Notes under the pieces: generated by a model | Seen by the model: the letters and a program-made list of their open reading frames with translations, nothing else | Databases searched by the model: none | Told to the model about the DNA's origin: nothing | Assembly: GCF_027947575.1 (NCBI RefSeq) | Contig: NZ_CP116256.1 | Coordinates: 6,014,001-6,078,000 of the forward strand | Origin: Streptomyces rubrogriseus | Lineage (GTDB): Bacteria > Actinomycetota > Actinomycetes > Streptomycetales > Streptomycetaceae | Direction of reading: 5' to 3' | DNA: 64,000 bases | Made by a program: the position numbers and the translations under genes | Shown: one piece after another, positions 1-64,000 of the stretch | Numbering within the stretch: position 1 is the first letter of the stretch | How the letters are laid out: each line of letters opens with the position of its first letter

Positions 1-183
1 GGCGTGCGCGACGGTGGAGCGCAGGATCTGGCCCCAGAGCATGTCCTCGTGCCACATGTCGGACGCGTACGCGAACTCGCCGGTGACCTTGAGGACGCCG
101 TCCGGGCGGAGCGTGGACTCGCCGATGCCGCCCTTGGTTCCGGAACCCTGGGTGAGGCCGGCGGGTGCGCCGTTGGCAGCCAT
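1..183 (-). CDS. Xanthine dehydrogenase family, molybdopterin-binding large subunit (N-terminal fragment)
   Basis: Only the first 61 codons are in the window; the gene continues leftward beyond base 1. The protein starts MAANGAPAGLTQGSG and goes on with TLRPDGVLKVTGEFAYASDM, the usual opening of the molybdenum-cofactor (Ald_Xan_dh_C) subunit of xanthine dehydrogenases. This subunit would carry the site that hydroxylates hypoxanthine or xanthine. Its ATG lies one base after the stop of the iron-sulfur subunit gene, so the three subunits are made from one message. The family call rests on a short stretch plus a very strong operon context. The exact substrate is inferred. Confidence 0.88.
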   Translation of the reverse strand, partial: MAANGAPAGLTQGSGTKGGIGESTLRPDGVLKVTGEFAYASDMWHEDMLWGQILRSTVAHA

Positions 184-184
184 G

Positions 185-775
185 TCAGGCCTCCTCGGAC
201 CGGCGGGCGGCGGCCAGGCGGACCGCGTCCATGATCTTCTCGTAGCCGGTGCAGCGGCACAGGTTGCCCGACAGCGCCTCGCGGATGTCCTCGTCGCTCG
301 GGTTCGGGTGGCGCTCCAGCATCTCGTCGGCGGCGACCAGCAGTCCGGGGGTGCAGAAGCCGCACTGGACGGCACCGGCGTCGATGAACGCCTGCTGCAC
401 GGGGGCCAGTTCGATGTTCTCGCCGGTCTGCGAGTCGGTACCGCCGGCCTGCCACCGCCGTGCCGCGTCCAGCGAGGCGCTCGCCCCGTCGCGGGTGCCG
501 GTGGCGGCGCCGCCCTCGGCGCGTTGCCGGGCGGACTCCGCCAGGCCCTCGACCGTGAGGACCTCGCGGCCCTCGGCCTGGCCGGCCGCGACCAGGCAGG
601 AGCACACCGGCACGCCGTCCAGGCGGACCGTGCAGGAGCCGCACTCGCCCTGTTCGCAGGCGTTCTTGGAACCGGGCAGACCCATCCGCTCGCGCAGCAC
701 GTACAGCAGGGACTCGCCCTCCCACACGTCGTCGGCCTGCTGCGGACGTCCGTTGACCGTGAAGTTGACGCGCAT
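185..775 (-). CDS. Xanthine dehydrogenase family, [2Fe-2S] small subunit
   Basis: Protein of 196 residues with two [2Fe-2S] domains. The N-terminal plant-ferredoxin-type cluster uses C40, C45, C48 and C60. The C-terminal helical cluster uses C138, C141, C173 and C175 (QCGFC and LCRC). It passes electrons from the molybdenum centre to the FAD subunit. The start at 775 is chosen because its ATG overlaps the stop of the FAD-subunit gene (ATGA). Oddity: about 40 residues (roughly 80-120), rich in Ala, Gly, Arg and Ser, separate the two domains. This makes the protein longer than the usual 155-170 residues. Translation of the three subunits is probably coupled. Confidence 0.93.
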   Translation of the reverse strand: MRVNFTVNGRPQQADDVWEGESLLYVLRERMGLPGSKNACEQGECGSCTVRLDGVPVCSCLVAAGQAEGREVLTVEGLAESARQRAEGGAATGTRDGASASLDAARRWQAGGTDSQTGENIELAPVQQAFIDAGAVQCGFCTPGLLVAADEMLERHPNPSDEDIREALSGNLCRCTGYEKIMDAVRLAAARRSEEA

Positions 776-1665
776 CACGCGGCTCCTTCCGTGGTGCGGC
801 GGGCGCCGCGGTACGACTCCCAGGTCCAGGTGAGCGTCCGGCGGGCCATGACGCCGACCGCGTGGCGGCGGTAGTCCGCGGTGCCCCGGACGTCGTCGAT
901 GGGGTTGCAGGCGGCGGCGCACAGGTCCGCGAACCGTTTGACCGCCGACGGGGTGACGATCTTCCCGTTCTCCCAGAAGCCGCCCTCGTCGAGCGCCGCG
1001 TTCAGGAACTCCTCGGCGGCCGTCGCGCGGACCGGGGTGGGCGCGGCCGAGCCGATGCCGGTGCGGACGGTACGGGTGGCGGGGTGCAGGGCGAGACCGA
1101 AGGCGCACACGGCGATGACCATGGCGTTGCGGGTGCCGACCTTGGAGAACTGCTGCGGTCCGTCGGCCTTCGCGACGTGCACGGCGCGGATCAGCTCGTC
1201 GGGCTCCAGCGCGTTGCGCTTCACGCCGGTGTAGAACGCGTCGATGGGGATGCGGCGGGTGCCGCGCACCGACTCGGCCTCGACCTCGGCGCCGGCGGCG
1301 AGCAGCGCCGGGTGGGCGTCGCCGGCCGGGGACGCGGTGCCGAGGTTCCCGCCCACACCGCCGCGGTTGCGGATCTGCGGGGAGGCGACCGTGTGCGAGG
1401 CGAGGGCGAGACCCGGCAGCTCGGTGCGCAGGTTCTCCATGATCCGGGTGTAGGGCACGGAGGCACCGAGCCGTACGGAGCTCTCGCCGACCTCCCACTC
1501 GGCCAGGTCGCCGACGCGGCCCAGGTCCATGAGGTACTCGGGCCTGCGGTGATCGAAGTTGATCTCGACCATCACGTCGGTGCCGCCCGCGATCGGCACC
1601 GCGGTGGGGTGCTCGGCCTTCGCGGCGAGCGCCTCCTCCCAGCTGGCGGGGCGAAGGAAGTCCAT
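775..1665 (-). CDS. Xanthine dehydrogenase family, FAD-binding subunit M
   Basis: Protein of 296 residues, the normal size for the FAD/CO-dehydrogenase-M type subunit. FAD-binding signatures are visible: IAGGTDVMVEI near residues 25-35 and NRGGVGGNLGTASPAGD in the first half. It accepts electrons from the iron-sulfur subunit and reduces NAD+ or another acceptor. It is the first gene of a minus-strand FAD, FeS, Mo operon, with an AGGAAGAG ribosome site before ATG 1665. The operon is divergent from a PucR-type activator, which argues for purine catabolism rather than carbon monoxide oxidation. The substrate remains inferred. Confidence 0.93.
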   Translation of the reverse strand: MDFLRPASWEEALAAKAEHPTAVPIAGGTDVMVEINFDHRRPEYLMDLGRVGDLAEWEVGESSVRLGASVPYTRIMENLRTELPGLALASHTVASPQIRNRGGVGGNLGTASPAGDAHPALLAAGAEVEAESVRGTRRIPIDAFYTGVKRNALEPDELIRAVHVAKADGPQQFSKVGTRNAMVIAVCAFGLALHPATRTVRTGIGSAAPTPVRATAAEEFLNAALDEGGFWENGKIVTPSAVKRFADLCAAACNPIDDVRGTADYRRHAVGVMARRTLTWTWESYRGARRTTEGAA

Positions 1666-1981
1666 GACCGGCTCTCTTCCTCGTCTGATCGGGTGCGCGT
1701 TGCTCGGGGCGTCGGTGAGCGGGGCGTACGGATTGAGCCAACTGCGGGTACGGGAGGCCCGGCTCGTTCATGTGCTGTTCACGTGGAATGGCCTCAGTAC
1801 ACCGTCGTGTACTCCACCAGGGTCAGTCGCAGAAACCATGAAGGAGTTGGCTGGCCAGGGCGGGCATCTTGTAGATTCGTATGAACGGAGGTGCTCAATT
1901 GCCTCCCTGTTCTCCTCTGGAATCGGGCGACACAGCCGCGTGACCTGGAACACTTCGAGACAAAGAACGGCGGCGACGAGA
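1666..1981. promoter_or_regulatory. Divergent xdh / pucR intergenic region
   Basis: 316 bases without a convincing gene between the xdh operon and pucR, so it must hold both promoters. The clearest element is a perfect inverted repeat at 1796-1813, AGTACAC-CGTC-GTGTACT. A possible 20-codon reading frame from ATG 1880 has no ribosome site of its own and is not called. No sigma-70 pair stands out with confidence. Confidence 0.6.
1796..1813. promoter_or_regulatory. Inverted repeat, candidate PucR operator
   Basis: Two 7-base arms, AGTACAC and GTGTACT, are perfectly complementary around a 4-base spacer. The site lies between two divergent operons that PucR-type regulators commonly control. That PucR binds here is inference from position only. 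A TetR or GntR protein encoded elsewhere could equally own the site. Confidence 0.5.
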
Positions 1982-3691
1982 ATGCGGCTGCGCGCACTGC
2001 TGGACACCGACGCGCTGGGCCTCAAGCTGCTCGGCGGCGAGGACGAGCTGGACCGCACGGTCCGGGGCGTGATGACCACCGACCTGCGCGACCCCAGCCG
2101 CTACCTGTCGGGCGGCGAACTGGTGCTCACCGGTCTGGCCTGGCGCCGCGGCGCCGCCGACTCCGAGCCGTTCGTCCGCCTCCTGGTGCAGGCCCAGGTG
2201 GCGGCGCTGGCCGCCGGTGAGGCGGAGCTGGGGGACGTGCCGGAGGACCTGGTGGCCGCGTGCGCGCGGCACCGGCTGCCGCTGTTCGCGGTGCACGAGT
2301 CGGTGGCCTTCGCGACGATCACCGAGCACGTAGTGCGCCAGGTGTCCGGAGAGCGGGCCGGGGACCTGGCGGCCGTGGTGGACCGGCACCGCCGGATGAT
2401 GACCTCGGGACCGGCGGGCGGGGGCCCCGACGTGGTCCTGGACCTGCTCGGCTCCGACCTCGACCTGCGGGCCTGGGTGCTCTCCCCCACCGGGCGGCAG
2501 GTCGCCGGGCCGAAGGACGCGGAGCCCGCGCTCTCCGCGCAGGTGTGCGCCGAGCTGGCGGCCGAGCACCTGGCGGCCACCCGCACGGGCCGGCGCGCAC
2601 CGCACCGGGTGACCGTGGGCGCGACGACGTACAGCCTCTTCCCGGTGCGCGGCCGGGGGCAGCCCCCGGTCACGCCGCCGGGGGCGCGCTCCCCGCAGGG
2701 CGCCGGTGCGGGGCGCGACGTGCGCGAGACGGTGCTGTCCGACTGGCTGCTGGTGGTGGAGGCGGACGCCGGGGACTGGGCCGAGGAGCGCCTCGACCTG
2801 CTGTACGGCGTCACCCAGCTGATCGCGGTCGAGCGGGACCGGCGGGACGCGGCGCGCACGGTGCGGCGGCGGCTGGCCCAGGAGGTCCTGGAGCTGGTGC
2901 AGACGGGTGCCGCGCCGGCCGAGATCGCCGCCCGGCTCCGGGTGGCGGCGCCGGTGCTGCTGCCCGGCCTCGGCGCCGCGCCGCACTGGCAGGTCGTGGT
3001 GGCCCGGGTGGAGTGGGAGGACGGCGACGAGCAGACCGGCCGGGTCGCGCAGACCCTGCTGGAGGAGATACTCGTCGACCCGCACGCCACCGGGCCCGAG
3101 CAGTCGGACCGTATCGCCGTGGCGCACACCGGTGAGGAGGCGGTCGCCCTGGTACCGCTGCCGGCGGTCTCCAGCGAGCACGACGGCTCCGAGGCGGGGG
3201 TCCTCGCGGAAGCGCTGCTCGCCTCCGTACGGGAGCCGCTGACGGCGGGGCTGGACGGCGACGGGCGCGTCACGCTCGGCGTCAGCGCGGCCGTGCACTC
3301 GGCGGAGGGGCTGCGCGGGGCGCTGGAGGAGGCCCGGCACGCGCGCCGGGTCGCCGCGGCCCGCCCCGGCCGGGTCTGCGCGGCCGGCCACCAGGAGCTG
3401 GCCTCGCACGTGCTGCTGCTCCCCTTCGTCCCCGACGACGTCCGGCGCGCCTTCACCGCCCGGCTGCTGGACCCGCTGCGGGACTACGACCGCCGCCACC
3501 GCGCCGAGCTGATCCCGACGCTGGAGGCGTTCCTCGACAGCGACGGCTCCTGGACGCGCTGCGCGAACCGGCTGCACCTGCACGTCAACACGCTGCGCTA
3601 CCGCGTCGGGCGGATCGAGCAGTTGACGGGGCGTGACCTGTCGCGCCTGGAGGACAAGCTGGACTTCTTCCTGGCCCTGCGGATGAGCTGA
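1982..3691 (+). CDS. pucR: PucR family transcriptional regulator
   Basis: 569 residues. The N-terminal PucR domain (about residues 1-125, opening LRALLDTDALGLKLLGG) is followed by a central GGDEF-like/CdaR-type segment. The C-terminal PucR helix-turn-helix includes LEAFLDSDGSWTRCANRL and HVNTLRYRVGRIEQLTGRDL. This family activates purine or allantoin catabolism genes. Here it is transcribed away from a xanthine dehydrogenase operon, which fits that job. ATG 1982 is chosen because conservation starts there; the upstream ribosome site is weak (GGCGACGAG). Earlier in-frame starts would add a tail unlike the family. Confidence 0.9.
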   Translation: MRLRALLDTDALGLKLLGGEDELDRTVRGVMTTDLRDPSRYLSGGELVLTGLAWRRGAADSEPFVRLLVQAQVAALAAGEAELGDVPEDLVAACARHRLPLFAVHESVAFATITEHVVRQVSGERAGDLAAVVDRHRRMMTSGPAGGGPDVVLDLLGSDLDLRAWVLSPTGRQVAGPKDAEPALSAQVCAELAAEHLAATRTGRRAPHRVTVGATTYSLFPVRGRGQPPVTPPGARSPQGAGAGRDVRETVLSDWLLVVEADAGDWAEERLDLLYGVTQLIAVERDRRDAARTVRRRLAQEVLELVQTGAAPAEIAARLRVAAPVLLPGLGAAPHWQVVVARVEWEDGDEQTGRVAQTLLEEILVDPHATGPEQSDRIAVAHTGEEAVALVPLPAVSSEHDGSEAGVLAEALLASVREPLTAGLDGDGRVTLGVSAAVHSAEGLRGALEEARHARRVAAARPGRVCAAGHQELASHVLLLPFVPDDVRRAFTARLLDPLRDYDRRHRAELIPTLEAFLDSDGSWTRCANRLHLHVNTLRYRVGRIEQLTGRDLSRLEDKLDFFLALRMS

Positions 3692-3774
3692 GGCCCGCGG
3701 GGCGCGCGGGGCGTGTGGAAGGCGCCGGAGGGCCCGGCGCGCTCCCAAACCTCGGCGGCCCGAAGTCCACGACT

Positions 3775-3792
3775 TTGTGAAATCTTTCACCC
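3775..3792. promoter_or_regulatory. Rex-like operator upstream of the TPR-like gene
   Basis: The sequence TTGTGAA-ATCT-TTCACCC contains a perfect GTGAAA-TC-TTTCAC palindrome at 3777-3790. It differs from the Rex consensus (TTGTGAAN4TTCACAA) only in the last two bases. Rex represses respiratory genes in Streptomyces when NADH is low relative to NAD+. The site ends 82 bases before GTG 3875, a sensible promoter position. Binding is inferred from the motif alone. Confidence 0.5.
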
Positions 3793-3874
3793 ATCCCCTT
3801 GGCCGGGCCGCCGGATCCGTGCTGAGATGCGGCCACCACTCGAGAGCTCGATGGCGTGCTAAGGGGAGGGCGAC

Positions 3875-4662
3875 GTGGCGCATTCCGCCATGGCTGGTTC
3901 TGGCTGGGGAACGACCGAAGGTGACGATCCGCTCCAGACCGCGGTATGGCGGTTGCGCTCGCGCGGCTGCTGGGCCGACGCGGCCGCCCTGCTGGAGCCG
4001 GTCACCGCGGACACCGCCTTGCAGCGGACCGCGCTGCTGGTGGAGCGGTGCCTGTACACGGAGCAGGGCTGGGCCGAGGCCGAGGACGCGCTGCGCACCG
4101 CGGAGGCCCTGGCGCACACCGACGACGAGCGCGGGGCCGCCGCGTGCGAACGGGGGCAACTCGCCTACGCCGCCACGGTGCACGGGGTGCGCGACCGGGC
4201 CGACGAGGCGCGGGCCGCGCTGGGGCGGGCGGCGGCACTGATCGCGCCGGGGGCCGGGGGCGGGCGCTGCTGGACTTCCGGCGGGGGCTGCTCGCGGAGA
4301 ACCTGACCCGCTCGCCGCAGGCCGCCCGCGCGGCGTACCGGCGGGCCCACGCCGGCGCCACCGCGCACGCCGACCCGCTGCTCCAGTCCTTCACCTGGCG
4401 GCATCTGGCCGGACTCGCCCTGCGGGAGGGGGAACTGGCCGAGGCGCGGCACGGTTTCGCGGAGTCGCTGCGGATCCGCGAGGAGCTGGGGTACCTCGTC
4501 GGCACGGCCCCGGCACTGGCCTCGCTCGCGGACGCCGAGTCGGAGCCGGAGGCGTCCCGGCTGCGGGAGGAGGCGCGGCGGCTGTTCCGGCTGCTGGGCG
4601 GCGTACCGACGTGGCTGGCGCGGCAGTTGGCGCCGCCGGCGGCGGGGGCGGCGACGGCGTGA
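3875..4662 (+). pseudogene. TPR-like protein interrupted by a -1 frameshift
   Basis: Two overlapping frames together give one helical, Ala/Arg/Glu-rich protein of about 262 residues with tetratricopeptide-like periodicity. The first part (from GTG 3875, behind a strong AAGGGGAGGG site) runs to about LIAPGAGGGR. The second part resumes one frame back with ALLDFRRGLLAEN and runs to the stop at 4662. The switch lies in the G/C run at 4248-4268; adding one base there restores a continuous protein. It could be a real mutation, a sequencing error in the homopolymer, or less likely a programmed -1 frameshift. I cannot assign a function. It follows a Rex-like box and lies downstream of pucR with a 183-base gap. 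Confidence 0.72.
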
Positions 4663-4684
4663 GGGACCCGCGGCCGGACGGACG

Positions 4685-5335
4685 TCACGGGTGTCTGCTC
4701 CAGCGCGGGGCCGTGTTGGCCCAGGCCGCGTCCCACTGGGCGAGGTTGCGCCGGTGCAGCACGAGGCCGGTGGCGGCGTGCGCAGCGAGGCCGGTGACGA
4801 CGACGCCGAGGAAGGCGAGGATCGCCCAGCCCATGGTGCGGCTGCGGATCTGCTCCGCGGTCAGCGGCGGCTCGGTGATCCGGCCCTGGTCGTCGACCCA
4901 GACCAGGACCGTGCTGTCCGCCGGCAGTCCCGGTTCGACCTCGGTCCTCCCGGTCCTGCTCGCCCCGTCGGGGCCGGTGAAGCGGACCGGGACCGGGTAG
5001 CGGGTCTTCTTCGCCTCGTCCGACCCGGGCTCGGGATGGCGCGGGGCGTCGTGGGTCAGGACCGCGGGGCGGTGGTCCCGGGTACGCGCCTCGTGCTCGG
5101 CGGTGCTCCGGTAGTGCCGGTACGCGCTGTCGCCGACCCCGAACATCGCGGCCGGGGCCGCCACCAGCACGGCGAGCAGGAGCCCGAGCGAGACCCACGC
5201 CCGCAGCCGGTCGCTCGGCCGCCGCAACGGGTTGCGCCGCCAGCGCCACAGCAGGAGATACGGGTACCGCCCGCGATCCGGGTCGGGATCGGGAACGGCG
5301 GGTGGTGGCTGGGCCTGAGGGATCTCTCCGGCCAC
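4685..5335 (-). CDS. Rv1733c-like two-helix membrane protein
   Basis: 216 residues with two hydrophobic segments, one near residues 47-66 (WVSLGLLLAVLVAAPAAMFG) and one near 170-190 (WAILAFLGVVVTGLAAHAA). They enclose an extracytoplasmic domain of about 100 residues with a short beta-rich motif, PADSTVLVWVDDQGRI. This layout matches the Rv1733c family of actinobacterial transmembrane proteins, whose function is unknown. The N-terminus is Pro-rich and basic. GTG 5335 follows AAGGAGG at a 7-base spacing. About 35 bases further upstream lies a run of G-tracts. Family assignment is from overall architecture, so moderately sure. Confidence 0.8.
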   Translation of the reverse strand: MAGEIPQAQPPPAVPDPDPDRGRYPYLLLWRWRRNPLRRPSDRLRAWVSLGLLLAVLVAAPAAMFGVGDSAYRHYRSTAEHEARTRDHRPAVLTHDAPRHPEPGSDEAKKTRYPVPVRFTGPDGASRTGRTEVEPGLPADSTVLVWVDDQGRITEPPLTAEQIRSRTMGWAILAFLGVVVTGLAAHAATGLVLHRRNLAQWDAAWANTAPRWSRHP

Positions 5336-5368
5336 GGGGTGCCTCCTTCCTGGGACGGGGCGGTTGTC

Positions 5369-5405
5369 GGGTCGGGTCGGTCGGGTCGGGTCGGGTCGGG
5401 TCGGG
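5369..5405 (+). repeat. GGGTC tandem repeat, G-quadruplex-prone
   Basis: Seven GGG runs separated mostly by the dinucleotide TC lie in 37 bases, with one unit shortened to GG. Four or more G-tracts with 2-base loops are a textbook potential for a G-quadruplex on this strand. The repeat sits 34-70 bases upstream of the start codon of the Rv1733c-like gene, so it falls in that gene's promoter or 5' leader. The structural effect is inference. Confidence 0.75.
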
Positions 5406-5820
5406 TCGCACGGTCACCCACGCGAGACACGGGGTACGGCCGACGCCGGGGCGGACGCCGGCCGTACGAACGGGGGACGGGGACGGATCAGGAACGGGAC
5501 GAGGGCTGAGGACGGGAACGCGGGCGAGGGCGGAGAACGGGACGGAGACGGGGGACGGGGCGAGGGCGGAGGACCGGACGGAGACGGAGGACCGGACGGG
5601 GACGGTGATCGGACGAGGACGGTGATCGAGCGGGGGGATGGTGGCCGGGCGACGGAGGACGGTGGTCGGGCGACGGGGGACGGCTTCCGGGCGAAGTAGG
5701 TGCGGTGCTTCCGGTCCGGTCCGGCGGGCCGGGGCGAGCGGTGCCCGGCCCGCCGGACGGCTGGTGCCGGCCCAGCCCGACGGGTCGTGGACGCCGGAGC
5801 CTCGGGCCGGTCCCGACGGT

Positions 5821-5980
5821 CGGCGTCCCACGCCGGCGCCGGTGCTGTGGCCCCGGAACCGGTTCCGGGGCGGTTTCCGTGTGGCGGTTCCGGACCGGCC
5901 CCGACGTCCTACGCCGGTGCCGGTGCCGTGGACCCGGAACCCGTTCCGGCAACCGGTTTCCGTGCGGCGGCCGGTACCGG
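5821..5980. repeat. Imperfect tandem duplication, 81-bp period
   Basis: Two copies offset by 81 bases share the blocks CGTCCNACGCCGGNGCCGGT, CCCGGAACC and CGGTTTCCGTG, with scattered substitutions between. Both copies carry short GGAACCNGTTCC-like palindromes. No coding function is apparent. The divergence between copies suggests an old duplication. Confidence 0.6.
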
Positions 5981-6103
5981 TGGCGCCTGTCTCCCGGGTG
6001 GGTGGCCGGGCGCCGAAGTGCCGGGCCCGTGCCCGCCGGGCCAGGACCTGCCCGGCACCGCAGTGGTGCGAGTGCACCCTCCGGCGGCGCCCCGCCCGTC
6101 CCA

Positions 6104-6236
6104 CGGACGAACGACCGACACCCTCGACACCCAGCCCATCCCCGGCGCACCAGGAGACCGACCCGGCACCGCAGCCGAGCGAGCGACCCCACCGGCGGAG
6201 CCACCCCGCCCCGCGGACGAACGACCGACACCCTCG
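6104..6236. repeat. 23-bp direct repeat pair, 110-bp offset
   Basis: A perfect 23-base repeat, beginning CGGACGAACGACC and ending GACACCCTCG, occurs at 6104-6126 and again at 6214-6236. The flanks are only loosely similar (GGCGG and CCCCGCCC blocks). Both copies lie in gene-free DNA beyond the end of the MreB-like gene. Confidence 0.7.
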
Positions 6237-6311
6237 GCCCGCTCGACGTCCAGCCCGCCCACGGCGCGCCGGAAGCCGAACCGGCGACCCGGGCACCGGC
6301 CCCGTACCGGA

Positions 6312-7136
6312 TCAGTGCGGGTGGCCGTCCGGGGGGTCCGTGCCGGTGGTCGACGGGTGGGTGTGCGCGGCCTCCAGGAGCTTCGCGGCGCCGCGTACGG
6401 CCGCCGTGTGCGGTGCGGGCACCGCGCGCAGCGGCACGTGCAGCCGGTCGGCCAGCCGGCAGGTGATCTCGGGGCGCAGCGCGCCACCGCCCGCCAGCAG
6501 CGGACCCCGGCCGAGCGCCTCGACCGTGAGGGACGTGCCGTCCTGGCGCAGCATCGAGGTCGTCATGTCGGCCAGCGCCTCGCCGATCCGCGCGGACGGG
6601 GTCGCGTCGTCGATGTCCCCCGTGCCGAGCGCCGTGCGGCGGGCGTCGAAGACGGCGCCGTCCACCAGCAGCACCACCTCCGTGAGATGGGCGCCGATGT
6701 CCATCACGAGCAGCGGCCGGGTCAGGTCGGCACCCGCCGCGAGGGCCACGGCCCGCGCGCTGGGCACGGTCAGCACCGTGCGCGGGCGCAGCACCTCCAC
6801 GGCCGTACGGGCCTCGGTGCGGTAGGCCAGCCCGTCGAGGACCGGCGCGGTCACCACGACCACCGGACGGGCGAAGCGGGGCAGCCGGTGGCCCAGCAGC
6901 CGGTCGAGCATCCGGGCCGTGCCCTGGGTGTCGACGATGGAGCCGCGCTGGATGGGGTAGACCGCGCCCGCACCGGGGAAGGTCACGGTCGGCACGTCGA
7001 GGATCATGCCGCGCCCGGCGACCCAGGCACGGGTACGGGCGCTGCCCATGTCGAGGGCGACGCCGCTGCACTGCCGGCACAGCGGCCACGGCCGGTGCCG
7101 GGACAGGGCGGCCCGGGGCCGCCGGAGCACGGTCAT
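6312..7136 (-). CDS. Truncated MreB-like actin-fold protein
   Basis: 274 residues, clearly shorter than MreB or Mbl (about 340-350). Actin-fold phosphate loops are recognisable: ALDMGSARTRAWV near residue 28 and LVMDIGAHLTEVVLL in the middle, with the adenosine motif LLAGGGAL near residue 225. The shortfall fits loss of surface subdomains needed for filament contacts. I recall that the short S. coelicolor MreB-like SCO6166 is described this way. ATG 7136 overlaps the stop of the DksA-like gene (ATGA), so translation is coupled to it. The role is unknown; a nucleotide-dependent sensor or a non-polymerising relative are options. A proline/histidine tail ends the protein. Confidence 0.8.
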   Translation of the reverse strand: MTVLRRPRAALSRHRPWPLCRQCSGVALDMGSARTRAWVAGRGMILDVPTVTFPGAGAVYPIQRGSIVDTQGTARMLDRLLGHRLPRFARPVVVVTAPVLDGLAYRTEARTAVEVLRPRTVLTVPSARAVALAAGADLTRPLLVMDIGAHLTEVVLLVDGAVFDARRTALGTGDIDDATPSARIGEALADMTTSMLRQDGTSLTVEALGRGPLLAGGGALRPEITCRLADRLHVPLRAVPAPHTAAVRGAAKLLEAAHTHPSTTGTDPPDGHPH

Positions 7137-7513
7137 CGTCCGGCCTCCCGCACCTGCTGGCAGCGGGCGCAGTAGCGGGCCTGCGGCACGATCACCAGGC
7201 GCTCGCGGTCGATGCCGCGCCGGCACAGATGACAGTTGCCGTAGCGGCCCTCGGCGATGCGGTCGAGCGCCGCTTCCACGTCGGCGAGGACCATGCGTGC
7301 GGAGGCCGCCAGCTTGACCCGGACCTCGGTCTGCGCGGCGGACCGCCGCTGGATCGACTCGTCGGTGCGGGACGGGTACGCCGCGATCTGCCGCAGTTGC
7401 TCCTCGCGGAACAGCCGTTGCTCCTGGAGGTTGTCCCGGAGCGCGGCGAGGTCCTCGGGCGACAGGGGCGACAGACGCGTGTCGCGGTCGCCGATGATCT
7501 GGTTGTTCACCAC
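7133..7513 (-). CDS. DksA/TraR C4-type zinc-finger protein
   Basis: 126 residues. A long coiled N-terminal half (EDLAALRDNLQEQRLFREEQ onward) leads to a C4 zinc finger with CHLC and CARC pairs. Proteins of this family reach into the RNA polymerase secondary channel and modulate initiation, often in stress. GTG 7513 follows AAGGGG closely; a second GTG lies at 7510. The gene overlaps the MreB-like gene by four bases and follows a second DksA-like gene by 58 bases. This suggests one operon controlled from the 343-base divergent region upstream. Confidence 0.88.
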   Translation of the reverse strand: MVNNQIIGDRDTRLSPLSPEDLAALRDNLQEQRLFREEQLRQIAAYPSRTDESIQRRSAAQTEVRVKLAASARMVLADVEAALDRIAEGRYGNCHLCRRGIDRERLVIVPQARYCARCQQVREAGR

Positions 7514-7571
7514 TTCACCCCTTGGGCAGGGCGGGAGGGACGGTACTGGACGGGGAAGGTGGGACGGGGCG

Positions 7572-7898
7572 TCAGGCGGCGGCGCGGCGCTGGCAGGCGA
7601 CGCAGTACCGCGTGTAGGGGAGGATCTCCAGGCGCTCCCCGGGGACGGGCTTGCCGCAGCCGAGGCAGGCGCCGTAGGTGCCGTCCTCGACCCGGGCGAA
7701 GGCCTCGTCGATCTCCTTGAGCACCCGCTCGATCGCGGCCTTCTGCGCGGACATCAGCTGGTCGTCCGCCTGGCCGCTCTCGGCGAGGGCCTGCAGCTGG
7801 GTGACGCGGGTGTTGCGGGCGTGTTCGAGGCGCTGGCGCGCCTCGTGAGCGGTCAGCCGCTCGGGGCGGGGTTCGATGCGGGAGGCGTCGAGCGACAC
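7572..7898 (-). CDS. DksA/TraR C4-type zinc-finger protein (second copy)
   Basis: 108 residues: a coiled-coil N-terminal region (about 15-70), then a C4 zinc finger made of CLGC and CVAC near the C-terminus. The conserved GTYGACLGCGKPVPGERLE segment is typical of the family. GTG 7898 is chosen from the AAAAGGA site nine bases upstream. It leads a minus-strand operon with the second DksA-like and the MreB-like genes. It is divergent from a two-component pair, which may regulate it. RNA-polymerase modulation is inferred from the family; acidic residues at the coiled-coil tip would decide whether it acts like DksA. Confidence 0.88.
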   Translation of the reverse strand: MSLDASRIEPRPERLTAHEARQRLEHARNTRVTQLQALAESGQADDQLMSAQKAAIERVLKEIDEAFARVEDGTYGACLGCGKPVPGERLEILPYTRYCVACQRRAAA

Positions 7899-8241
7899 GA
7901 TGAGTGGTCCTTTTCTCGGAAGGTTCTGCGGGTATGCCGAGTGCCGGGCCGATCGGACCCGGTCATCCTCAACCTTGGCCGGGCCGCCCGGGGAAACCCA
8001 TCGGGCGCAGGACCCATTTGCCCGGGGGTGCGGGATCCACTCGGCGGTGCGCCGGGGCGGCCATATGGGTATGCCGCGGGCCGGAAATGGGGGTCGGGCC
8101 CCATCGACCGGACGGGTCCGCGAGGAGCACGCTGGTCGCTTGCTCGGTCGCTACCTGGGCCGCAGCTCCCACCGAGGGTGCGCGATGACCGACAGTAGAG
8201 GCGTACCAAGTCGACACGTCGCCGAAGGAGGCGTACCCCCG
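7899..8241. promoter_or_regulatory. Divergent region between DksA-like operon and sensor kinase
   Basis: 343 bases holding promoters for both directions. The best element is GGGCCGATCGGACCC at 7946-7960, about 50 bases upstream of the DksA-like GTG. Several GGACCCAT and CCATATGGGT blocks around 8020-8070 also have partial dyad symmetry. If the kinase starts at ATG 8185, the region is 57 bases shorter. No gene is supported here. Confidence 0.5.
7946..7960. promoter_or_regulatory. Palindromic box, candidate response-regulator site
   Basis: CCGATCGG forms a perfect 8-base palindrome, extended by GG and CC arms one base further out. NarL/DevR-type regulators in actinobacteria bind GGG...CCC dyads, and such a regulator is encoded next door (9198-9974). 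The link is positional inference. Confidence 0.35.
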
Positions 8242-9189
8242 GTGTCCCTGTTCTGGCGGATCTTCGGGCTCAACGCGGTGGTGCTGGGCTTCGCCACGGC
8301 GCTGCTGCTGTGGGCTCCGGTGACCGTCTCCGTGCCGATCCTGCTGACCGAGGCCGTCGTCCTCGTGGTCGGCATGGGCGTCATGCTGGTGGCCAACGGC
8401 GCCCTGCTGCGCTGGGGCCTGGCGCCGCTGGAGCGGCTCACCAAGCTGATGACCACCGTCGACCTGCTGCGCCCCGGCCAGCGGCTGCCGATCTCCGGCG
8501 GCGGTGAGGTCCCGGAGCTGATCCGCACCTTCAACGCCATGCTGGACCGCCTGGAGAACGAGCGGGCCACCAGCAGTGCCCGCGTCCTGCTCGCCCAGGA
8601 GGCGGAGCGGCGCCGCATCGCCCAGGAGCTGCACGACGAGGTCGGGCAGAGCATGACCGCGATCCTGCTGGTCCTGGGGCGTGCCGCGGACGACGCCGAG
8701 GAGCCGCTGCGCGACGAGCTGCACCAGGCGCAGGAGATCACCCGGGAGAGCCTGGACGAGGTCCGGCGCCTGGTGCGCCGGCTGCGGCCCGGCGTCCTGG
8801 ACGACCTCGGTCTGATCAGCGCGCTGTCCTCGCTGACGCACGACTTCGCCACCCACACCGGTCTGCGGGTGGTGCGCCGTTTCGACGCCGATCTGCCGGT
8901 CCTGGACCACGAGACCGAGCTGGTCCTCTACCGGGTGGCCCAGGAGAGCCTGACCAACGCCGCCCGCCACGCGGACGCCGAGCGCCTGGAGGTGGGCCTG
9001 GCCCGTGCCGACGGCGCGGTGACGCTCACCGTCGCCGACGACGGGCGCGGCATCGAGGCGGCGCACGAGGGCGCCGGCATCCGCGGCATGCGGGAACGGG
9101 CCCTGCTCATCGGGGCCGCCCTCGACATCACGTCGGCACCCGGCGCCGGCACCCGCATCCGGCTCACCGCACCCCTTCCCAGGAAGTAG
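8242..9189 (+). CDS. NarL-type sensor histidine kinase
   Basis: 315 residues from GTG 8242, chosen for AAGGAGG ten bases upstream; ATG 8185 would add 19 residues. Two membrane helices (about residues 6-25 and 30-52) flank almost no extracellular loop, so the stimulus is probably sensed in the membrane or cytoplasm. A HAMP linker (APLERLTKLMTTVDLLRPGQ) is followed by a HisKA_3 dimerisation helix with the phospho-acceptor at about H131 (RIAQELHDEVGQ). The HATPase domain contains DDGRGIEAAHEG and GIRGMRERA. It pairs with the response regulator starting nine bases later. Its divergent neighbours (DksA-like, MreB-like) are likely targets. Confidence 0.9.
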   Translation: MSLFWRIFGLNAVVLGFATALLLWAPVTVSVPILLTEAVVLVVGMGVMLVANGALLRWGLAPLERLTKLMTTVDLLRPGQRLPISGGGEVPELIRTFNAMLDRLENERATSSARVLLAQEAERRRIAQELHDEVGQSMTAILLVLGRAADDAEEPLRDELHQAQEITRESLDEVRRLVRRLRPGVLDDLGLISALSSLTHDFATHTGLRVVRRFDADLPVLDHETELVLYRVAQESLTNAARHADAERLEVGLARADGAVTLTVADDGRGIEAAHEGAGIRGMRERALLIGAALDITSAPGAGTRIRLTAPLPRK

Positions 9190-9197
9190 CACCGACC

Positions 9198-9974
9198 ATG
9201 TCCGACCCGTCCCTGCCCGAGCCGTCCGAGCCGTCCGCGCACGGCCGCCACGCCGGCGCGTCCACGACGCCCACGACGCCCGCGTCCACGACGTCCGCGT
9301 ACGGCACGCCCCCGGCGTCCGCCCCCTCGAAGATCCGCATCCTGCTCGCCGACGACCACGCGCTGGTGCGCCGCGGCGTGCGCCTCATCCTCGACCGGGA
9401 GCCGGACCTGGAGGTGGTGGCCGAGGCCGGGGACGGCGCGGAGGCCATCGACATGGCGCGGGCCCACGAGGCCGACCTCGCCGTTCTGGACATCGCGATG
9501 CCGCGCCTCACCGGCCTCCAGGCGGCCCGCGAACTGGCCGCGCTGAAGCCGGGGCTGCGCATCCTGATGCTGACGATGCACGACAACGAGCAGTACCTGT
9601 TCCAGGCGCTGAAGTCGGGGGCCTGCGGATACGTGCTCAAGTCGGTCGCCGACCGGGACCTCGTCGCCGCCTGCCGCGCCGCGATGCGCGACGAGCCGTT
9701 CCTGTACCCGGGCGCGGTGACCGCGCTCATCCGCAACTACCTCGACCGGGTGCGGCACGGCGAGGAGACCTCCGACCACATCCTCACCCCGCGCGAGGAG
9801 GAGGTCCTCAAGCTCGTCGCCGAGGGCCACTCCTCGAAGGAGATCGCCGAGATCCTCTTCATCAGCATCAAGACCGTCCAGCGGCACCGGGCGAACCTGC
9901 TGCAGAAGCTCGGCCTGCGCGACCGCCTGGAGCTGACCCGGTACGCCATCCGCGCCGGGCTCATCGAGCCCTGA
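9198..9974 (+). CDS. NarL/LuxR-type response regulator
   Basis: 258 residues. The receiver domain starts at about residue 45 (IRILLADDHALVRRGV), with acidic pocket D52/D53, phospho-acceptor D98 (VLDIAMP) and the Lys of YVLKSV. The C-terminal LuxR helix-turn-helix is LTPREEEVLKLVAEGHSSKE with KTVQRHRANLLQKLGL. Oddity: a low-complexity N-terminal extension of about 44 residues rich in Ser, Thr and Pro, encoded by short GCGTCCACGACG-type repeats. It may be disordered or reflect a start chosen too early, though no better start is visible. It lies eight bases after the kinase gene and is surely co-transcribed. Confidence 0.92.
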   Translation: MSDPSLPEPSEPSAHGRHAGASTTPTTPASTTSAYGTPPASAPSKIRILLADDHALVRRGVRLILDREPDLEVVAEAGDGAEAIDMARAHEADLAVLDIAMPRLTGLQAARELAALKPGLRILMLTMHDNEQYLFQALKSGACGYVLKSVADRDLVAACRAAMRDEPFLYPGAVTALIRNYLDRVRHGEETSDHILTPREEEVLKLVAEGHSSKEIAEILFISIKTVQRHRANLLQKLGLRDRLELTRYAIRAGLIEP

Positions 9975-10078
9975 CGGTCCCCCGAACCGCCCGTGGCTCT
10001 GGCCGCCCACTCCCCGGCCGGAGCCCCGGGCTCCTCCGCCCGCCAGGCCCGCTCATCCACCACGAAAGGGGACGGTGC

Positions 10079-10468
10079 ATGCGACGACGGCTCGCGAGCG
10101 TGCTCACCGTCCTGCTGACCGTCCTGCTGCCCCTGGTCCCGGCCTGGCCCGCGGCCGGTGCGCAGGTCGGTCCGAGCGGTCCCCTCGCGGCGGCCGCCGC
10201 CACGGCGGTGCCGCACCCGGCCCTCGACCTCCACGCCGACGACGGCTGCACGCCGGTGTGCGCCGCCCAGCCCCGGGCCCGGCACGACCAGCCGGCCGGT
10301 CGTCCGACGGCACCGGACCAGCACCCGGCGACCACCGCGCACCTCGGGGGCGGCGCCGTCCCCGGCGGCCACGCACGGACGTCGTTCGCGCCCGGCCCGG
10401 TGCCGGTCTCCCCCGGCCGCGCGAGCCACGACAGCGGCCGGGCACCGCCCGTCTCCTCCGGCATCTGA
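10079..10468 (+). CDS. Small secreted Pro/Ala/His-rich protein, function unknown
   Basis: 129 residues with a clear Sec signal peptide: basic RRR, a hydrophobic core LASVLTVLLTVLLPLVPAW, and a cleavage-like AGA at about residue 27. The rest is low in secondary-structure signal, rich in Pro, Ala and His, and has one CTPVC cysteine pair near residue 58. A strong AAAGGGGACGGTGC site precedes ATG 10079. It lies between a two-component pair and SecDF on the same strand. The cysteine pair could form a disulfide or bind metal. No family is recognised; the secondary structure may be mostly disordered. Confidence 0.7.
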   Translation: MRRRLASVLTVLLTVLLPLVPAWPAAGAQVGPSGPLAAAAATAVPHPALDLHADDGCTPVCAAQPRARHDQPAGRPTAPDQHPATTAHLGGGAVPGGHARTSFAPGPVPVSPGRASHDSGRAPPVSSGI

Positions 10469-10550
10469 GACGCACACCCGACCACCCGTCACCTTCTTCC
10501 GCCGCGGCCGCGCTCGGCCGCCGCCGCGGCGTGCCCGCCGGAGGCCCGTC

Positions 10551-12950
10551 TTGAAACGCTCCCGTCCCCCTTCCCGCTCCCGTTCCCGTACGCGGTCCCG
10601 TTCCCTGAACGTCCGCGCGCTCCTCGCGCTGGCCGTGCTGGCCGGGGCCGTGGCCATCGCCCTGACCATGCCGGTCCGCCTGGGGCTCGACCTGCGCGGC
10701 GGCACCCAGATCGTGCTGGAGACCAAGTCCACCGAGACCACCGAGGCCGACCGGGAGGCCACCGACCGCACCGTGGAGGTGCTGCGCGGCCGCATCGACG
10801 CCCTCGGTGTCGCCGAGCCGACCATCGTCCGCTCCGGCGAGAACCGGGTCGTCGTCGAGCTGCCGGGCGTACAGGACCCGAAGAAGGCCGCCGACGTGCT
10901 CGGCCGCACCGCGCAGCTCACCGTCCACTCGGTGCTCGGCCCGGCGGAGAACCCCGCCGACGCTGCCGCCGACGGCAGGACCGAGGCCGCCGAGGACGGC
11001 AAGGACGGCGAGCGGGTACTGCCGGACGAGTCCGGGCAGTCCCTGCGGCTGAAGGCCGCCACGCTGACCGGGCAGGACGTCAAGGGCGCCGACGCCCGCT
11101 TCGACCAGCAGAACGGCGCCGGCTGGACCGTCACCGTCGACTTCAAGGACTCCGGCAGCGACCGCTGGGCGCAGGTGACCGGCGAGGCGGCCTGCAACCC
11201 GGCCGGTGACCCCAAGCGCCGGGTCGCCATCGTGCTCGACGACAAGATCATCTCCTCGCCGCAGGTCGACCCCTCCGTGTCCTGCGGGGCGGGCATCACC
11301 GGCGGCTCCACGCAGATCACCGGCTCCTTCGACGACGCCGAGGCGCGCGAACTGGCCCTGCTCATCAAGGGCGGCGCCCTGCCCGTGCCGGTCGAGACCA
11401 TCGAGCAGCGCACCATCGGCGCCACCCTGGGCGACGAGGCCATCAACGCCGGCGCCTGGGCCGCCGTCATCGGCACCGCGCTGACCGCGCTGTTCATCAT
11501 CGTCGTCTACCGCCTGATGGGCGCCCTGGCGACCGTGGCCCTGCTCTGCTACGGCCTGATCTCCTACGCCGCCCTGGCCGCGGTCGGCGCGACGCTGACC
11601 CTGCCGGGCCTCGCGGGCTTCGTGCTGGCGATCGGCATGGCGGTGGACGCCAACGTCCTGGTCTTCGAACGGGCCCGCGAGGAACAGGCGGCCCGGACCC
11701 GTCCCAGTACGCGCGCCGCGCTGACCGCCGGTTTCCGCAGCGCCTTCAGCGCGATCGCCGACTCCAACATCACCACGCTGATCGCCGCCGCCCTGCTGTT
11801 CTTCCTGGCCTCCGGCCCGGTCAAGGGCTTCGGCGTCACGCTCGGCATCGGCGTGCTGGCCTCGATGGTCAGCGCCCTGGTGATCACCCGGGTGCTCGCC
11901 GAGTTCGCCGCGAGCCGCCCGGCGGTCTTCCGCCGCCCCGGCATCACCGGCATCTCGACCACCGGCCCGGTCCGGGACGCCCTGCTGCGCCGCAACCCCT
12001 TCCTGATGCGCCGGCCGCGCCGCTGGCTGGCGGCCTCGCTGATCGTCCTCGTGGTGGCGGGCTCCGGCATCCTGGTGCGGGGCCTGAACTTCGGCATCGA
12101 GTTCACCGGCGGGCGGCTCATCGAGTACTCCACCGCCACCCAGGTCGATCCCGACCGGGCGCGGGACGCCCTGGCCGACGCGGGCTTCCCGCGCGCCGTC
12201 GTCCAGTCCTCCGGCGACGGCGACCTCACGGTGCGCACCGAGGAGCTGACCGACACCGAGGCGGCGACCGTCACGAAGGCCGTCGCCGAACTGGGCGGCG
12301 AGACGGAGAAGGTGCGCGACGAGCTGATCGGCCCGAGCCTCGGCGAGGAACTGCGCCGGGACGCCCTGATCGCCCTCGGCCTGGCGCTGGCCGCGCAGCT
12401 GGCGTACCTGGCGGTCCGGTTCCGCCTGCTGTTCGGCACGGCGGCGGTCGGCGCGCTCGCCCACGACGTGGTCATTCTGGTCGGTGTGTTCGCCTGGCTG
12501 GGCAAGCCGATCGACGGGGTGTTCCTGGCGGCGCTGCTGACCGTGATCGGCTATTCGGTCAACGACTCGGTGGTGCTCTTCGACCGCATCCGGGAGCTGC
12601 TGGGCAAGGAGCGGAAGACACCGTTCGACCGGCTCACCAACGACGCGATCCTGCAGACCCTGCCGCGCACGGTCAACACCGGCATGGGCGCGGTGCTCAT
12701 CCTGGCATCGCTGGCGGTCCTGGCCGACGACTCGCTCACCGACTTCGCGCTCGCGCTGCTGATCGGCGTGGGGGTCGGCACGTACTCGTCGGTCTTCACC
12801 GCCTCTCCCCTGGCCATCGAGCTGCACAACCGCGACACCGGTTCCCGCCCAGGGCGCCGCAAGGGCGGACGGGCCCGCGCCACGGGGAAGTCCGAGAAGC
12901 CGGGGAAGCAGGTCCCGACGAGCCGTACGGAACGGCAGGAGGTCCGCTAG
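10551..12950 (+). CDS. secDF: SecDF fusion, protein translocase auxiliary subunit
   Basis: 799 residues joining SecD and SecF. SecD features: one N-terminal helix, GLDLRGGTQIVLE, the LDDKIISSPQVD periplasmic motif, and the FVLAIGMAVDANVLVFERAREE transmembrane proton-path region. The SecF half starts near residue 485 with LNFGIEFTGGRLIEYS and includes NDSVVLFDRIREL. It uses the proton gradient to pull proteins out of the Sec channel. TTG 10551 is chosen from GGAGG six bases upstream. The earlier reading frame adds an Arg-rich tail without a ribosome site. Streptomyces also carry separate secD and secF, so this is a paralogue. The C-terminus is Lys/Gly-rich. It follows a small secreted protein. 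Confidence 0.93.
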   Translation: MKRSRPPSRSRSRTRSRSLNVRALLALAVLAGAVAIALTMPVRLGLDLRGGTQIVLETKSTETTEADREATDRTVEVLRGRIDALGVAEPTIVRSGENRVVVELPGVQDPKKAADVLGRTAQLTVHSVLGPAENPADAAADGRTEAAEDGKDGERVLPDESGQSLRLKAATLTGQDVKGADARFDQQNGAGWTVTVDFKDSGSDRWAQVTGEAACNPAGDPKRRVAIVLDDKIISSPQVDPSVSCGAGITGGSTQITGSFDDAEARELALLIKGGALPVPVETIEQRTIGATLGDEAINAGAWAAVIGTALTALFIIVVYRLMGALATVALLCYGLISYAALAAVGATLTLPGLAGFVLAIGMAVDANVLVFERAREEQAARTRPSTRAALTAGFRSAFSAIADSNITTLIAAALLFFLASGPVKGFGVTLGIGVLASMVSALVITRVLAEFAASRPAVFRRPGITGISTTGPVRDALLRRNPFLMRRPRRWLAASLIVLVVAGSGILVRGLNFGIEFTGGRLIEYSTATQVDPDRARDALADAGFPRAVVQSSGDGDLTVRTEELTDTEAATVTKAVAELGGETEKVRDELIGPSLGEELRRDALIALGLALAAQLAYLAVRFRLLFGTAAVGALAHDVVILVGVFAWLGKPIDGVFLAALLTVIGYSVNDSVVLFDRIRELLGKERKTPFDRLTNDAILQTLPRTVNTGMGAVLILASLAVLADDSLTDFALALLIGVGVGTYSSVFTASPLAIELHNRDTGSRPGRRKGGRARATGKSEKPGKQVPTSRTERQEVR

Positions 12951-13100
12951 CGGGGGCGGGGCAGGCAGGTCCGCGCCCCCTCGCTCGAGGGCGCCCGGGT
13001 CCGGGGCGCGCGCGGTCCATGGCGCGCGCCCGGGCCGGGCTCCCGGCTCAGGACGCCGACCCGGGAGCCCGGTCCGGGCGGAGCCCGGCCAACGACCGGC

Positions 13101-13162
13101 CCGAGGCACGTCCCACCCGAGGCACGTCCCACCTAGGCACGTCCGCCCGAGGGACGTCCGGT
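13101..13162. repeat. Four tandem ~16-bp repeats between convergent genes
   Basis: Units of the form CCGAGGCACGTCCCAC are repeated at 13101-13116 and 13117-13132 (identical). Two degenerate copies follow: CTAGGCACGTCCGC and CCGAGGGACGTCCGGT. All keep the GGNACGTCC core, which is itself part-palindromic. They lie just before a terminator hairpin. Confidence 0.75.
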
Positions 13163-13187
13163 CCGGGCGCCCGAGCTTGGCGCCCGG
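13163..13187. terminator. Bidirectional terminator hairpin between secDF and gntR
   Basis: A 9-base perfect GC stem, CCGGGCGCC with GGCGCCCGG, encloses a 7-base loop (CGAGCTT). There is no T-run, as usual in Streptomyces. It sits between the convergent ends of secDF (12950) and the GntR gene (13216), where a shared terminator is expected. Confidence 0.75.
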
Positions 13188-13215
13188 GCGAAGGCCGCCC
13201 TGCCGGGGTTCCGGC

Positions 13216-14037
13216 TCACGACGTGACCGTGAAGTGGTCCCCGACCAGGGCCCGCACCGCGTCCGGGTCGCCGGCGATCAGCGCGTCCAGCAGCGCGGTG
13301 TGCTGGTGCGCGTCGGCGACCAGGTCGGCCCGGCCGCGCACGGAGGGCGAGCCGGCCGGCGGCCACTGGGCGCGGCGGTGCACGTCACCGGCGATCCGGA
13401 CGAGCTGTTCGTTGCCGGCCAGCGCGAGCACGGCGCGGTGGAAGGCGCGGTCGGCCTCGGCGTAGGTGGCCGGGCAGCCGGAGGACGCGGCCCGGACGGT
13501 GGCCTCGGCGAGGGGGCGCAGCTCCGCCCAGTGCTCCGCGGGCACCGTACGGGCCAGCCGGAGCCACACCGGCACCTCGATCAGGGCCCGGACCTCGGCC
13601 AGTTCGGCCAGCTCGCGGTCACCGCGTTCGAGGACGCGGAAGCCCCGGTTGGGGACGACCTCGACGGCGCCCTCCAGGGCGAGCTGCTGCATGGCCTCCC
13701 GCACGGGTGTGGCCGAGACGCCGAAGCGCTCGCCGAGCACCGGTGCCGAGTAGACCCCGCCGGGCCGCAGTTCACCGGTGACCAGCGCGGAGCGCAGGGC
13801 GTCGAGGATCTGTCCGCGCACGGAGGAACGCCGGACCAGGGCCCGCGGGCGGGACACCGGCGGTTCGCCGTGGGTGTGCTCGCCGCGTGCCGGGCCGTCC
13901 GGTTCCCCGCCGCCGGGGGCCCGGTCCCGTGCCCTGTCCGCCGCTCCCGGCTGCACCGGGATCCGCACCGCTTCGGCCGCCGCACCCGTACCCGCCCCGG
14001 CACCCGTACCTGCGGCGCCCTGCGCGCTGTGCTTCAC
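13216..14037 (-). CDS. GntR family regulator, FCD (FadR) subfamily
   Basis: 273 residues. Winged helix at about 70-135 (RSALVTGELRPGGVYSAPVL, then GVSATPVREAMQQLALEGAV), followed by an all-helical FCD ligand domain at about 145-265 with the metal-site type histidines FHRAVLAL and HQHTALLDAL. The first 65 residues are low-complexity Gly/Ala/Pro and probably disordered. GTG 14037 follows GGAGGA at a good distance. The regulator is divergent from an iron-box-controlled reductase; whether it also controls that gene cannot be seen. The ligand is unknown; FCD proteins usually sense small organic acids. Confidence 0.88.
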   Translation of the reverse strand: MKHSAQGAAGTGAGAGTGAAAEAVRIPVQPGAADRARDRAPGGGEPDGPARGEHTHGEPPVSRPRALVRRSSVRGQILDALRSALVTGELRPGGVYSAPVLGERFGVSATPVREAMQQLALEGAVEVVPNRGFRVLERGDRELAELAEVRALIEVPVWLRLARTVPAEHWAELRPLAEATVRAASSGCPATYAEADRAFHRAVLALAGNEQLVRIAGDVHRRAQWPPAGSPSVRGRADLVADAHQHTALLDALIAGDPDAVRALVGDHFTVTS

Positions 14038-14149
14038 GGGTCCTCCTGCGGGACGTGTCGGTACTTGGGGTCATTACGGCGGGTTGTCACCTGTCCGTCA
14101 AGCACCATAAGCGCAGGGGCCGTCAGTTCAAATCCCGAACATATTGGGT

Positions 14150-14166
14150 AAGGTAAGGCTTACCTT
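14150..14166. promoter_or_regulatory. Iron box (DmdR/IdeR-type operator)
   Basis: AAGGTAAG-G-CTTACCTT is a perfect 17-base palindrome. It fits the TTAGGTTAGGCTNACCTAA-type box bound by the DtxR-family repressors DmdR1 and IdeR when iron is plentiful. It starts 56 bases before ATG 14206, overlapping the expected promoter of the FhuF-like reductase. Iron repression of that gene is therefore a strong inference. Confidence 0.85.
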
Positions 14167-14205
14167 TAAGCAGCCCGTTGTCCCGACGTGGATCGGTGGT
14201 CCCGC

Positions 14206-15051
14206 ATGCCTGTCGCCCGCACGGCCCTCACGGACGCCTACGCGCGCCTGTGCGAGGTCCTCCCCGGGCTGGGCGTGACCGAACTGGCCGCGGCCGAGGA
14301 GGTCCCGAGCGGCGACGGCTGGGTCACGGCCGCCTCCCTCGCCGCGGGCGGGACGGAGCTGGCGGCCTTCCTCGCCCGGGACGAGGCCCAGGTGCTGCGG
14401 GACTACGGGCAGCGGGCCCGGCCGGACGTGATCGCGAGCTTCGGCCTGCACCGGTACGCGTGGCCCGCCTGCCTGCTGATCACCGTGCCGTGGTTCCTGC
14501 ACCGCCGGGTGCCCCGTCACCCCGCGGCCCAGGTGTCCTACGACCGCACGGCCGCCGGGCTCCCCCTCGGCCGGATGGCGGTGCGTGCCGCGTCCTTCGC
14601 CTGCCTCCCCGGCGACCCCGCCGCCGCGCTGCCCGGCGCCCGGGTGGTCGCCGACGAGGAGGCGCTGCGCGGCGAGGTGCGGGCCGCGGTCGCCGAGCAC
14701 CTGGAGCCGGTCCTGGCCGGATTCGGCCCCCGGATGCGGCGGCGCGGACGCGCCCTGTGGGGGATGGCGACCGACGAGGTCGTCGAGGGCCTGTGGTACG
14801 TCGCCCATCTGCTCGGCGAGCAGGAGCGGGCGCGGCACGAGCTGGAGCTGCTGCTGCCGGGCGCCACCAAGCCGTACGTCGGGGACGCGGCCTTCCGCGA
14901 ACTGAAGGGGCCGGACGGCGAACCGCTGCACACCCGGGACCGGGCGAGCTGCTGCCTGTTCTACACCCTGCGCCCCGAGGACACCTGCGCCACCTGCCCG
15001 CGGACCTGCGACGCCGACCGCGTGGACAAGCTGCTCGCCGCGGCGGGCTGA
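14206..15051 (+). CDS. FhuF-type ferric-siderophore reductase, [2Fe-2S]
   Basis: 281 residues from ATG 14206; an alternative GTG at 14188 would add six. The C-terminus carries CC-x10-C-x2-C (CCLFYTLRPEDTCATC), the cluster motif of FhuF reductases that release iron from siderophores in the cytoplasm. The body has the family's helical, Arg/His-rich character (FGLHRYAWPACLLITVPWFL). A perfect iron box lies just upstream, which independently supports the iron role. It is a single gene on the plus strand, followed after 257 bases by an unrelated SpdB-like gene. The start is uncertain because both candidates have weak ribosome sites. Confidence 0.87.
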   Translation: MPVARTALTDAYARLCEVLPGLGVTELAAAEEVPSGDGWVTAASLAAGGTELAAFLARDEAQVLRDYGQRARPDVIASFGLHRYAWPACLLITVPWFLHRRVPRHPAAQVSYDRTAAGLPLGRMAVRAASFACLPGDPAAALPGARVVADEEALRGEVRAAVAEHLEPVLAGFGPRMRRRGRALWGMATDEVVEGLWYVAHLLGEQERARHELELLLPGATKPYVGDAAFRELKGPDGEPLHTRDRASCCLFYTLRPEDTCATCPRTCDADRVDKLLAAAG

Positions 15052-15308
15052 CGGGCCGTCGGCTAAGATCGTCCGCGTTGTTCCACAACTCCCCCACACG
15101 TGGCGGGAACTTTCCGTGGAACCACCCGTACGGGTAGTCTTAATCGAACTCAACTCCCGCCCCTCACGCGGCAGTTCGAGCAGAACGCCGCCCTGGGCAC
15201 CCCCTCTGCACTCCCTTGGCGGCCTCTTGCCCCGAAACCCCCTGAGGGCCGCTGGGTTTGGGCCACCATGGCGGGCGTTACGCCCTATCCCACTGCAAGG
15301 GACCCCAG

Positions 15309-16373
15309 ATGAGATTGACCGACATATCGCTGAACTGGCTGCTTCCGGGCGCCGTGCTGCTCCTGGGCATGCTGGCGGCGGTGGCGGTGCTCGCGCGCGG
15401 CAAGCGTTCCTCGGGGAAGGACGCGGGCGCGGACGACTCGTGGGAGCGCATGGAGGAGCGCCGCCGGCGCAAGGAGGCCCTCTACGGCACCTTCTCCTAC
15501 GTCCTGCTCTTCTGCTGTGCCGCGGTCGCCGCGGCGCTCTCCTTCCACGGTCTGGTCGGCTTCGGCGAGCAGAACCTCGGCCTGAGCGACGGCTGGCAGT
15601 ACCTGGTCCCGTTCGGGCTCGACGGCGCGGCGATGTTCTGCTCCGTCCTCGCGGTGCGCGAGGCCAGCCACGGTGACGCGGCGCTCGGCTCGCGGATACT
15701 CGTGTGGGCCTTCGCCTTCGCCGCGGCCTGGTTCAACTGGGTGCACGCGCCGCGCGGCCTGGGGCACGCGGGTGCCCCGCACTTCTTCGCGGGCATGTCC
15801 CTGTCGGCGGCGGTGCTGTTCGACCGGGCGCTGAAGCAGACCCGCCGGGCCGCCCTGCGCGAGCAGGGCCTGGTGCCGCGTCCGCTGCCGCAGATCCGCA
15901 TGGTCCGCTGGCTGCGCGCGCCCCGCGAGACGTACCGCGCCTGGTCGCTGATGCTCTTGGAGGGCGTGCGCAGCCTGGACGAGGCGGTCGAGGAGGTGCG
16001 CGACGACCGGCGCCAGAAGGAGGAGAAGAAGCTCCGGCGGCGCGAGCAGGAGCGGCTGGAGCGGGCGCAGCTCAAGGCGATCAGCCGGGGCCACGGCCAC
16101 CGCGGCTTCCCCGGGCGCGGCGGCCGTCAGGTCGAGGTCGAGGTGCAGCAGGTCGAGCGGGGCTCGGAACGCGCCACCGCGGAGCCTGCCATATCGACCC
16201 CGGAGCAACTGCCCGCGGCGAGCCGGCGGCCCTCCCTTCAGCCCGTGCGGAGCGGGTCTGAGCAGATGTCCGTGGAGACCGTCGACCTCACCGCGGAGGA
16301 CGACACCCAGGCCCTGCCCCGCCTGGACTCCCTGGAGCGCAAGCTCAAGGACCTGGAGCAGCAGTTCGGCTGA
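15309..16373 (+). CDS. SpdB-like DUF2637 membrane protein
   Basis: 354 residues. An N-terminal helix (about 8-28) is followed by a charged stretch and then four hydrophobic segments between about 60 and 180. These contain WQYLVPFGLDGAAMF and the FNWVHAPRG motif typical of DUF2637. The C-terminal 150 residues are charged, coiled-coil-like (VRDDRRQKEEKKLRRREQER), then disordered. DUF2637 proteins are best known as Spd spread proteins of Streptomyces conjugative plasmids. This one has no tra, rep or int neighbours and sits in conserved chromosomal DNA. ATG 15309 follows AAGGGACCCC. Cellular role unknown. Confidence 0.85.
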   Translation: MRLTDISLNWLLPGAVLLLGMLAAVAVLARGKRSSGKDAGADDSWERMEERRRRKEALYGTFSYVLLFCCAAVAAALSFHGLVGFGEQNLGLSDGWQYLVPFGLDGAAMFCSVLAVREASHGDAALGSRILVWAFAFAAAWFNWVHAPRGLGHAGAPHFFAGMSLSAAVLFDRALKQTRRAALREQGLVPRPLPQIRMVRWLRAPRETYRAWSLMLLEGVRSLDEAVEEVRDDRRQKEEKKLRRREQERLERAQLKAISRGHGHRGFPGRGGRQVEVEVQQVERGSERATAEPAISTPEQLPAASRRPSLQPVRSGSEQMSVETVDLTAEDDTQALPRLDSLERKLKDLEQQFG

Positions 16374-16401
16374 GCCGAGCGCGCCCCGTATCCGTGCCGA
16401 T

Positions 16402-16437
16402 GGCCTGAGGCGCCGGTCTTCCCGGCGGCCTCAGGCC
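16402..16437. terminator. Bidirectional terminator hairpin
   Basis: A long GC stem: GGCCTGAGG pairs with CCTCAGGCC, continued inward by CGCCGG against CCGGCG with one bulged G and a 5-base loop (TCTTC). It lies between the convergent spdB-like and HATPase genes and overlaps the stop codon of the latter (16431-16433), so it can serve both. Confidence 0.85.
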
Positions 16438-16847
16438 GCTTCCGCCTCCGCCCCCGCGCCCAGTTCGAACCAGACCGACTTGCCCACCTCGCAGGGCTGT
16501 ACGCCCCAGTCGTCGGCGAGCGACTCGACCAGGACCAGCCCTCTGCCGTTGGTGCTCTCCTCCCGCTGCGGTGCGCGCGGCCGGGGCTGCCGGCCCCGGC
16601 CCACGAAGTCCCGTACCTCGACCCGCAGGGCGCGCGGCCCGACCGTCGCGGTCAGGACCGCGCCCTCGTCGGTGTGCACGAGCGCGTTGGTGACCAGCTC
16701 GCTGGCGAGCAGCTCCGCGACCTCCGACTGGCCGGGCCCGCCCCAGTGCCGCAGCAGCTCACGCAGGGCCCGCCGGGCCTCGGGCACCGCCCGCAGGTCC
16801 GCCCGGCCGAGCCTCCGCCTGAGCTGTGGCACCGCCTGCTCCTTCAT
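16431..16847 (-). CDS. Anti-sigma-type HATPase (ATP-binding protein)
   Basis: 138 residues of the small HATPase_c_2 family related to SpoIIAB and RsbW. The N-box is ELVTNALVHTDEG (about residues 50-62); the lid/G motif is GRGLVLVESLADDWGVQ near the C-terminus. Streptomyces encode dozens of such proteins, and many bind sigma factors or anti-sigma antagonists. It lies on the same strand as the following-in-DNA poxB gene but is 128 bases after its stop, so it may have its own promoter. Partner unknown; no STAS gene is adjacent. Confidence 0.87.
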   Translation of the reverse strand: MKEQAVPQLRRRLGRADLRAVPEARRALRELLRHWGGPGQSEVAELLASELVTNALVHTDEGAVLTATVGPRALRVEVRDFVGRGRQPRPRAPQREESTNGRGLVLVESLADDWGVQPCEVGKSVWFELGAGAEAEAA

Positions 16848-16975
16848 GTCCCCCGTCGGCGCGCTGATGTCGTCTCCCCCCGTCTGTCCCGCTCCGGTCG
16901 AACAACTTCACGGGGAAAGCCTTGCCCGTTCGAGCCCTCGCCAGTCATCCGGTTTCGGACCGGCTGTCCGTACGG

Positions 16976-18718
16976 TCACGGGCGGGGGACGTTGCGCAGG
17001 TTCGACCGGGCCATCTGGAGCATCCGTCCGACCCCGCCGTCCAGGACGATCTTCGAGGCGGACAGGGCGAAGCCGGTGACCATGTCGGCGCTGATCTTCG
17101 GCGGGATGGACAGGGCGTTGGGGTCGGTGACGACGTCGACGAGGGCGGGGCCCTTGTGCTTGAACGCCGCCTTCAGCGCCCCGGCCAGGTCCTTGGGCTT
17201 CTCCACCCGGACGCCGAAGGCGCCGCAGGCCTCGGCGACGGCGGCGAAGTCGGGGTTCTTGTTGGCCACCCCGTGCGAGGGCAGGCCCGCGACTAGCATC
17301 TCCAACTCGACCATGCCGAGCGAGGAGTTGTTGAAGAGGACGACCTTCACCGGCAGGTCGTGCTGGACGAGGGTGAGGAAGTCGCCCATCAGCATGGTGA
17401 AGCCGCCGTCGCCGGACATCGACACGACCTGCCGGCGCCGGTCGGTGAACTGGGCGCCGATCGCCATCGGCAGCGCGTTCGCCATCGAACCGTGGGAGAA
17501 GGAACCGATGATGCGGCGGCGGCCGTTGGGCGAGATGTAACGAGCCGCCCAGACGTTGCACATCCCGGTGTCGACGGTGAACACCGCGTCGTCGTCGGCC
17601 ATTTCGTCCAGCATGGCGGCCACGTACTCGGGGTGGATCGGGACGTGCTTGTCGACCTTGCGGGTGTACGCCTTGACGACGCCCTCCAGGGCGTCGGCGT
17701 GCTTCTTCAGCATCCGGTCCAGGAAGCGGCGGCTCTTCTTCTCCTTGACCCGCGGGATCAGGCAGCGCAGCGTCTCCCGCGCGTCGCCCCACACCGCGAG
17801 GTCCAGCTTGGAGCGCCGGCCCAGGTGCTCGGGCCGCACGTCGATCTGGGCGATCTTCACGTCGTCGGGCAGGAAGGCGTTGTACGGGAAGTCGGTGCCG
17901 ATCAGGAGCAGCAGGTCGCACTCGTGGGTGGCCTCGTAGGCGGCGCCGTAGCCGAGCAGTCCGCTCATGCCGACGTCGTACGGGTTGTCGTACTGGATGA
18001 ACTCCTTGCCCCGCAGGGCGTGCCCCACGGGTGCCTTGAGCTTGCCCGCGAACTCCATGACCTCGGCGTGCGCGCCCGCGGTGCCGCTGCCGCAGAACAG
18101 GGTGACCCTGTCGGCGTCGTCGATCATCCGGACCAGCCGGTCGATCTCCTCGTCGCCGGGGCGGACGGTGGGCCGGGAGGTGACGAGGGCCGTCTCGGCG
18201 GCCCCCTGCGGGGCGGGCTCGTCCGCGATGTCGCCGGGCAGCGAGACGACGCTGACGCCGCCCTGGCCGACGGCGTGCTGGATGGCGGTCTGGAGCAGCC
18301 GGGGCATCTGCTTCGGGCTGGAGATCAGCTCGCTGTAGTGGCTGCACTCGCGGAACAGCTGGTCGGGGTGGGTCTCCTGGAAGAAGCCGAGCCCGATCTC
18401 GCTGGACGGGATCTGGGAGGCCAGGGCGAGGACGGGGGCCATGGAGCGGTGGGCGTCGTAGAGCCCGTTGATGAGGTGGAGGTTGCCGGGTCCGCAGGAG
18501 CCGGCGCACGCGGTGAGCTTCCCGGTGATCTGCGCCTCCGCCCCGGCGGCGAAGGCTGCGGTCTCCTCGTGCCGCACGTGCACCCATTCGATGCCGGAGT
18601 GGCGGCGCACGGCGTCCACGACGGGGTTGAGGCTGTCCCCGACGACTCCGTAGAGGCGCTCGACCCCGGCGCGGGTGAGGATGTCGACGAACTGTTCCGC
18701 GACGTTCTGTTTGGCCAT
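16976..18718 (-). CDS. poxB: Pyruvate dehydrogenase (quinone) / thiamine-diphosphate enzyme
   Basis: 580 residues, the normal length of PoxB. N-terminal ThDP-pyrimidine domain (about 5-170) with the activating Glu in HVRHEETAAFAAGAE. Central FAD-type domain (about 190-330). C-terminal ThDP-pyrophosphate domain (about 370-530) with SGDGGFTMLMGDF and FNNSSLGMVELE. PoxB decarboxylates pyruvate to acetate and CO2, passing electrons to menaquinone, and acts at the inner face of the membrane. ATG 18718 comes 28 bases after the PP2C-like gene, so the two may be co-transcribed. A carboxylating or acetolactate activity is less likely from the sequence pattern. Confidence 0.92.
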   Translation of the reverse strand: MAKQNVAEQFVDILTRAGVERLYGVVGDSLNPVVDAVRRHSGIEWVHVRHEETAAFAAGAEAQITGKLTACAGSCGPGNLHLINGLYDAHRSMAPVLALASQIPSSEIGLGFFQETHPDQLFRECSHYSELISSPKQMPRLLQTAIQHAVGQGGVSVVSLPGDIADEPAPQGAAETALVTSRPTVRPGDEEIDRLVRMIDDADRVTLFCGSGTAGAHAEVMEFAGKLKAPVGHALRGKEFIQYDNPYDVGMSGLLGYGAAYEATHECDLLLLIGTDFPYNAFLPDDVKIAQIDVRPEHLGRRSKLDLAVWGDARETLRCLIPRVKEKKSRRFLDRMLKKHADALEGVVKAYTRKVDKHVPIHPEYVAAMLDEMADDDAVFTVDTGMCNVWAARYISPNGRRRIIGSFSHGSMANALPMAIGAQFTDRRRQVVSMSGDGGFTMLMGDFLTLVQHDLPVKVVLFNNSSLGMVELEMLVAGLPSHGVANKNPDFAAVAEACGAFGVRVEKPKDLAGALKAAFKHKGPALVDVVTDPNALSIPPKISADMVTGFALSASKIVLDGGVGRMLQMARSNLRNVPRP

Positions 18719-18746
18719 GGGTCCAGCTATGCCACAGCGCGCGGCC

Positions 18747-20372
18747 TCACGCCTCCCAAACGGCGGCGGCGGTACGGTCGTCCGCGTATCCCTTGACCCG
18801 CACGCCGCTGTCGGCGAGGAACTCCCCCGGTCCGGGCGCCGGGCGGGCGGCCCATCGCCGCGCGAGGAGTTCGCCCAGCTCGGGCTCGCTCAGCAGTGGC
18901 TCGGCGAGACCCGCGGTGCACATCAGGAGCACATCACCCGGGCGGGCTACGGAGGCCCGGAACCGGAAGGGCTCGCGGGGCGGCCCGGCGGGCGGCCCCT
19001 CGTACGGGCCCGGGGGTGTGGTGATGCCGAGGTCCATGGTCAGCCGGTCGCCCTCGGGCGTCTCGCTCGGCGCGTCGCGGGGTGCGTCGTGGGGTGTGGA
19101 GCCGAAGCCGAGGACGGGCTCTCCGGTGACCTCACCGGCGTCCGGCTCCATGTCCTGCCAGGCGCCGTCGCGCAGCCTGAGCAGTCCGCCCGCGCCGACT
19201 CCGAAGAACACCCGCGTGCGGCACCCGGGATCGGCGGGCAGCAGCAGGCAGCGCAGGGTGGCCGCGTACTCGTCCGGGGCCAGGCCCTGTTCGGCGGCAC
19301 CGGCCCGGAGCCGGCCGAGGCTGCGGTCGGTGAGGCGGTGCAGGCCGGACTTCAGGTCGCCGCGCCGGGCGGCCCGCAGGTCCTCGGCGAGCCGGGCGTG
19401 GCTGCGGCCCACGGCCCGTCCGATCCACCGGCACACCTCGGCCGCCGCCCGGTGCGCCCCGGCGGTGGCACGGGCGCCGGTCGCCATCGCCACCAGGACC
19501 AGCGCCTGCTCCCCGGCGCCGAACCGGGCGACGAGCAGCGCGTCGCGCCGCGGCTCGCCCCGGTACCGCGCGGAGTCCCCGCGCACGGAGACGGCCCGCA
19601 GCGTGCACGTCCCGTACCGGGCGCCCTCCAGGACGGTGTCCGGCACCAGCCCGTCGAGGCCGTCGGGATCGGCGGGCGGCAGCGCGGTGGGCTCGGCGTC
19701 GTAGGTGGGCGGCCCGCTGCCGACGTAGTCGCGGTCGGCCTCCGACGAGGGGAGGAAGGGCGGCGGAAGCGGCGGCAGGTCGGACACGGTCGGGGTCGGC
19801 GGGACCGTCTCGGGCGGCTCCCTGAGGTCGGCGGCCCCGGACCCGGACGTGGTCCGCCCACGCGGATCCGGCCGCCTCGGCGCGGGAGGCCGCCCCGCAC
19901 CGGCCGCCGGCGACGGCACGGGACCCGACGCTTCACCCGGCGGCGGCGTTCCGGCGGGCGTGGGCCGTGGCGCTTCCGGCGCGCCCGTGTCGCCGGGGTC
20001 GGGGCTCCCGGCCGGAAAGCCCCTAGGGTCGCCGTTGCCCGGTCCCGGCAGGTCCGCGCGGAGCGGCGGGGCGTCGTCCCCGGTGCGGGGGCCGGGGACG
20101 GCGGCGGGCGGGGTCCTGGACCACCAGGGCCGTCCCGGTTCGGGCGCGGTGGGGGACGGTGGTGGCACCGGGTGCGTGGGCTCGTCGGGGCCCGCGGCCG
20201 CCGGTCCGCGGGCCAGTGTGTCCGACGCCGAGGCGAAGCGGTCGTCCAGGGAATCGGGGGCGGCCGTGGGGCCGGTGTCGTCGGTGGAGTCGTCGTACAG
20301 CTGCCCCCACCAGTGGTCCTCGGGTCCGGTGGGACCGGCGGGACCGGTGGGCCTTCCCCCCTGCTGACTCAT
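18747..20372 (-). CDS. Degenerate PP2C-type phosphatase with long proline-rich N-terminus
   Basis: 541 residues. The first 245 or so are Pro/Gly/Asp/Thr-rich and disordered. The C-terminal 290 residues look like a PP2C_2 domain: GEPRRDALLVARFGAGE, a helical core, PGDVLLMCTAGLAEPL (the usual 'LLLCSDGL' strand) and the terminal YADDRTAAAVW. However, the conserved DG that should bind the first metal is replaced by VAMATGARA, and the SDGL position reads TAGL. It keeps only the last Asp motif, so it is probably a pseudophosphatase that binds a phosphoprotein. ATG 20372 follows CAGGAG. It precedes poxB by 28 bases. Confidence 0.78.
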   Translation of the reverse strand: MSQQGGRPTGPAGPTGPEDHWWGQLYDDSTDDTGPTAAPDSLDDRFASASDTLARGPAAAGPDEPTHPVPPPSPTAPEPGRPWWSRTPPAAVPGPRTGDDAPPLRADLPGPGNGDPRGFPAGSPDPGDTGAPEAPRPTPAGTPPPGEASGPVPSPAAGAGRPPAPRRPDPRGRTTSGSGAADLREPPETVPPTPTVSDLPPLPPPFLPSSEADRDYVGSGPPTYDAEPTALPPADPDGLDGLVPDTVLEGARYGTCTLRAVSVRGDSARYRGEPRRDALLVARFGAGEQALVLVAMATGARATAGAHRAAAEVCRWIGRAVGRSHARLAEDLRAARRGDLKSGLHRLTDRSLGRLRAGAAEQGLAPDEYAATLRCLLLPADPGCRTRVFFGVGAGGLLRLRDGAWQDMEPDAGEVTGEPVLGFGSTPHDAPRDAPSETPEGDRLTMDLGITTPPGPYEGPPAGPPREPFRFRASVARPGDVLLMCTAGLAEPLLSEPELGELLARRWAARPAPGPGEFLADSGVRVKGYADDRTAAAVWEA

Positions 20373-20661
20373 GCTCCTGATTGTCCACCGATGGGGCCGG
20401 ATGGAAACGGGGCATCGGGAAATTCGGGGCGGACCGGCGTGCGCCGGGCAGCGTGTCGGGGGACGCGTCGAACAGTTCTCCGAGGTGGGGTGGCCGAGCG
20501 GCCCCACCCCCCACGGGAGGACCGCCCGGCGACGCCACCTTGGCAGAGTGACCGGCGGTACGGCGATGATGTCCCGAGGCGGGTTTGCGCCGTGGCCGTT
20601 TCCCGCCACGGACGTCCGCGCAGGTGGAGGTGGGCATGGTTCTGGGGAGGGGCGACACCTG

Positions 20662-21645
20662 ATGCTGGGAGTGCTGGGGCTGGAGGACACGCACGAGGCG
20701 GCGTACCGGGCGCTGGTGTCGGTGGGCGCGGCCGACGTACCGGATCTGGCCAGGCGGCTGGCGCTTGGCGAGCGGGACACCGAGCGCGCGCTGCGCCGGC
20801 TGGAGCAGAACGGGCTCGCCGCCCAGTCCTCGGCCCGCCCGGGACGCTGGGTCGCGGCCCCGCCGGGCGTCGCGCTGGGCGCCCTGCTCACCCAGCAGCG
20901 GCACGAGCTGGAGCGGGCGGAGCTGGCGGCGGCGCTGCTGGCGGAGGAGTATCGGGCGGCGGCGGCCGAGCCCGCGGTGCACGACCTGGTGGAGGTGGTG
21001 ACCGGCGCCGGGGCCGTCGCCCAGCGCTTCCTCCAGCTCCAGCTCGGCGCGAGCGCGGAGGTGTGCGCGCTGGTCACCGACAAGCCGGTGGCCGTGACCG
21101 GCATGGAGAACGACGCGGAGGAGCAGGCCACCGGGCGCGGTGTCCGCTACCGGGTGGTGGTCGAGCGGTCGGTCCTCGACCTGCCGACCGGCATCACCGA
21201 GCTGACCGCCGCGCTGGGCCGCGACGAGCAGGTCCGGGTCGTGGACCGGGTGCCGACCAAGCTGATCGTGGCCGACCGCTCCCTCGCCCTGGTCCCGCTC
21301 ACCGCGCGCTCCTCGGAGCCCGCCGCACTGGTGGTGCACGCCAGCGGTCTGCTCGAACTGCTGTGCGGCCTGTTCGAGGCCGTGTGGCGGGACGCCCTCC
21401 CGCTGCGTCTGGGTGTCTCCGGCGTGACCGAGCAGGCCCCGGACGGCCCCGACGGCACCGATCTGGAGATCCTCTCCCTGCTGCTCGCCGGGCTGACCGA
21501 CGCGAGCGTGGCCAAGCAGCTCGACCTGGGCCTCAGGACCGTGCAGCGACGGGTGAAACGCCTGATGGAGCTGACCGGGGTCACCACCCGGCTCCAGCTG
21601 GGCTGGCACGCCTATGAACGGGACTGGGTGGCCAGGAAGCACTGA
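20662..21645 (+). CDS. TrmB/LuxR-type two-HTH transcriptional regulator
   Basis: 327 residues. An N-terminal TrmB-like winged helix (LGLEDTHEAAYRALVSVGAA, about 1-70) and a C-terminal LuxR-like helix-turn-helix (LDLGLRTVQRRVKRLMELTG, about 270-320) flank a middle domain of unknown ligand specificity. This two-HTH layout is common in Streptomyces regulators of uncertain target. ATG 20662 is preceded by GGGGAGGGG; earlier in-frame ATGs have no ribosome site. It is divergent from the PP2C-like gene across 289 bases, so autoregulation or control of that gene and poxB is possible but only inferred. Confidence 0.85.
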   Translation: MLGVLGLEDTHEAAYRALVSVGAADVPDLARRLALGERDTERALRRLEQNGLAAQSSARPGRWVAAPPGVALGALLTQQRHELERAELAAALLAEEYRAAAAEPAVHDLVEVVTGAGAVAQRFLQLQLGASAEVCALVTDKPVAVTGMENDAEEQATGRGVRYRVVVERSVLDLPTGITELTAALGRDEQVRVVDRVPTKLIVADRSLALVPLTARSSEPAALVVHASGLLELLCGLFEAVWRDALPLRLGVSGVTEQAPDGPDGTDLEILSLLLAGLTDASVAKQLDLGLRTVQRRVKRLMELTGVTTRLQLGWHAYERDWVARKH

Positions 21646-21707
21646 GGCGGCCTCGCCCGCCGGGCCGGACTTCTGCGGACCTGGCCGGGCTCCTGCACCC
21701 TGGACAG

Positions 21708-22190
21708 ATGGGAGCGTGGGACCTCCTGCTGGCCGGCCTGGTCATTCTGCTCGGGCTGTGCGGCGTCCTGCTGCCCGGCGTGCCGGGATCGTGGCTGGTG
21801 TGGGCCGGGGTGCTGTGGTGGGCGCTGAAGGATCCGCGGCCGCTCGCGTGGGCGGTACTGGTCGGCGCCACCGTCGTGCTCCTGCTGTCCCGGGCGGTGC
21901 GGTGGGCGCTGCCGACCCGCAGGAAACGCCGGGACGAGGCCATGCGCCGGCTGACGGCGTACGGGGGCGCGGGCGCCGTCCTCGGCTTCGTCCTGGTCCC
22001 GGTGCTCGGCGCGATCCCCGGCTTCATGGGCGGCATCTACCTCGCCGAGCGGCTGCGGCTGGGCCGGCACGGCGAGGCGATGGCGTCGCTGCGGACGGCG
22101 ATGCGCCAGGGCGGCGCCGACCTGCTGACCGAGCTGTTCGCCTGCCTGCTGATCACCGGGGCGTGGCTGGGAGCGGTGCTGGCCGGCTGA
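21708..22190 (+). CDS. DUF456 membrane protein
   Basis: 160 residues with four or five hydrophobic segments. It opens WDLLLAGLVILLGLCGVLLPGVPGSW, the DUF456 signature, and includes the Gly-rich turn LGAIPGFMGGIYLAERLR. Function unknown for the family. The ribosome site before ATG 21708 is weak. Its last 38 bases overlap the convergent ogt gene, with no room for a conventional terminator between them. Confidence 0.85.
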   Translation: MGAWDLLLAGLVILLGLCGVLLPGVPGSWLVWAGVLWWALKDPRPLAWAVLVGATVVLLLSRAVRWALPTRRKRRDEAMRRLTAYGGAGAVLGFVLVPVLGAIPGFMGGIYLAERLRLGRHGEAMASLRTAMRQGGADLLTELFACLLITGAWLGAVLAG

Positions 22191-22731
22191 GCGGGGCGCC
22201 CTCCAGCGACAGCAGCCGCGTCTTGCGTTCCAGCCCGCCCGCGTATCCGGTCAGGGAGCCGTCGGCGCCGATCACCCGGTGGCAGGGGCGCAGGATCAGC
22301 AGCGGGTTCGCGCCGATCGCACCCCCGACGGCGCGTACCGCGGGCCGCGACGCCCCGATGCGCGCGGCGATCTCGCCGTACGTCGTGGTCGCGCCGTAGG
22401 GCACGTCGTCCAGTGCCGCCCACACGCGCTCCCGGAAGGCGGTGCCCTCCGCGCGCAGCGGCAGCGAGAACTCCGTCAGCTCCCCGGCGAAGTAGGCGCC
22501 GAGCTGTTCCTCGGCCGCCCGGAAGGGCCCGGCGTCGCGCCGCCACCCGTCCCGGACGCTCCGGCCGCCCTTCTGCCCGGGCACGGACAGGGAGGTGAGC
22601 GCGCCGTCGGAGCCGGCGGTGAGGAGCAGCGGCCCGACGGGGCTGCCGACCTCGTGCCAGTACGTCTCGGCGGGGACGGTCGTGGGCGTGGGCGTCGGGG
22701 TGGCCGTCGGCGTGGTCGTGGTCGTGGTCAT
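22153..22731 (-). CDS. ogt: Methylated-DNA--protein-cysteine methyltransferase
   Basis: 192 residues. The active-site signature PCHRVIG, with the alkyl-accepting Cys, is intact. It is followed by the DGSLTGYAGGLERK hairpin and preceded by the helix-turn-helix IAARIGASRPAVRAVGGA. It repairs O6-alkylguanine by suicide transfer to Cys. ATG 22731 is chosen over an in-frame ATG five codons earlier because it overlaps the stop of the Ada/AlkA gene (ATGA). The N-terminus is a Thr/Pro tract encoded by ACGACC-like repeats. It forms a repair operon with the Ada/AlkA gene upstream and overlaps DUF456 convergently. Confidence 0.92.
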   Translation of the reverse strand: MTTTTTTPTATPTPTPTTVPAETYWHEVGSPVGPLLLTAGSDGALTSLSVPGQKGGRSVRDGWRRDAGPFRAAEEQLGAYFAGELTEFSLPLRAEGTAFRERVWAALDDVPYGATTTYGEIAARIGASRPAVRAVGGAIGANPLLILRPCHRVIGADGSLTGYAGGLERKTRLLSLEGAPLSRPAPLPATPR

Positions 22732-24161
22732 CGGTCGTTCTCCCACTCTCCTGCTGCGCGCAGGTGGTTCAGTGCGTACGAGCGCCAGGGGCGCCAGGTG
22801 TCGGGGACGGCGGGGCCGGGCGGGGCGACGTCCGGGTCGCCGAGGGCGCGGGTGCGCACGACGGCGACGGTACGGGCGTCCAGGCCGGGCACGGCGAGCA
22901 GCGCGCGCTCGGCGTCGTCCCGGTCGGCGCCGGGGTCCAGGCGTACGGCGCCGTCGGCGAGGGCGGCGGCGAGCGCGCCCGGGGTGCCGTGCGGCGCGGC
23001 CCCGGCGAGGACGGCCGGTTCGGGGAAGAGGTGGGTGAGGGTGCCGCAGGGCGCGTCGAGCGCCTTGCCATACCGCTGGACGAGCCGCTCGGCCTCCGTG
23101 CGCCCCACCAGGGCGCGCACCGCCAGTTCCTCGGGGTCGGCGGTGCCCGGTGAGCGCAGCCCGGGGCGGGCGGCGACCATGGGGGCGAGCCGGGGGTCGG
23201 CGCCGAGCCGCTCGTCGACGGCGTACGGGTCGGCGTCGAGGTCGAACAGCCGCCGCAGCCGCTGTACGGAGGTGGTCAGGTCGCGCAGGTCGGTGAGGTG
23301 GAGGCGGGCGTCGAGCCAGCCCCCGCTGCCGGTACCCGTCCGGCCCGGCCGTTCCCGGACGGCGACGATCCCGGTGCCGTACGGCAGGCGCAGGGTGCGC
23401 CGGTAGAGGCGGCGGCCGGTCTCACCGCTCACCTCCTCGACGCCGGTGACGGCCTCCCGCTGGAGCAGGTCGAAGACGGGACCGGCCTGGTAGGGGCCGC
23501 GGTGGGCGAGGCGCAGCGGGACGCCGGCCGAGGGGGTGGCCGTGCGCCGGGCGGCCCGGTCGCGGGCCGGGGCGGCGGCGCGCAGCTCGCTCGGGGTGGC
23601 CGCGTACACGGCCCGGATCGTGTCGTTGAACTGCCGCACGCTGGCGAACCCCGACGCGAAGGCGATCTCGGTGACCGGCAGGACGGTGGTCTGCAACAGG
23701 ACCCGCGCGGTGTGCGCCCGCTGGGCGCGGGCGAGGGCCACGGGTCCGGCGCCCACCTCGGCGGTGAGCTGCCGCTGGACCTGGCGGGCGCTGTAGCCGA
23801 GCCGTACGGCGAGTCCGGCGACGCCCTCCCGGTCCACCACGCCGTCGCCGATCAGCCGCATGGCCCGGCCGACGACGTCGGCGCGGACGTTCCAGTCGGC
23901 GGAGCCCGGCACGGCGTCGGGACGGCACCGCCGGCAGGCCCGGAAGCCCGAGCCCTGCGCGGCGGCGGCCGTCGCGAAGAACCGCACGTTGCGCCGCTTC
24001 GGTGTGACGGCGGGGCAGCTGGGCCGGCAGTAGATGCCGGTCGTCTCGACGGCGAAGAAGAACGCGCCGTCGAACCGGGCGTCCCGGCTCCGCACTGCCT
24101 CGTACCGGACGTCCTCGCGAGCGTCCGCGTACTTCGTCGGCTGCACTGTCTGTGGTGTCAC
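22728..24161 (-). CDS. Ada-AlkA fusion regulator, AlkA active-site loop missing
   Basis: 477 residues from GTG 24161. Ada zinc domain (about 10-85) with all four cysteines (YCRPSC and ACRRC), where the first Cys repairs methyl phosphotriesters. AraC helix-turn-helix (about 95-190). AlkA N-terminal and HhH domains (about 205-477). In E. coli AlkA the segment after KDV holds the catalytic Asp (LPDD) and about 26 residues before WKPWRSYAL. Here GDPDVAPPGP runs straight on to TWRPWRSYAL after only 10 residues, and no acid stands at that place. Glycosylase activity is thus doubtful, while methyl sensing and activation of ogt look intact. The ATG at 24212 lacks a ribosome site. Confidence 0.88.
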   Translation of the reverse strand: MTPQTVQPTKYADAREDVRYEAVRSRDARFDGAFFFAVETTGIYCRPSCPAVTPKRRNVRFFATAAAAQGSGFRACRRCRPDAVPGSADWNVRADVVGRAMRLIGDGVVDREGVAGLAVRLGYSARQVQRQLTAEVGAGPVALARAQRAHTARVLLQTTVLPVTEIAFASGFASVRQFNDTIRAVYAATPSELRAAAPARDRAARRTATPSAGVPLRLAHRGPYQAGPVFDLLQREAVTGVEEVSGETGRRLYRRTLRLPYGTGIVAVRERPGRTGTGSGGWLDARLHLTDLRDLTTSVQRLRRLFDLDADPYAVDERLGADPRLAPMVAARPGLRSPGTADPEELAVRALVGRTEAERLVQRYGKALDAPCGTLTHLFPEPAVLAGAAPHGTPGALAAALADGAVRLDPGADRDDAERALLAVPGLDARTVAVVRTRALGDPDVAPPGPAVPDTWRPWRSYALNHLRAAGEWENDR

Positions 24162-24231
24162 GCCGTCCAGTCTCCGCCGGACCGGCGGACCGGGCTGGCG
24201 GAAATCGGACATCGTGTTGGCGGCCGGCGGG

Positions 24232-25332
24232 CTACCTCAGGCCACCCCGCTTGGCCTCCATCGCCGCCTTGCCGATGGCGCCCCGGCGCTTGTACTCCTT
24301 GCGGATCTCGGCCCGCACCCGGGCGTCGGTCTTGGCGACGATGCGCTGGTTCTCCCGCATCAGCTTGCGGTAGCTCTCCAGCCGCCGCTCGGGCAGTTCA
24401 CCGCTGTCGATGGCGGCGAGAACGGCACAGCCCGGCTCGCTCTCGTGGGCGCAGTCGTGGAACCGGCACTCCTCGGCCAGCTCCGCGATCTCGGCGAACA
24501 CCTGGTCCACCCCGTTGCCCGCGTCCCAGAGCCCGACGCCCCGCAGTCCGGGGGTGTCGATCAGCACGCCCCCGCCGGGCATGGCGAGGAGGTTGCGGGT
24601 GGTGGTGGTGTGCCGGCCCTTGCCGTCGACGTCGCGGGTGGCCTGTACGTCCATGGCGTCCTCGCCGAGCAGGGCGTTGGCGAGGGTGGACTTGCCGGCG
24701 CCGGACTGGCCGAGCAGCACGGCGGTGCCGTCGGAGACGACGGCGGCGAGCACGTCGAGCCCCTCGCCCTGCTCGGCGCTGACCGGCAGCACCGGCACGC
24801 CGGGCGCGGCGGTCTCCACGTCCTGGACGAGGTACGCCAGGGTCACCGGGTCGGGCACGAGGTCGGCCTTGGTGAGGACGACCAGGGGCTGGGCCCCGGA
24901 TTCCCAGGCGAGGGCGAGGAACCGTTCGATCCGGGCGAGGTCCAGCTCGACCGCGAGCGACACGGCGACGATGGCGTGGTCGACGTTGGCCGCGAGGATC
25001 TGCCCCTCGGACCGCTTGGACGAGGTGGAGCGCACGAAGGCGGTACGGCGGGGCAGGTACGTGCGTACGTAGCGCGGGTTGCCGTCCGGTTCGACGGCGA
25101 CCCAGTCGCCGGTGCAGACGACCCGCAGCGGGTCGTGCGGCGTGACGAACGCGGTGTCGGCACGCAGGACGCCGTCCGCGGTGACGACGTCGCACTGCCC
25201 GCGGTCGACCCGCACGACCCGGCCGGGCAGCAGCCCTTCGGCGGCGTACGGCGCGAACGCGTCGGCCCAGGCGTCGTCCCAGCCGTAGGAGGACAGGGTG
25301 GAGTAGCTGGAGTTGGAAGACGTGGAAGTCAA
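24232..25332 (-). CDS. rsgA: Ribosome small subunit-dependent GTPase A
   Basis: 366 residues. Circularly permuted GTPase order: LTKAD (G4) at about residue 151, then GQSGAGKSTLANALLG (G1), then DTPGLRG (G3). An N-terminal OB fold precedes it and a C-terminal zinc site follows (CRFHDC and a later GC). RsgA matures the 30S subunit and is GTP-dependent. TTG 25332 follows GAAGGG at 7 bases; the first 20 residues are Ser/Thr-rich. It comes 54 bases after a 23-codon peptide gene and after a radical SAM gene on the same strand, so the three may share a transcript. Streptomyces often has a second rsgA elsewhere. Confidence 0.93.
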   Translation of the reverse strand: MTSTSSNSSYSTLSSYGWDDAWADAFAPYAAEGLLPGRVVRVDRGQCDVVTADGVLRADTAFVTPHDPLRVVCTGDWVAVEPDGNPRYVRTYLPRRTAFVRSTSSKRSEGQILAANVDHAIVAVSLAVELDLARIERFLALAWESGAQPLVVLTKADLVPDPVTLAYLVQDVETAAPGVPVLPVSAEQGEGLDVLAAVVSDGTAVLLGQSGAGKSTLANALLGEDAMDVQATRDVDGKGRHTTTTRNLLAMPGGGVLIDTPGLRGVGLWDAGNGVDQVFAEIAELAEECRFHDCAHESEPGCAVLAAIDSGELPERRLESYRKLMRENQRIVAKTDARVRAEIRKEYKRRGAIGKAAMEAKRGGLR

Positions 25333-25386
25333 GGGGTGACCCTTCAGGGTGCGGCCCCGGCGCGAGGACTCAGGGAGCGGCTGAGA

Positions 25387-25458
25387 TCAGCCGGTGGCCG
25401 CGGAGGTGGACTCGATGGACTCCTGGATGCGGGCAGCGCCCATCACAGTGACAGCCAT
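25387..25458 (-). CDS. Unrecognised 23-residue peptide gene with a perfect ribosome site
   Basis: The peptide starts MAVTVMGAARIQ and ends ESTSAATG. It has no Cys, Trp, Lys or Pro. ATG 25458 is preceded by GAGGAGGTG at an 8-base gap, among the strongest ribosome sites in the window, which argues for real translation. The gene lies 119 bases after the radical SAM stop and 54 bases before the rsgA start, all on the minus strand. Options: a RiPP precursor modified by the radical SAM enzyme, a leader peptide that controls rsgA, or a short regulatory protein. It has no obvious run of regulatory codons and no visible transcription attenuator. I do not recognise a family. Confidence 0.62.
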   Translation of the reverse strand: MAVTVMGAARIQESIESTSAATG

Positions 25459-25577
25459 TGGTCGACACCTCCTCGGAAAAGACCCCTGTCGGCGGCCGCT
25501 GGGGCCGCCGCTCGGACATCGGTCACCTTAGCCGCGCGCCCGAGGACCGCGCCACCTGTTAACCACGAACCGTGCGC

Positions 25578-28271
<2,694 letters not shown>

Positions 28272-28290
28272 CCCTCGGCGCCGGGCCGGG

Positions 28291-28815
28291 TCAGTGGTCG
28301 GCACAGCAGGGTGTCGGGTCGGGGTCCTCGAACGGTACGAGGGTGCCGCCGGCCGCGGGCATGGCGGCCAGCACGAGGCGGCCGTCCTGCCAGTGCGGGC
28401 GGACGTGATTCCGGGTGACCAGCCGGGTGTCCGGGCTCGGCTCGTCCGGTGTGCCCAGGACGGTCACCCGGTCGACGGCGGAGCGGGCGAGCAGCTCGCC
28501 GAGCGTCAGGGTGCCGGTGAGGGCGGCCGCACCGGGGAAGAGGACCGCGCGGCCGGTCTCGTCCCAGGTGCCGTCGCGGACCTCGTGGCCGCGGGCCGTG
28601 AGCCGGTCCCGGGCGGTGCGCAGGACCGGCTCCGCCTCGGCGGCGAGGGACAGGGCGACCCGCGGGCGGCCGTCCCGCACCAGGTGCGTGCAGCCGAAGA
28701 CGCCCTCGGGGAGGGCGAGTTCGGCCGCGAGCGCCTGGAGCAGGTGGTCGGCCTCGCGCAGGGTCGTCACGTCGGTGTCGATGCCGAGGACGTACGGCGC
28801 GCGGGGCGGGGTCAC
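28291..28815 (-). CDS. Uncharacterised small protein with C-terminal CC motif
   Basis: 174 residues from GTG 28815, which overlaps the stop of the PHP-domain gene (GTGA); a start at 28863 would add 16. A mixed alpha/beta protein with no domain I recognise. Hydrophobic strands such as APYVLGIDTDVTTL and DRVTVLGTPDE, and an acidic C-terminus ending PTPCCADH. The Cys pair next to Asp-His could bind a metal ion. Translational coupling to the PHP-type phosphoesterase suggests that they work together. There is no signal sequence, so it acts in the cytoplasm whereas its partner is probably exported. Confidence 0.7.
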   Translation of the reverse strand: MTPPRAPYVLGIDTDVTTLREADHLLQALAAELALPEGVFGCTHLVRDGRPRVALSLAAEAEPVLRTARDRLTARGHEVRDGTWDETGRAVLFPGAAALTGTLTLGELLARSAVDRVTVLGTPDEPSPDTRLVTRNHVRPHWQDGRLVLAAMPAAGGTLVPFEDPDPTPCCADH

Positions 28816-30530
28816 GAGGGCAGGACCCAGACGGGGTTGGAGTAGAACCACAGGTCGCGCCACGGGTCGGCGTCGCCGACGACGTCGATGGCGGGGCCGG
28901 CCGGGTCGACCTTGGCGCCCAGCGAGCCGACGGCGGACCGGTTGCCGTCGGTGCCGCGGGTGCGGAGGTAGACGGGGCGGTCGACGCGGCCGAGGTCGTA
29001 GGTGAGGCGGACGGTGCCGGTGTCCTTGTTCACCTCGTAGGACTTGACGACCCGGGCGGTCGGCGCGGTGAAGGTGTCCTGGTCGGCGGCCGGTCCGGTC
29101 ACGTCGCCCTGGATGACGTCGACGCGGGCCAGCTTCGGCACGAATCCCGCCCAGTTGGGGCCGCCGGCCAGGGCGACGTCGATGGACAGGGTGACCCGGG
29201 TGCCCCTGCGGACGTGCAGGGCGCCGCCGAGCGTGGCCCAGCGGCCGCCGCCGGAGACGCGGATGTCGAGGCCGCTGACGAGCTGCCCGTGGTCGACCCA
29301 GACGCGGCCGGCCCGGATGCCGTCCATGACGGCGGCGTAGGAGAAGCCGTCGGAGCCGACGTGGGTGCGGCTGTACTGACCGGGCCAGAAGTCGTTCTGG
29401 GTGATGTCGATCTGCCCGGCGTAGACCGGGTCGTCGTAGCGGCCGTTGGCGTTGAAGTCACCGCCGCCGCGGGCGCCGGTGTCGGCGTAGACCTGGTGGG
29501 AGTCGGAGTTGGCGGTGATCCACCAGGGGCGGCCCTCGGCGATGAGGCTGTCCCACAGGCCGCCGACGGTGGCGGTCATCCAGTCGAAGCCGCCCCAGGT
29601 GCGGTAGCTCTCCAGGGGGTAGCCGGCGAAGGAGTTGGCGCTCGGGCTGCCGTCGTAGATGCCGCGGGCGCCGCCCGGGCCGAGGGGCTTGGGGAGGCCG
29701 CCGGCCTGGTGGCCCGGGGCGCCCTCGAAGCCGACGGCGATCTGGTGGCCGCGGGAGGTGGCGTCGCGCCAGGCGCGGATCTCGTGCGGGGAGTCGATGC
29801 CCTTGCGCGCCGGGTGGTTGGCGAGCATCAGGGCGTCCTTGACCTTGCGCCGCTTGACCTGGTCGGCGAGGAAGGAGAGTCCGGCGATGGCGAGGGCCTC
29901 GTTGGCGGGGGTGGAGTCGCCCGCGCCCTTGACGCTGCCGTCGTAGTCGGTCTCGAACTGCTTGAGGACGGAGACCTCGTGCTTGCCGGGGTGGACGAAG
30001 ACGGTGCCGTGCTCGGCGGCCGGGATGTTCCACTCCAGGCCCTGGAAGACGAGGGTGTCCTCGTGGGCGTCGCGGGCCTCGCGGATGTCCGGGTTGACCT
30101 TCTCCACGCCGATCTTCGCGTGGGTGGCGCTGCCGTGGTCGGTGATGACCAGCCAGTCCATGCCGTGCCGGGCGCCCTGGCGGACCTGGTCGACGACGCG
30201 GTACTTGCCGTCGCTGCTGTACTGGGTGTGGATGTGGTGGTCGCCGGCCAGCCAGAGGAAGCCCTTGCCGCGGCGGCCGTTGCCCGCGGTCCGTGCGGGG
30301 GCGGCGGTGGCGGTGGCGGCCGGGGCGAGGACGGTACCGGCGGCCAGTCCGGCGCCGAGCAGACCGGCGCGGCGCAGCAGGCCGCGGCGCGACTGCTGTG
30401 CGGGGCTCAGCGCCTCGTCGGGGACGCTGGTGTCGAAGGCGGCGGGCAGGGCCTGTGCGGTGGCGTGCTCGTGGTCGTGCGGGTGTTCGTGGTGGTGGTG
30501 ACCGTGCGGGTGTGCGTGTCCGTGCCCCAT
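28812..30530 (-). CDS. Tat-exported PHP-domain phosphoesterase-like protein with His-rich N-terminus
   Basis: 572 residues. The first 22 contain 12 histidines (GHGHAHPHGHHHHEH...). A twin-arginine signal follows: SRRGLLRRAGLLGAGLAAG with RR at 48-49, then ATATAAPA as a likely cleavage region. The mature part opens with the PHP metal motif LAGDHHIHTQYS and has VITDHGSATHAKI and ANHPARKGID further on, typical of PHP metallohydrolases. The C-terminal third is beta-rich. A His-rich n-region before a Tat signal is unusual. ATG 30530 follows CAGGAGGAAC. The downstream CC protein overlaps it by four bases. The substrate could be a phosphoester or polyphosphate; not determinable here. Confidence 0.85.
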   Translation of the reverse strand: MGHGHAHPHGHHHHEHPHDHEHATAQALPAAFDTSVPDEALSPAQQSRRGLLRRAGLLGAGLAAGTVLAPAATATAAPARTAGNGRRGKGFLWLAGDHHIHTQYSSDGKYRVVDQVRQGARHGMDWLVITDHGSATHAKIGVEKVNPDIREARDAHEDTLVFQGLEWNIPAAEHGTVFVHPGKHEVSVLKQFETDYDGSVKGAGDSTPANEALAIAGLSFLADQVKRRKVKDALMLANHPARKGIDSPHEIRAWRDATSRGHQIAVGFEGAPGHQAGGLPKPLGPGGARGIYDGSPSANSFAGYPLESYRTWGGFDWMTATVGGLWDSLIAEGRPWWITANSDSHQVYADTGARGGGDFNANGRYDDPVYAGQIDITQNDFWPGQYSRTHVGSDGFSYAAVMDGIRAGRVWVDHGQLVSGLDIRVSGGGRWATLGGALHVRRGTRVTLSIDVALAGGPNWAGFVPKLARVDVIQGDVTGPAADQDTFTAPTARVVKSYEVNKDTGTVRLTYDLGRVDRPVYLRTRGTDGNRSAVGSLGAKVDPAGPAIDVVGDADPWRDLWFYSNPVWVLPS

Positions 30531-30647
30531 GCGTGTTCCTCCTGAATACCGCCGCCGTGCGCGGCTCCGAGGAGAATCGGCGCGGAAGGTGAACGTTGAA
30601 CGACCTGCGGGTGATCCGCGGCTGCCGCCCGTCCTGCCCTAGCATGA

Positions 30648-30666
30648 AACCTAGGAACTCTAGGTT
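30648..30666. promoter_or_regulatory. Perfect inverted repeat, candidate TetR operator
   Basis: AACCTAG-GAACT-CTAGGTT: perfect 7-base arms around a 5-base centre, ending 15 bases before the ATG of the TetR-type gene. Position and symmetry fit autorepression. The PHP-domain gene diverges from the other side (151-base gap) and could share it. Confidence 0.7.
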
Positions 30667-30681
30667 GCGGGAAGGCGGCCC

Positions 30682-31251
30682 ATGCCCCGAGTGGGTCTCA
30701 CCACGGACCGTGTCGTCGCCGCGGCCGCCGACCTGGCCGACGAGACCGGCTTCGAGTCGGTCACCGTCTCCGCGCTCGCCCGGCGCTTCGGGGTGAAGGA
30801 CGCCAGCCTGTACACGCACGTGCGCAACCTCCAGGACCTGCGCGTCCGGGTCGCGCTGCTGGCCGGGGGCGAGCTGATCGAGGAGATCGCCGGGGCGGTG
30901 GCGGGCCGGGCCGGCAAGGAGGCGCTGGCCGCCTTCGCGGGCGCCTACCGGGCATACGCCCTGCGCCACCCGGGCCGCTACGCCGCCACGCAGATCCGCG
31001 TCGACCAGTCCCTGGTCGCCGACTCCCCCGCGCTGCGCCGTACCGCCGAGATCACCTACGGCATGCTGCGGTCCTACGGCCTCACCGAGCCCGACCTCAC
31101 CGACGCCGTGCGCCTGCTGCGCAGCACCTTCCACGGGTACTGCGCGCTGGAGTCCTCCGGCGCCTTCGGCGCCCCGCGGGACGTGCGGGCGTCCTGGGAC
31201 AAGGCGGTCGACGCGCTGCACGTGGCCCTGGAGAACTGGCCGCGCGCCTGA
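30682..31251 (+). CDS. TetR/AcrR family regulator with WHG domain
   Basis: 189 residues. N-terminal helix-turn-helix (TTDRVVAAAADLADETGFESVTVSALARRFGVKDASLYTHVRN region, about 5-50) with the TetR Tyr-Thr-His recognition turn. The C-terminal WHG ligand domain (about 85-185) contains the usual FHGYCALES. It has a likely self-operator just upstream. Possible targets are the divergent PHP gene or the NCS1 permease 190 bases downstream. The ligand is unknown. A moderate GGGAAGG site precedes ATG 30682. Confidence 0.9.
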   Translation: MPRVGLTTDRVVAAAADLADETGFESVTVSALARRFGVKDASLYTHVRNLQDLRVRVALLAGGELIEEIAGAVAGRAGKEALAAFAGAYRAYALRHPGRYAATQIRVDQSLVADSPALRRTAEITYGMLRSYGLTEPDLTDAVRLLRSTFHGYCALESSGAFGAPRDVRASWDKAVDALHVALENWPRA

Positions 31252-31342
31252 GCCCCAGGTCCAGGTGGCGGAGCCTTTTCCCGCGGTGACACCGCGATCC
31301 ACTCGCGCCGAGGCATTGACAATCTATTCACGCACCGAGAGT

Positions 31343-31360
31343 CTGCATGACTATATGCAG
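31343..31360. promoter_or_regulatory. Inverted repeat upstream of NCS1 permease
   Basis: CTGCAT-GACTAT-ATGCAG: 6-base arms are perfectly complementary across a 6-base centre. It ends 81 bases before ATG 31442. A TTGACA box lies at 31316-31321 upstream. GntR/FCD-type and other dimeric regulators bind such sites; the owner is unknown. Confidence 0.5.
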
Positions 31361-31441
31361 GGGGCGTGAGCGTCTTCGTGTCGCCGGGCCGCGGCAGGAC
31401 GACCAGCCTCCGAGTGATCAAGAAGCAGGAGGGCCTTGACC

Positions 31442-32857
31442 ATGGCAGCGGTAGTCGAGAAGCACTCCATCGACGTCGTCCCGGACAGCGAACGGCACGG
31501 CACCGCCTTCAACCAGTTCACGCTCTGGCTCGGCGCGAACCTCCACATCACGGCCGTCGTCACCGGTGCCCTCGCCGTCGTCTTCGGTGGCGACGTGGTC
31601 TGGTCGCTGCTCGGGCTCGTGCTCGGCAACTTGCTCGGCGGCGCCGTCATGGCACTGCACTCGGCGCAGGGCCCGAAGCTCGGGCTGCCGCAGATGATCC
31701 AGTCCAGGGCCCAGTTCGGGGTGAAGGGCGCGGTCGTCCCGCTGCTCCTCGTGATCCTGATGTACGTGGGGTTCTTCGCCAGCGGCACCGTGCTCGCAGG
31801 TCAGGCCACGGCGCGGCTCACGCACACCGGAGACACGACGGGCATCATCGTCTTCGCGCTCGTCACGGGGGTCGTGGCGACGGTCGGCTACCGGGTCATC
31901 CACGTTCTCGGGCGGGTGGCGAGCGTGGTGTGCGCGCTCGCCTTCGTCTACCTGGGCATCCGGCTGTTCGACCAGGTCGACGTCGGGGCGCTGTTCTCGG
32001 ACGCGCACTTCTCGCTGCCGATGTTCCTGCTCGCGGTGTCGCTGTCGGCCTCCTGGCAGCTCGCCTTCGGACCGTACGTCGCCGACTACTCGCGCTATCT
32101 GCCGCGGACCACCAGCGGCAGGGCCACGTTCTGGTGGACGCTCGCGGGCTCCGCGCTCGGCTCGCAGTGGTCCATGGCGTTCGGCGTGCTGGTCGCGGCG
32201 AGCGCCGGCGAGAGGTTCGTCGACAACCAGGTCGGGTACGTCGTCTCGCTCGGCGGAGCGGGACTCGCGGCCTCGTTCTTCTACTTCGTGATCGCCCTCG
32301 GCAAGCTCACCGTCAACGTCCTCAACACGTACGGCGGCTTCATGTCGATGGTGACGGGGATCAGCGGGTTCCGCGGGCAGCGGGAGCTGTCGCGGCGCGG
32401 CCGGGCCGTCTACATCGGCACCATCATGGTCGCGGGCACGGTCGTCGCGCTCGCGGGCAAGGACAGCTTCCTGACCTCGTTCAAGGACTTCCTGCTGTTC
32501 CTGCTGACGTTCTTCACGCCGTGGTCCGCGATCAACCTGGTCGACTACTACCTGATCTCCCGCGAACGCTACGACCTCCCCGCCCTCTTCGACCCGGACG
32601 GCCGCTACGGCGCCTGGCGCTGGGACGCGCTCGTGGTGTACGCGGTCGGGCTTCTCGCCCAACTGCCGTTCCTGGCCACCGCCTTCTACACCGGCCCGCT
32701 GGTCGGACCGCTCGGCGGCGCGGACATCTCATGGATCGTGGGGCTCGTGGTGCCCGCCGCCCTGTACTGGCTGCTCGCCCGGGATCGGGCAGGTGACCGG
32801 CCGCCCGGCGAGAAGACGGAAGACAGCCCTGCTCCGTTGGGCGCGCCGGCTCCGTGA
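31442..32857 (+). CDS. NCS1 family nucleobase/cation permease (cytosine/purine type)
   Basis: 471 residues with about 12 membrane segments. The NCS1 pattern is visible: FNQFTLWLGANLHITAVVTG in helix 1, GPKLGLPQMIQSRAQFG after helix 2, and APYVADYSRYLP-like SxFGPYVADYSRYLP in the middle, the substrate-pocket region. It imports a nucleobase or a related compound (cytosine, purines, allantoin, hydantoin) with Na+ or H+. ATG 31442 is chosen for AGGAGG nine bases upstream; the TTG at 31436 is too close. Upstream lies a dyad operator. It is convergent with a PEP-mutase-like gene. Confidence 0.9.
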   Translation: MAAVVEKHSIDVVPDSERHGTAFNQFTLWLGANLHITAVVTGALAVVFGGDVVWSLLGLVLGNLLGGAVMALHSAQGPKLGLPQMIQSRAQFGVKGAVVPLLLVILMYVGFFASGTVLAGQATARLTHTGDTTGIIVFALVTGVVATVGYRVIHVLGRVASVVCALAFVYLGIRLFDQVDVGALFSDAHFSLPMFLLAVSLSASWQLAFGPYVADYSRYLPRTTSGRATFWWTLAGSALGSQWSMAFGVLVAASAGERFVDNQVGYVVSLGGAGLAASFFYFVIALGKLTVNVLNTYGGFMSMVTGISGFRGQRELSRRGRAVYIGTIMVAGTVVALAGKDSFLTSFKDFLLFLLTFFTPWSAINLVDYYLISRERYDLPALFDPDGRYGAWRWDALVVYAVGLLAQLPFLATAFYTGPLVGPLGGADISWIVGLVVPAALYWLLARDRAGDRPPGEKTEDSPAPLGAPAP

Positions 32858-32901
32858 GACGGTCCTCTCCGGGAGCGTTGCGAGGCCGGGGGGGAAGCGG
32901 G

Positions 32902-33663
32902 TCACTCCGGCGCGCGCACCTCGTCGTAGGTGGGCGTCGGACCGCCCGGGTCCTGGCCCGCCCGGATGGCGGTGGCCGTCTCCAGGGCGGCGCCCAGCGC
33001 CCGCCGGTAGAGCAGCGAGCCGAGGCTGACGCGGCGCACACCGAGGTCGGCGAGGTGCGCGAGGGTGGGTCCGGCGGGCGAGTACAGGACGTTGAGGGGC
33101 ACGTCGAAGCGGGCGGCGAGGGCGGCGATGCGGGCGGGGTCGGTGAGCCCGGGGACGAAGACGCCGTCGGCACCGGCCTCGCGGTAGGCCACCAGGCGCC
33201 GCATGGTCTCCGCGGGGTCGCCGTCGCCCGACCAGTACGTGTCGGTGCGGGCGTTGACGAACAGGCCGGGGGCGGCCGAGCGGACGGCGGCGATCTTCGC
33301 GGCGTGCCGGTCGGCGGGCCCGAGGGCGTCCTCCAGGTTGATCCCGACGGCGCCGACCGCCGCCAGCTCCCGGGCGAACTCCCCCACCTCGTCCGGGTCG
33401 TCGCTGAAGCCGTCCTCCGCGTCGACCGAGAGCAGGAAGGGTGCCGAGCCGAGGGTGAGCGCCAGTCGCAGGGTCTCGTCGCGGGTCGCGGACGCCCCGT
33501 CGGGCAGTCCGGCCGCCGCCGCGACGCCGAGGCTGGTCGTGCCGACGGCGCCGAAGCCCTGCCCGGCGAGGGCGTGCGCGGAGGCGTGGTCCCAGGCGCA
33601 CGGCAGCAGCAGCGGTTCACCGGCGCGGTGCAGGGCGGCGAAGGCGGTCGCGGTCACGCTCAC
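32902..33663 (-). CDS. Isocitrate lyase / PEP mutase superfamily protein
   Basis: 253 residues, a TIM-barrel of the PEP mutase/isocitrate lyase type. Conserved features: PCAWDHASAHAL near residue 21, GTTSLGVAAAAG, the metal-binding VDAEDGF near residue 80, NLEDAL and NARTD further on, and GADGVFVPGL. Related enzymes include carboxyphosphonoenolpyruvate mutase and 2-methylisocitrate lyase. Lacking the KKCGH-type lid of isocitrate lyase, it belongs to the shorter class whose substrate is often unknown. GTG 33663 overlaps the DinB-like gene stop (GTGA), so both are co-translated. Confidence 0.87.
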   Translation of the reverse strand: MSVTATAFAALHRAGEPLLLPCAWDHASAHALAGQGFGAVGTTSLGVAAAAGLPDGASATRDETLRLALTLGSAPFLLSVDAEDGFSDDPDEVGEFARELAAVGAVGINLEDALGPADRHAAKIAAVRSAAPGLFVNARTDTYWSGDGDPAETMRRLVAYREAGADGVFVPGLTDPARIAALAARFDVPLNVLYSPAGPTLAHLADLGVRRVSLGSLLYRRALGAALETATAIRAGQDPGGPTPTYDEVRAPE

Positions 33664-34121
33664 GAGAGGTCGCCCACCGCGTCGGCGTAGTACGCGGACT
33701 CCGCCAGGTGCGTGGCGAGTTCGCGGAAGCTCCAGCCCTCGCCGGGCGAGTGGTCGAGCTGCTCGTCGGTGAGCGCGTCGAGGCGGTTGGCCCAGATCCG
33801 GGCGAGCCGGGTGAGGCGGCTGCGGGCCTCGTCGAGGTCCTCGGCGGTGAAGGCGGCGCGGTCCGCTTCCGTGGTGACCAGGGAGGCGTGCCAGTGGTCG
33901 GGCTGCGTCTCCTCCCCCGCCAGCCGGGCCTCCAGCTCCGCGAGGTGGTCGACCAGGTGGTCGGCGACCCGCCGGATCGCCTTGTGCGGGGTGTAGACGC
34001 GGCCGTCGACGTGGGCGGGCGTCCCGTCCCAGCGGGTCCAGCCGGCGGCCAGGGCCAGGACGTGGTCGACCATGCCGGTGACGGCGTCGGCGGGTGCGGT
34101 GACGGTGTTCGTGTCGCTCAT
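33660..34121 (-). CDS. DinB / maleylpyruvate isomerase-type metal-binding protein
   Basis: 153 residues, a four-helix-bundle protein of the DinB/MDMPI superfamily. The helix starts are GMVDHVLALAAGWTRWDG and HKAIRRVADHLVDHLAELE (the latter holds a HxxxH-type metal site), with a C-terminal GWSFRELATHLAES, also with a His. These enzymes often handle thiol-linked substrates with mycothiol. ATG 34121 is chosen because upstream sequence lacks family similarity. Its stop overlaps the start of the PEP mutase-like gene. The joint substrate is not evident. Confidence 0.78.
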   Translation of the reverse strand: MSDTNTVTAPADAVTGMVDHVLALAAGWTRWDGTPAHVDGRVYTPHKAIRRVADHLVDHLAELEARLAGEETQPDHWHASLVTTEADRAAFTAEDLDEARSRLTRLARIWANRLDALTDEQLDHSPGEGWSFRELATHLAESAYYADAVGDLS

Positions 34122-34228
34122 GTCCCGAACGCTAGGAGCCCGTTGCTTCGGCCACGGCCGAAGTGTTCCGGGGGATCGGGGGTATCCGGCCTGCACCGGA
34201 CTTCCCCATCTTCCCCGGGAGAGGTGAC

Positions 34229-34765
34229 ATGGCGAGCGCAGACAGGGACGACGACCGTCCGCGGCCGCGGTGGCAGGACAGGCTCTGGGCCATCGGTGGG
34301 ATCGCGCTGGTCGTGGGCGTCGGGATACGACTGCTCATGAACGGCGCATCGGCGTGGCCGTCGGCCGTGGTGGGCGCGGTGCCGGCCGCCGCCTGGATCG
34401 TGTGGTGGGTACGCCGGCGGCGCGTGCGCGACGCCGGAGCGGTCGGTGCCCGACCGCAGGACGTGCCGGGCATGGAGCGGCAGATCCTCAAGGGCGGACC
34501 GGCGCCCCGGGACCCCGCACGGCGGCGGGCGCTGGCGGCGCTGGTCGACTCGCGCCAGGAGCGGCTGCGGCGCAACCGCTGGTGGGCGTTCCCCACTCTG
34601 GCGCTCATCTTCTTCGGTACGTCGGCCCTGTGGTTCGTCTCGGGTTCGGTCGGCGCCGGGAGCCTGACGCTCGGCCTGGCCATCGTGTTCATGGGCTGGC
34701 TGACCTGGTACAACCTCCGTTTCGACCGGCGTCTGTCGCAGATGCGCAGCCGGTTGCAGGACTGA
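34229..34765 (+). CDS. Small membrane protein of unknown function
   Basis: 178 residues with four hydrophobic segments in two pairs: about 21-37, 43-60, 119-137 and 141-160. A basic linker with RRRRVRDAG and a charged stretch (ARRRALAALVDSRQERLRRN) lie between the pairs. No recognised domain. ATG 34229 follows GGGAGAGG at a good distance. It ends 18 bases before the convergent response-regulator gene and stands alone on its strand. Confidence 0.78.
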   Translation: MASADRDDDRPRPRWQDRLWAIGGIALVVGVGIRLLMNGASAWPSAVVGAVPAAAWIVWWVRRRRVRDAGAVGARPQDVPGMERQILKGGPAPRDPARRRALAALVDSRQERLRRNRWWAFPTLALIFFGTSALWFVSGSVGAGSLTLGLAIVFMGWLTWYNLRFDRRLSQMRSRLQD

Positions 34766-34783
34766 GCGGCCCAAAGCCGGGCG

Positions 34784-35443
34784 TCAGGTCACCAGCCCGT
34801 GGCGGTAGGCGAAGACGACCGCCTGGACGCGGTCGCGCAGGTCGAGTTTGGTGAGGATGCGGGAGACGAAGGTCTTGACGGTCTCGGGGCTGATCACGAG
34901 GGCCGCGGCGATCTCGCTGTTGGACAGCCCGTCCGCGATCAGGCGCAGGACCTCCGTCTCCCGGGGGGTCAGCGGAATGTCCCGCGCGGTGCCCTCGGCG
35001 GGGCGGATCCGGGCCGCGTACCGGCCCACGAGGCGGCGCGTCACGTCGGGGTCGAGCAGCGCCGCGCCCATGGCCACGGTGCGGATGCCGTGCAGCAGCC
35101 GGTCCGGCGGCGCGTCCTTGAGCAGGAAGCCGCTGGCGCCCGCGCGCAGCGCCTCGTAGACGTACTCGTCCAGGTTGAACGTCGTCACCACGAGCACCTT
35201 CACGGGGTGCGCCACCCCGGCACCGGCGAGCAGGCGGGTGGCCTCCAGGCCGTCGAGCACCGGCATGCGGATGTCCATCACCACGACGTCCGGGCGCAGT
35301 TCGCGGGCCAGGTCGACCCCGGTCCGCCCGTCCCCGCACTCGCCGACCACCTCGAGGTCGGGCTGGGCGTCGACGATCGTCGCGAGCCCGGTGCGGATGA
35401 GTGCCTGGTCGTCGCAGATCAAGACCCGGATCGGCGCGCTCAT
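34784..35443 (-). CDS. NarL-type response regulator
   Basis: 219 residues. Receiver domain with D11/D12 pocket, phospho-acceptor D57 (VVMDIRMPVLDG) and LLKDAP. LuxR helix-turn-helix LTPRETEVLRLIADGLSNSE with KTFVSRILTKLDLRD. It overlaps the kinase gene by four bases (ATGA), so translation is coupled. The kinase in turn overlaps a CPBP protease gene, making a three-gene unit that may sense membrane or export state. Targets are unknown. Confidence 0.93.
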   Translation of the reverse strand: MSAPIRVLICDDQALIRTGLATIVDAQPDLEVVGECGDGRTGVDLARELRPDVVVMDIRMPVLDGLEATRLLAGAGVAHPVKVLVVTTFNLDEYVYEALRAGASGFLLKDAPPDRLLHGIRTVAMGAALLDPDVTRRLVGRYAARIRPAEGTARDIPLTPRETEVLRLIADGLSNSEIAAALVISPETVKTFVSRILTKLDLRDRVQAVVFAYRHGLVT

Positions 35444-36606
35444 GCCGTGCTTCCCCCGCTCCCGCCGGGTATCCGGGCCCGGACGACGAAGCCGCCGTCC
35501 GCCGGGCGGTCGGTGCTGAACTCGCCGCCCAGTACGTCGACCCTCTCCCGCAGGCCCGCCAGCCCCCGCCCGCTTCCGCCGGGGGACGCGGCCCCCGTGC
35601 CGGAGCCGTCCGTGCCGACCTCCACCGTGATCTCCCGTTCCCCGTGGCGCACCAGGACCGAGGTCCTGCCGCCGTGGTCGTACTTGAGGGCGTTGGTCAG
35701 GGCCTCCTGGACGACACGGTAGGCCACGAGGTCGGAGCTGCCGGTGGCCGCCGCCGGGGTGCCCTCCTCGGTGAACTCCACCGGCTGCCCGGCCCGGCGG
35801 GTCTGCTCGACCAGCGTGAGCACCCGGCCGACGGGTGGTGTCCTGGGCTCGCCGGTGCCGTGGTCGGGGTTGAGGAGGTCGAGCAGGTGCCGCAGGTCGG
35901 TGATGGCCCGCCGGCCGGTGTCGCTGACCGCGGCCAGGCTCTCGTCGAGCCGCTCGGGCGCGGCGGTCAGGTACCGGGCCGCCTCGGACTGCACGACCAT
36001 CGCCGTCACGTGGTGGGTCACCACGTCGTGCAACTCGCGGGCGATGCGGGTCCGTTCGGCGTTGCGGGCGTCCTCGGCGACCCGGCTGCGGCGTTCGGCC
36101 TCCGCGGCCCGCGCGGAGCGCATCCACGCGCCGATGCCCCACGCCAGGGCGAGGATCAGGTAGAACGTCACGTACTCGACCAGCGTCTCGTCGCCGCCGC
36201 GCGCGTTCAGCCCGACGGCCATGGCCACGTACGCGAGGGTGGCGGCGACCTGCGTGGCACGCCGGTACTTCTCCTGGTGGGAGCCCGCGTTGATCAGCAC
36301 GATCGGGAGCGCGGCGCCCGCGAACAGGTGGTAGCCGCGCAGTTGGTCGAGGGCGAAGCCGAGCGAGACCAGGGCGAGGCACAGGAGTGTCCACCGCCGG
36401 CGCACGGCCAGCGGGACGGACTGGAGAACGGCCGCCACCCCGGCCAGCGCGTCGGCGGGTCGGGTCGGCAGGCCGCCGATCTCCGTGCCCTGACCGCGGA
36501 GCGACGGCAGCAGCGACGCGACGAGCAGCAGCACCCCGAGCGGGAGGTCCCGGACCGTGACGTCGAGTCGACGCCACAGCTCCAGGACCCGTCGTCGATC
36601 GATCAC
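35440..36606 (-). CDS. Sensor histidine kinase, HisKA_3 type
   Basis: 388 residues from GTG 36606, which overlaps the protease stop (GTGA). About five hydrophobic segments in the first 160 residues form the sensor part; no large extracytoplasmic domain is seen. Phospho-acceptor near H193 (RIARELHDVVTHHVTAMV). The HATPase domain contains YRVVQEALTNALKYDHG. The first Gly box reads GTDGSGTGAASPGGSGRGLAGLRE, where the usual DNG is replaced by GTDG, a slight divergence. It pairs with the next gene. The stimulus may be related to the membrane protease encoded just upstream. Confidence 0.92.
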   Translation of the reverse strand: MIDRRRVLELWRRLDVTVRDLPLGVLLLVASLLPSLRGQGTEIGGLPTRPADALAGVAAVLQSVPLAVRRRWTLLCLALVSLGFALDQLRGYHLFAGAALPIVLINAGSHQEKYRRATQVAATLAYVAMAVGLNARGGDETLVEYVTFYLILALAWGIGAWMRSARAAEAERRSRVAEDARNAERTRIARELHDVVTHHVTAMVVQSEAARYLTAAPERLDESLAAVSDTGRRAITDLRHLLDLLNPDHGTGEPRTPPVGRVLTLVEQTRRAGQPVEFTEEGTPAAATGSSDLVAYRVVQEALTNALKYDHGGRTSVLVRHGEREITVEVGTDGSGTGAASPGGSGRGLAGLRERVDVLGGEFSTDRPADGGFVVRARIPGGSGGSTA

Positions 36607-37445
36607 CGGGGAAGTGTAGCGGCGGAGTTGGCGCCCGCGGCACGGCGCCGCGAGCCGAACGCCACGACGTTCCCGCGCCGGTGCGCCAGCCACAGGAACA
36701 CCAGGGTCAGCAGCGCCCCGAAGCCCACCGAGTACACGCTGCCCTCCGGGCCGAAGTCGCCGCCGGTGAGCAGCTTGGGACCCGACATGGTGGCGTCCAG
36801 CAGGCCCTCGCTGTCGCCGTTGCCGGAGACGACGGTGCTGAAGATGCCGCCCGCGGCGAAGTTCCAGCCGAAGTGCACACCGATGGTCAGCCACAGGTTG
36901 CGGGTGGCGGCGTACGCCGCGGCGAGCATGAAGCCGGCCTCGATGGCGATGGCGAGGGCGCCCCACAGGGTGGCGTCCTCGTTGAGCAGGTGCATGAGGC
37001 CGAACGCGAGGCCGGTCAGGCCCAGTGCGAGGTACGTGCCGATGTGCTCCTCGATGATCCGGAACAGGACCCCGCGGAACACGACCTCCTCCGTCGCGGC
37101 GGCGGCGGCCATGAACCCGACCAGCCCGACCGCGCCCTGCACCGAGCCCAGTCCCTCGACCTCGTAGTGCCCGGAGGTGTAGAGGTTCACGATGACGGCC
37201 GAGAACATCCCGACGCCGATCAGCGTCCCCCAGCCCGCCTTGGCCGCGGCGGTGTCCAGGGCCACGTCCAGGGCCTCCCGGCGCTCGGTCCGCCGCACCA
37301 CCCAGGCGTACACGAACACCACGAGCGCCACCGACGTGAGACCGACCACCAGCGTGAGCCAGTCGTTGTCCTTCACCGCCTGAACGGCGATGCCGCCGAT
37401 GGCGTAGGCCACCAGCACGGCCAGGAACTGCCACACGAACCTCAC
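36603..37445 (-). CDS. CPBP (CAAX-type) intramembrane metalloprotease
   Basis: 280 residues, about eight membrane segments. The Abi/CPBP motifs are complete: EEVVFRGVLFRII (motif 1, EExxxR), FGLMHL (motif 2, FxxxH) and a third HFGWNFAAGG. These proteins are glutamate-type intramembrane proteases or bacteriocin-immunity relatives. It is the first gene of an operon with a NarL-type kinase and regulator, overlapping the kinase start (GTGA). A role in processing a membrane signal for the kinase is a reasonable guess and nothing more. Confidence 0.9.
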   Translation of the reverse strand: MRFVWQFLAVLVAYAIGGIAVQAVKDNDWLTLVVGLTSVALVVFVYAWVVRRTERREALDVALDTAAAKAGWGTLIGVGMFSAVIVNLYTSGHYEVEGLGSVQGAVGLVGFMAAAAATEEVVFRGVLFRIIEEHIGTYLALGLTGLAFGLMHLLNEDATLWGALAIAIEAGFMLAAAYAATRNLWLTIGVHFGWNFAAGGIFSTVVSGNGDSEGLLDATMSGPKLLTGGDFGPEGSVYSVGFGALLTLVFLWLAHRRGNVVAFGSRRRAAGANSAATLPR

Positions 37446-37606
37446 GGGAACTCCTTCGTCGGGCCCGTGACTCGAGTGCCGCGGGACTGCACCGGACGCT
37501 ACGGATCCGGCGGCCGCAGATCGTCACCTCACGGTGGACACCTGTCTGTAGCTCGCTCGGGGGACAAGGGCCCGTGGCCCCGCGGGACAGGTCGTAGCCT
37601 CGTGCC

Positions 37607-38521
37607 ATGACCAGCGACTTCGCCGACGCCCTCGCCTCCGGCCCGCTCGTGCTGGACGGCGGGCTGTCCAACCAGCTGGAGGCGGCCGGGCACGATCTGG
37701 GCGACGCGCTGTGGTCGGCCCGGCTGCTCGCCGACGACCCCGAGGCGATCACGCGGGCCCACCTCGCCTACTTCGAGGCGGGCGCCGACGTGGTGATCAC
37801 CTCCAGCTACCAGGCCACCTTCGAGGGCTTCGCCCGGCGCGGCATCGGGCGGGAGCGGGCCGCCGAACTGCTCGCGCTCAGCGTGGCCTCGGCCCGCGAG
37901 GCCGCCCGCCGGGCACGGACGGCCCGCCCGGAGCGCGCACTGTGGGTGGCGGCGTCGGCGGGCCCGTACGGGGCGATGCTCGCGGACGGCTCCGAGTACC
38001 GGGGACGGTACGGCCTCGGCAGGGGCGAACTGGAGCGCTTCCACCGCCCCCGCCTGGAGGCGCTGGCCGCCGCACGGCCCGACGTCCTCGCGCTGGAGAC
38101 GGTCCCGGACACCGACGAGGCGGCGGCGCTGCTGAGGGCGGTGCGCGGGCTGGGCGTGCCCGCCTGGCTGTCGTACACGGTGGCCGGGGACCGCACCCGG
38201 GCCGGGCAGCCGCTGGACGAGGCCTTCGCCCTGGCCGCCGACGCGGACGAGGTGATCGCGGTGGGCGTCAACTGCTGCGCCCCCGAGGACGTGTCCGGCG
38301 CGGTCGAGACCGCCGCCCGCGTCACCGGCAAACCGGTCGTCGCCTATCCCAACAGCGGGGAGACGTGGGACGCGAAGTCCCGTGGCTGGCGGGGGCCTTC
38401 GTCGTACCCGGCCGAGCGGGTGCGGGACTGGCGGGAGCGCGGGGCGCGGCTGGTCGGCGGCTGCTGCCGAGTGGGCCCGGAGACGATCGCGTCGATCGCG
38501 CGGTCCCTGTCCCGGGAGTGA
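37607..38521 (+). CDS. mmuM: Homocysteine S-methyltransferase
   Basis: 304 residues, the normal size of MmuM. A (beta/alpha)8 barrel with the zinc-ligand cysteines in VGVNCCAPED (about residue 225) and VGGCCRVGPETI near the C-terminus. LDGGLSNQLEAAG near the N-terminus holds the conserved substrate loop. It transfers a methyl group from S-methylmethionine (or S-adenosylmethionine) to homocysteine, giving methionine. The ribosome site before ATG 37607 is weak. It stands alone, 161 bases from the divergent CPBP gene. Confidence 0.94.
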   Translation: MTSDFADALASGPLVLDGGLSNQLEAAGHDLGDALWSARLLADDPEAITRAHLAYFEAGADVVITSSYQATFEGFARRGIGRERAAELLALSVASAREAARRARTARPERALWVAASAGPYGAMLADGSEYRGRYGLGRGELERFHRPRLEALAAARPDVLALETVPDTDEAAALLRAVRGLGVPAWLSYTVAGDRTRAGQPLDEAFALAADADEVIAVGVNCCAPEDVSGAVETAARVTGKPVVAYPNSGETWDAKSRGWRGPSSYPAERVRDWRERGARLVGGCCRVGPETIASIARSLSRE

Positions 38522-38593
38522 GCGGTACGGCGTGTGCCAAGATTGCCGTGAACAGGCGTTCGGGGGCGGCGGCGGGTTCGGCGGGGGGACGGC

Positions 38594-39556
38594 ATGGGAC
38601 GCGGGGAGCGGACGGGACACGGGGCGGCACCGGGGGTGCTGGTCGCCGCCGCGGTGGTCGGGACGCTGTCCGTCGCCGCGCTCGCGCTGCGGCCCGCGGA
38701 GGGGTTGCTCCACTCCGGCCGGGGTCCGCTCGGTCACTGGGGTTTCGTGGCGATCGGGGCGTCCGTCGCCTGGACCTTCGGGGCCTGGACGGTCGTACAG
38801 CGTCTTCGCTCCCGTTTCGGCGCCGATCGCCTTTCGCTGCCGCCGGGTGAGGAGCGGCTGCGGGAAGCCGCCGCGCCCCTGCTGCTCGCCGCGACGGGCG
38901 TCATCGGCCTCCTGGCCCTGGTCCTGCACCGGTTCTCCACCGGCGGCAGCACGACCGGCCCGCCGCCGCCCCTCGCGACGCGACCGGCGCCCTCACCGAC
39001 CCTCGTCACTCTCCCGCCCGGGCAGCCGCACAGCTCGACGGACCATTCCTCCCTGCCGCTGTACCTCGTGCTCGCGCTGCTGGCCGCGGTCGCCGTCGTG
39101 CTCGTCGTGGTGGCCGTCGTACGGCGGCTGCGGCGGTTCGGCCTGCGGGTGCCGCAGCGTCCCGGACCGCAGGGCACCGCCGCGCAGGACGACGACGCGC
39201 GGCTGCTGCTGTCCGCCGTGGACTCGGGCCGCCGCGCCCTGGCCGGCCAGGACGACGACGCCCGGGCGGCCGTGATCGCCTGTTACGCCGCGATGGAGGA
39301 GGCTCTCGCGGCGTCCGGTGTACCGCGGCACGCCTCCGACAGCCCCGCCGACCTGCTCACCCGCGCCGCCGGTACGGGCTTCGCCCCGGGTCCGGCCGCG
39401 CCGCGTCTCACCGCGCTGTTCCGCGAGGCCCGTTACTCCTCGCACCCGATGCACGGCTCGCACCGTAAGGCCGCGGCGGACGCCCTGGAGGAGATCGCCT
39501 CCCTGCTCCGGGACCGTGACGCGGACGCGGACGCGGGCCGGGAGACGGGGCGGTGA
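38594..39556 (+). CDS. DUF4129 membrane protein, first gene of a MoxR operon
   Basis: 320 residues. Membrane segments near 14-33, 47-66, 93-113 and 150-172 (the last is LPLYLVLALLAAVAVVLVVVA). The cytoplasmic C-terminal 130 residues contain AVIACYAAMEEALAASGVPR and FREARYSSHPM, the DUF4129 motif. Such proteins regularly accompany MoxR AAA ATPases and DUF58 proteins. It overlaps the next gene by four bases (GTGA), the first of four such joints in this five-gene operon. Ribosome site GCGGGGGGAC precedes ATG 38594. Confidence 0.87.
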   Translation: MGRGERTGHGAAPGVLVAAAVVGTLSVAALALRPAEGLLHSGRGPLGHWGFVAIGASVAWTFGAWTVVQRLRSRFGADRLSLPPGEERLREAAAPLLLAATGVIGLLALVLHRFSTGGSTTGPPPPLATRPAPSPTLVTLPPGQPHSSTDHSSLPLYLVLALLAAVAVVLVVVAVVRRLRRFGLRVPQRPGPQGTAAQDDDARLLLSAVDSGRRALAGQDDDARAAVIACYAAMEEALAASGVPRHASDSPADLLTRAAGTGFAPGPAAPRLTALFREARYSSHPMHGSHRKAAADALEEIASLLRDRDADADAGRETGR

Positions 39557-40224
39557 ACCGGCCCGCGGAGGAGACCTCGGTGGCGAAGACCTCAGTGGTG
39601 GAGACATCAGTGGTGGAGACATCAGTGGCCAGGACCTCGGAAGACGACATGCTCAGCCTGCCGCGGCTCGGGCTGCTCGGCGGCGCGGTCGCCGGCTCGG
39701 GCGTCCTGCTCGTCCTGCTCTTCGACGGCCCCGTGGCCGCCGGTGCCCTGGTGGCCCTGCTCGTCGCCGTGGCCGTGCTCGCCGCCCGGTACGTCGCCGG
39801 GGCGGGCGCCCTGGACTCGGCGTACCGCGACGAGGTGCGGCTGCTGCGGACCCGGGCCCCGGGCATGGGCGAGTGGCGGCGGAACGTGGGCACGTCCACC
39901 GGCCCCGACGGCGCCCTCTACTACCGTGCGGTGCTCCGGACCGAGCTGCGCCGCCTGTACGCGGCCGCGCTCGCCGAGCACCACCACGTGTCCCTGGAGC
40001 ACCAGCCCGAGCGGGCGGCCGAACTGGTCGGCCCCGAGCTGTGGCCGTGGCTCGGCCCCGTGCCACCGGGCACCGGACCCGACGGCGAGGTGCCCCTCGA
40101 CGTACTGCGCCGCCTCGTCGACCGCCTCGAGGCACTCGGCTCACCCCGTACTCCCGGCGCCCACACCCCCAGCACCAGCACCCGCACCCGCAACCCCCGC
40201 ACCGGTAAGGACCAAGCGACGTGA
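39553..40224 (+). CDS. Small membrane protein of MoxR/DUF58 operon, pentapeptide-repeat N-terminus
   Basis: 223 residues. Residues 8-27 are four pentapeptides of the form TSVVE or TSVAK encoded by a 15-bp tandem repeat. Two adjacent hydrophobic segments follow near residues 36-80 (LGLLGGAVAGSGVLLVLLFD and ALVALLVAVAVLAARYVAG). The C-terminal half is soluble and helical. No family name known to me. GTG 39553 overlaps the preceding stop, but translation could start at ATG 39649 and skip the repeats. It overlaps the MoxR gene by four bases. Confidence 0.78.
   Translation: MNRPAEETSVAKTSVVETSVVETSVARTSEDDMLSLPRLGLLGGAVAGSGVLLVLLFDGPVAAGALVALLVAVAVLAARYVAGAGALDSAYRDEVRLLRTRAPGMGEWRRNVGTSTGPDGALYYRAVLRTELRRLYAAALAEHHHVSLEHQPERAAELVGPELWPWLGPVPPGTGPDGEVPLDVLRRLVDRLEALGSPRTPGAHTPSTSTRTRNPRTGKDQAT
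39574..39633 (+). repeat. 15-bp tandem repeat, four units, inside a gene
   Basis: Units ACCTCGGTGGCGAAG, ACCTCAGTGGTGGAG, ACATCAGTGGTGGAG and ACATCAGTGGCCAGG are contiguous and in frame, encoding TSVAK, TSVVE, TSVVE and TSVAR. As the period is a multiple of three, copy number can change without a frameshift. Confidence 0.85.
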
Positions 40225-41219
40225 CGACTACCTCCACGCCCCAGCTCCGCACCGCCGAGCAGGTCGGCGAGCAGGCCGGTGCCGTACTGCGCGAGATCGG
40301 CCGTGCGGTCGTCGGCAAACCGGACGCCCTGGAACACGTGATGCTGGCCGTGCTGGCGGGCGGTCACGTCCTCGTCGAGGACCTGCCGGGACTCGGCAAG
40401 ACGCTCCTCGCCCGGTCCTTCGCCACCACCCTCGGCCTGGACTTCCGGCGGATCCAGTTCACGCCCGACCTGCTGCCCTCCGACGTCACCGGGACGCCGC
40501 TGTACGACCAGCGCTCCGGCGAGATGGTGTTCCACCCCGGCCCGGTCTTCACGCACCTGCTGCTCGCCGACGAGATCAACCGGACGCCCCCGAAGACCCA
40601 GGCCGCGCTGCTGGAGGCGATGGCCGAGTCGCAGGTGACCGTGGACGGCGAGACCCGGCCGCTCGCCGACCCCTTCCTGGTGATCGCGACCGCCAACCCG
40701 GTGGAGTACGAGGGCACCTACTCGCTGCCCGAGGCGCAGCTCGACCGGTTCCAGCTGCGGGTGCGCATGGGGTATCTGGCCGCGCGGGAGGAGCTGGCGA
40801 TGCTGCGGGCCCGGATCGACCGGGCCGCGCCCGAGGCCGTACTGGAAAGGCTCGCCGGGCCGGACGACGTCGTGGCGTGGCGGGCCGTCGTGGAGCGGGT
40901 GGAGATCGACGACGACCTGCTGGAGTACGCCGTCGCGCTCGTCGGCGCGACCCGCGACCACCCGCAGATCAGCATCGGGGCCTCGCCGCGCGGCGGACTC
41001 GCCCTGGTCCAGCTCGCCCGCGCCCGCGCCGTGCTGGACGGCCGCGACTACGTCGTCCCGGAGGACGTCAAGGGCCTCGCGGTGCCCGCGCTGGCCCACC
41101 GGGTTTCGCTGCGGCCGGAGTTGTGGGTGCGCGAGATGTCCACGGACGACGTGCTGCGCGAGATAGTCGACAGTGTGGATACGCCGACGACGCGGCGTAC
41201 GGCCGCGGCCTCGTCGTGA
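40221..41219 (+). CDS. MoxR-type AAA+ ATPase
   Basis: 332 residues. Walker A is LPGLGKTLLARSFA (about residue 56), Walker B LLLADEINRTPPKTQAALLE, sensor 1 VIATANPVEYEGTYSLPEAQ, all typical of MoxR. The C-terminal helical lid contains GASPRGGLALVQLARARA. MoxR proteins act as chaperones that assemble or activate other complexes, often with DUF58 and vWA partners. GTG 40221 overlaps the preceding stop, and the stop at 41219 overlaps the DUF58 start; both are GTGA. It is the core of the five-gene operon. Confidence 0.95.
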   Translation: MTTTSTPQLRTAEQVGEQAGAVLREIGRAVVGKPDALEHVMLAVLAGGHVLVEDLPGLGKTLLARSFATTLGLDFRRIQFTPDLLPSDVTGTPLYDQRSGEMVFHPGPVFTHLLLADEINRTPPKTQAALLEAMAESQVTVDGETRPLADPFLVIATANPVEYEGTYSLPEAQLDRFQLRVRMGYLAAREELAMLRARIDRAAPEAVLERLAGPDDVVAWRAVVERVEIDDDLLEYAVALVGATRDHPQISIGASPRGGLALVQLARARAVLDGRDYVVPEDVKGLAVPALAHRVSLRPELWVREMSTDDVLREIVDSVDTPTTRRTAAASS

Positions 41220-42592
41220 CCGCGCCCGCGCCGCGCCCGGCACCGGCTGTCGCGCCGACTCCCGTGCCCCGGCCGAGCCCGGCGGTGGTCCGCGCCCTGG
41301 AGGGGCGCACCGCCCCGACGCAGCCACCGGCACCGCCGCCCGGTGGCCCGCGCCCGAGCGAGCGCACCCTGCGCCTGCTGACCGTCGCGGTCGTGGCACT
41401 GGCCGCCGCGCTGGTCACCGGCCGGGCGTGGCTGCTGGCACTCGCGGCGGCACCGCTGGTCCTGCTCGCGCTGGCACTGCCCCGCGCCCACGCCCGCCGC
41501 GTCGAGACGTCCACGACCGTCGAGCCGGGGCGCTGCTTCGAGGGTGACACGGTCACCCTCCGCATCGCGCTGGCCCACGACGGCGAGGCCGTGCGCCTCG
41601 ACCCCGGTGTCACGCTCGGTCCCGGCCTGCGCCTCGACGAGGTCGTCGTCGGCCCGTCCACGGTGACGCTGCGCCACACCGCGCTGCACTGGGGCCGCTG
41701 GTCGCTCGGCCCGGTGGACGTCGACGTGTACGACCCCGGCGGCACCGTCCGGCGCACCGTACGCGTCGAGGCGGCCGAGGTGGCGGTGTTCCCGCGCGCC
41801 ACGCAGGCCCGGTTCACGCCGATCCCGGTGCGGCTGCCGCAGCGGCTCGGCGAGCACGCCTCGCCGCAGTCCGGGGAGGGCGTCGAGGTCATCGGGGTGG
41901 GCCCCTGGGTCCCCGGGGAGCGGCAGCGGCGCATCCACTGGCCGTCGACGACCCGGCGCGGGGCCGTGCAGTTGCACCGGTTCGCGGCCGAGCGGGCCGC
42001 CGACACCGTGATGCTCGTCGACGCGTTCGGAGACGTCGTCGACCCGGTGACCGGACTGTCGTCCCTGGACGAGACGGTGCGGGCCGCCGCCGGGCTCGCC
42101 CGGGCCTATCTGCGCACCCACGACCGGGTCGGCGTCGTCTCCACCGGCGGCACCACGCGGTGGCTGGCGCCGGGCACCGGGGACGCGGCGTTCTACCGCA
42201 TCGTGGAGAGCGTCCTGGACGTCCGCAAGGACCGCGCCTTCGGCGGCGACGGACTCGAACGGGTCCCGCCGCCCGCGCTTCCGGAGGGAGCCCTGGTGTA
42301 CGTGTTCACGCCGCTCAGCGACGCACGGATCCTGGAGGTGCTGCGGGACCTCCAGGCGCGCGGGCGCCGCCCGGTCGTCGTGGAGATACCGAGCGGGGAC
42401 CCGGTGGTGGAACCGGGCGACGAGGCGGGCGAGTTGGGGCTGCGGCTGTGGCGCGCGGAGCGCGACGCGATGCGGTTCGCCCTGCGCGACAGCGGGGTGC
42501 CGGTCCTGCGGCACACCGAGGGCGAGTCACTGGATCTGGCGCTGGCGCCGCTGCTGGCGGGGCGGGTCGGCGGAAGGGGGCGCGCGGGATGA
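41216..42592 (+). CDS. DUF58 domain protein
   Basis: 458 residues from GTG 41216. A Pro/Ala-rich cytoplasmic start (1-50), two close membrane helices (about 50-90), a beta-rich segment, then the DUF58 signature GEGVEVIGVGPWVPGERQRR-IHW near residue 225 and a vWA-like region with MLVDAFGDVVD. DUF58 proteins are regular partners of MoxR ATPases. It sits between the MoxR gene and a membrane-protein gene, with four-base overlaps on both sides. Substrate of the complex is unknown, although Streptomyces DUF58 operons have been linked to cell envelope work. Confidence 0.92.
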   Translation: MTAPAPRPAPAVAPTPVPRPSPAVVRALEGRTAPTQPPAPPPGGPRPSERTLRLLTVAVVALAAALVTGRAWLLALAAAPLVLLALALPRAHARRVETSTTVEPGRCFEGDTVTLRIALAHDGEAVRLDPGVTLGPGLRLDEVVVGPSTVTLRHTALHWGRWSLGPVDVDVYDPGGTVRRTVRVEAAEVAVFPRATQARFTPIPVRLPQRLGEHASPQSGEGVEVIGVGPWVPGERQRRIHWPSTTRRGAVQLHRFAAERAADTVMLVDAFGDVVDPVTGLSSLDETVRAAAGLARAYLRTHDRVGVVSTGGTTRWLAPGTGDAAFYRIVESVLDVRKDRAFGGDGLERVPPPALPEGALVYVFTPLSDARILEVLRDLQARGRRPVVVEIPSGDPVVEPGDEAGELGLRLWRAERDAMRFALRDSGVPVLRHTEGESLDLALAPLLAGRVGGRGRAG

Positions 42593-43185
42593 CGGCGCTG
42601 GACACGCGGGTCGGCGTCCGTGAGTACCTCGGCTACTGGATCGGCACCGTGCCGGTACGGGTGCTGGGGGCGGCGGCGGTCGTGACGGCCTGGCGGCCGT
42701 GGGCGACGGTGGACACGGCCGGGGAGGCCGTGCCCTTCGTCTGCGCGGTCGCCTTCGCGCTGTGGGCGGCGCCCTCGCTGGACCGGCGGCCGTCGGTGGA
42801 GGCCGTCTGGTGGTCCTACCGGCTGCTGCGCCACCGGACGACGCTGCTGGCGTCGGGCGTCGTGGTGGTCGCGGCCTTCAGGGAACCGGCCTGGTGGGAG
42901 GGCGCTGGTGTGGTCGCGCTGTCGGTGGCCTACCTGGTGACCAGTGAGACGTGGCCGTGGCGATGGGGCCGTGGGACCGCCCGGGTGTGGGGCGAGGCGG
43001 TAGCGGCGTGCGCCGGCGCGGGTGTGGTGGCGGCCGCGGCGGCGGTTCCGGTGTCCGGGACGGGCTCCGGGCTGGGACGGTTGATCGCCGCCGCGGCGGT
43101 GGCGGGCCTGGCGGTGGCCGGCGGCGCGGTACTGCGGGCCCGCTGGCGGAACGATGCCCCGAAGTCCCGAGTTCCGGGGAACTGA
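42589..43185 (+). CDS. Membrane protein, last gene of the MoxR/DUF58 operon
   Basis: 198 residues with five or six hydrophobic segments, starting EYLGYWIGTVPVRVLGAAAVV. No recognised domain. ATG 42589 overlaps the DUF58 stop (ATGA), so it is certainly co-translated. The basic C-terminus (RARWRNDAPKSRV) is cytoplasmic if the usual positive-inside rule holds. A small hairpin six bases after the stop may end the operon. Confidence 0.75.
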   Translation: MTALDTRVGVREYLGYWIGTVPVRVLGAAAVVTAWRPWATVDTAGEAVPFVCAVAFALWAAPSLDRRPSVEAVWWSYRLLRHRTTLLASGVVVVAAFREPAWWEGAGVVALSVAYLVTSETWPWRWGRGTARVWGEAVAACAGAGVVAAAAAVPVSGTGSGLGRLIAAAAVAGLAVAGGAVLRARWRNDAPKSRVPGN

Positions 43186-43190
43186 GGGGC

Positions 43191-43206
43191 AACGGGATTT
43201 CCCGTT
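43191..43206. terminator. Small palindromic hairpin after the MoxR operon
   Basis: AACGGGA-TT-TCCCGTT is a perfect 16-base palindrome five bases after the operon's last stop codon. It is rather short for a terminator on its own; a second GTTCC/GGAAC dyad overlaps the end of the preceding gene. Confidence 0.5.
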
Positions 43207-43377
43207 CGGCAGCGGGAGAATCCCCGTCGCGAAACCCTTCGGACGGCCATCCGTTAATTCGGTCGCAAGACATTCACACTCTGTCAATTTCCGTCCCAGC
43301 CCTTCATATGACGGCTGGTAGCGTGCCCAACGCTTCACCCCCACAGAACGAAGTAACCGATCTTTGGATTTCACTTC

Positions 43378-44733
43378 ATGACTGGTACGCCAGAGGAAAC
43401 CCCCACGAACACCTTCACCCCGGGCGGACGGCGCAGGCACCGCCGGGCGAGAGTGAGCCGCATCGGCGCCCGCCGGGCCCTCGTGCTCGCGATGGCCGTG
43501 CCCGTGGCCTCCGCCACGCTGGCCGGAACCTCGGCCTTCGCCGCCGACGACAGCTCCCCGCGACCGCAGGGCATCTCGGTCGACGACCTCGCCGCCGACG
43601 ACGCGCAGTTGGTCAAGAACCTCAACGAGCGCCTCGCCGACGAGCGCCTGGGCAACGATGTCAGCGGCGTCGTGCTCGACGCCGACTCGGACACCGCCCT
43701 GTGGGACCACAACGGCTCCACCGCCCTCATGCCGGCCTCCAACGCCAAGCTCGCCACGGCCACCACGGCCCTGACGCTGCTGGGCGCGAACCACGAGTTC
43801 ACCACCAAGGTCGTGTACGGCGAGGGCACCCTCACCCTCGTCGGCGGCGGTGACCGCACCCTCACGAGCGAGGACGTGGCCGGGCTGGCCAAGACCGCCG
43901 CCGACGGCCTCAAGGCAGCCGGCCGCACCGACGTCCAGGTCCGGGTGGACGACAGCCTGTTCGCCGATCCGAGCCTCGCCGAGGGCTGGAACGAGGGCTA
44001 CTACCCCACCGAGATCGCGCCGGTCCGTTCACTCGTCGTCGACGGCGCCGCCGTCCAGGACACCTCGATCGACGCGGGCAAGGTCTTCGCGAAGCAGCTC
44101 GCGGCGCAGGGCATCACGGTCGACGGCGAGGTGTCCCGCACGACGGCGAAGCAGTCCGACGTCCCGGTGGCCCAGCACAAGTCGGCGCCGCTGTCGGACA
44201 TCGTCAAGAAGATGCTCAAGACCAGCGACAACAACATCGCCGAGACCCTGCTCCGCATGACGGCCGTGGAGCTGGGCAAGCCGGGCACCTTCGAGGCCGG
44301 TACCGCGCTGGTCCGCCAGGTGCTCAGCTCGTACGGCATCTCCCTCGACAACTTCGAGATGCACGACGGCAGCGGCCTCTCCCGCGCCGACCGCATCCCG
44401 GCCGCCACCCTCGCGCAGCTCCTCGACGCGATCACGGAGTCCCCCGCGCTGGGCTCGATCCTGGAGGGCCTGCCGGTCGCCGGCGAGGCCGGTGCCAGCC
44501 TGGGCCCGGAGTGGGGACGCTTCGACGACCCCGACTCCGAGTGCGCCGTCGGCAAGGTGCACGCCAAGACCGGCACGCTCACCGGTGCCATCGCCCTCAG
44601 CGGGGTCACCCGGACCGACGACGGCGACTGGCGGATCTTCTCCTTCATCGAGAACAACTCGACGGCCGACCCGAGCGACATCAAGGACGCGATGGACGGC
44701 CTCGCCGCGACCGTGAACGGCTGCTGGGCCTGA
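43378..44733 (+). CDS. dacB: D-alanyl-D-alanine carboxypeptidase/endopeptidase (PBP4-type)
   Basis: 451 residues. A basic N-terminus (RRRHRRARVSRIGARR) precedes a signal core and a likely AFA cleavage at about residue 55. Active-site motifs are complete: SxxK at S121 (PASNAKLATATT), SxN at S283 (SDNNIAETLLRM) and KTG at K397 (HAKTGTLTG). It trims peptidoglycan stem peptides outside the membrane. A DNA segment of low GC content with several AATTC/TTAATT words precedes the gene, consistent with a promoter. ATG 43378 lies within a weak site. It follows the MoxR operon but is not overlapped with it. Confidence 0.94.
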   Translation: MTGTPEETPTNTFTPGGRRRHRRARVSRIGARRALVLAMAVPVASATLAGTSAFAADDSSPRPQGISVDDLAADDAQLVKNLNERLADERLGNDVSGVVLDADSDTALWDHNGSTALMPASNAKLATATTALTLLGANHEFTTKVVYGEGTLTLVGGGDRTLTSEDVAGLAKTAADGLKAAGRTDVQVRVDDSLFADPSLAEGWNEGYYPTEIAPVRSLVVDGAAVQDTSIDAGKVFAKQLAAQGITVDGEVSRTTAKQSDVPVAQHKSAPLSDIVKKMLKTSDNNIAETLLRMTAVELGKPGTFEAGTALVRQVLSSYGISLDNFEMHDGSGLSRADRIPAATLAQLLDAITESPALGSILEGLPVAGEAGASLGPEWGRFDDPDSECAVGKVHAKTGTLTGAIALSGVTRTDDGDWRIFSFIENNSTADPSDIKDAMDGLAATVNGCWA

Positions 44734-44798
44734 CGCGCCGCACGTGACGGAGCGTGGAGATCCGGTGAAGGCCCCCGAGGGCAGACGGGTGTGCCCCG

Positions 44799-45242
44799 TC
44801 AGTCCGCAGGGACGCCGCACTCGAACCACACGACCTTGCCGGGCTCCCGCTCCGCCACACCCCACTTGTCCGCCAGCTCCGACACCAGCAGCAGCCCGCG
44901 CCCGCCCTCGTCCGGCCCACCGGATTCCAGGGGCACCGCCGGCACACCGTCCCCGCTGTCGTGGACCTCGACACGTACGCCGTCCCCGCGGGGCAGCAGC
45001 CACAGCCGCAGCAGGAAGCCCCGGCCGGGCGGTACGCCGTGCAGCAGGGCGTTGGTCGCCAGTTCGCTGACGCACAGCACCACGTCGTCCGCGCGCCCGC
45101 GCACGCCCCAGTCCGCGAGCGCCTCCCTCGCGAACGCCCGCGCGGCGGGAACGGACCGACGCTCACGGCGGTAGAGGCGCTCACGTGGGGACGGGGGTGG
45201 AGTTTCACTGTTCACGTGACGAGGGTCACGCTCCGTGGTCAT
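44799..45242 (-). CDS. HATPase (anti-sigma-like), WhiJ-type partner
   Basis: 147 residues from ATG 45242; a longer start at 45335 would overlap the divergent regulator. N-box ELATNALLHGVPPG and lid GRGLLLVSELADKWGVAE define the small HATPase family. Its divergent neighbours are an XRE-DUF5753 regulator and a DUF397 protein. This three-member arrangement is a recurrent Streptomyces regulatory module (whiJ/abaA type), with about two dozen copies per genome. The ribosome site is weak for every candidate start. Possible sigma factor target is unknown. Confidence 0.85.
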   Translation of the reverse strand: MTTERDPRHVNSETPPPSPRERLYRRERRSVPAARAFAREALADWGVRGRADDVVLCVSELATNALLHGVPPGRGFLLRLWLLPRGDGVRVEVHDSGDGVPAVPLESGGPDEGGRGLLLVSELADKWGVAEREPGKVVWFECGVPAD

Positions 45243-45327
45243 GATGGGACAGTGCGCATGGCCGTACAGCCGGTCTGTACGGGTGCGCGTTGGTGAACGT
45301 ACGCGCACGGGTGGGGAGTTCGACCTC

Positions 45328-46146
45328 ATGGGCACGACGACACGGAGGAACGCCTCCGCGATGAAGATGGTGGGCGCGCTGCTCGCCCTCTACCGGCAGG
45401 CGGCGGGACACACCCAACGGTCCCTGGGCGAGCGCTTCGTCATCGGCGAGCAGCAGATCGCCTCGATCGAACAGGGCCGCCGACCGCTGAAGCCGGATCT
45501 CGCCGAGCAGCTCGACGAACTCCTCCAGACCAAGGGGGCGTTGTCGACCGCGTTGAGCAAGATGCCGGAGGTGGATCTGGTCCCGTTGTGGGCGGAGGAG
45601 TTCCTGGACCGGGAGCGGGAGGCCATTGCCATCTCCGTCTACGACAATCTGGCCGTACCCGGCCAGCTCCAGACGGAGGGGTACGCGCGAGCGGTCTTCC
45701 GCAGTCGCGTTCCCGTTTACGAGGAGGACGAGATTGAACTGCGGGTGGCGACCCGCATGGACCGCCAAGAGATCCTGCAGCGCAAAGTGCCGCCCACCAC
45801 GAGCTTCGTGATCTGGGAGGCCGCCCTGCGGGACCGACTGGGCGGAAGAGAGGTCTACGCAGAACAGATTCAGAAACTGCGCGCACACGCGGAGATGCCG
45901 GGAATCACGCTCCAAGTACTGCCGCTCGGACGCACCTCGCATGCCGGACTCGACGGGGCGTTCGTCCTGATGGAAACACCCGAGTACCAGCGGCTCGCCT
46001 ACATGGAGACACAGCGTGGCAGCCATCTGATCGCCGACCCCGAAGGGGTGGGGATCCTGACCCAGAAGTATGCGATGCTGCGGACGCAGGCCCTCAACAC
46101 CGAGGAATCAAGGGCCCTGTTGGACCGTCTTCTGGGAGAAGCATGA
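45328..46146 (+). CDS. XRE-type regulator with DUF5753 (WhiJ-like)
   Basis: 272 residues. Helix-turn-helix near 18-60 (LLALYRQAAGHTQRSLGERF with QQIASIEQGRRPLK), then the DUF5753 domain from about 90, with YDNLAVPGQLQTEGYARAV, the typical 'iPGLLQTe-YAra' signature. WhiJ-like regulators control development and antibiotics in Streptomyces. The stop overlaps the ATG of a DUF397 gene (ATGA). GGGGAG precedes ATG 45328. The divergent HATPase completes the module. Confidence 0.92.
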   Translation: MGTTTRRNASAMKMVGALLALYRQAAGHTQRSLGERFVIGEQQIASIEQGRRPLKPDLAEQLDELLQTKGALSTALSKMPEVDLVPLWAEEFLDREREAIAISVYDNLAVPGQLQTEGYARAVFRSRVPVYEEDEIELRVATRMDRQEILQRKVPPTTSFVIWEAALRDRLGGREVYAEQIQKLRAHAEMPGITLQVLPLGRTSHAGLDGAFVLMETPEYQRLAYMETQRGSHLIADPEGVGILTQKYAMLRTQALNTEESRALLDRLLGEA

Positions 46147-46316
46147 GCGACACCGCACTCAAGTGGTTCAAGTCAACCTACAGCGGCAGCGAAGGCGGCC
46201 AGTGCGTCGAGGTCGCCCAAGAACCCACCGCCGTCCACATCCGCGACTCCAAAGCCCCGCAGGGACACGTCACCGTCGGACCAGACGCCTGGGCCGCGTT
46301 CCTCGGGGCCCGGTGA
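46143..46316 (+). CDS. DUF397 small protein
   Basis: 57 residues. The family signature is complete: KWFKSTYSGSEGGQCVEVA near the start, then VHIRDSK and the final AWAAFLGAR. DUF397 proteins are small partners, probably antagonists, of the adjacent XRE-DUF5753 regulators. ATG 46143 overlaps the regulator's stop, which fixes the start. The last 47 bases overlap the 3' end of the convergent carboxylesterase gene. Confidence 0.93.
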   Translation: MSDTALKWFKSTYSGSEGGQCVEVAQEPTAVHIRDSKAPQGHVTVGPDAWAAFLGAR

Positions 46317-47778
46317 CGTCGGCCTTCCACAGGTCGTACTCGGCGTCCAGCGGGCCGTGGGCCGTGTGCGGGGCGCCGTCTCCGAAGACCCGTACGGGAT
46401 GCGCGGTGTCCCACGTCTCCCACCCGGGGTCGCCGGTCTCCACGAACCGCACCCACGCCCCGTGCATCGCGTCGGCCAGCTCCTGCGGCGCCCCCTCCCC
46501 CGCGAGCCTGCGTGCGTCGGGGCCGTCGCCGGAGTCGAAGACGAAGCCCAGCTCCAGGGCGTGGCAGGCGCCGAGGTCGGGCAGGTTGGACGGCCAGGCG
46601 AACTCGTAGACGTGCGAGGAGGCGGGACGCGCGTCGGCCACACGGTGCATCGGGATGCGCAGCAGGTGGTCGGTGACCAGCTGGCCCACGGTCTCGGCGG
46701 TCCCCGCGTCGGGGCGCAGCGCGCGGTAACCGCGGATCACCTCGTTGCCGCAGTGGCAGCGGGCGCGGGCACCCGCGAGGGCCACCGCGCCGAGCCGGTC
46801 GACGCGTTCGACCAGGCCGCCGGGGACCAGCCAGAGCCGGTACTCGTCGCGGGTCCAGCCCAGCATGAGGTCGACGCCGGGTGCCGCGTCGCCGTCGACG
46901 AGCGCCTCCAGGGGGTCGCGGGGCAGCACGTCGCCGTCGACGACGAGGCCGAACCCGGGGCCGCCGAGTACGGGGCTGCTGAAGCGCCCCACCTCGGCCT
47001 GGGCGCGCAGCAGCTGGTCGCGGTCGGCGGCGGCGAAGGCCTCGGCGGTGGCGGGGATCTTCAGCCGGGAGGCCATGCGGCGGACCATGCGCCGTACCTT
47101 GTCGCGGTCGGTGGCCTCGGGCGCGCCGCTCTGGAGCACGGCCCGTCGGAACAGGCCCTGGGCCGCGGGCGCGGCGAGGAGCGCGCCGGTGCTGATGGCG
47201 CCCGCGGACTGCCCGGCGACGGTGACCCGGTCGGGGTCGCCGCCGAAGGCCGCGACGGAGTCCCGCACCCACTGGAGGGCGGCGATCTGGTCGCGCAGGC
47301 CGGCGTTGGCGGGGGCGTCCGGGAACAGTCCGTAGCCCTCCACACCCAGTCGGTAGTTGATCGACACGCAGACCACGCCGTCCCGGGCGAAGGTGCTGCC
47401 GTCGTAGACCGGTACGGCGGAGGATCCCCTGGTCAGCGCGCCGCCGTGCAGCCAGACCAGGACCGGCAGGCGGGCGCCGGGGCCGGGCTCGGGGGTCCAG
47501 ACGTTGAGGTTGAGGCAGTCGTCGCCGGGGATCACCGGGTCGGACAGGTAGCGGGCGAAGGCCTCGGAGTACGGCGGTTTCGGGGCCGTGGGGCCGAAGG
47601 AGCCCGCGTCGCGGACGCCGTCCCAGGGCTCAGGGGGCACGGGCGGGCGGAAGCGGCCCGGTCCGAAGGGGGGCGCCGCGTAGGGGATGCCGCGAAAGAC
47701 CGCGACACCGTGCTCGTACCTGCCGCGTACCGCGCCGTGAACCGTTCCGACCACGGGGTTCGTCTGGCCTGACCGCAT
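46270..47778 (-). CDS. Type-B carboxylesterase
   Basis: 502 residues of the carboxylesterase/lipase alpha/beta-hydrolase family. Nucleophile S191 in VAGQSAGAIS. Oxyanion-hole motif LVWLHGGALTRGSS near residue 106. Family motif DDCLNLNVWTP near residue 89. Catalytic acid and His are expected in the second half; the His is probably in ACHALELGF. No signal peptide, so cytosolic. ATG 47778 lies after an AAGGGCTGG site. Its 3' end overlaps the DUF397 gene. Substrate unknown. Confidence 0.92.
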   Translation of the reverse strand: MRSGQTNPVVGTVHGAVRGRYEHGVAVFRGIPYAAPPFGPGRFRPPVPPEPWDGVRDAGSFGPTAPKPPYSEAFARYLSDPVIPGDDCLNLNVWTPEPGPGARLPVLVWLHGGALTRGSSAVPVYDGSTFARDGVVCVSINYRLGVEGYGLFPDAPANAGLRDQIAALQWVRDSVAAFGGDPDRVTVAGQSAGAISTGALLAAPAAQGLFRRAVLQSGAPEATDRDKVRRMVRRMASRLKIPATAEAFAAADRDQLLRAQAEVGRFSSPVLGGPGFGLVVDGDVLPRDPLEALVDGDAAPGVDLMLGWTRDEYRLWLVPGGLVERVDRLGAVALAGARARCHCGNEVIRGYRALRPDAGTAETVGQLVTDHLLRIPMHRVADARPASSHVYEFAWPSNLPDLGACHALELGFVFDSGDGPDARRLAGEGAPQELADAMHGAWVRFVETGDPGWETWDTAHPVRVFGDGAPHTAHGPLDAEYDLWKADVTGPRGTRPRRLVRR

Positions 47779-47920
47779 GCGCCCACCAGCCCTTCGCCGC
47801 ACTCTCGTACCGCTCAAGGCATAGCGCCGCGCGACCGGGGATCTATTCCGGGAGGCCCCTGTCGCCACGGCTGGGGGACAATGGAGACCACGCACGCGAT
47901 GCGCGACCGAGGAGGCTGCC

Positions 47921-48235
47921 GTGACGGACGCACCCGTAAGGATCGCCGAGGCCGACGGGCAGCACGCGGTGCTGGCCTTCTCCGGGGACCTGGACGCGCC
48001 CGCGCTGGTCGTGCTGGAGGAACTGCTCCTCGACCCGCGGCTGCGGGAGCCGAGGGCCTGGACCCTGGAGATGAGCGGCCTCGACCACATCGACCTGGCC
48101 TGCGCCTACGCGCTGCTGCGGACGGTGACCCGCACGCCGGAGCCGGTCGCCCTCACCGTGCGCGGTGCCCGCCCGGCCGTCCACCGGACACTGCGGCAGG
48201 CCGGTCTGGACACGGTGGCGGCCTTCACGGCGTAA
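47921..48235 (+). CDS. STAS-domain protein lacking the usual phospho-serine
   Basis: 104 residues. STAS fold (anti-anti-sigma type): RIAEADGQHAVLAFSGDLD at the start, LEMSGLDHIDLACAYALLR in the centre. In SpoIIAA-like antagonists the centre reads IDSSG, with a phosphorylated Ser; here it is IDLAC, so no phospho-switch is possible at that place. GTG 47921 follows GAGGAGG. It stands divergent from the carboxylesterase and convergent with a lipoprotein gene. Confidence 0.83.
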   Translation: MTDAPVRIAEADGQHAVLAFSGDLDAPALVVLEELLLDPRLREPRAWTLEMSGLDHIDLACAYALLRTVTRTPEPVALTVRGARPAVHRTLRQAGLDTVAAFTA

Positions 48236-48248
48236 CCGGGCCGCCGGG

Positions 48249-48917
48249 TCAGCCGCCCACGTCCACGTGGTTGTCGGGGGCCCCGTCGCCGAACGGCGGC
48301 AGGTCGCCGCGCTCGACCGGCGTGGCGGGCGCGGGTTCGGCGGAGGGCAGGAGGCGGTCGGTCTCGGCGGCGTCGGGGCGGTGGGCGGCGAGGGCGGCCG
48401 CGCGCAGGACGTCGCGCGGTACGGCGTCCGTCTCGGCGGAGACGCGTACGACGTGCCCCTCCTCGGGCAGCGCGTACTCGTGGCGTCCGGCACCGGTGCG
48501 GTACCAGGCCTTGCCGTCGCGCTCGCAGGTGGTGTGCTCGCCGGACATGTCGCCGACGGGCTGCTCGGGGCAGGTGCCGGCGGTGATCGTGCCCCGGTCG
48601 ACGGCGAGCCGCAGCAGCGCGTTGGTCCCGCCGTCGACCCAGGTGGCGGAGAAGCCGTCGTCGCCGAGGACGCCGACGGACTGCTGGGCGAGGGTGAAAC
48701 CGGGGGCCTCCGTGACGTAGACCAGTTCGGGGGCCACGCCCATCGCCTGGGCTCGGACCCGGAGTTCGCCCGCGCCGGTGTCGGGGGCCGCCGCGGCCGG
48801 GGTGGCCGCCGAGGGGGAACCGGGTGCACCGCCCGCGCCGGCCTTCTCGGAACCACACGCGGTGAGCAGCAGCGGGGTCAGCAGCAGCACCGGCAGGACG
48901 CGCACGTGACGAATCAT
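48249..48917 (-). CDS. Putative lipoprotein
   Basis: 222 residues. Signal peptide RVLPVLLLTPLLLTACGSE with a lipobox LTAC (Cys about 21), so it is lipid-anchored outside the membrane. A Gly/Ala/Pro/Ser-rich linker (22-50) leads to a mostly beta domain with two cysteines (GTCPEQ and TTCERD) likely forming a disulfide. No family recognised. ATG 48917 has no clear ribosome site. Confidence 0.85.
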   Translation of the reverse strand: MIRHVRVLPVLLLTPLLLTACGSEKAGAGGAPGSPSAATPAAAAPDTGAGELRVRAQAMGVAPELVYVTEAPGFTLAQQSVGVLGDDGFSATWVDGGTNALLRLAVDRGTITAGTCPEQPVGDMSGEHTTCERDGKAWYRTGAGRHEYALPEEGHVVRVSAETDAVPRDVLRAAALAAHRPDAAETDRLLPSAEPAPATPVERGDLPPFGDGAPDNHVDVGG

Positions 48918-48957
48918 GCGGCCATCCTGCCGTACAGGTGTTCCACGGGACGTGCTC

Positions 48958-49851
48958 TCAGCCGGCCTCGGCCGCGTCCGGCGCGTCAGGGCCGTCTCCG
49001 AGGACCCGCTCGGCGATGCCCGGCAGCGATTCGGTCAGGACGGCGGGCCGGGGTGGCCGGGTGAGCAGGGAGAGCGTGACCTGGCCCGGTACCGGGGAGG
49101 GCAGGAGCCGGTCTCCCGCCCGGGCCCACCAGCGGGCGGCCAGGAGCGGCACCAGGGCCGGGGTCCGGCGGTGGCGGGCGATGCGTAGCGCGGCCTCGAT
49201 GGTGGGGCCGGGCCGCGGGGCGGCGCCGAGTGCGGAAAGCCTGGCCCGGACCGCCTCGCCGGACAGGTCGATCGTGGAGTACAGCACGGTCCGGCCCGCC
49301 AGCGGCCGCTTCCCCGCGCGCGGGGGAGCCGCCCCCTCGGGCAGGAACAGGACCAGCGGCGAGACTCCGAGGAGGGTGCCCTGCACCCCCCGGGGCAGGT
49401 TGGTCTGGTCGGCGATGGTGATGACGGCGGCGTCCAGCAGACCGTCGTGGACCTGCTGGACCAGCGCCGGCCCGTGGTCGATGCCGGGGTGGACGGTCAC
49501 GCCGGGCAGTTCGGCGTCCAGGGCGGTGAACACGATCGGGGAGAGGGCCTGGATCGTACCCACGGCCAGCGAGGGGGCGTCGGTGGCGGCGAGGACCTGG
49601 TCGGGCAGCGCGTCCAGCTCGGCCAGCAGCCGGGCGGCCCGACGAGCCAGTTCCCGTCCGGCCGGGGTGGGCCGGGCGCCCGTGGTATCGCGCTCGAACA
49701 GGCGGGTCCCCAGCCGGCGTTCCAGGGCCGACAGGCGGCGGGACGCCGAGGGCTGGGTGGTGAGCAGCTCCTTGGCGGCCGCACCGACCGAGCCGTGGCG
49801 GGCGACCGCCTCGGTCAGCGTCAGGTCCTCGACGCTCAGGCGGGGGGTCAT
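48958..49851 (-). CDS. LysR family regulator
   Basis: 297 residues. The winged helix covers about 1-65 (LTLTEAVARHGSVGAAAKEL and QPSASRRLSALERRLGTRLF); the effector domain follows from about 90. It is divergent from an MFS transporter gene with 73 bases between the starts, the classic LysR arrangement in which the regulator controls its neighbour. The ligand is unknown. Confidence 0.92.
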   Translation of the reverse strand: MTPRLSVEDLTLTEAVARHGSVGAAAKELLTTQPSASRRLSALERRLGTRLFERDTTGARPTPAGRELARRAARLLAELDALPDQVLAATDAPSLAVGTIQALSPIVFTALDAELPGVTVHPGIDHGPALVQQVHDGLLDAAVITIADQTNLPRGVQGTLLGVSPLVLFLPEGAAPPRAGKRPLAGRTVLYSTIDLSGEAVRARLSALGAAPRPGPTIEAALRIARHRRTPALVPLLAARWWARAGDRLLPSPVPGQVTLSLLTRPPRPAVLTESLPGIAERVLGDGPDAPDAAEAG

Positions 49852-49924
49852 GCCCGCAGTGTATGAGCGGGGCGCGTCAAGCGCTCCCTACCTGCCGTGA
49901 GGTCGCCCGCGCAGGATCGGGGAC

Positions 49925-51193
49925 ATGCGAAGAGGACCTCTGCTGCTGTTGACCGCGATCACGTTCGTGACCTGGATCGGGACCCGTATGACCGCGGTCG
50001 CCCTGCCCCTGGTCGCGCTGGCCGAGACCGGCGGGGCCTGGGCCACCGGGCTGGTCGGCGGGACGGCCGGGCTGCCGCTGCTGACGGTGGGCTGGTGGGG
50101 CCGGGGGCTGCGTGACCGCCTGACCTCCGGTCGGGCGCTGGCCGGGGTGATGGCCGTGAACGCCGCCGGTCTGGCCGTGGTTCCGGTGGCGGCCCTGGCC
50201 GGGCAGATCGGCGCGGTCACGCTGTGCGCCTCCGGCCTGGTGACCGGGGCGGCGGGCGCGCTGCTGGGACCGGCGGAACGGGCGCTGGTGGCCGACCTCG
50301 CCGACGGGTACGTGGCCCGGGGCGGCAGGGCGGGACCGGCCCGCTGGCTGGCCTGGCAGGATCTCGCGCACCGGGTGTCGATGATCTTCGCGCCGCCCGC
50401 CGGGGCCTGGCTCGTCGTCGCCTGGGGAGTGCGGCCCCTGCTGTGGTGCGAGACCGTCGTCGTCGCGCTGGCGGCCGGGGCGATGCTCGCGGTGCCCGCG
50501 GCCCGGCGGCACGAGCGGGCCCCGTCCGACGGGACGACCGCGGGAGTCTCCGCGCTGGACGTCCTGCGGTCCCGCCCCCAGATCGCCGCGGGGGTGCTCA
50601 TGGCCGGAGTCGGCGGGCTCTGCTGGTTCGGGTTCACTCTGGGCCTGGCCGTGCTCGGCGTCGAGCACGGCCGGCCCGGCGTGCTGATCGCCGCCGGGGT
50701 GAGCGGGTACGGAATCGCCTCCGTGATCGCCTCGCTCCTGGTCCCACTGGTCATCGACCGCCTGCCCCGCCCACCGCTGATGGTGTTCTCCTGGGTCGCG
50801 CTCGGGGCCGCCTTCGTCCTGTTGCCCCGGGCGGCACCGGATGTGGCGGGCGTCTCGGCGCTGGCAGCCGTGGCCGGGGCGGCCACGCCGTGGGGGATCG
50901 CGGCGCTGAACACCCTGATCGGTGAGCAGACCGCCGGGGCCGAACGCAGGGCGGCGTTCACCATGGAGACCGTCCTGCATTCGGGCGGGGCCTCACTGGG
51001 CCTGCTGGTCGGTGGCGTGCTCATCGGGTGGGCCGGGGCCGGGCCGGTCCTCGTGGCGACCGGCTGCGCGCAGATCCTGGCCGGGGCGGCCGGGGCGCTG
51101 TGGCTGCGCGGGGCGGGGTCGGGCCGGGCGGCCGGGGAGGTCCGGTGCCCGGAGACTAAGGCCGCTGGGCGGCGGCGTCCTTCGTCAGTCTGA
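49925..51193 (+). CDS. MFS transporter
   Basis: 422 residues with about 12 membrane helices. The N-terminal half shows the conserved LLLLTAITFVTWIGTRMTAVALP and the loop GRGLRDRLTSGRAL; the C-terminal half has IDRLPRPPLMV between helices. Probably a drug or metabolite exporter, by size and family, controlled by the divergent LysR gene. The last 38 bases overlap the convergent gene at 51156. Confidence 0.9.
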   Translation: MRRGPLLLLTAITFVTWIGTRMTAVALPLVALAETGGAWATGLVGGTAGLPLLTVGWWGRGLRDRLTSGRALAGVMAVNAAGLAVVPVAALAGQIGAVTLCASGLVTGAAGALLGPAERALVADLADGYVARGGRAGPARWLAWQDLAHRVSMIFAPPAGAWLVVAWGVRPLLWCETVVVALAAGAMLAVPAARRHERAPSDGTTAGVSALDVLRSRPQIAAGVLMAGVGGLCWFGFTLGLAVLGVEHGRPGVLIAAGVSGYGIASVIASLLVPLVIDRLPRPPLMVFSWVALGAAFVLLPRAAPDVAGVSALAAVAGAATPWGIAALNTLIGEQTAGAERRAAFTMETVLHSGGASLGLLVGGVLIGWAGAGPVLVATGCAQILAGAAGALWLRGAGSGRAAGEVRCPETKAAGRRRPSSV

Positions 51194-51485
51194 CGGCCTG
51201 GCGCAGGCTGAGGCCGGGGGTTGTCTCGCGCAGGGTCTTGACGGCGCGGACCGAGTCGACGGGGCCCTCGTGACCGGCCGCGGCGAGGCGTTCGTGCACC
51301 CAGCGGGCGAGCAGTGCGGCGTCGGGCTCCGCGGCGGACTGCTCGACCAGGGCGGCGGCGCGCTCCAGTCCGGGCCGTTCCTCCGGCGTCGCCTCGGCGA
51401 GCGCCTGACGGATGCGGTGGGCGACGACGTCCGTGTCGCGCAGGACGAGGACGTTGAGTTCCGGTGGGGCGAGTCGTCCGAACAT
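51156..51485 (-). CDS. Small protein with ribosomal L7/L12 C-terminal-like motif
   Basis: 109 residues. The C-terminus, DSVRAVKTLRETTPGLSLRQAVRLTK, resembles the L7/L12 C-terminal helix region (the 'VIKxVREITGLGLKEAKxLV' pattern). The rest is helical and Ala/Glu-rich. It lacks the L7/L12 N-terminal dimer domain. Functions of these orphan L7/L12-like proteins are not known. ATG 51485 is preferred as upstream residues are not conserved-looking. The gene overlaps the end of the MFS gene on the other strand. Confidence 0.75.
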   Translation of the reverse strand: MFGRLAPPELNVLVLRDTDVVAHRIRQALAEATPEERPGLERAAALVEQSAAEPDAALLARWVHERLAAAGHEGPVDSVRAVKTLRETTPGLSLRQAVRLTKDAAAQRP

Positions 51486-51613
51486 GCGGCCATGATCGGC
51501 CGTGCACCGGGTCGCGTTCAACGGACTTGAGCAGCTTCTGAGGCGGGCGGTGCCGCGTCCGGGTGTCCGTTTCCTTCAAGACCCGGTGCGCGCGCCCTGT
51601 CTACGGTGGCCCC

Positions 51614-52012
51614 ATGACCGCACGATTCAACGCCATCGGCCTCGTCGTCTCCGACATGGCCGCGTCCGTGACCTTCTACCGCCGGCTCGGTTTCGCCTTC
51701 CCCGAGGGCGCCGGGAAGGAGCCGCACGCCGAGGCGGAACTGCCGGGCGGGATCCGGCTGTTGCTCGACACCGAGGAGTCCGTCCGGTCCTTCACGCCCG
51801 GGTGGGAGCCGCCGGCCGGGGGCGGGCGGCACTCGCTCGCCCTGCTGTGCGACACACCAGACGAGGTGGACGCCTTCTACGCGGAGCTGACGGGTGCCGG
51901 GTGCAAGGGCGAGCGCGAGCCCTGGGACGCCCCCTGGGGGCAGCGGTACGCCGTCGTCAACGACCCGGACGGTCACGGCGTCGACCTGTTCGCGCCGCCA
52001 GGGGCTGTCTGA
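51614..52012 (+). CDS. VOC superfamily (glyoxalase/bleomycin-resistance fold) protein
   Basis: 132 residues, one VOC domain made of two beta-alpha-beta-beta-beta modules. FNAIGLVVSDMAASVTFYRRLGF at the start, and YAVVNDPDGHGVDLFAPP at the end. Metal ligand positions are poorly preserved, so a metal-free binding role is possible. The stop codon lies in a long hairpin. Function unknown; candidates include antibiotic binding or isomerase activity. Confidence 0.9.
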   Translation: MTARFNAIGLVVSDMAASVTFYRRLGFAFPEGAGKEPHAEAELPGGIRLLLDTEESVRSFTPGWEPPAGGGRHSLALLCDTPDEVDAFYAELTGAGCKGEREPWDAPWGQRYAVVNDPDGHGVDLFAPPGAV

Positions 52013-52060
52013 CAATTCGCGTCGTCGCCCGAAGGGCGGCAGACGGGAATTGTCAGACAG
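52005..52060. terminator. Long 56-base hairpin between VOC and AraC genes
   Basis: CTGTCTGACAATTC (52005-52018) pairs perfectly with GAATTGTCAGACAG (52047-52060). The inner arms CGTC/GACG and CGCCC/GGGCG around a GAA loop extend it with one bulge and one mismatch. It overlaps the VOC stop codon and ends just before the AraC stop (52064), so it can end both transcripts. It looks like a member of a dispersed repeat family. Confidence 0.85.
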
Positions 52061-52063
52061 TCC

Positions 52064-52750
52064 CTAGCCCCCGCGCAGTAGCTCGCCGGGGGTGGCTCCC
52101 GCCAACTCCCGTACGTCCCGGGTCAGATGTGCCTGGTCCGCGTAGCCGGTGCGGGCGGCCGTCTCGGCGAGCGGCGTGCCGTCCCGGGCCAGGGCGAGGG
52201 CGCGTTGCAGCCGCAGGACGCGGGCCAGCGTCTTGGGGCCGTAGCCGAAGGCCGCCAGGGAGCGGCGGTGCAGGCGCCGGGCTCCGATGCCGAGCGCGTC
52301 GGCGGTCGCGGCGACCGGGCGGCCCGCGTCCAGGGCGGCGACGACCCGGGCAAGGAGCGGGTCCGGGGGCCCGGCCTCGCCGGCGCGGGACAGCGCGGCC
52401 TCGTCCAGGCCGGTCGCCGGGTCGGGGGCGGCGTTCACCCGAGCGGCCAGCCGCCTCGCGCGGGCGGCCTACCAGAGGTCGGTCAGCTCGACACGCCGGT
52501 CGCGCAGGGCGTCGGCGGGGACGCCGAGGAGGGCCGGCGCGGTGCCGGGGTAGAAGCGGACGCCTGCCCAGGCGCCCGCGCCGCCCTCGGTGACGTGGGC
52601 CCGCGTGTCGGGGCCAGCGACCAGGAGCCGGCCGTCGTACCAGAGCAGATCCATGCAACCGTCGGGAAGGACCCGCCCGGGGCCGGACCCGGACGGGGTG
52701 TTGGTCCACACCACCGCCCCGCTCAGCCGGGACGCCCGCTCCGCGTACAC
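52064..52750 (-). pseudogene. AraC-type regulator interrupted by an amber codon
   Basis: One continuous frame from GTG 52750 to the stop at 52064 is broken only by TAG at 52469-52471. The N-terminal part ([19 protein letters not shown] to VELTDLW) is the DUF6597-type ligand domain; after the TAG the same frame continues through [17 protein letters not shown] into an AraC helix-turn-helix ([20 protein letters not shown]). The sequence reads on unchanged across the stop, so a recent nonsense mutation or a base-call error is likelier than two separate genes. A GTG at 52438 could allow restart of the DNA-binding half. It follows another AraC gene with a gap of 10 bases. Confidence 0.82.
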
Positions 52751-52760
52751 GCCTGCCAGG

Positions 52761-53699
52761 TTACGCCGGGGCCGGGACCCGGTACTCCTGCGGGCTGACG
52801 CCGTACGTCCGTTTGAAGGCGGTGGACAGGGCGAACGCGCTGCCGTAGCCGACCTGGCGGGCGATGGCGCCGAGGGTGTCCGCGCTGTCGCGCAGCCGGT
52901 CGGCGGCCAGGGCGAGGCGCCAGCCGGTGAGGTATCCCATGGGCGGTTCGCCGACCAGGTCGGTGAAGCGCCGGGCGAGCGCGGCACGGGAGACCCCGGC
53001 CTCGGCGGCGAGGGACGCGACGGTCCAGGGGTGCGCCGGGTCGTCCTGGAGCAGCCGCAGCGCCCGGCCGACGACCGGGTCGCCCAGCGCCCGGTACCAG
53101 GCGGGTGCCTCGGCCGAGGGCCGGGCGAACCAGGCCCGCAGCGCGGCGATGACCAGCAGGTCCAGGAGCCGGTCCAGGACGACTTCCTGGCCCGGCTCGT
53201 CCCGCGTGACCTCCGCCATCAGCAGCGGGGTGAGGGGGTTGTCCCACGCCTCGCCGGTGAGGGACAGCAGCGGGGGCAGCGCGTCGAGGAGGCGGCCGCC
53301 GATCTCGCCCCGGACCAGGTAGGTGCCGATGAGGAGGACCGCCTCGCCGTCGGCGCGGTCGCCCCAGGTGCGCACGCCGAGGTCCATCGAGCCGTTGAGG
53401 GGCCGTCCGTCGGGGTAGCTGCACGCGCCGCCCGGCAGGATCACCGCCTGCGGGGCGGTGCCGGGGTCGTCGGCGCAGACGTACGGGTCGGGGCCGCGCG
53501 CGATGGCCAGGTCCCCGGCCCGCAGCCGCAGCCGCTCCCCCGTGTCCGGCACGATCCAGGCACCGCCGCGGACCATGAGCATCACGGTCAGCGGCGCCCG
53601 GTCCTCGACGCGCACGGCCCACGGCGGGTCGAAACAGGCGCGGATCATGAAGGCCCCGCGGGCCCGGGGGCCTTCCAGCAGTCCGGCGAGTGCGTCCAC
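52761..53699 (-). CDS. AraC family regulator with cupin_6 domain
   Basis: 312 residues from GTG 53699, where the family similarity begins ([20 protein letters not shown]); GTG 53735 would add 12 residues. N-terminal AraC-type cupin ligand domain, about 1-190. C-terminal double helix-turn-helix, about 205-310: [20 protein letters not shown] and [20 protein letters not shown]. The last residues, GVSPQEYRV, are typical. The neighbouring broken AraC gene ends 10 bases away on the same strand. Target unknown. Confidence 0.9.
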
Positions 53700-53756
53700 G
53701 GTGCCAGTGTCCCGGTCGGGTCCGCGGGACGTCACCGAGGGGTGCCCCGGACCTCC

Positions 53757-54551
53757 TCACTCCGTCGCGACGGCCGCGTCGAGCGCTCTCCTGGCCGCCG
53801 CGACGACCGTGCCGTCGGTGACGAAGTGGGTGTCGTCCTCGGCGGAGGTGCCGCCCGCGCCGAGCGGCACCCAGCCGGCCGCGCGCCGGGGGGTCGCCCG
53901 GGACTTGGCGGACAGGTGCACCGAGCGGGCGCCCGCCGCGAGCAGACCGGCGATGTCGCCGGTCCTGACTCCGCCCCCGGCGGCCACGTCGAGCCCGGGG
54001 TTCGCCGCGGCCATCGCGGCCAGTACGGCGCTCCCCTCGATCGCGGTGGGCGCGCCGCCGGAGGTGAGGACGCGGGTGATGCCGAGCCCCGGCAGCGCCG
54101 CGACGGCGGCCACCGGGTCGCTCGCCTGGTCCACCGCCCGGTGGAGCGTCACCTGTGCGGCGGGGGCGGTGTCCCGCGCGGCGCCGGCGAGCGCGGCGAG
54201 GGCGTCCGTGTCGAGGGCGCCGTCCGGGGTCAGTGCTCCGACGACGACGCCGCCGGCGCCCGCGCGCAGGGCGGTGCGCACCTCCGCGGTCATCAGGGCG
54301 ACCTCCTCGGCGTCGTACACGAAGTCGCCGGGGCGGCAGCGGACGAGGACGTGGACGGGCGGCCCGGACTCGACGGCCGCCTCGACCGTCGCGGTCGAGG
54401 GGGTCAGGCCGCCCAGTTCGAGTGCGGTGCACAGTTCGACGCGGTCCGCCCCGTTCTCACGGGCGGTGCGGGCGCCGGCCGGGGAGACGACCGCGATCTC
54501 CAGCGCTGCGGCCACCGGGGCGGCGGCCTCCGGGGCAGGTCCGGCGCTCAT
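53757..54551 (-). CDS. cutC: CutC family protein
   Basis: 264 residues, a TIM barrel. Family motifs: GADRVELCTALELGGLTPS near residue 35, HVLVRCRPGDFVYD near 68, VVVGALTPDGALD near 100, and VTLHRAVDQ and VLTSGGAPTAIEG later. CutC was named for copper homeostasis, but its biochemistry is unsettled. Here it is the third gene of an operon with an M81 peptidase (overlap ATGA) and a ROK regulator, without copper genes nearby, which argues for a catabolic or hydrolytic role instead. Confidence 0.93.
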   Translation of the reverse strand: MSAGPAPEAAAPVAAALEIAVVSPAGARTARENGADRVELCTALELGGLTPSTATVEAAVESGPPVHVLVRCRPGDFVYDAEEVALMTAEVRTALRAGAGGVVVGALTPDGALDTDALAALAGAARDTAPAAQVTLHRAVDQASDPVAAVAALPGLGITRVLTSGGAPTAIEGSAVLAAMAAANPGLDVAAGGGVRTGDIAGLLAAGARSVHLSAKSRATPRRAAGWVPLGAGGTSAEDDTHFVTDGTVVAAARRALDAAVATE

Positions 54552-56089
54552 TCGTCGGCCCCGGTCAGCGGCTGGTCGGCGGCCGGGATCAGGCGGGCGG
54601 ACAGGTCCGGGTCCGCCATGGCGGGGTCGAAGGGGAACATGGGCCGGCGGATGCGGCGGTGGCCGAGGCGTACGAGGTCCTGGTCGACGCCGCCCGGGGT
54701 GAGCGCCATCTTCCAGTCGGCGGCCATGGCGAACAGCTCGGGTTCCAGGTAGCCGATCTTCACGACGACGATGTCGGCGCCGCGCGGGTCGAGGTCCAGG
54801 TCGGTGAAGTCGTGCTCGTGGTGGTAGGGCTTGCGCAGCTCGGTGAGGATCACGTAGGCGCTGCCGACGCGTATCACCACCTCGGTGCGGGCGTCGCGGT
54901 CGCCGAGCCGGACGGCGTGCACGACTCCGGTGAGGGTGACGGGTCCGGCGTGCCGGTCGTCGACCTCGGCGCCCGCCGTCACCGTCACCGTCGCCCCGAC
55001 GCCCGCGGCGGCGGCCTGCCGGACGGCCTCGGGGCCGGGCACCGAGGCGTACAGGACGGTCGGCCCGTCCTCCTTCTGGAACTCGGGGCGGGCGAGCAGG
55101 CGGGCCAGGCCCCAGGTCACGTCGCCGGCGCCGCCCGCGGTCGGGTTGTCGCCGGTGTCGCTGACGTAGTACGGGCGCCGCTCGCCGGCCAGGGCCTCGT
55201 CCAGGATGTCGTCGAAGGTGCCGGTGGGGGCGACGAAGTCGAAGTCGTGGCGGGCCTCCCAGAAGCCGCGGGCCAGCTTCTCGGCGCCCGCGGAGACCGC
55301 CTGCTCGTCGTGGCCGGTGACGACGACCGCGGCCCGGTTGCGGGGTTCGTCGGCCCAGGCGTAGCCGACCCAGATCGCCGCGTCGAGCACGCCCTCGTGG
55401 GCCTCGACCTCGGGAACGGCCCCGTACACGCTCTTCGCGGGCTCGATCCGGGTGGAGGTCTGCTCACCGGCCAGCAGGACGGGCACCGGCACCCATGCCT
55501 TCAGCGGACGGGGGGCGCCCGAGGCGAGGTGGGTCAGCAGGTTGCGGACGGCGCGCTCCTTGGTCTCCATGTGGTCCTCGTGCGGGGCCATCCGGTAGCA
55601 GGTGATCAGGTCGCTGCGGTGGACGAGGGCGCGGGAGACGTTGCCGTGCAGGTCCATGGAGGTGGAGACGGTCACGTCGTCGCCGACGACGGAGCGCACC
55701 TTCTCCAGCAGCAGGGCCTCGGCGTCGTCGAGGCCCTCGACGGTCATGGCGCCGTGGATGTCGAACCAGAGGCCGTCCAGCGGGGGCAGGGCGGCGAGCC
55801 GGGTGAGGAGTTCCCGGGTGAGTTCCTCCCAGGCCGCGGCGGTGACGGTGCCGCCGGGCAGCGACTTGCCGACCAGGGCGCCGTGCCAGTCGGCCGCCTC
55901 GCGCAGTTCCTCGCCGACGGCGAGGAAGGGGTAGCGGTCCAGCACCTCCTGGCCGCGGGAGGGGTGGAAGGCTGGCGCCTGGGTGCGGGCGGGCGAGAAG
56001 GTGGACGACTCGATGCCGAGGCCGGCGATGGCGATGACCGGGCGGCGGGAGGCGGCGGGGGCCGAGGTGGGGGTGCTGGGGTGGGACAT
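54548..56089 (-). CDS. M81 family metallopeptidase (MlrC-like)
   Basis: 513 residues, full length for the family. N-terminal M81 domain (about 15-310) with metal-ligand type motifs FDIHGAM (D110, H112) and SMDLHGN (H148), then the MlrC C-terminal domain (about 320-500). MlrC of microcystin degraders cleaves linear peptides; other M81 members are unassigned and may open amide or cyclic bonds. No signal peptide, so it works on imported substrate. It follows the ROK regulator by 49 bases and overlaps cutC. GAGGAG precedes ATG 56089. Confidence 0.92.
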   Translation of the reverse strand: MSHPSTPTSAPAASRRPVIAIAGLGIESSTFSPARTQAPAFHPSRGQEVLDRYPFLAVGEELREAADWHGALVGKSLPGGTVTAAAWEELTRELLTRLAALPPLDGLWFDIHGAMTVEGLDDAEALLLEKVRSVVGDDVTVSTSMDLHGNVSRALVHRSDLITCYRMAPHEDHMETKERAVRNLLTHLASGAPRPLKAWVPVPVLLAGEQTSTRIEPAKSVYGAVPEVEAHEGVLDAAIWVGYAWADEPRNRAAVVVTGHDEQAVSAGAEKLARGFWEARHDFDFVAPTGTFDDILDEALAGERRPYYVSDTGDNPTAGGAGDVTWGLARLLARPEFQKEDGPTVLYASVPGPEAVRQAAAAGVGATVTVTAGAEVDDRHAGPVTLTGVVHAVRLGDRDARTEVVIRVGSAYVILTELRKPYHHEHDFTDLDLDPRGADIVVVKIGYLEPELFAMAADWKMALTPGGVDQDLVRLGHRRIRRPMFPFDPAMADPDLSARLIPAADQPLTGADE

Positions 56090-56138
56090 GGCTCCTCGTT
56101 CGTGCGGGTGGCGCGGGTGGGCGTTGCTTCGGGGCGTC

Positions 56139-57362
56139 TCAGGAGGTGGTGGGGCTCTGGAACCGGTCCGGGTCCAGCTGCGCCCCGCCGACCTGGCGCA
56201 GGGCCTGCCCCAGCGCCCGCTGGAGGGCGAACAGTCCGGCGCCGACCAGACCGGCGTCGCGGCCGAGGACGGCTCGTTCGATGGCGAGGTGTTCGGTGAC
56301 CAGCGGGTGGCAGCTCTCGTAGAGCTGGCTGCGGACGGCGGCGACGAACGGCTCGACGGTGGAGAGGATGCCGCCCAGGTAGACGGCGTCCGGGTTGAAG
56401 AAGTTGACGTTCGCGGCGAGCACCTGGCCGAGGTAGTCCCCGGCCCTGCGCACCGCCCGGTTGGCCTCCGGGTGCGCGTCGGTGGCCAGCCGCACCACGT
56501 CCTCGGCGCTGGTGACGTCCACGCCCTCGTCCCGCAGCACCCGCACCAGGGCGGCGCCCGAGGCGACCGTCTCCAGGCAGTCGGTGTTGCCGCAGGAGCA
56601 GGGCACGTGGTCGCCGCGGGCGATGCGGATGTGGGTGATCTCCCCGGCCGCGCCCGTGCCGCCGCGGTAGAGCCGGCCGTCGACGAGGGCGGCGGCGCCG
56701 ATCGCGGTGCCGGTCTTCACCATGATCACCTGCTGGTGGCGTCCCTTGCGGGCGATGTGCTCGCCGACGGCCATGCAGTTGGCGTCGTTGTCGGCGACGG
56801 CGGGTACCGCGAAGCGCTCCCGGAGCCAGGACTCGACGGGGAAGCGGTTCCAGCCCGGCATCCGGGAGGGTTGTACGACGCTGCCCGTCGCGGTGTCCAC
56901 CGGACCGGGCAGGGAGAGACCGACACCGCGCAGTCGCCCCCGGCCGTGGTGTTCGACCAGCTCCTCCAGGGTGGCGGCGAGCCGGGAGAGGGCCGCCTGC
57001 GGGCCGTCGGCGATCACCAGCGGCACGGTGGAGACGTCGCGCAGCTCGCCCCCGGGCAGGACCACGCCGACCCGGGCGTGGCTGCCGCCCAGGTCGGCGG
57101 CGACGGCGAACTCGTCCTGGCCGCCGAGTCTGAGCACCTTGCGCGGGCGTCCGCCGGTGGAGGACTGGGTCCCCTCCTCGGCGACGAGGCCGTGCTCGAC
57201 CAGCTGGGCCACGGCCACCGAGACGCTGGAGGCCGCGGCGCCGAGCAGCTCGGCGAGCTGGGCCCGGGAGGTCGCCCGGCCGGAGGCGATGAGTTCGAGG
57301 GCCCGCGCCGCCAGTGCCGAGGTGCCTGCCGCCCTCCGGCCGGGCGTACTTATTTCATTCAT
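56139..57362 (-). CDS. ROK family transcriptional repressor
   Basis: 407 residues. An N-terminal winged helix (about 15-70: SRAQLAELLGAAASSVSVAV) is followed by the ROK sugar-binding fold: AVAADLGGSHARVGVV, GLSLPGPVDTATG, and the zinc motif CSCGNTDC near residue 258. ROK repressors sense sugars or amino sugars. It precedes the M81/CutC genes and is divergent from a peptide-type ABC transporter, so it likely controls both sides. A dyad (57494-57508) in the intergenic region could be its operator. Confidence 0.92.
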   Translation of the reverse strand: MNEISTPGRRAAGTSALAARALELIASGRATSRAQLAELLGAAASSVSVAVAQLVEHGLVAEEGTQSSTGGRPRKVLRLGGQDEFAVAADLGGSHARVGVVLPGGELRDVSTVPLVIADGPQAALSRLAATLEELVEHHGRGRLRGVGLSLPGPVDTATGSVVQPSRMPGWNRFPVESWLRERFAVPAVADNDANCMAVGEHIARKGRHQQVIMVKTGTAIGAAALVDGRLYRGGTGAAGEITHIRIARGDHVPCSCGNTDCLETVASGAALVRVLRDEGVDVTSAEDVVRLATDAHPEANRAVRRAGDYLGQVLAANVNFFNPDAVYLGGILSTVEPFVAAVRSQLYESCHPLVTEHLAIERAVLGRDAGLVGAGLFALQRALGQALRQVGGAQLDPDRFQSPTTS

Positions 57363-57493
57363 GTACGTGCTTACTTCCCCATCGTCGGTCCGATGCAGAC
57401 AGTACGCCTGAAACGGCGTCCCGTGAATGGCGGTCAGTGCAGTAATTCCCGGCCATGACAGGGTCCGGACTTTTTTCAGAAACGGAGATACTT

Positions 57494-57508
57494 AGTTGTT
57501 ACTCAACT
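57494..57508. promoter_or_regulatory. Inverted repeat, candidate ROK operator
   Basis: AGTTG-TTACT-CAACT, perfect 5-base arms in an AT-rich island within the 209-base divergent region, 64 bases before the substrate-binding protein ATG. ROK repressors use AT-rich dyads. Assignment is by position. Confidence 0.6.
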
Positions 57509-57571
57509 TTGTTTGTGCATGCACCGAGTCAGGCGTTAGCTACCTCCAGGCCACTCACCTGGAGGAGATAC

Positions 57572-59380
57572 ATGTCCCCTGCTCGCACAGCGCCACGCCG
57601 ACGCCGGGCGCTCGTCGTCGGCGCATGCGCGGCCGTGGGCGTGCTGCTCAGCGGCTGCACGGGCGGCGTGTCCGCCCCCTCCGGCTCCAAGAACGAGATC
57701 AACTACGCCCTCCCGGCGAACTTCACCCCGAACTGGATCGTGCCGATCGGGACGCCGGGGCACCTCAACACGAACAACGCCTCCATATCCCAGGTGCTGT
57801 GGGAGCCCCTGATCGCCTACGACGGCTCCACCGGCGAGATCGGCTGGAACAAGGACAACTCGCTGGCGACGGACGCGAAGTTCGCCGCGGACGACAAGAG
57901 CGTCACCATCACCCTCGGCGACCGTCACTGGAGCGACGGTGAGCCGGTCACCTCACGGGACGTCGAGTTCTGGTTCAACCTGGTCAGGGAGAACAAGAAG
58001 GCGTGGGCCAGCTACAGCCCGGGCAAGGCCCCGGACGTCTGGTCGTCCTTCAGGACCATCGACGACCGGCACTTCACGCTCGACTTCGACCGCGCCTACA
58101 ACCAGCAGTGGATGCTCGCCAACGAGCTGAGCATGATCCGCGTGATGCCGCAGCACGCGTGGGACAAGACCAGCGACTCCGGAACCGTCTCCGACCTCGA
58201 CCGCACCCCGGCCGGCGCCGAGAAGGTGTGGACGTACCTGATCGACGCCGGGAAGAAGATCTCCCACTACGCGAGCGACCCGCTGTGGAAGACGGTCAGC
58301 GGCCCGTACCGGATCAAGTCCTTCTCCACCTCCGGCCGGGTCGAGCTCGTCGAGAACGAGAAGTACGACGGCGGGGGCGCGGCCCACGTCGAGCAGATCA
58401 ACCTGCTGTCCTTCACCACCGTGGCCGCCGAGGAGAACGCGCTGCGGGCGGGCACGGTCGACTACGGCTACATCAGGGCCTCCGACCTCGGGATCAAGAA
58501 GTCCTTCACGGACCTCGGCTACCACGTCGAGCGGTGGTCCGGCTGGGCCGTCACCTACATGCCGTACAACTTCAACAACCCCGAGATGGGCGCGGTCTTC
58601 CGGCAGCTGTACGCACGGCAGGCCATCCAGATGTCCGTCGACCAGAAGACGCTGTCCAAGGTGCTCTACAACGGCACCGCCGTACCCACCTACGGTCCCG
58701 TCCCGCAGGGGCAGCCGTCCGCCTTCCTCTCGGACGAGCAGAAGGCGGAGCCGTACCCGTTCTCCAACTCCGCGGCGCGCAAGCTGCTGACGGACCACGG
58801 CTGGACCATGAAGGACGGCACGATGGTGTGCACCTCACCGGGCGCGGGCGGGGGGCAGTGCGGCGAGGGCGTCGAGAAGGGCACCGAGTTCAGGATGCGG
58901 GTGCTCTCCCAGTCCGGCTCGACGGAGACGGACAACATGATGAGCGCCCTGCAGTCCTCCTTCGAGGAGACCGGCATCGACTTCGACATCAAGACCGCAC
59001 CGGTCAACTCGGTCCTCTCGCAGACCGGACAGTGCAAGGAGGACGACCCCGCCTGCAAGTGGCAGCTCTCCTTCTTCGGCAGCGCGGGCAGCTGGTACTT
59101 CCCCGCCTACCCCAGCGGTGACGCGCTCTTCGCGAGCGGCGGCGGCTCCAACTTCGGCAGCTACTCCAACCCCGAGGTGGACCGGCTGATCGACCGCACC
59201 ACCACCTCCTCGTCCCTGGACGCCATGCCCGACTACAGCAAGGCGCTGGCCGAGGAACTGCCCGTGATCTGGCTTCCCGAGCCCGACTACCAGGTCTCCG
59301 TGATCAGGGACGGTCTCGGCGGATTCGCCCAGGACTCCCTCGCCAACTTCCATCCCGCCATGTGGGCGTGGACCGAGTGA
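57572..59380 (+). CDS. ABC transporter substrate-binding lipoprotein (oligopeptide/SBP_bac_5 type)
   Basis: 602 residues. Lipoprotein signal: RRRRALVVGACAAVGVLLSGC with Cys at about residue 28. SBP_bac_5 domain (about 75-530) with SVTITLGDRHWSDGEPVTSRDV, a classic family motif. A CTSPGAGGGQCGEG insert near 420 and a CKEDDPACK pair suggest disulfides. Peptide, opine or oligosaccharide ligands are all possible. GGAGGAG precedes ATG 57572. It heads a plus-strand operon of two permeases, an ATPase and a ROK kinase. Confidence 0.93.
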   Translation: MSPARTAPRRRRALVVGACAAVGVLLSGCTGGVSAPSGSKNEINYALPANFTPNWIVPIGTPGHLNTNNASISQVLWEPLIAYDGSTGEIGWNKDNSLATDAKFAADDKSVTITLGDRHWSDGEPVTSRDVEFWFNLVRENKKAWASYSPGKAPDVWSSFRTIDDRHFTLDFDRAYNQQWMLANELSMIRVMPQHAWDKTSDSGTVSDLDRTPAGAEKVWTYLIDAGKKISHYASDPLWKTVSGPYRIKSFSTSGRVELVENEKYDGGGAAHVEQINLLSFTTVAAEENALRAGTVDYGYIRASDLGIKKSFTDLGYHVERWSGWAVTYMPYNFNNPEMGAVFRQLYARQAIQMSVDQKTLSKVLYNGTAVPTYGPVPQGQPSAFLSDEQKAEPYPFSNSAARKLLTDHGWTMKDGTMVCTSPGAGGGQCGEGVEKGTEFRMRVLSQSGSTETDNMMSALQSSFEETGIDFDIKTAPVNSVLSQTGQCKEDDPACKWQLSFFGSAGSWYFPAYPSGDALFASGGGSNFGSYSNPEVDRLIDRTTTSSSLDAMPDYSKALAEELPVIWLPEPDYQVSVIRDGLGGFAQDSLANFHPAMWAWTE

Positions 59381-59440
59381 GCCCGCACCCCGCCCCCTCA
59401 CCCGCAGCCGTCCCGTCCCCACCCAGTCACCCGGAAACCC

Positions 59441-60400
59441 ATGAGCACATACTCCTTCCTGATCAGGCGGGTCCTGCAGGCCCTGGCGGTGGTCCTCCTC
59501 GTGACCGTCGTGGTGTTCTGCCTGCTGCACGCCCTGCCCGGGGGACCCGCCCGCGGCATCCTCGGCCCCCAGGCCACCGCCTCGCAGATCGCCGCCTTCA
59601 ACCACGAGCAGGGGCTCGACAAGCCGCTGCCGGTTCAGTACGTCTACTACCTGAACCAGCTGGTCCACGGCGATCTCGGCATGTCCTACACCCTCAACGA
59701 ACCCGTCTCCCAGCTGATCACCGAGCGGCTGCCGAAGACCCTGCTGCTGACCGTGCTCTCGGCGGTCGTCGGCCTGCTGGTCGCGGTCCCGCTCGGCGTG
59801 TGGCAGGCCGTCCGCCGCAACAAGCCGGTCGACTACGTCATCACCACGCTCAGCTTCATCGCCTACTCCACCCCCGTGTACTTCCTCGGACTGATCCTGG
59901 TCCTCGTCTTCAGCCAGGTCCTGCCCTGGTTCCCGGCCCAGGCACCCCAGGGCAACAGCGTCGCCGACGTCCTCTCGCAGCCCCAGGGGCTGGTGCTGCC
60001 GGTGGTGGCCGGCGCGGCCACGATGGTCGCCGTCTTCAGCCGCTACATGCGCTCGGCCACGCTGGAGAACCTCACCGAGGACTACGTGCGCACGGCGCGG
60101 GCCGGCGGCACCCGTCCCCGGGCCATCCTGACGCGGCACGTCTTCCGCAACTCGCTGACCCCCGTGGTGGCCATGCTCGGCTACTACATACCGGTCCTCT
60201 TCGGCGGCGCGCTGGTGGTGGAGCAGCTCTTCAACTACCCCGGCATGGGCCTGCTGTTCTGGACCGCCGCCCAGTCCTCCGACTATCCCGTGCTGCTGGG
60301 CTGCGTCCTGGTCATCTCGGTCGCCACCGTGACCGGCACCCTCCTGGCCGACGTCCTGCAACGCGTCATCGACCCCCGAGTGAAGGCAGGTCGGTCATGA
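59441..60400 (+). CDS. ABC transporter permease, DppB type
   Basis: 319 residues, six membrane segments; the N-terminal FLIRRVLQALAVVLLVTVVV and the EAA loop YVRTARAGGTRPRAILTRHV are typical of DppB/OppB permeases. The stop overlaps the next permease start (ATGA). Together with the next gene it forms the membrane channel. Confidence 0.95.
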   Translation: MSTYSFLIRRVLQALAVVLLVTVVVFCLLHALPGGPARGILGPQATASQIAAFNHEQGLDKPLPVQYVYYLNQLVHGDLGMSYTLNEPVSQLITERLPKTLLLTVLSAVVGLLVAVPLGVWQAVRRNKPVDYVITTLSFIAYSTPVYFLGLILVLVFSQVLPWFPAQAPQGNSVADVLSQPQGLVLPVVAGAATMVAVFSRYMRSATLENLTEDYVRTARAGGTRPRAILTRHVFRNSLTPVVAMLGYYIPVLFGGALVVEQLFNYPGMGLLFWTAAQSSDYPVLLGCVLVISVATVTGTLLADVLQRVIDPRVKAGRS

Positions 60401-61286
60401 GCTCCCTCACCTCCCTTGACGGGCTCGCCGCCAAGCCCGAGCGCGCCGCCTCCGGCACCCGGCTCGCGGTCCGCCGCTTCCTGCGCAACCGCCTCGCCGT
60501 GGTCGGGCTCGGGGTCGTGGTCTTCTTCGTGCTGTTCTGCTTCGTGGGTCCGCTGCTCTACACCACCGACCAGACGCACACGCTGCTCCAGCAGGTCAAC
60601 CAGTCGCCCAGCGGAGCCCACTGGCTCGGCACCGACGCGGTCGGCCACGACGAACTGGGCCGGTTGATGTACGGCGGCAAGGTGTCCCTGATCGTCGGTC
60701 TGTCGGCCGGTGTCCTGGCCACGGTCATCGGCACCCTGTGGGGGGCCGCGGCCGGCTACGCGGGCGGCTGGATCGACGCGGTCATGATGCGGGTGGTGGA
60801 CGCGGGCATCGCCATCCCCGCCCTGTTCATCCTGCTGGTGGTCTCCGCGATCACCACCCCCGACCTGACCGGCCTGGTCCTCATCCTCGGTCTCATCTCC
60901 TGGCTCGTGCCCTCGCGCCTGGTGCGGGCGGAGACGCTGACACTGAAGAACCGGGACTTCGTCCTCACCCTGCGCGCGATCGGCGGCACCCACGCGCGCG
61001 CCATCATCCGGCACATCCTGCCGAACTCGGTGTCGACCGTCATCGTGGCGGCCACCTTCCAGATCGCCGACGCGATCCTCCTGGTGGCCTACGTCTCCTA
61101 CCTCGGTCTGGGCGTCCAGCCCCCGTCCACGGACTGGGGCGGCATGCTCTCGTCCGGCATGACCGCGGCCTACTCGGGCTACTGGTGGCTGATCGTGCCG
61201 CCCGGCCTCGCCATCATCCTGGTGGTGTGGGCGTTCAACGCGATCGGAGACGGACTCCGGGACGCATTCGACGTGAGGGGGCGGGC

Positions 61287-61290
<4 letters not shown>
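60397..61290 (+). CDS. ABC transporter permease, DppC type
   Basis: 297 residues, six membrane segments. The N-terminal cytoplasmic stretch (RLAVRRFLRNRLAVVGLGVV) and the loop VLTLRAIGGTHARAIIRHIL are DppC/OppC features, as is the GTDAVGHDELGRLMYGG motif. ATG 60397 overlaps the DppB stop, and its stop overlaps the ATPase start. Confidence 0.95.
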
Positions 61291-63049
<1,759 letters not shown>

Positions 63050-63053
<4 letters not shown>

Positions 63054-64000
63054 GCGGTCCCGACGCCCCGGTCTTCGCCGGGGTCGACATCGGCGGCACC
63101 ACCACCCAGGTGGTGCTCTGCGACGAGGAACTGAAGGTGCTCGACCGCGCGGACACGGCCACTCCGGCCCGTACCGGCGGCCGGGCGATGATCGCCGCGA
63201 CACTCGACGCGCTCGCCGTCGTGCGGGCGCGCACCCCCGGCCGGCTGGCCGCCGTGGGGGTGGGCGCGGCCGGAGTGGTCGACGCGGCCGGCGGTCACAT
63301 CCTGGTGGCCAGCGACTCCTTCACCGACTGGGCCGGTTTCCCGGTGACCGCGGCCCTGCGCACCGCACTGGGCGTACCGGCCTTCCTCGACAACGACGTC
63401 AACGCGTTCCTGCGCGGCGAGATCGCGTGCGGTGCGGCGGCGGACGAGGAGGACGTCCTCGGCATGACCCTGGGCACCGGCGTCGGCGGGGCGTTGTGGA
63501 CGGGGGGCGAGCTGCGCACCGGAGCGCACGGTGCGGCCGGCGAGATCGGCCACGTCCCCGGCTTCGGCGACCTGCCGTGCACCTGCGGCGGCCGCGGCCA
63601 CCTGGAGACGCTGGCCTCGGCCCGTTCGCTGCGGGCCCGCTACGGCGAGCGCACCGGGCGGGAGCTGACGGCCCGCGAGGTGGCCGAGGCGGCCCGGGAC
63701 GGGGACGCCGACGCCCACGCCGTGTTCGCGGCGGCGGGCGCCGGTATCGCCCGCGCGATCGTGATGACCGCCGGCCTCGTCGACATCGGCACGGTCGTGA
63801 TCGGAGGAGGGGTCAGCGGCGCCTGGACGCTGCTGGAACCGCTGATCCGGGGTCCGCTCGCCGCCGAACCGCCGATCAGCGGCCACCCCGTCAAGCTGCT
63901 GCGGGCGGCCCTGGGAACCGACGCCGTGCCGCTGGGCGCGGCGGCCCGGGCACGCCACGAGCTGACCGCCCGCTGGGCCCCGGGCCGCTGGGCCCCGGGC
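63050..64000 (+). CDS. ROK family sugar kinase (C-terminus beyond window)
   Basis: At least 317 codons, still open at base 64000. VFAGVDIGGTTTQVVLCDEE is the ROK ATP-binding start; LDNDVNAFLRGE, MTLGTGVGGALWTGGEL, GEIGHVPG and the zinc motif CTCGGRGHLET follow, so it is a sugar kinase rather than the HTH-type repressor. Likely substrates are glucose, N-acetylglucosamine or an N-acetylmuramic-type sugar. GTG 63050 overlaps the ATPase stop (GTGA). The last visible bases form a near-duplication (CGCTGGGCCCCGGG twice). Confidence 0.9.

Follow-up and report, generated by a model that had tools for sequence, protein, structure and literature searches.

On the minus strand of the Streptomyces rubrogriseus genome, a frame of 23 codons lies between a radical SAM gene and an rsgA gene, and this arrangement raises the question of which of its two neighbours the short frame belongs with. 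The window analysed here is a stretch of 64,000 nucleotides (contig NZ_CP116256.1, positions 6,014,001 to 6,078,000 of the forward strand), part of an 8.41-Mb single-contig genome, in which the gene coordinates bear out the order radical SAM gene, short frame, rsgA on one strand, as given in a preliminary description of the sequence (Table 1). The same description had placed a ribosome site 8 bases before the ATG; frame and site are both present, with a spacing between GAGGAGGTG and the ATG of 7 bases rather than 8. We conclude that the frame, from here on the uORF, belongs with the downstream rsgA gene and not with the upstream radical SAM gene. It is probably the leader peptide of an erm/cat-like, ribosome-mediated translation attenuator of a second rsgA that is activated by WblC/WhiB7.

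Table 1. Features of the uORF and rsgA region, in window coordinates (helices and hairpins as predicted)
Feature	Coordinates	Strand	Remarks
Radical SAM gene	26897..25578	-	Upstream of the uORF; 439-aa product
WblC/WhiB7-type box GTTAAC	25558..25563	-	Degenerate, 4/6 to GAAAWY; 3 nt before -35
-35 element TGGCGC	25549..25554	-	Fits TKGMNN
-10 element TAAGGT (TANNNT)	25525..25530	-	18 nt after -35
uORF ribosome site GAGGAGGTG	25466..25474	-	Near-invariant across the leader alignment
uORF/leader peptide	25387..25458	-	23 codons, product MAVTVMGAARIQESIESTSAATG, then stop
CACCTCC inside the uORF (codons 17-19)	25402..25408	-	Complementary to the uORF ribosome site; one-sided changes only
Helix A 5' arm GCGGCCACCGGC (final four sense codons)	25390..25401	-	Unguided fold
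Hairpin C (CTCAG..CTGAG)	25369..25385	-	Between the uORF stop and the helix A 3' arm
Helix A 3' arm GCCGGGGCCGC	25351..25361	-	Precedes the rsgA ribosome site
Helix B, stronger rsgA-site hairpin	25333..25358	-	Inner ACCC-TGAA-GGGT, outer GGGG/CCCC
Weaker rsgA-site hairpin AAGGG-TCAC-CCCTT	25331..25344	-	Minimum-energy fold
rsgA paralogue (WblC-type, SCO6149-like)	24232..25332	-	TTG start at 25332; RsgA GTPase

The association with rsgA is apparent in a genus sample. A DNA search with the leader in this sample of 199 genomes detected leader DNA in 142, and 130 places were fetched, the window's own among them. At 125 of these the uORF is followed by rsgA; two (L203 and L204) have the uORF without rsgA, and the other three are unrelated short secondary matches without a uORF. 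Lack of conservation of frame and ribosome site in relatives, which the preliminary description had named as speaking against the gene, was not seen: both are conserved, and their recurrence in front of rsgA at 125 of 130 places points to more than chance. The role that it had held in reserve for the peptide, i.e. a leader peptide for rsgA, is the one supported. An RsgA match was present in all 199 genomes, in some of them solely a distant paralogue. We also examined 20 genomes that have a close rsgA but were among the 57 without a hit in the DNA search; the uORF was recognisable in every one, with its usual TGA end in 17 (the altered ends being those of L216, L220 and L231).

The reach of the uORF alone was followed with a sequence-only model built from 29 leaders, at a threshold of E 0.01. 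In an order sample, 183 of 197 genomes matched. Its same-genus genomes number 181, and the model matched 176 of them, three weakly (1.5e-4 to 3.2e-3). Outside the genus, the model matched one genome of another genus of the same family (E 6e-12) and, weakly, six genomes of another family (3.6e-4 to 5e-3), while in a class sample of 60 genomes four of the same genus matched strongly and two others weakly; the weak matches outside the genus were taken as chance. The uORF leader is common to nearly all Streptomyces examined.

Conservation of the frame does not extend to the peptide. The preliminary description had suggested looking for codon-level purifying selection, and the reverse was found: pN/pS of the uORF is 2.09 over codons 2-23 (100 of 129 uORFs, i.e. 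those having 23 codons), with values of 2.26 for codons 2-12, 1.35 for codons 13-19 and 15.9 for codons 20-23, as against 0.40 for rsgA (25 codons, 118 leaders). Third codon positions are the most conserved in the uORF, and codons ending in T recur at codons 2 and 8 (123 of 129 each) and at codon 4 (84 of 129). These T-ending codons are rare, GCT making up 0.4% of the alanine codons in four genes of the window; they are kept whatever the amino acid, and no helix found accounts for them. The uORF ends at its usual stop in 168 of 170 cases (167 TGA and one TAG; exceptions L015 and L194, both with altered ends), while the spacer behind it occurs in every length modulo 3, which argues for translation of the uORF. 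The constraint acts on the RNA and the reading frame and not on the peptide.

A promoter of the WblC/WhiB7 type lies directly behind the stop of the radical SAM gene. Following the WblC promoter consensus of PMC7157823, we searched 129 non-redundant leaders for a box with at least four of six matches to GAAAWY, 3 nt, TKGM(NN), 16-19 nt and TANNNT, and found it in front of 107, whereas composition shuffles led us to expect 0.15 per set; of the remaining leaders, six have a box with three of six matches and 16 have no such site. Transcription is predicted to start near 25518 in the window, by the 7-8 bp rule of PMC7157823, and no standard sigma-70 promoter was found within 25250..25650. The same paper counts the rsgA paralogue SCO6149 as WblC-activated in S. 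coelicolor and lists it with SCO5211 (RsgA/EngC) in its pairs of such genes and their paralogues, and the rsgA of the window probably corresponds to SCO6149.

Rfam gave nothing up to E 1 within 24000..27500, and the structure of the leader was approached by folding. Folded alone, the leader of the window has a z of -2.34 and forms helix A together with a hairpin behind the rsgA site. An unguided consensus fold of the 129 leaders likewise gave helix A, in which the end of the uORF pairs with GCCGGGGCCRC before the rsgA site, and a second pairing, between CACCUCC of codons 17-19 and the ribosome site of the uORF. For covariation we used a structure of 23 pairs, comprising these two elements plus a hairpin in codons 6-10. 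In this structure 96.8% of cells pair, compared with 38-54% in slid versions, and 18 cells are two-sided, of which 16 belong to helix A (shuffle expectation 7.3, 0/500); since the leaders are related, the shuffle counts in these and the following covariation tests are not probabilities. The number of two-sided pairs (30/500) and the pair types (101/500) were unremarkable against shuffles. Two-sided changes in helix A fall at alignment columns 96/207 (UA 62, UG 53, CG 8), 99/202 (CG 95, UG 27, UA 7) and, with a single case, 98/203.

Further evidence for helix A comes from comparing its arms between leaders: own arms pair at -21.8 kcal/mol and swapped arms at -21.2 kcal/mol (sd 0.10, 0/20000), and L222 and L229, two diverged leaders, carry another arm, which likewise fits the end of their own uORF. 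Redrawing the synonymous codons makes helix A weaker on average (from -21.8 to -16.9), but only three of 129 leaders are in the lowest 5%. Helix A accounts for the conservation of the last uORF codons and the hairpin for that of part of codons 6-10. At the place of hairpin C, other leaders have variable stem-loops by eye.

Two predicted hairpins would compete for the rsgA site. The weaker one extends over the ribosome site into the start codon and is compatible with helix A, and a pyrimidine-TTG stretch resembling its CCCTT arm is found behind the rsgA ribosome site in 110 of 129 leaders. The stronger one, helix B, overlaps the 3' arm of helix A with its outer part, which consists of four pairs only. 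Helix B is absent from the minimum-energy fold of the window's leader, and its covariation is mixed: the score is not above shuffles (118/500), two pairs are two-sided (5/500), and when slid by one column it gains two-sided cells (20 versus 6); alignment column 207 suits both helices. We abandoned an earlier version of our scheme, in which helix A would leave the rsgA site free, as with helix A formed the site is predicted to pair with the CCCTT behind it.

The effect of a ribosome on the uORF was modelled by placing its footprint along the leaders. Moving the footprint from codon 8 to the last uORF codon is predicted to raise the cost of opening the rsgA start by a median of 2.55 kcal/mol; the modelled difference, for native leaders alone, exceeds 0 in 117 of 129 and exceeds 1 in 103 of 129, and a footprint on codon 11 would already add about 1.3 to the opening cost. 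With codon 8 covered, the predicted partner of the rsgA site is the stretch behind it (0.66 in mean probability); with the last codon covered, it is the arm in front (0.62). This modelled shift is weak for the leader of the window itself, the partner behind going from 0.89 to 0.61 and that in front from 0.05 to 0.20. Averaged over the rsgA site, the modelled probability of being unpaired shows no difference, its medians staying near 0.20 wherever on the uORF the ribosome is placed. The site thus appears mostly paired in both modelled states, which would differ in strength.

Taken together, our preferred reading is as follows. With helix A formed, the rsgA site would be hidden by the weaker hairpin with the CCCTT behind it, whereas a ribosome on the end of the uORF would block helix A and so allow the stronger hairpin with the arm in front. 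Ribosomes that reach the end of the uORF would then keep RsgA low, the direction of the effect being one that we infer. If ribosomes were halted near the start of the uORF by a drug or a shortage, or did not load at all, helix A would stay and RsgA may rise. What counts in such a scheme would be the act of translating the uORF, the sequence of the peptide being of little importance.

The modelled opening cost rises, and does not fall, when a ribosome occupies the last codon, and this also bears on translational coupling, in which ribosomes finishing the uORF would open helix A and initiate anew at rsgA, thereby raising RsgA. The uORF is close to rsgA, hairpin C and helix A shorten the path between them, and the uORF of L231 even runs into rsgA; as both modelled states leave the rsgA site mostly paired, an active opener may moreover be needed. 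Set against this, 24-89 nt separate the uORF stop from the ribosome site of rsgA, a spacing that is not fixed and is long for re-initiation; together with the modelled cost this leaves coupling a small chance of being correct.

Returning to the attenuator, the leader might conceivably act as a sensor of the 30S supply and form a feedback loop on ribosome assembly, although we consider this rather unlikely. The uORF ribosome site would be contested by the tail of the 16S rRNA and by its look-alike, the CACCUCC inside the uORF. Were mature 30S subunits scarce, the uORF would remain untranslated, helix A would form and more RsgA, a 30S maturation factor, might be made. The T-ending codons 2, 4 and 8 and a GGGC-NNU-GCCC hairpin may, in that case, tune ribosome pausing with any amino acid.

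Transcription attenuation, whereby translation of the uORF would govern Rho-dependent or intrinsic termination within the leader, seems improbable. A scan for intrinsic terminators alone found no terminator-like site in 25250..25650, and the conserved repeats lie on the rsgA ribosome site itself, pointing to translation; many leaders do have, by eye, a C/T-rich and G-poor stretch after the uORF stop that could load Rho, and ribosome-mediated attenuation is reported for wblC and are5sc in PMC7157823 and PMC12421871.

The uORF attenuators of wblC, are5sc and tiaA come close to the translation attenuator proposed here: according to PMC7157823 and PMC12421871, these too are Streptomyces uORFs in the response to drugs targeting translation, and the rsgA paralogue here is probably in the WblC regulon. 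For them, transcription attenuation with terminator and anti-terminator is described (PMC7157823, PMC12421871), a transcription reporter of tiaA being given as constitutive, whereas in the rsgA leader no terminator-like site was found and the repeats are on the ribosome site. Searches of the open-licence literature gave no description of this rsgA leader; SCO6149 occurs there in PMC7157823 alone, and RsgA does not occur in the main text of PMC12421871.

With regard to mechanism, there is a close likeness to the translational attenuators of ermC and cat, in the short leader peptide and its strong ribosome site, in a gene of an antibiotic response and, as predicted here, in alternative RNA helices and a hidden downstream ribosome site. 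In contrast to these, the target here is a ribosome-assembly GTPase and not a resistance enzyme, the peptide is unconserved as a peptide, the uORF ribosome site can pair with a CACCUCC inside the uORF, and the downstream site is predicted to be mostly paired in both states, stalling being our supposition. If true, the WblC/WhiB7 antibiotic response would be tied to ribosome assembly by a second control at the RNA level, through a directly testable element present in nearly all Streptomyces examined. The uORF, with its third positions more conserved than its amino acids, also illustrates that missing purifying selection does not equal an unused short frame.

The weakest reading, a RiPP precursor or other peptide product modified by the adjoining radical SAM enzyme, which the preliminary description had raised on account of their adjacency in the window, was ruled out on linkage and selection and is extremely improbable: the radical SAM gene is upstream of only six of 125 leaders, the window's own included (at least 516 nt fetched upstream), a separate promoter lies between it and the uORF, and the peptide, which found no match to any family in the family search, has the pN/pS given above. 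Among the best 80 of a longer list of relatives of the radical SAM gene, fetched with flanks of at most 5 kb, uORF and rsgA occur somewhere in the flank at 45 loci, and at ten of these the uORF lies within about 260 nt behind the radical SAM gene; the adjacency in the window and at these ten loci is what speaks for the link. Radical SAM RiPP systems resemble the locus in the small frame beside a radical SAM gene, but here the linkage is unconserved and the peptide without purifying selection. The radical SAM protein itself matches NCBIfam NF045502, a variant radical SAM family (variant_rSAM), and had no relevant match among solved structures. Its cysteines are widely spaced (C-x8-C-x2-C by eye), and other genes sit behind many relatives of its gene.

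A search for paralogous leaders in the window's own genome gave one strong match and no other that was accepted; L237 (E 0.002), considered as a second leader, lies inside rpoC by eye and was treated as chance. Four second copies were examined in other genomes: L246, in the genome that has L247 as its first copy, gave no frame in the pattern search; L250 has a leader and an rsgA-like start, where the frame search gave no full rsgA; L249 is an altered leader with an rsgA fragment downstream by eye; and L248 is followed by rsgA. In L203, of 1301 bases, an intact uORF precedes a LysR-type regulator by eye, in a genome which also has a leader-rsgA pair. Finally, L231 (genome G018) has apparently lost helix A and the spacer, and its uORF frame continues into rsgA.
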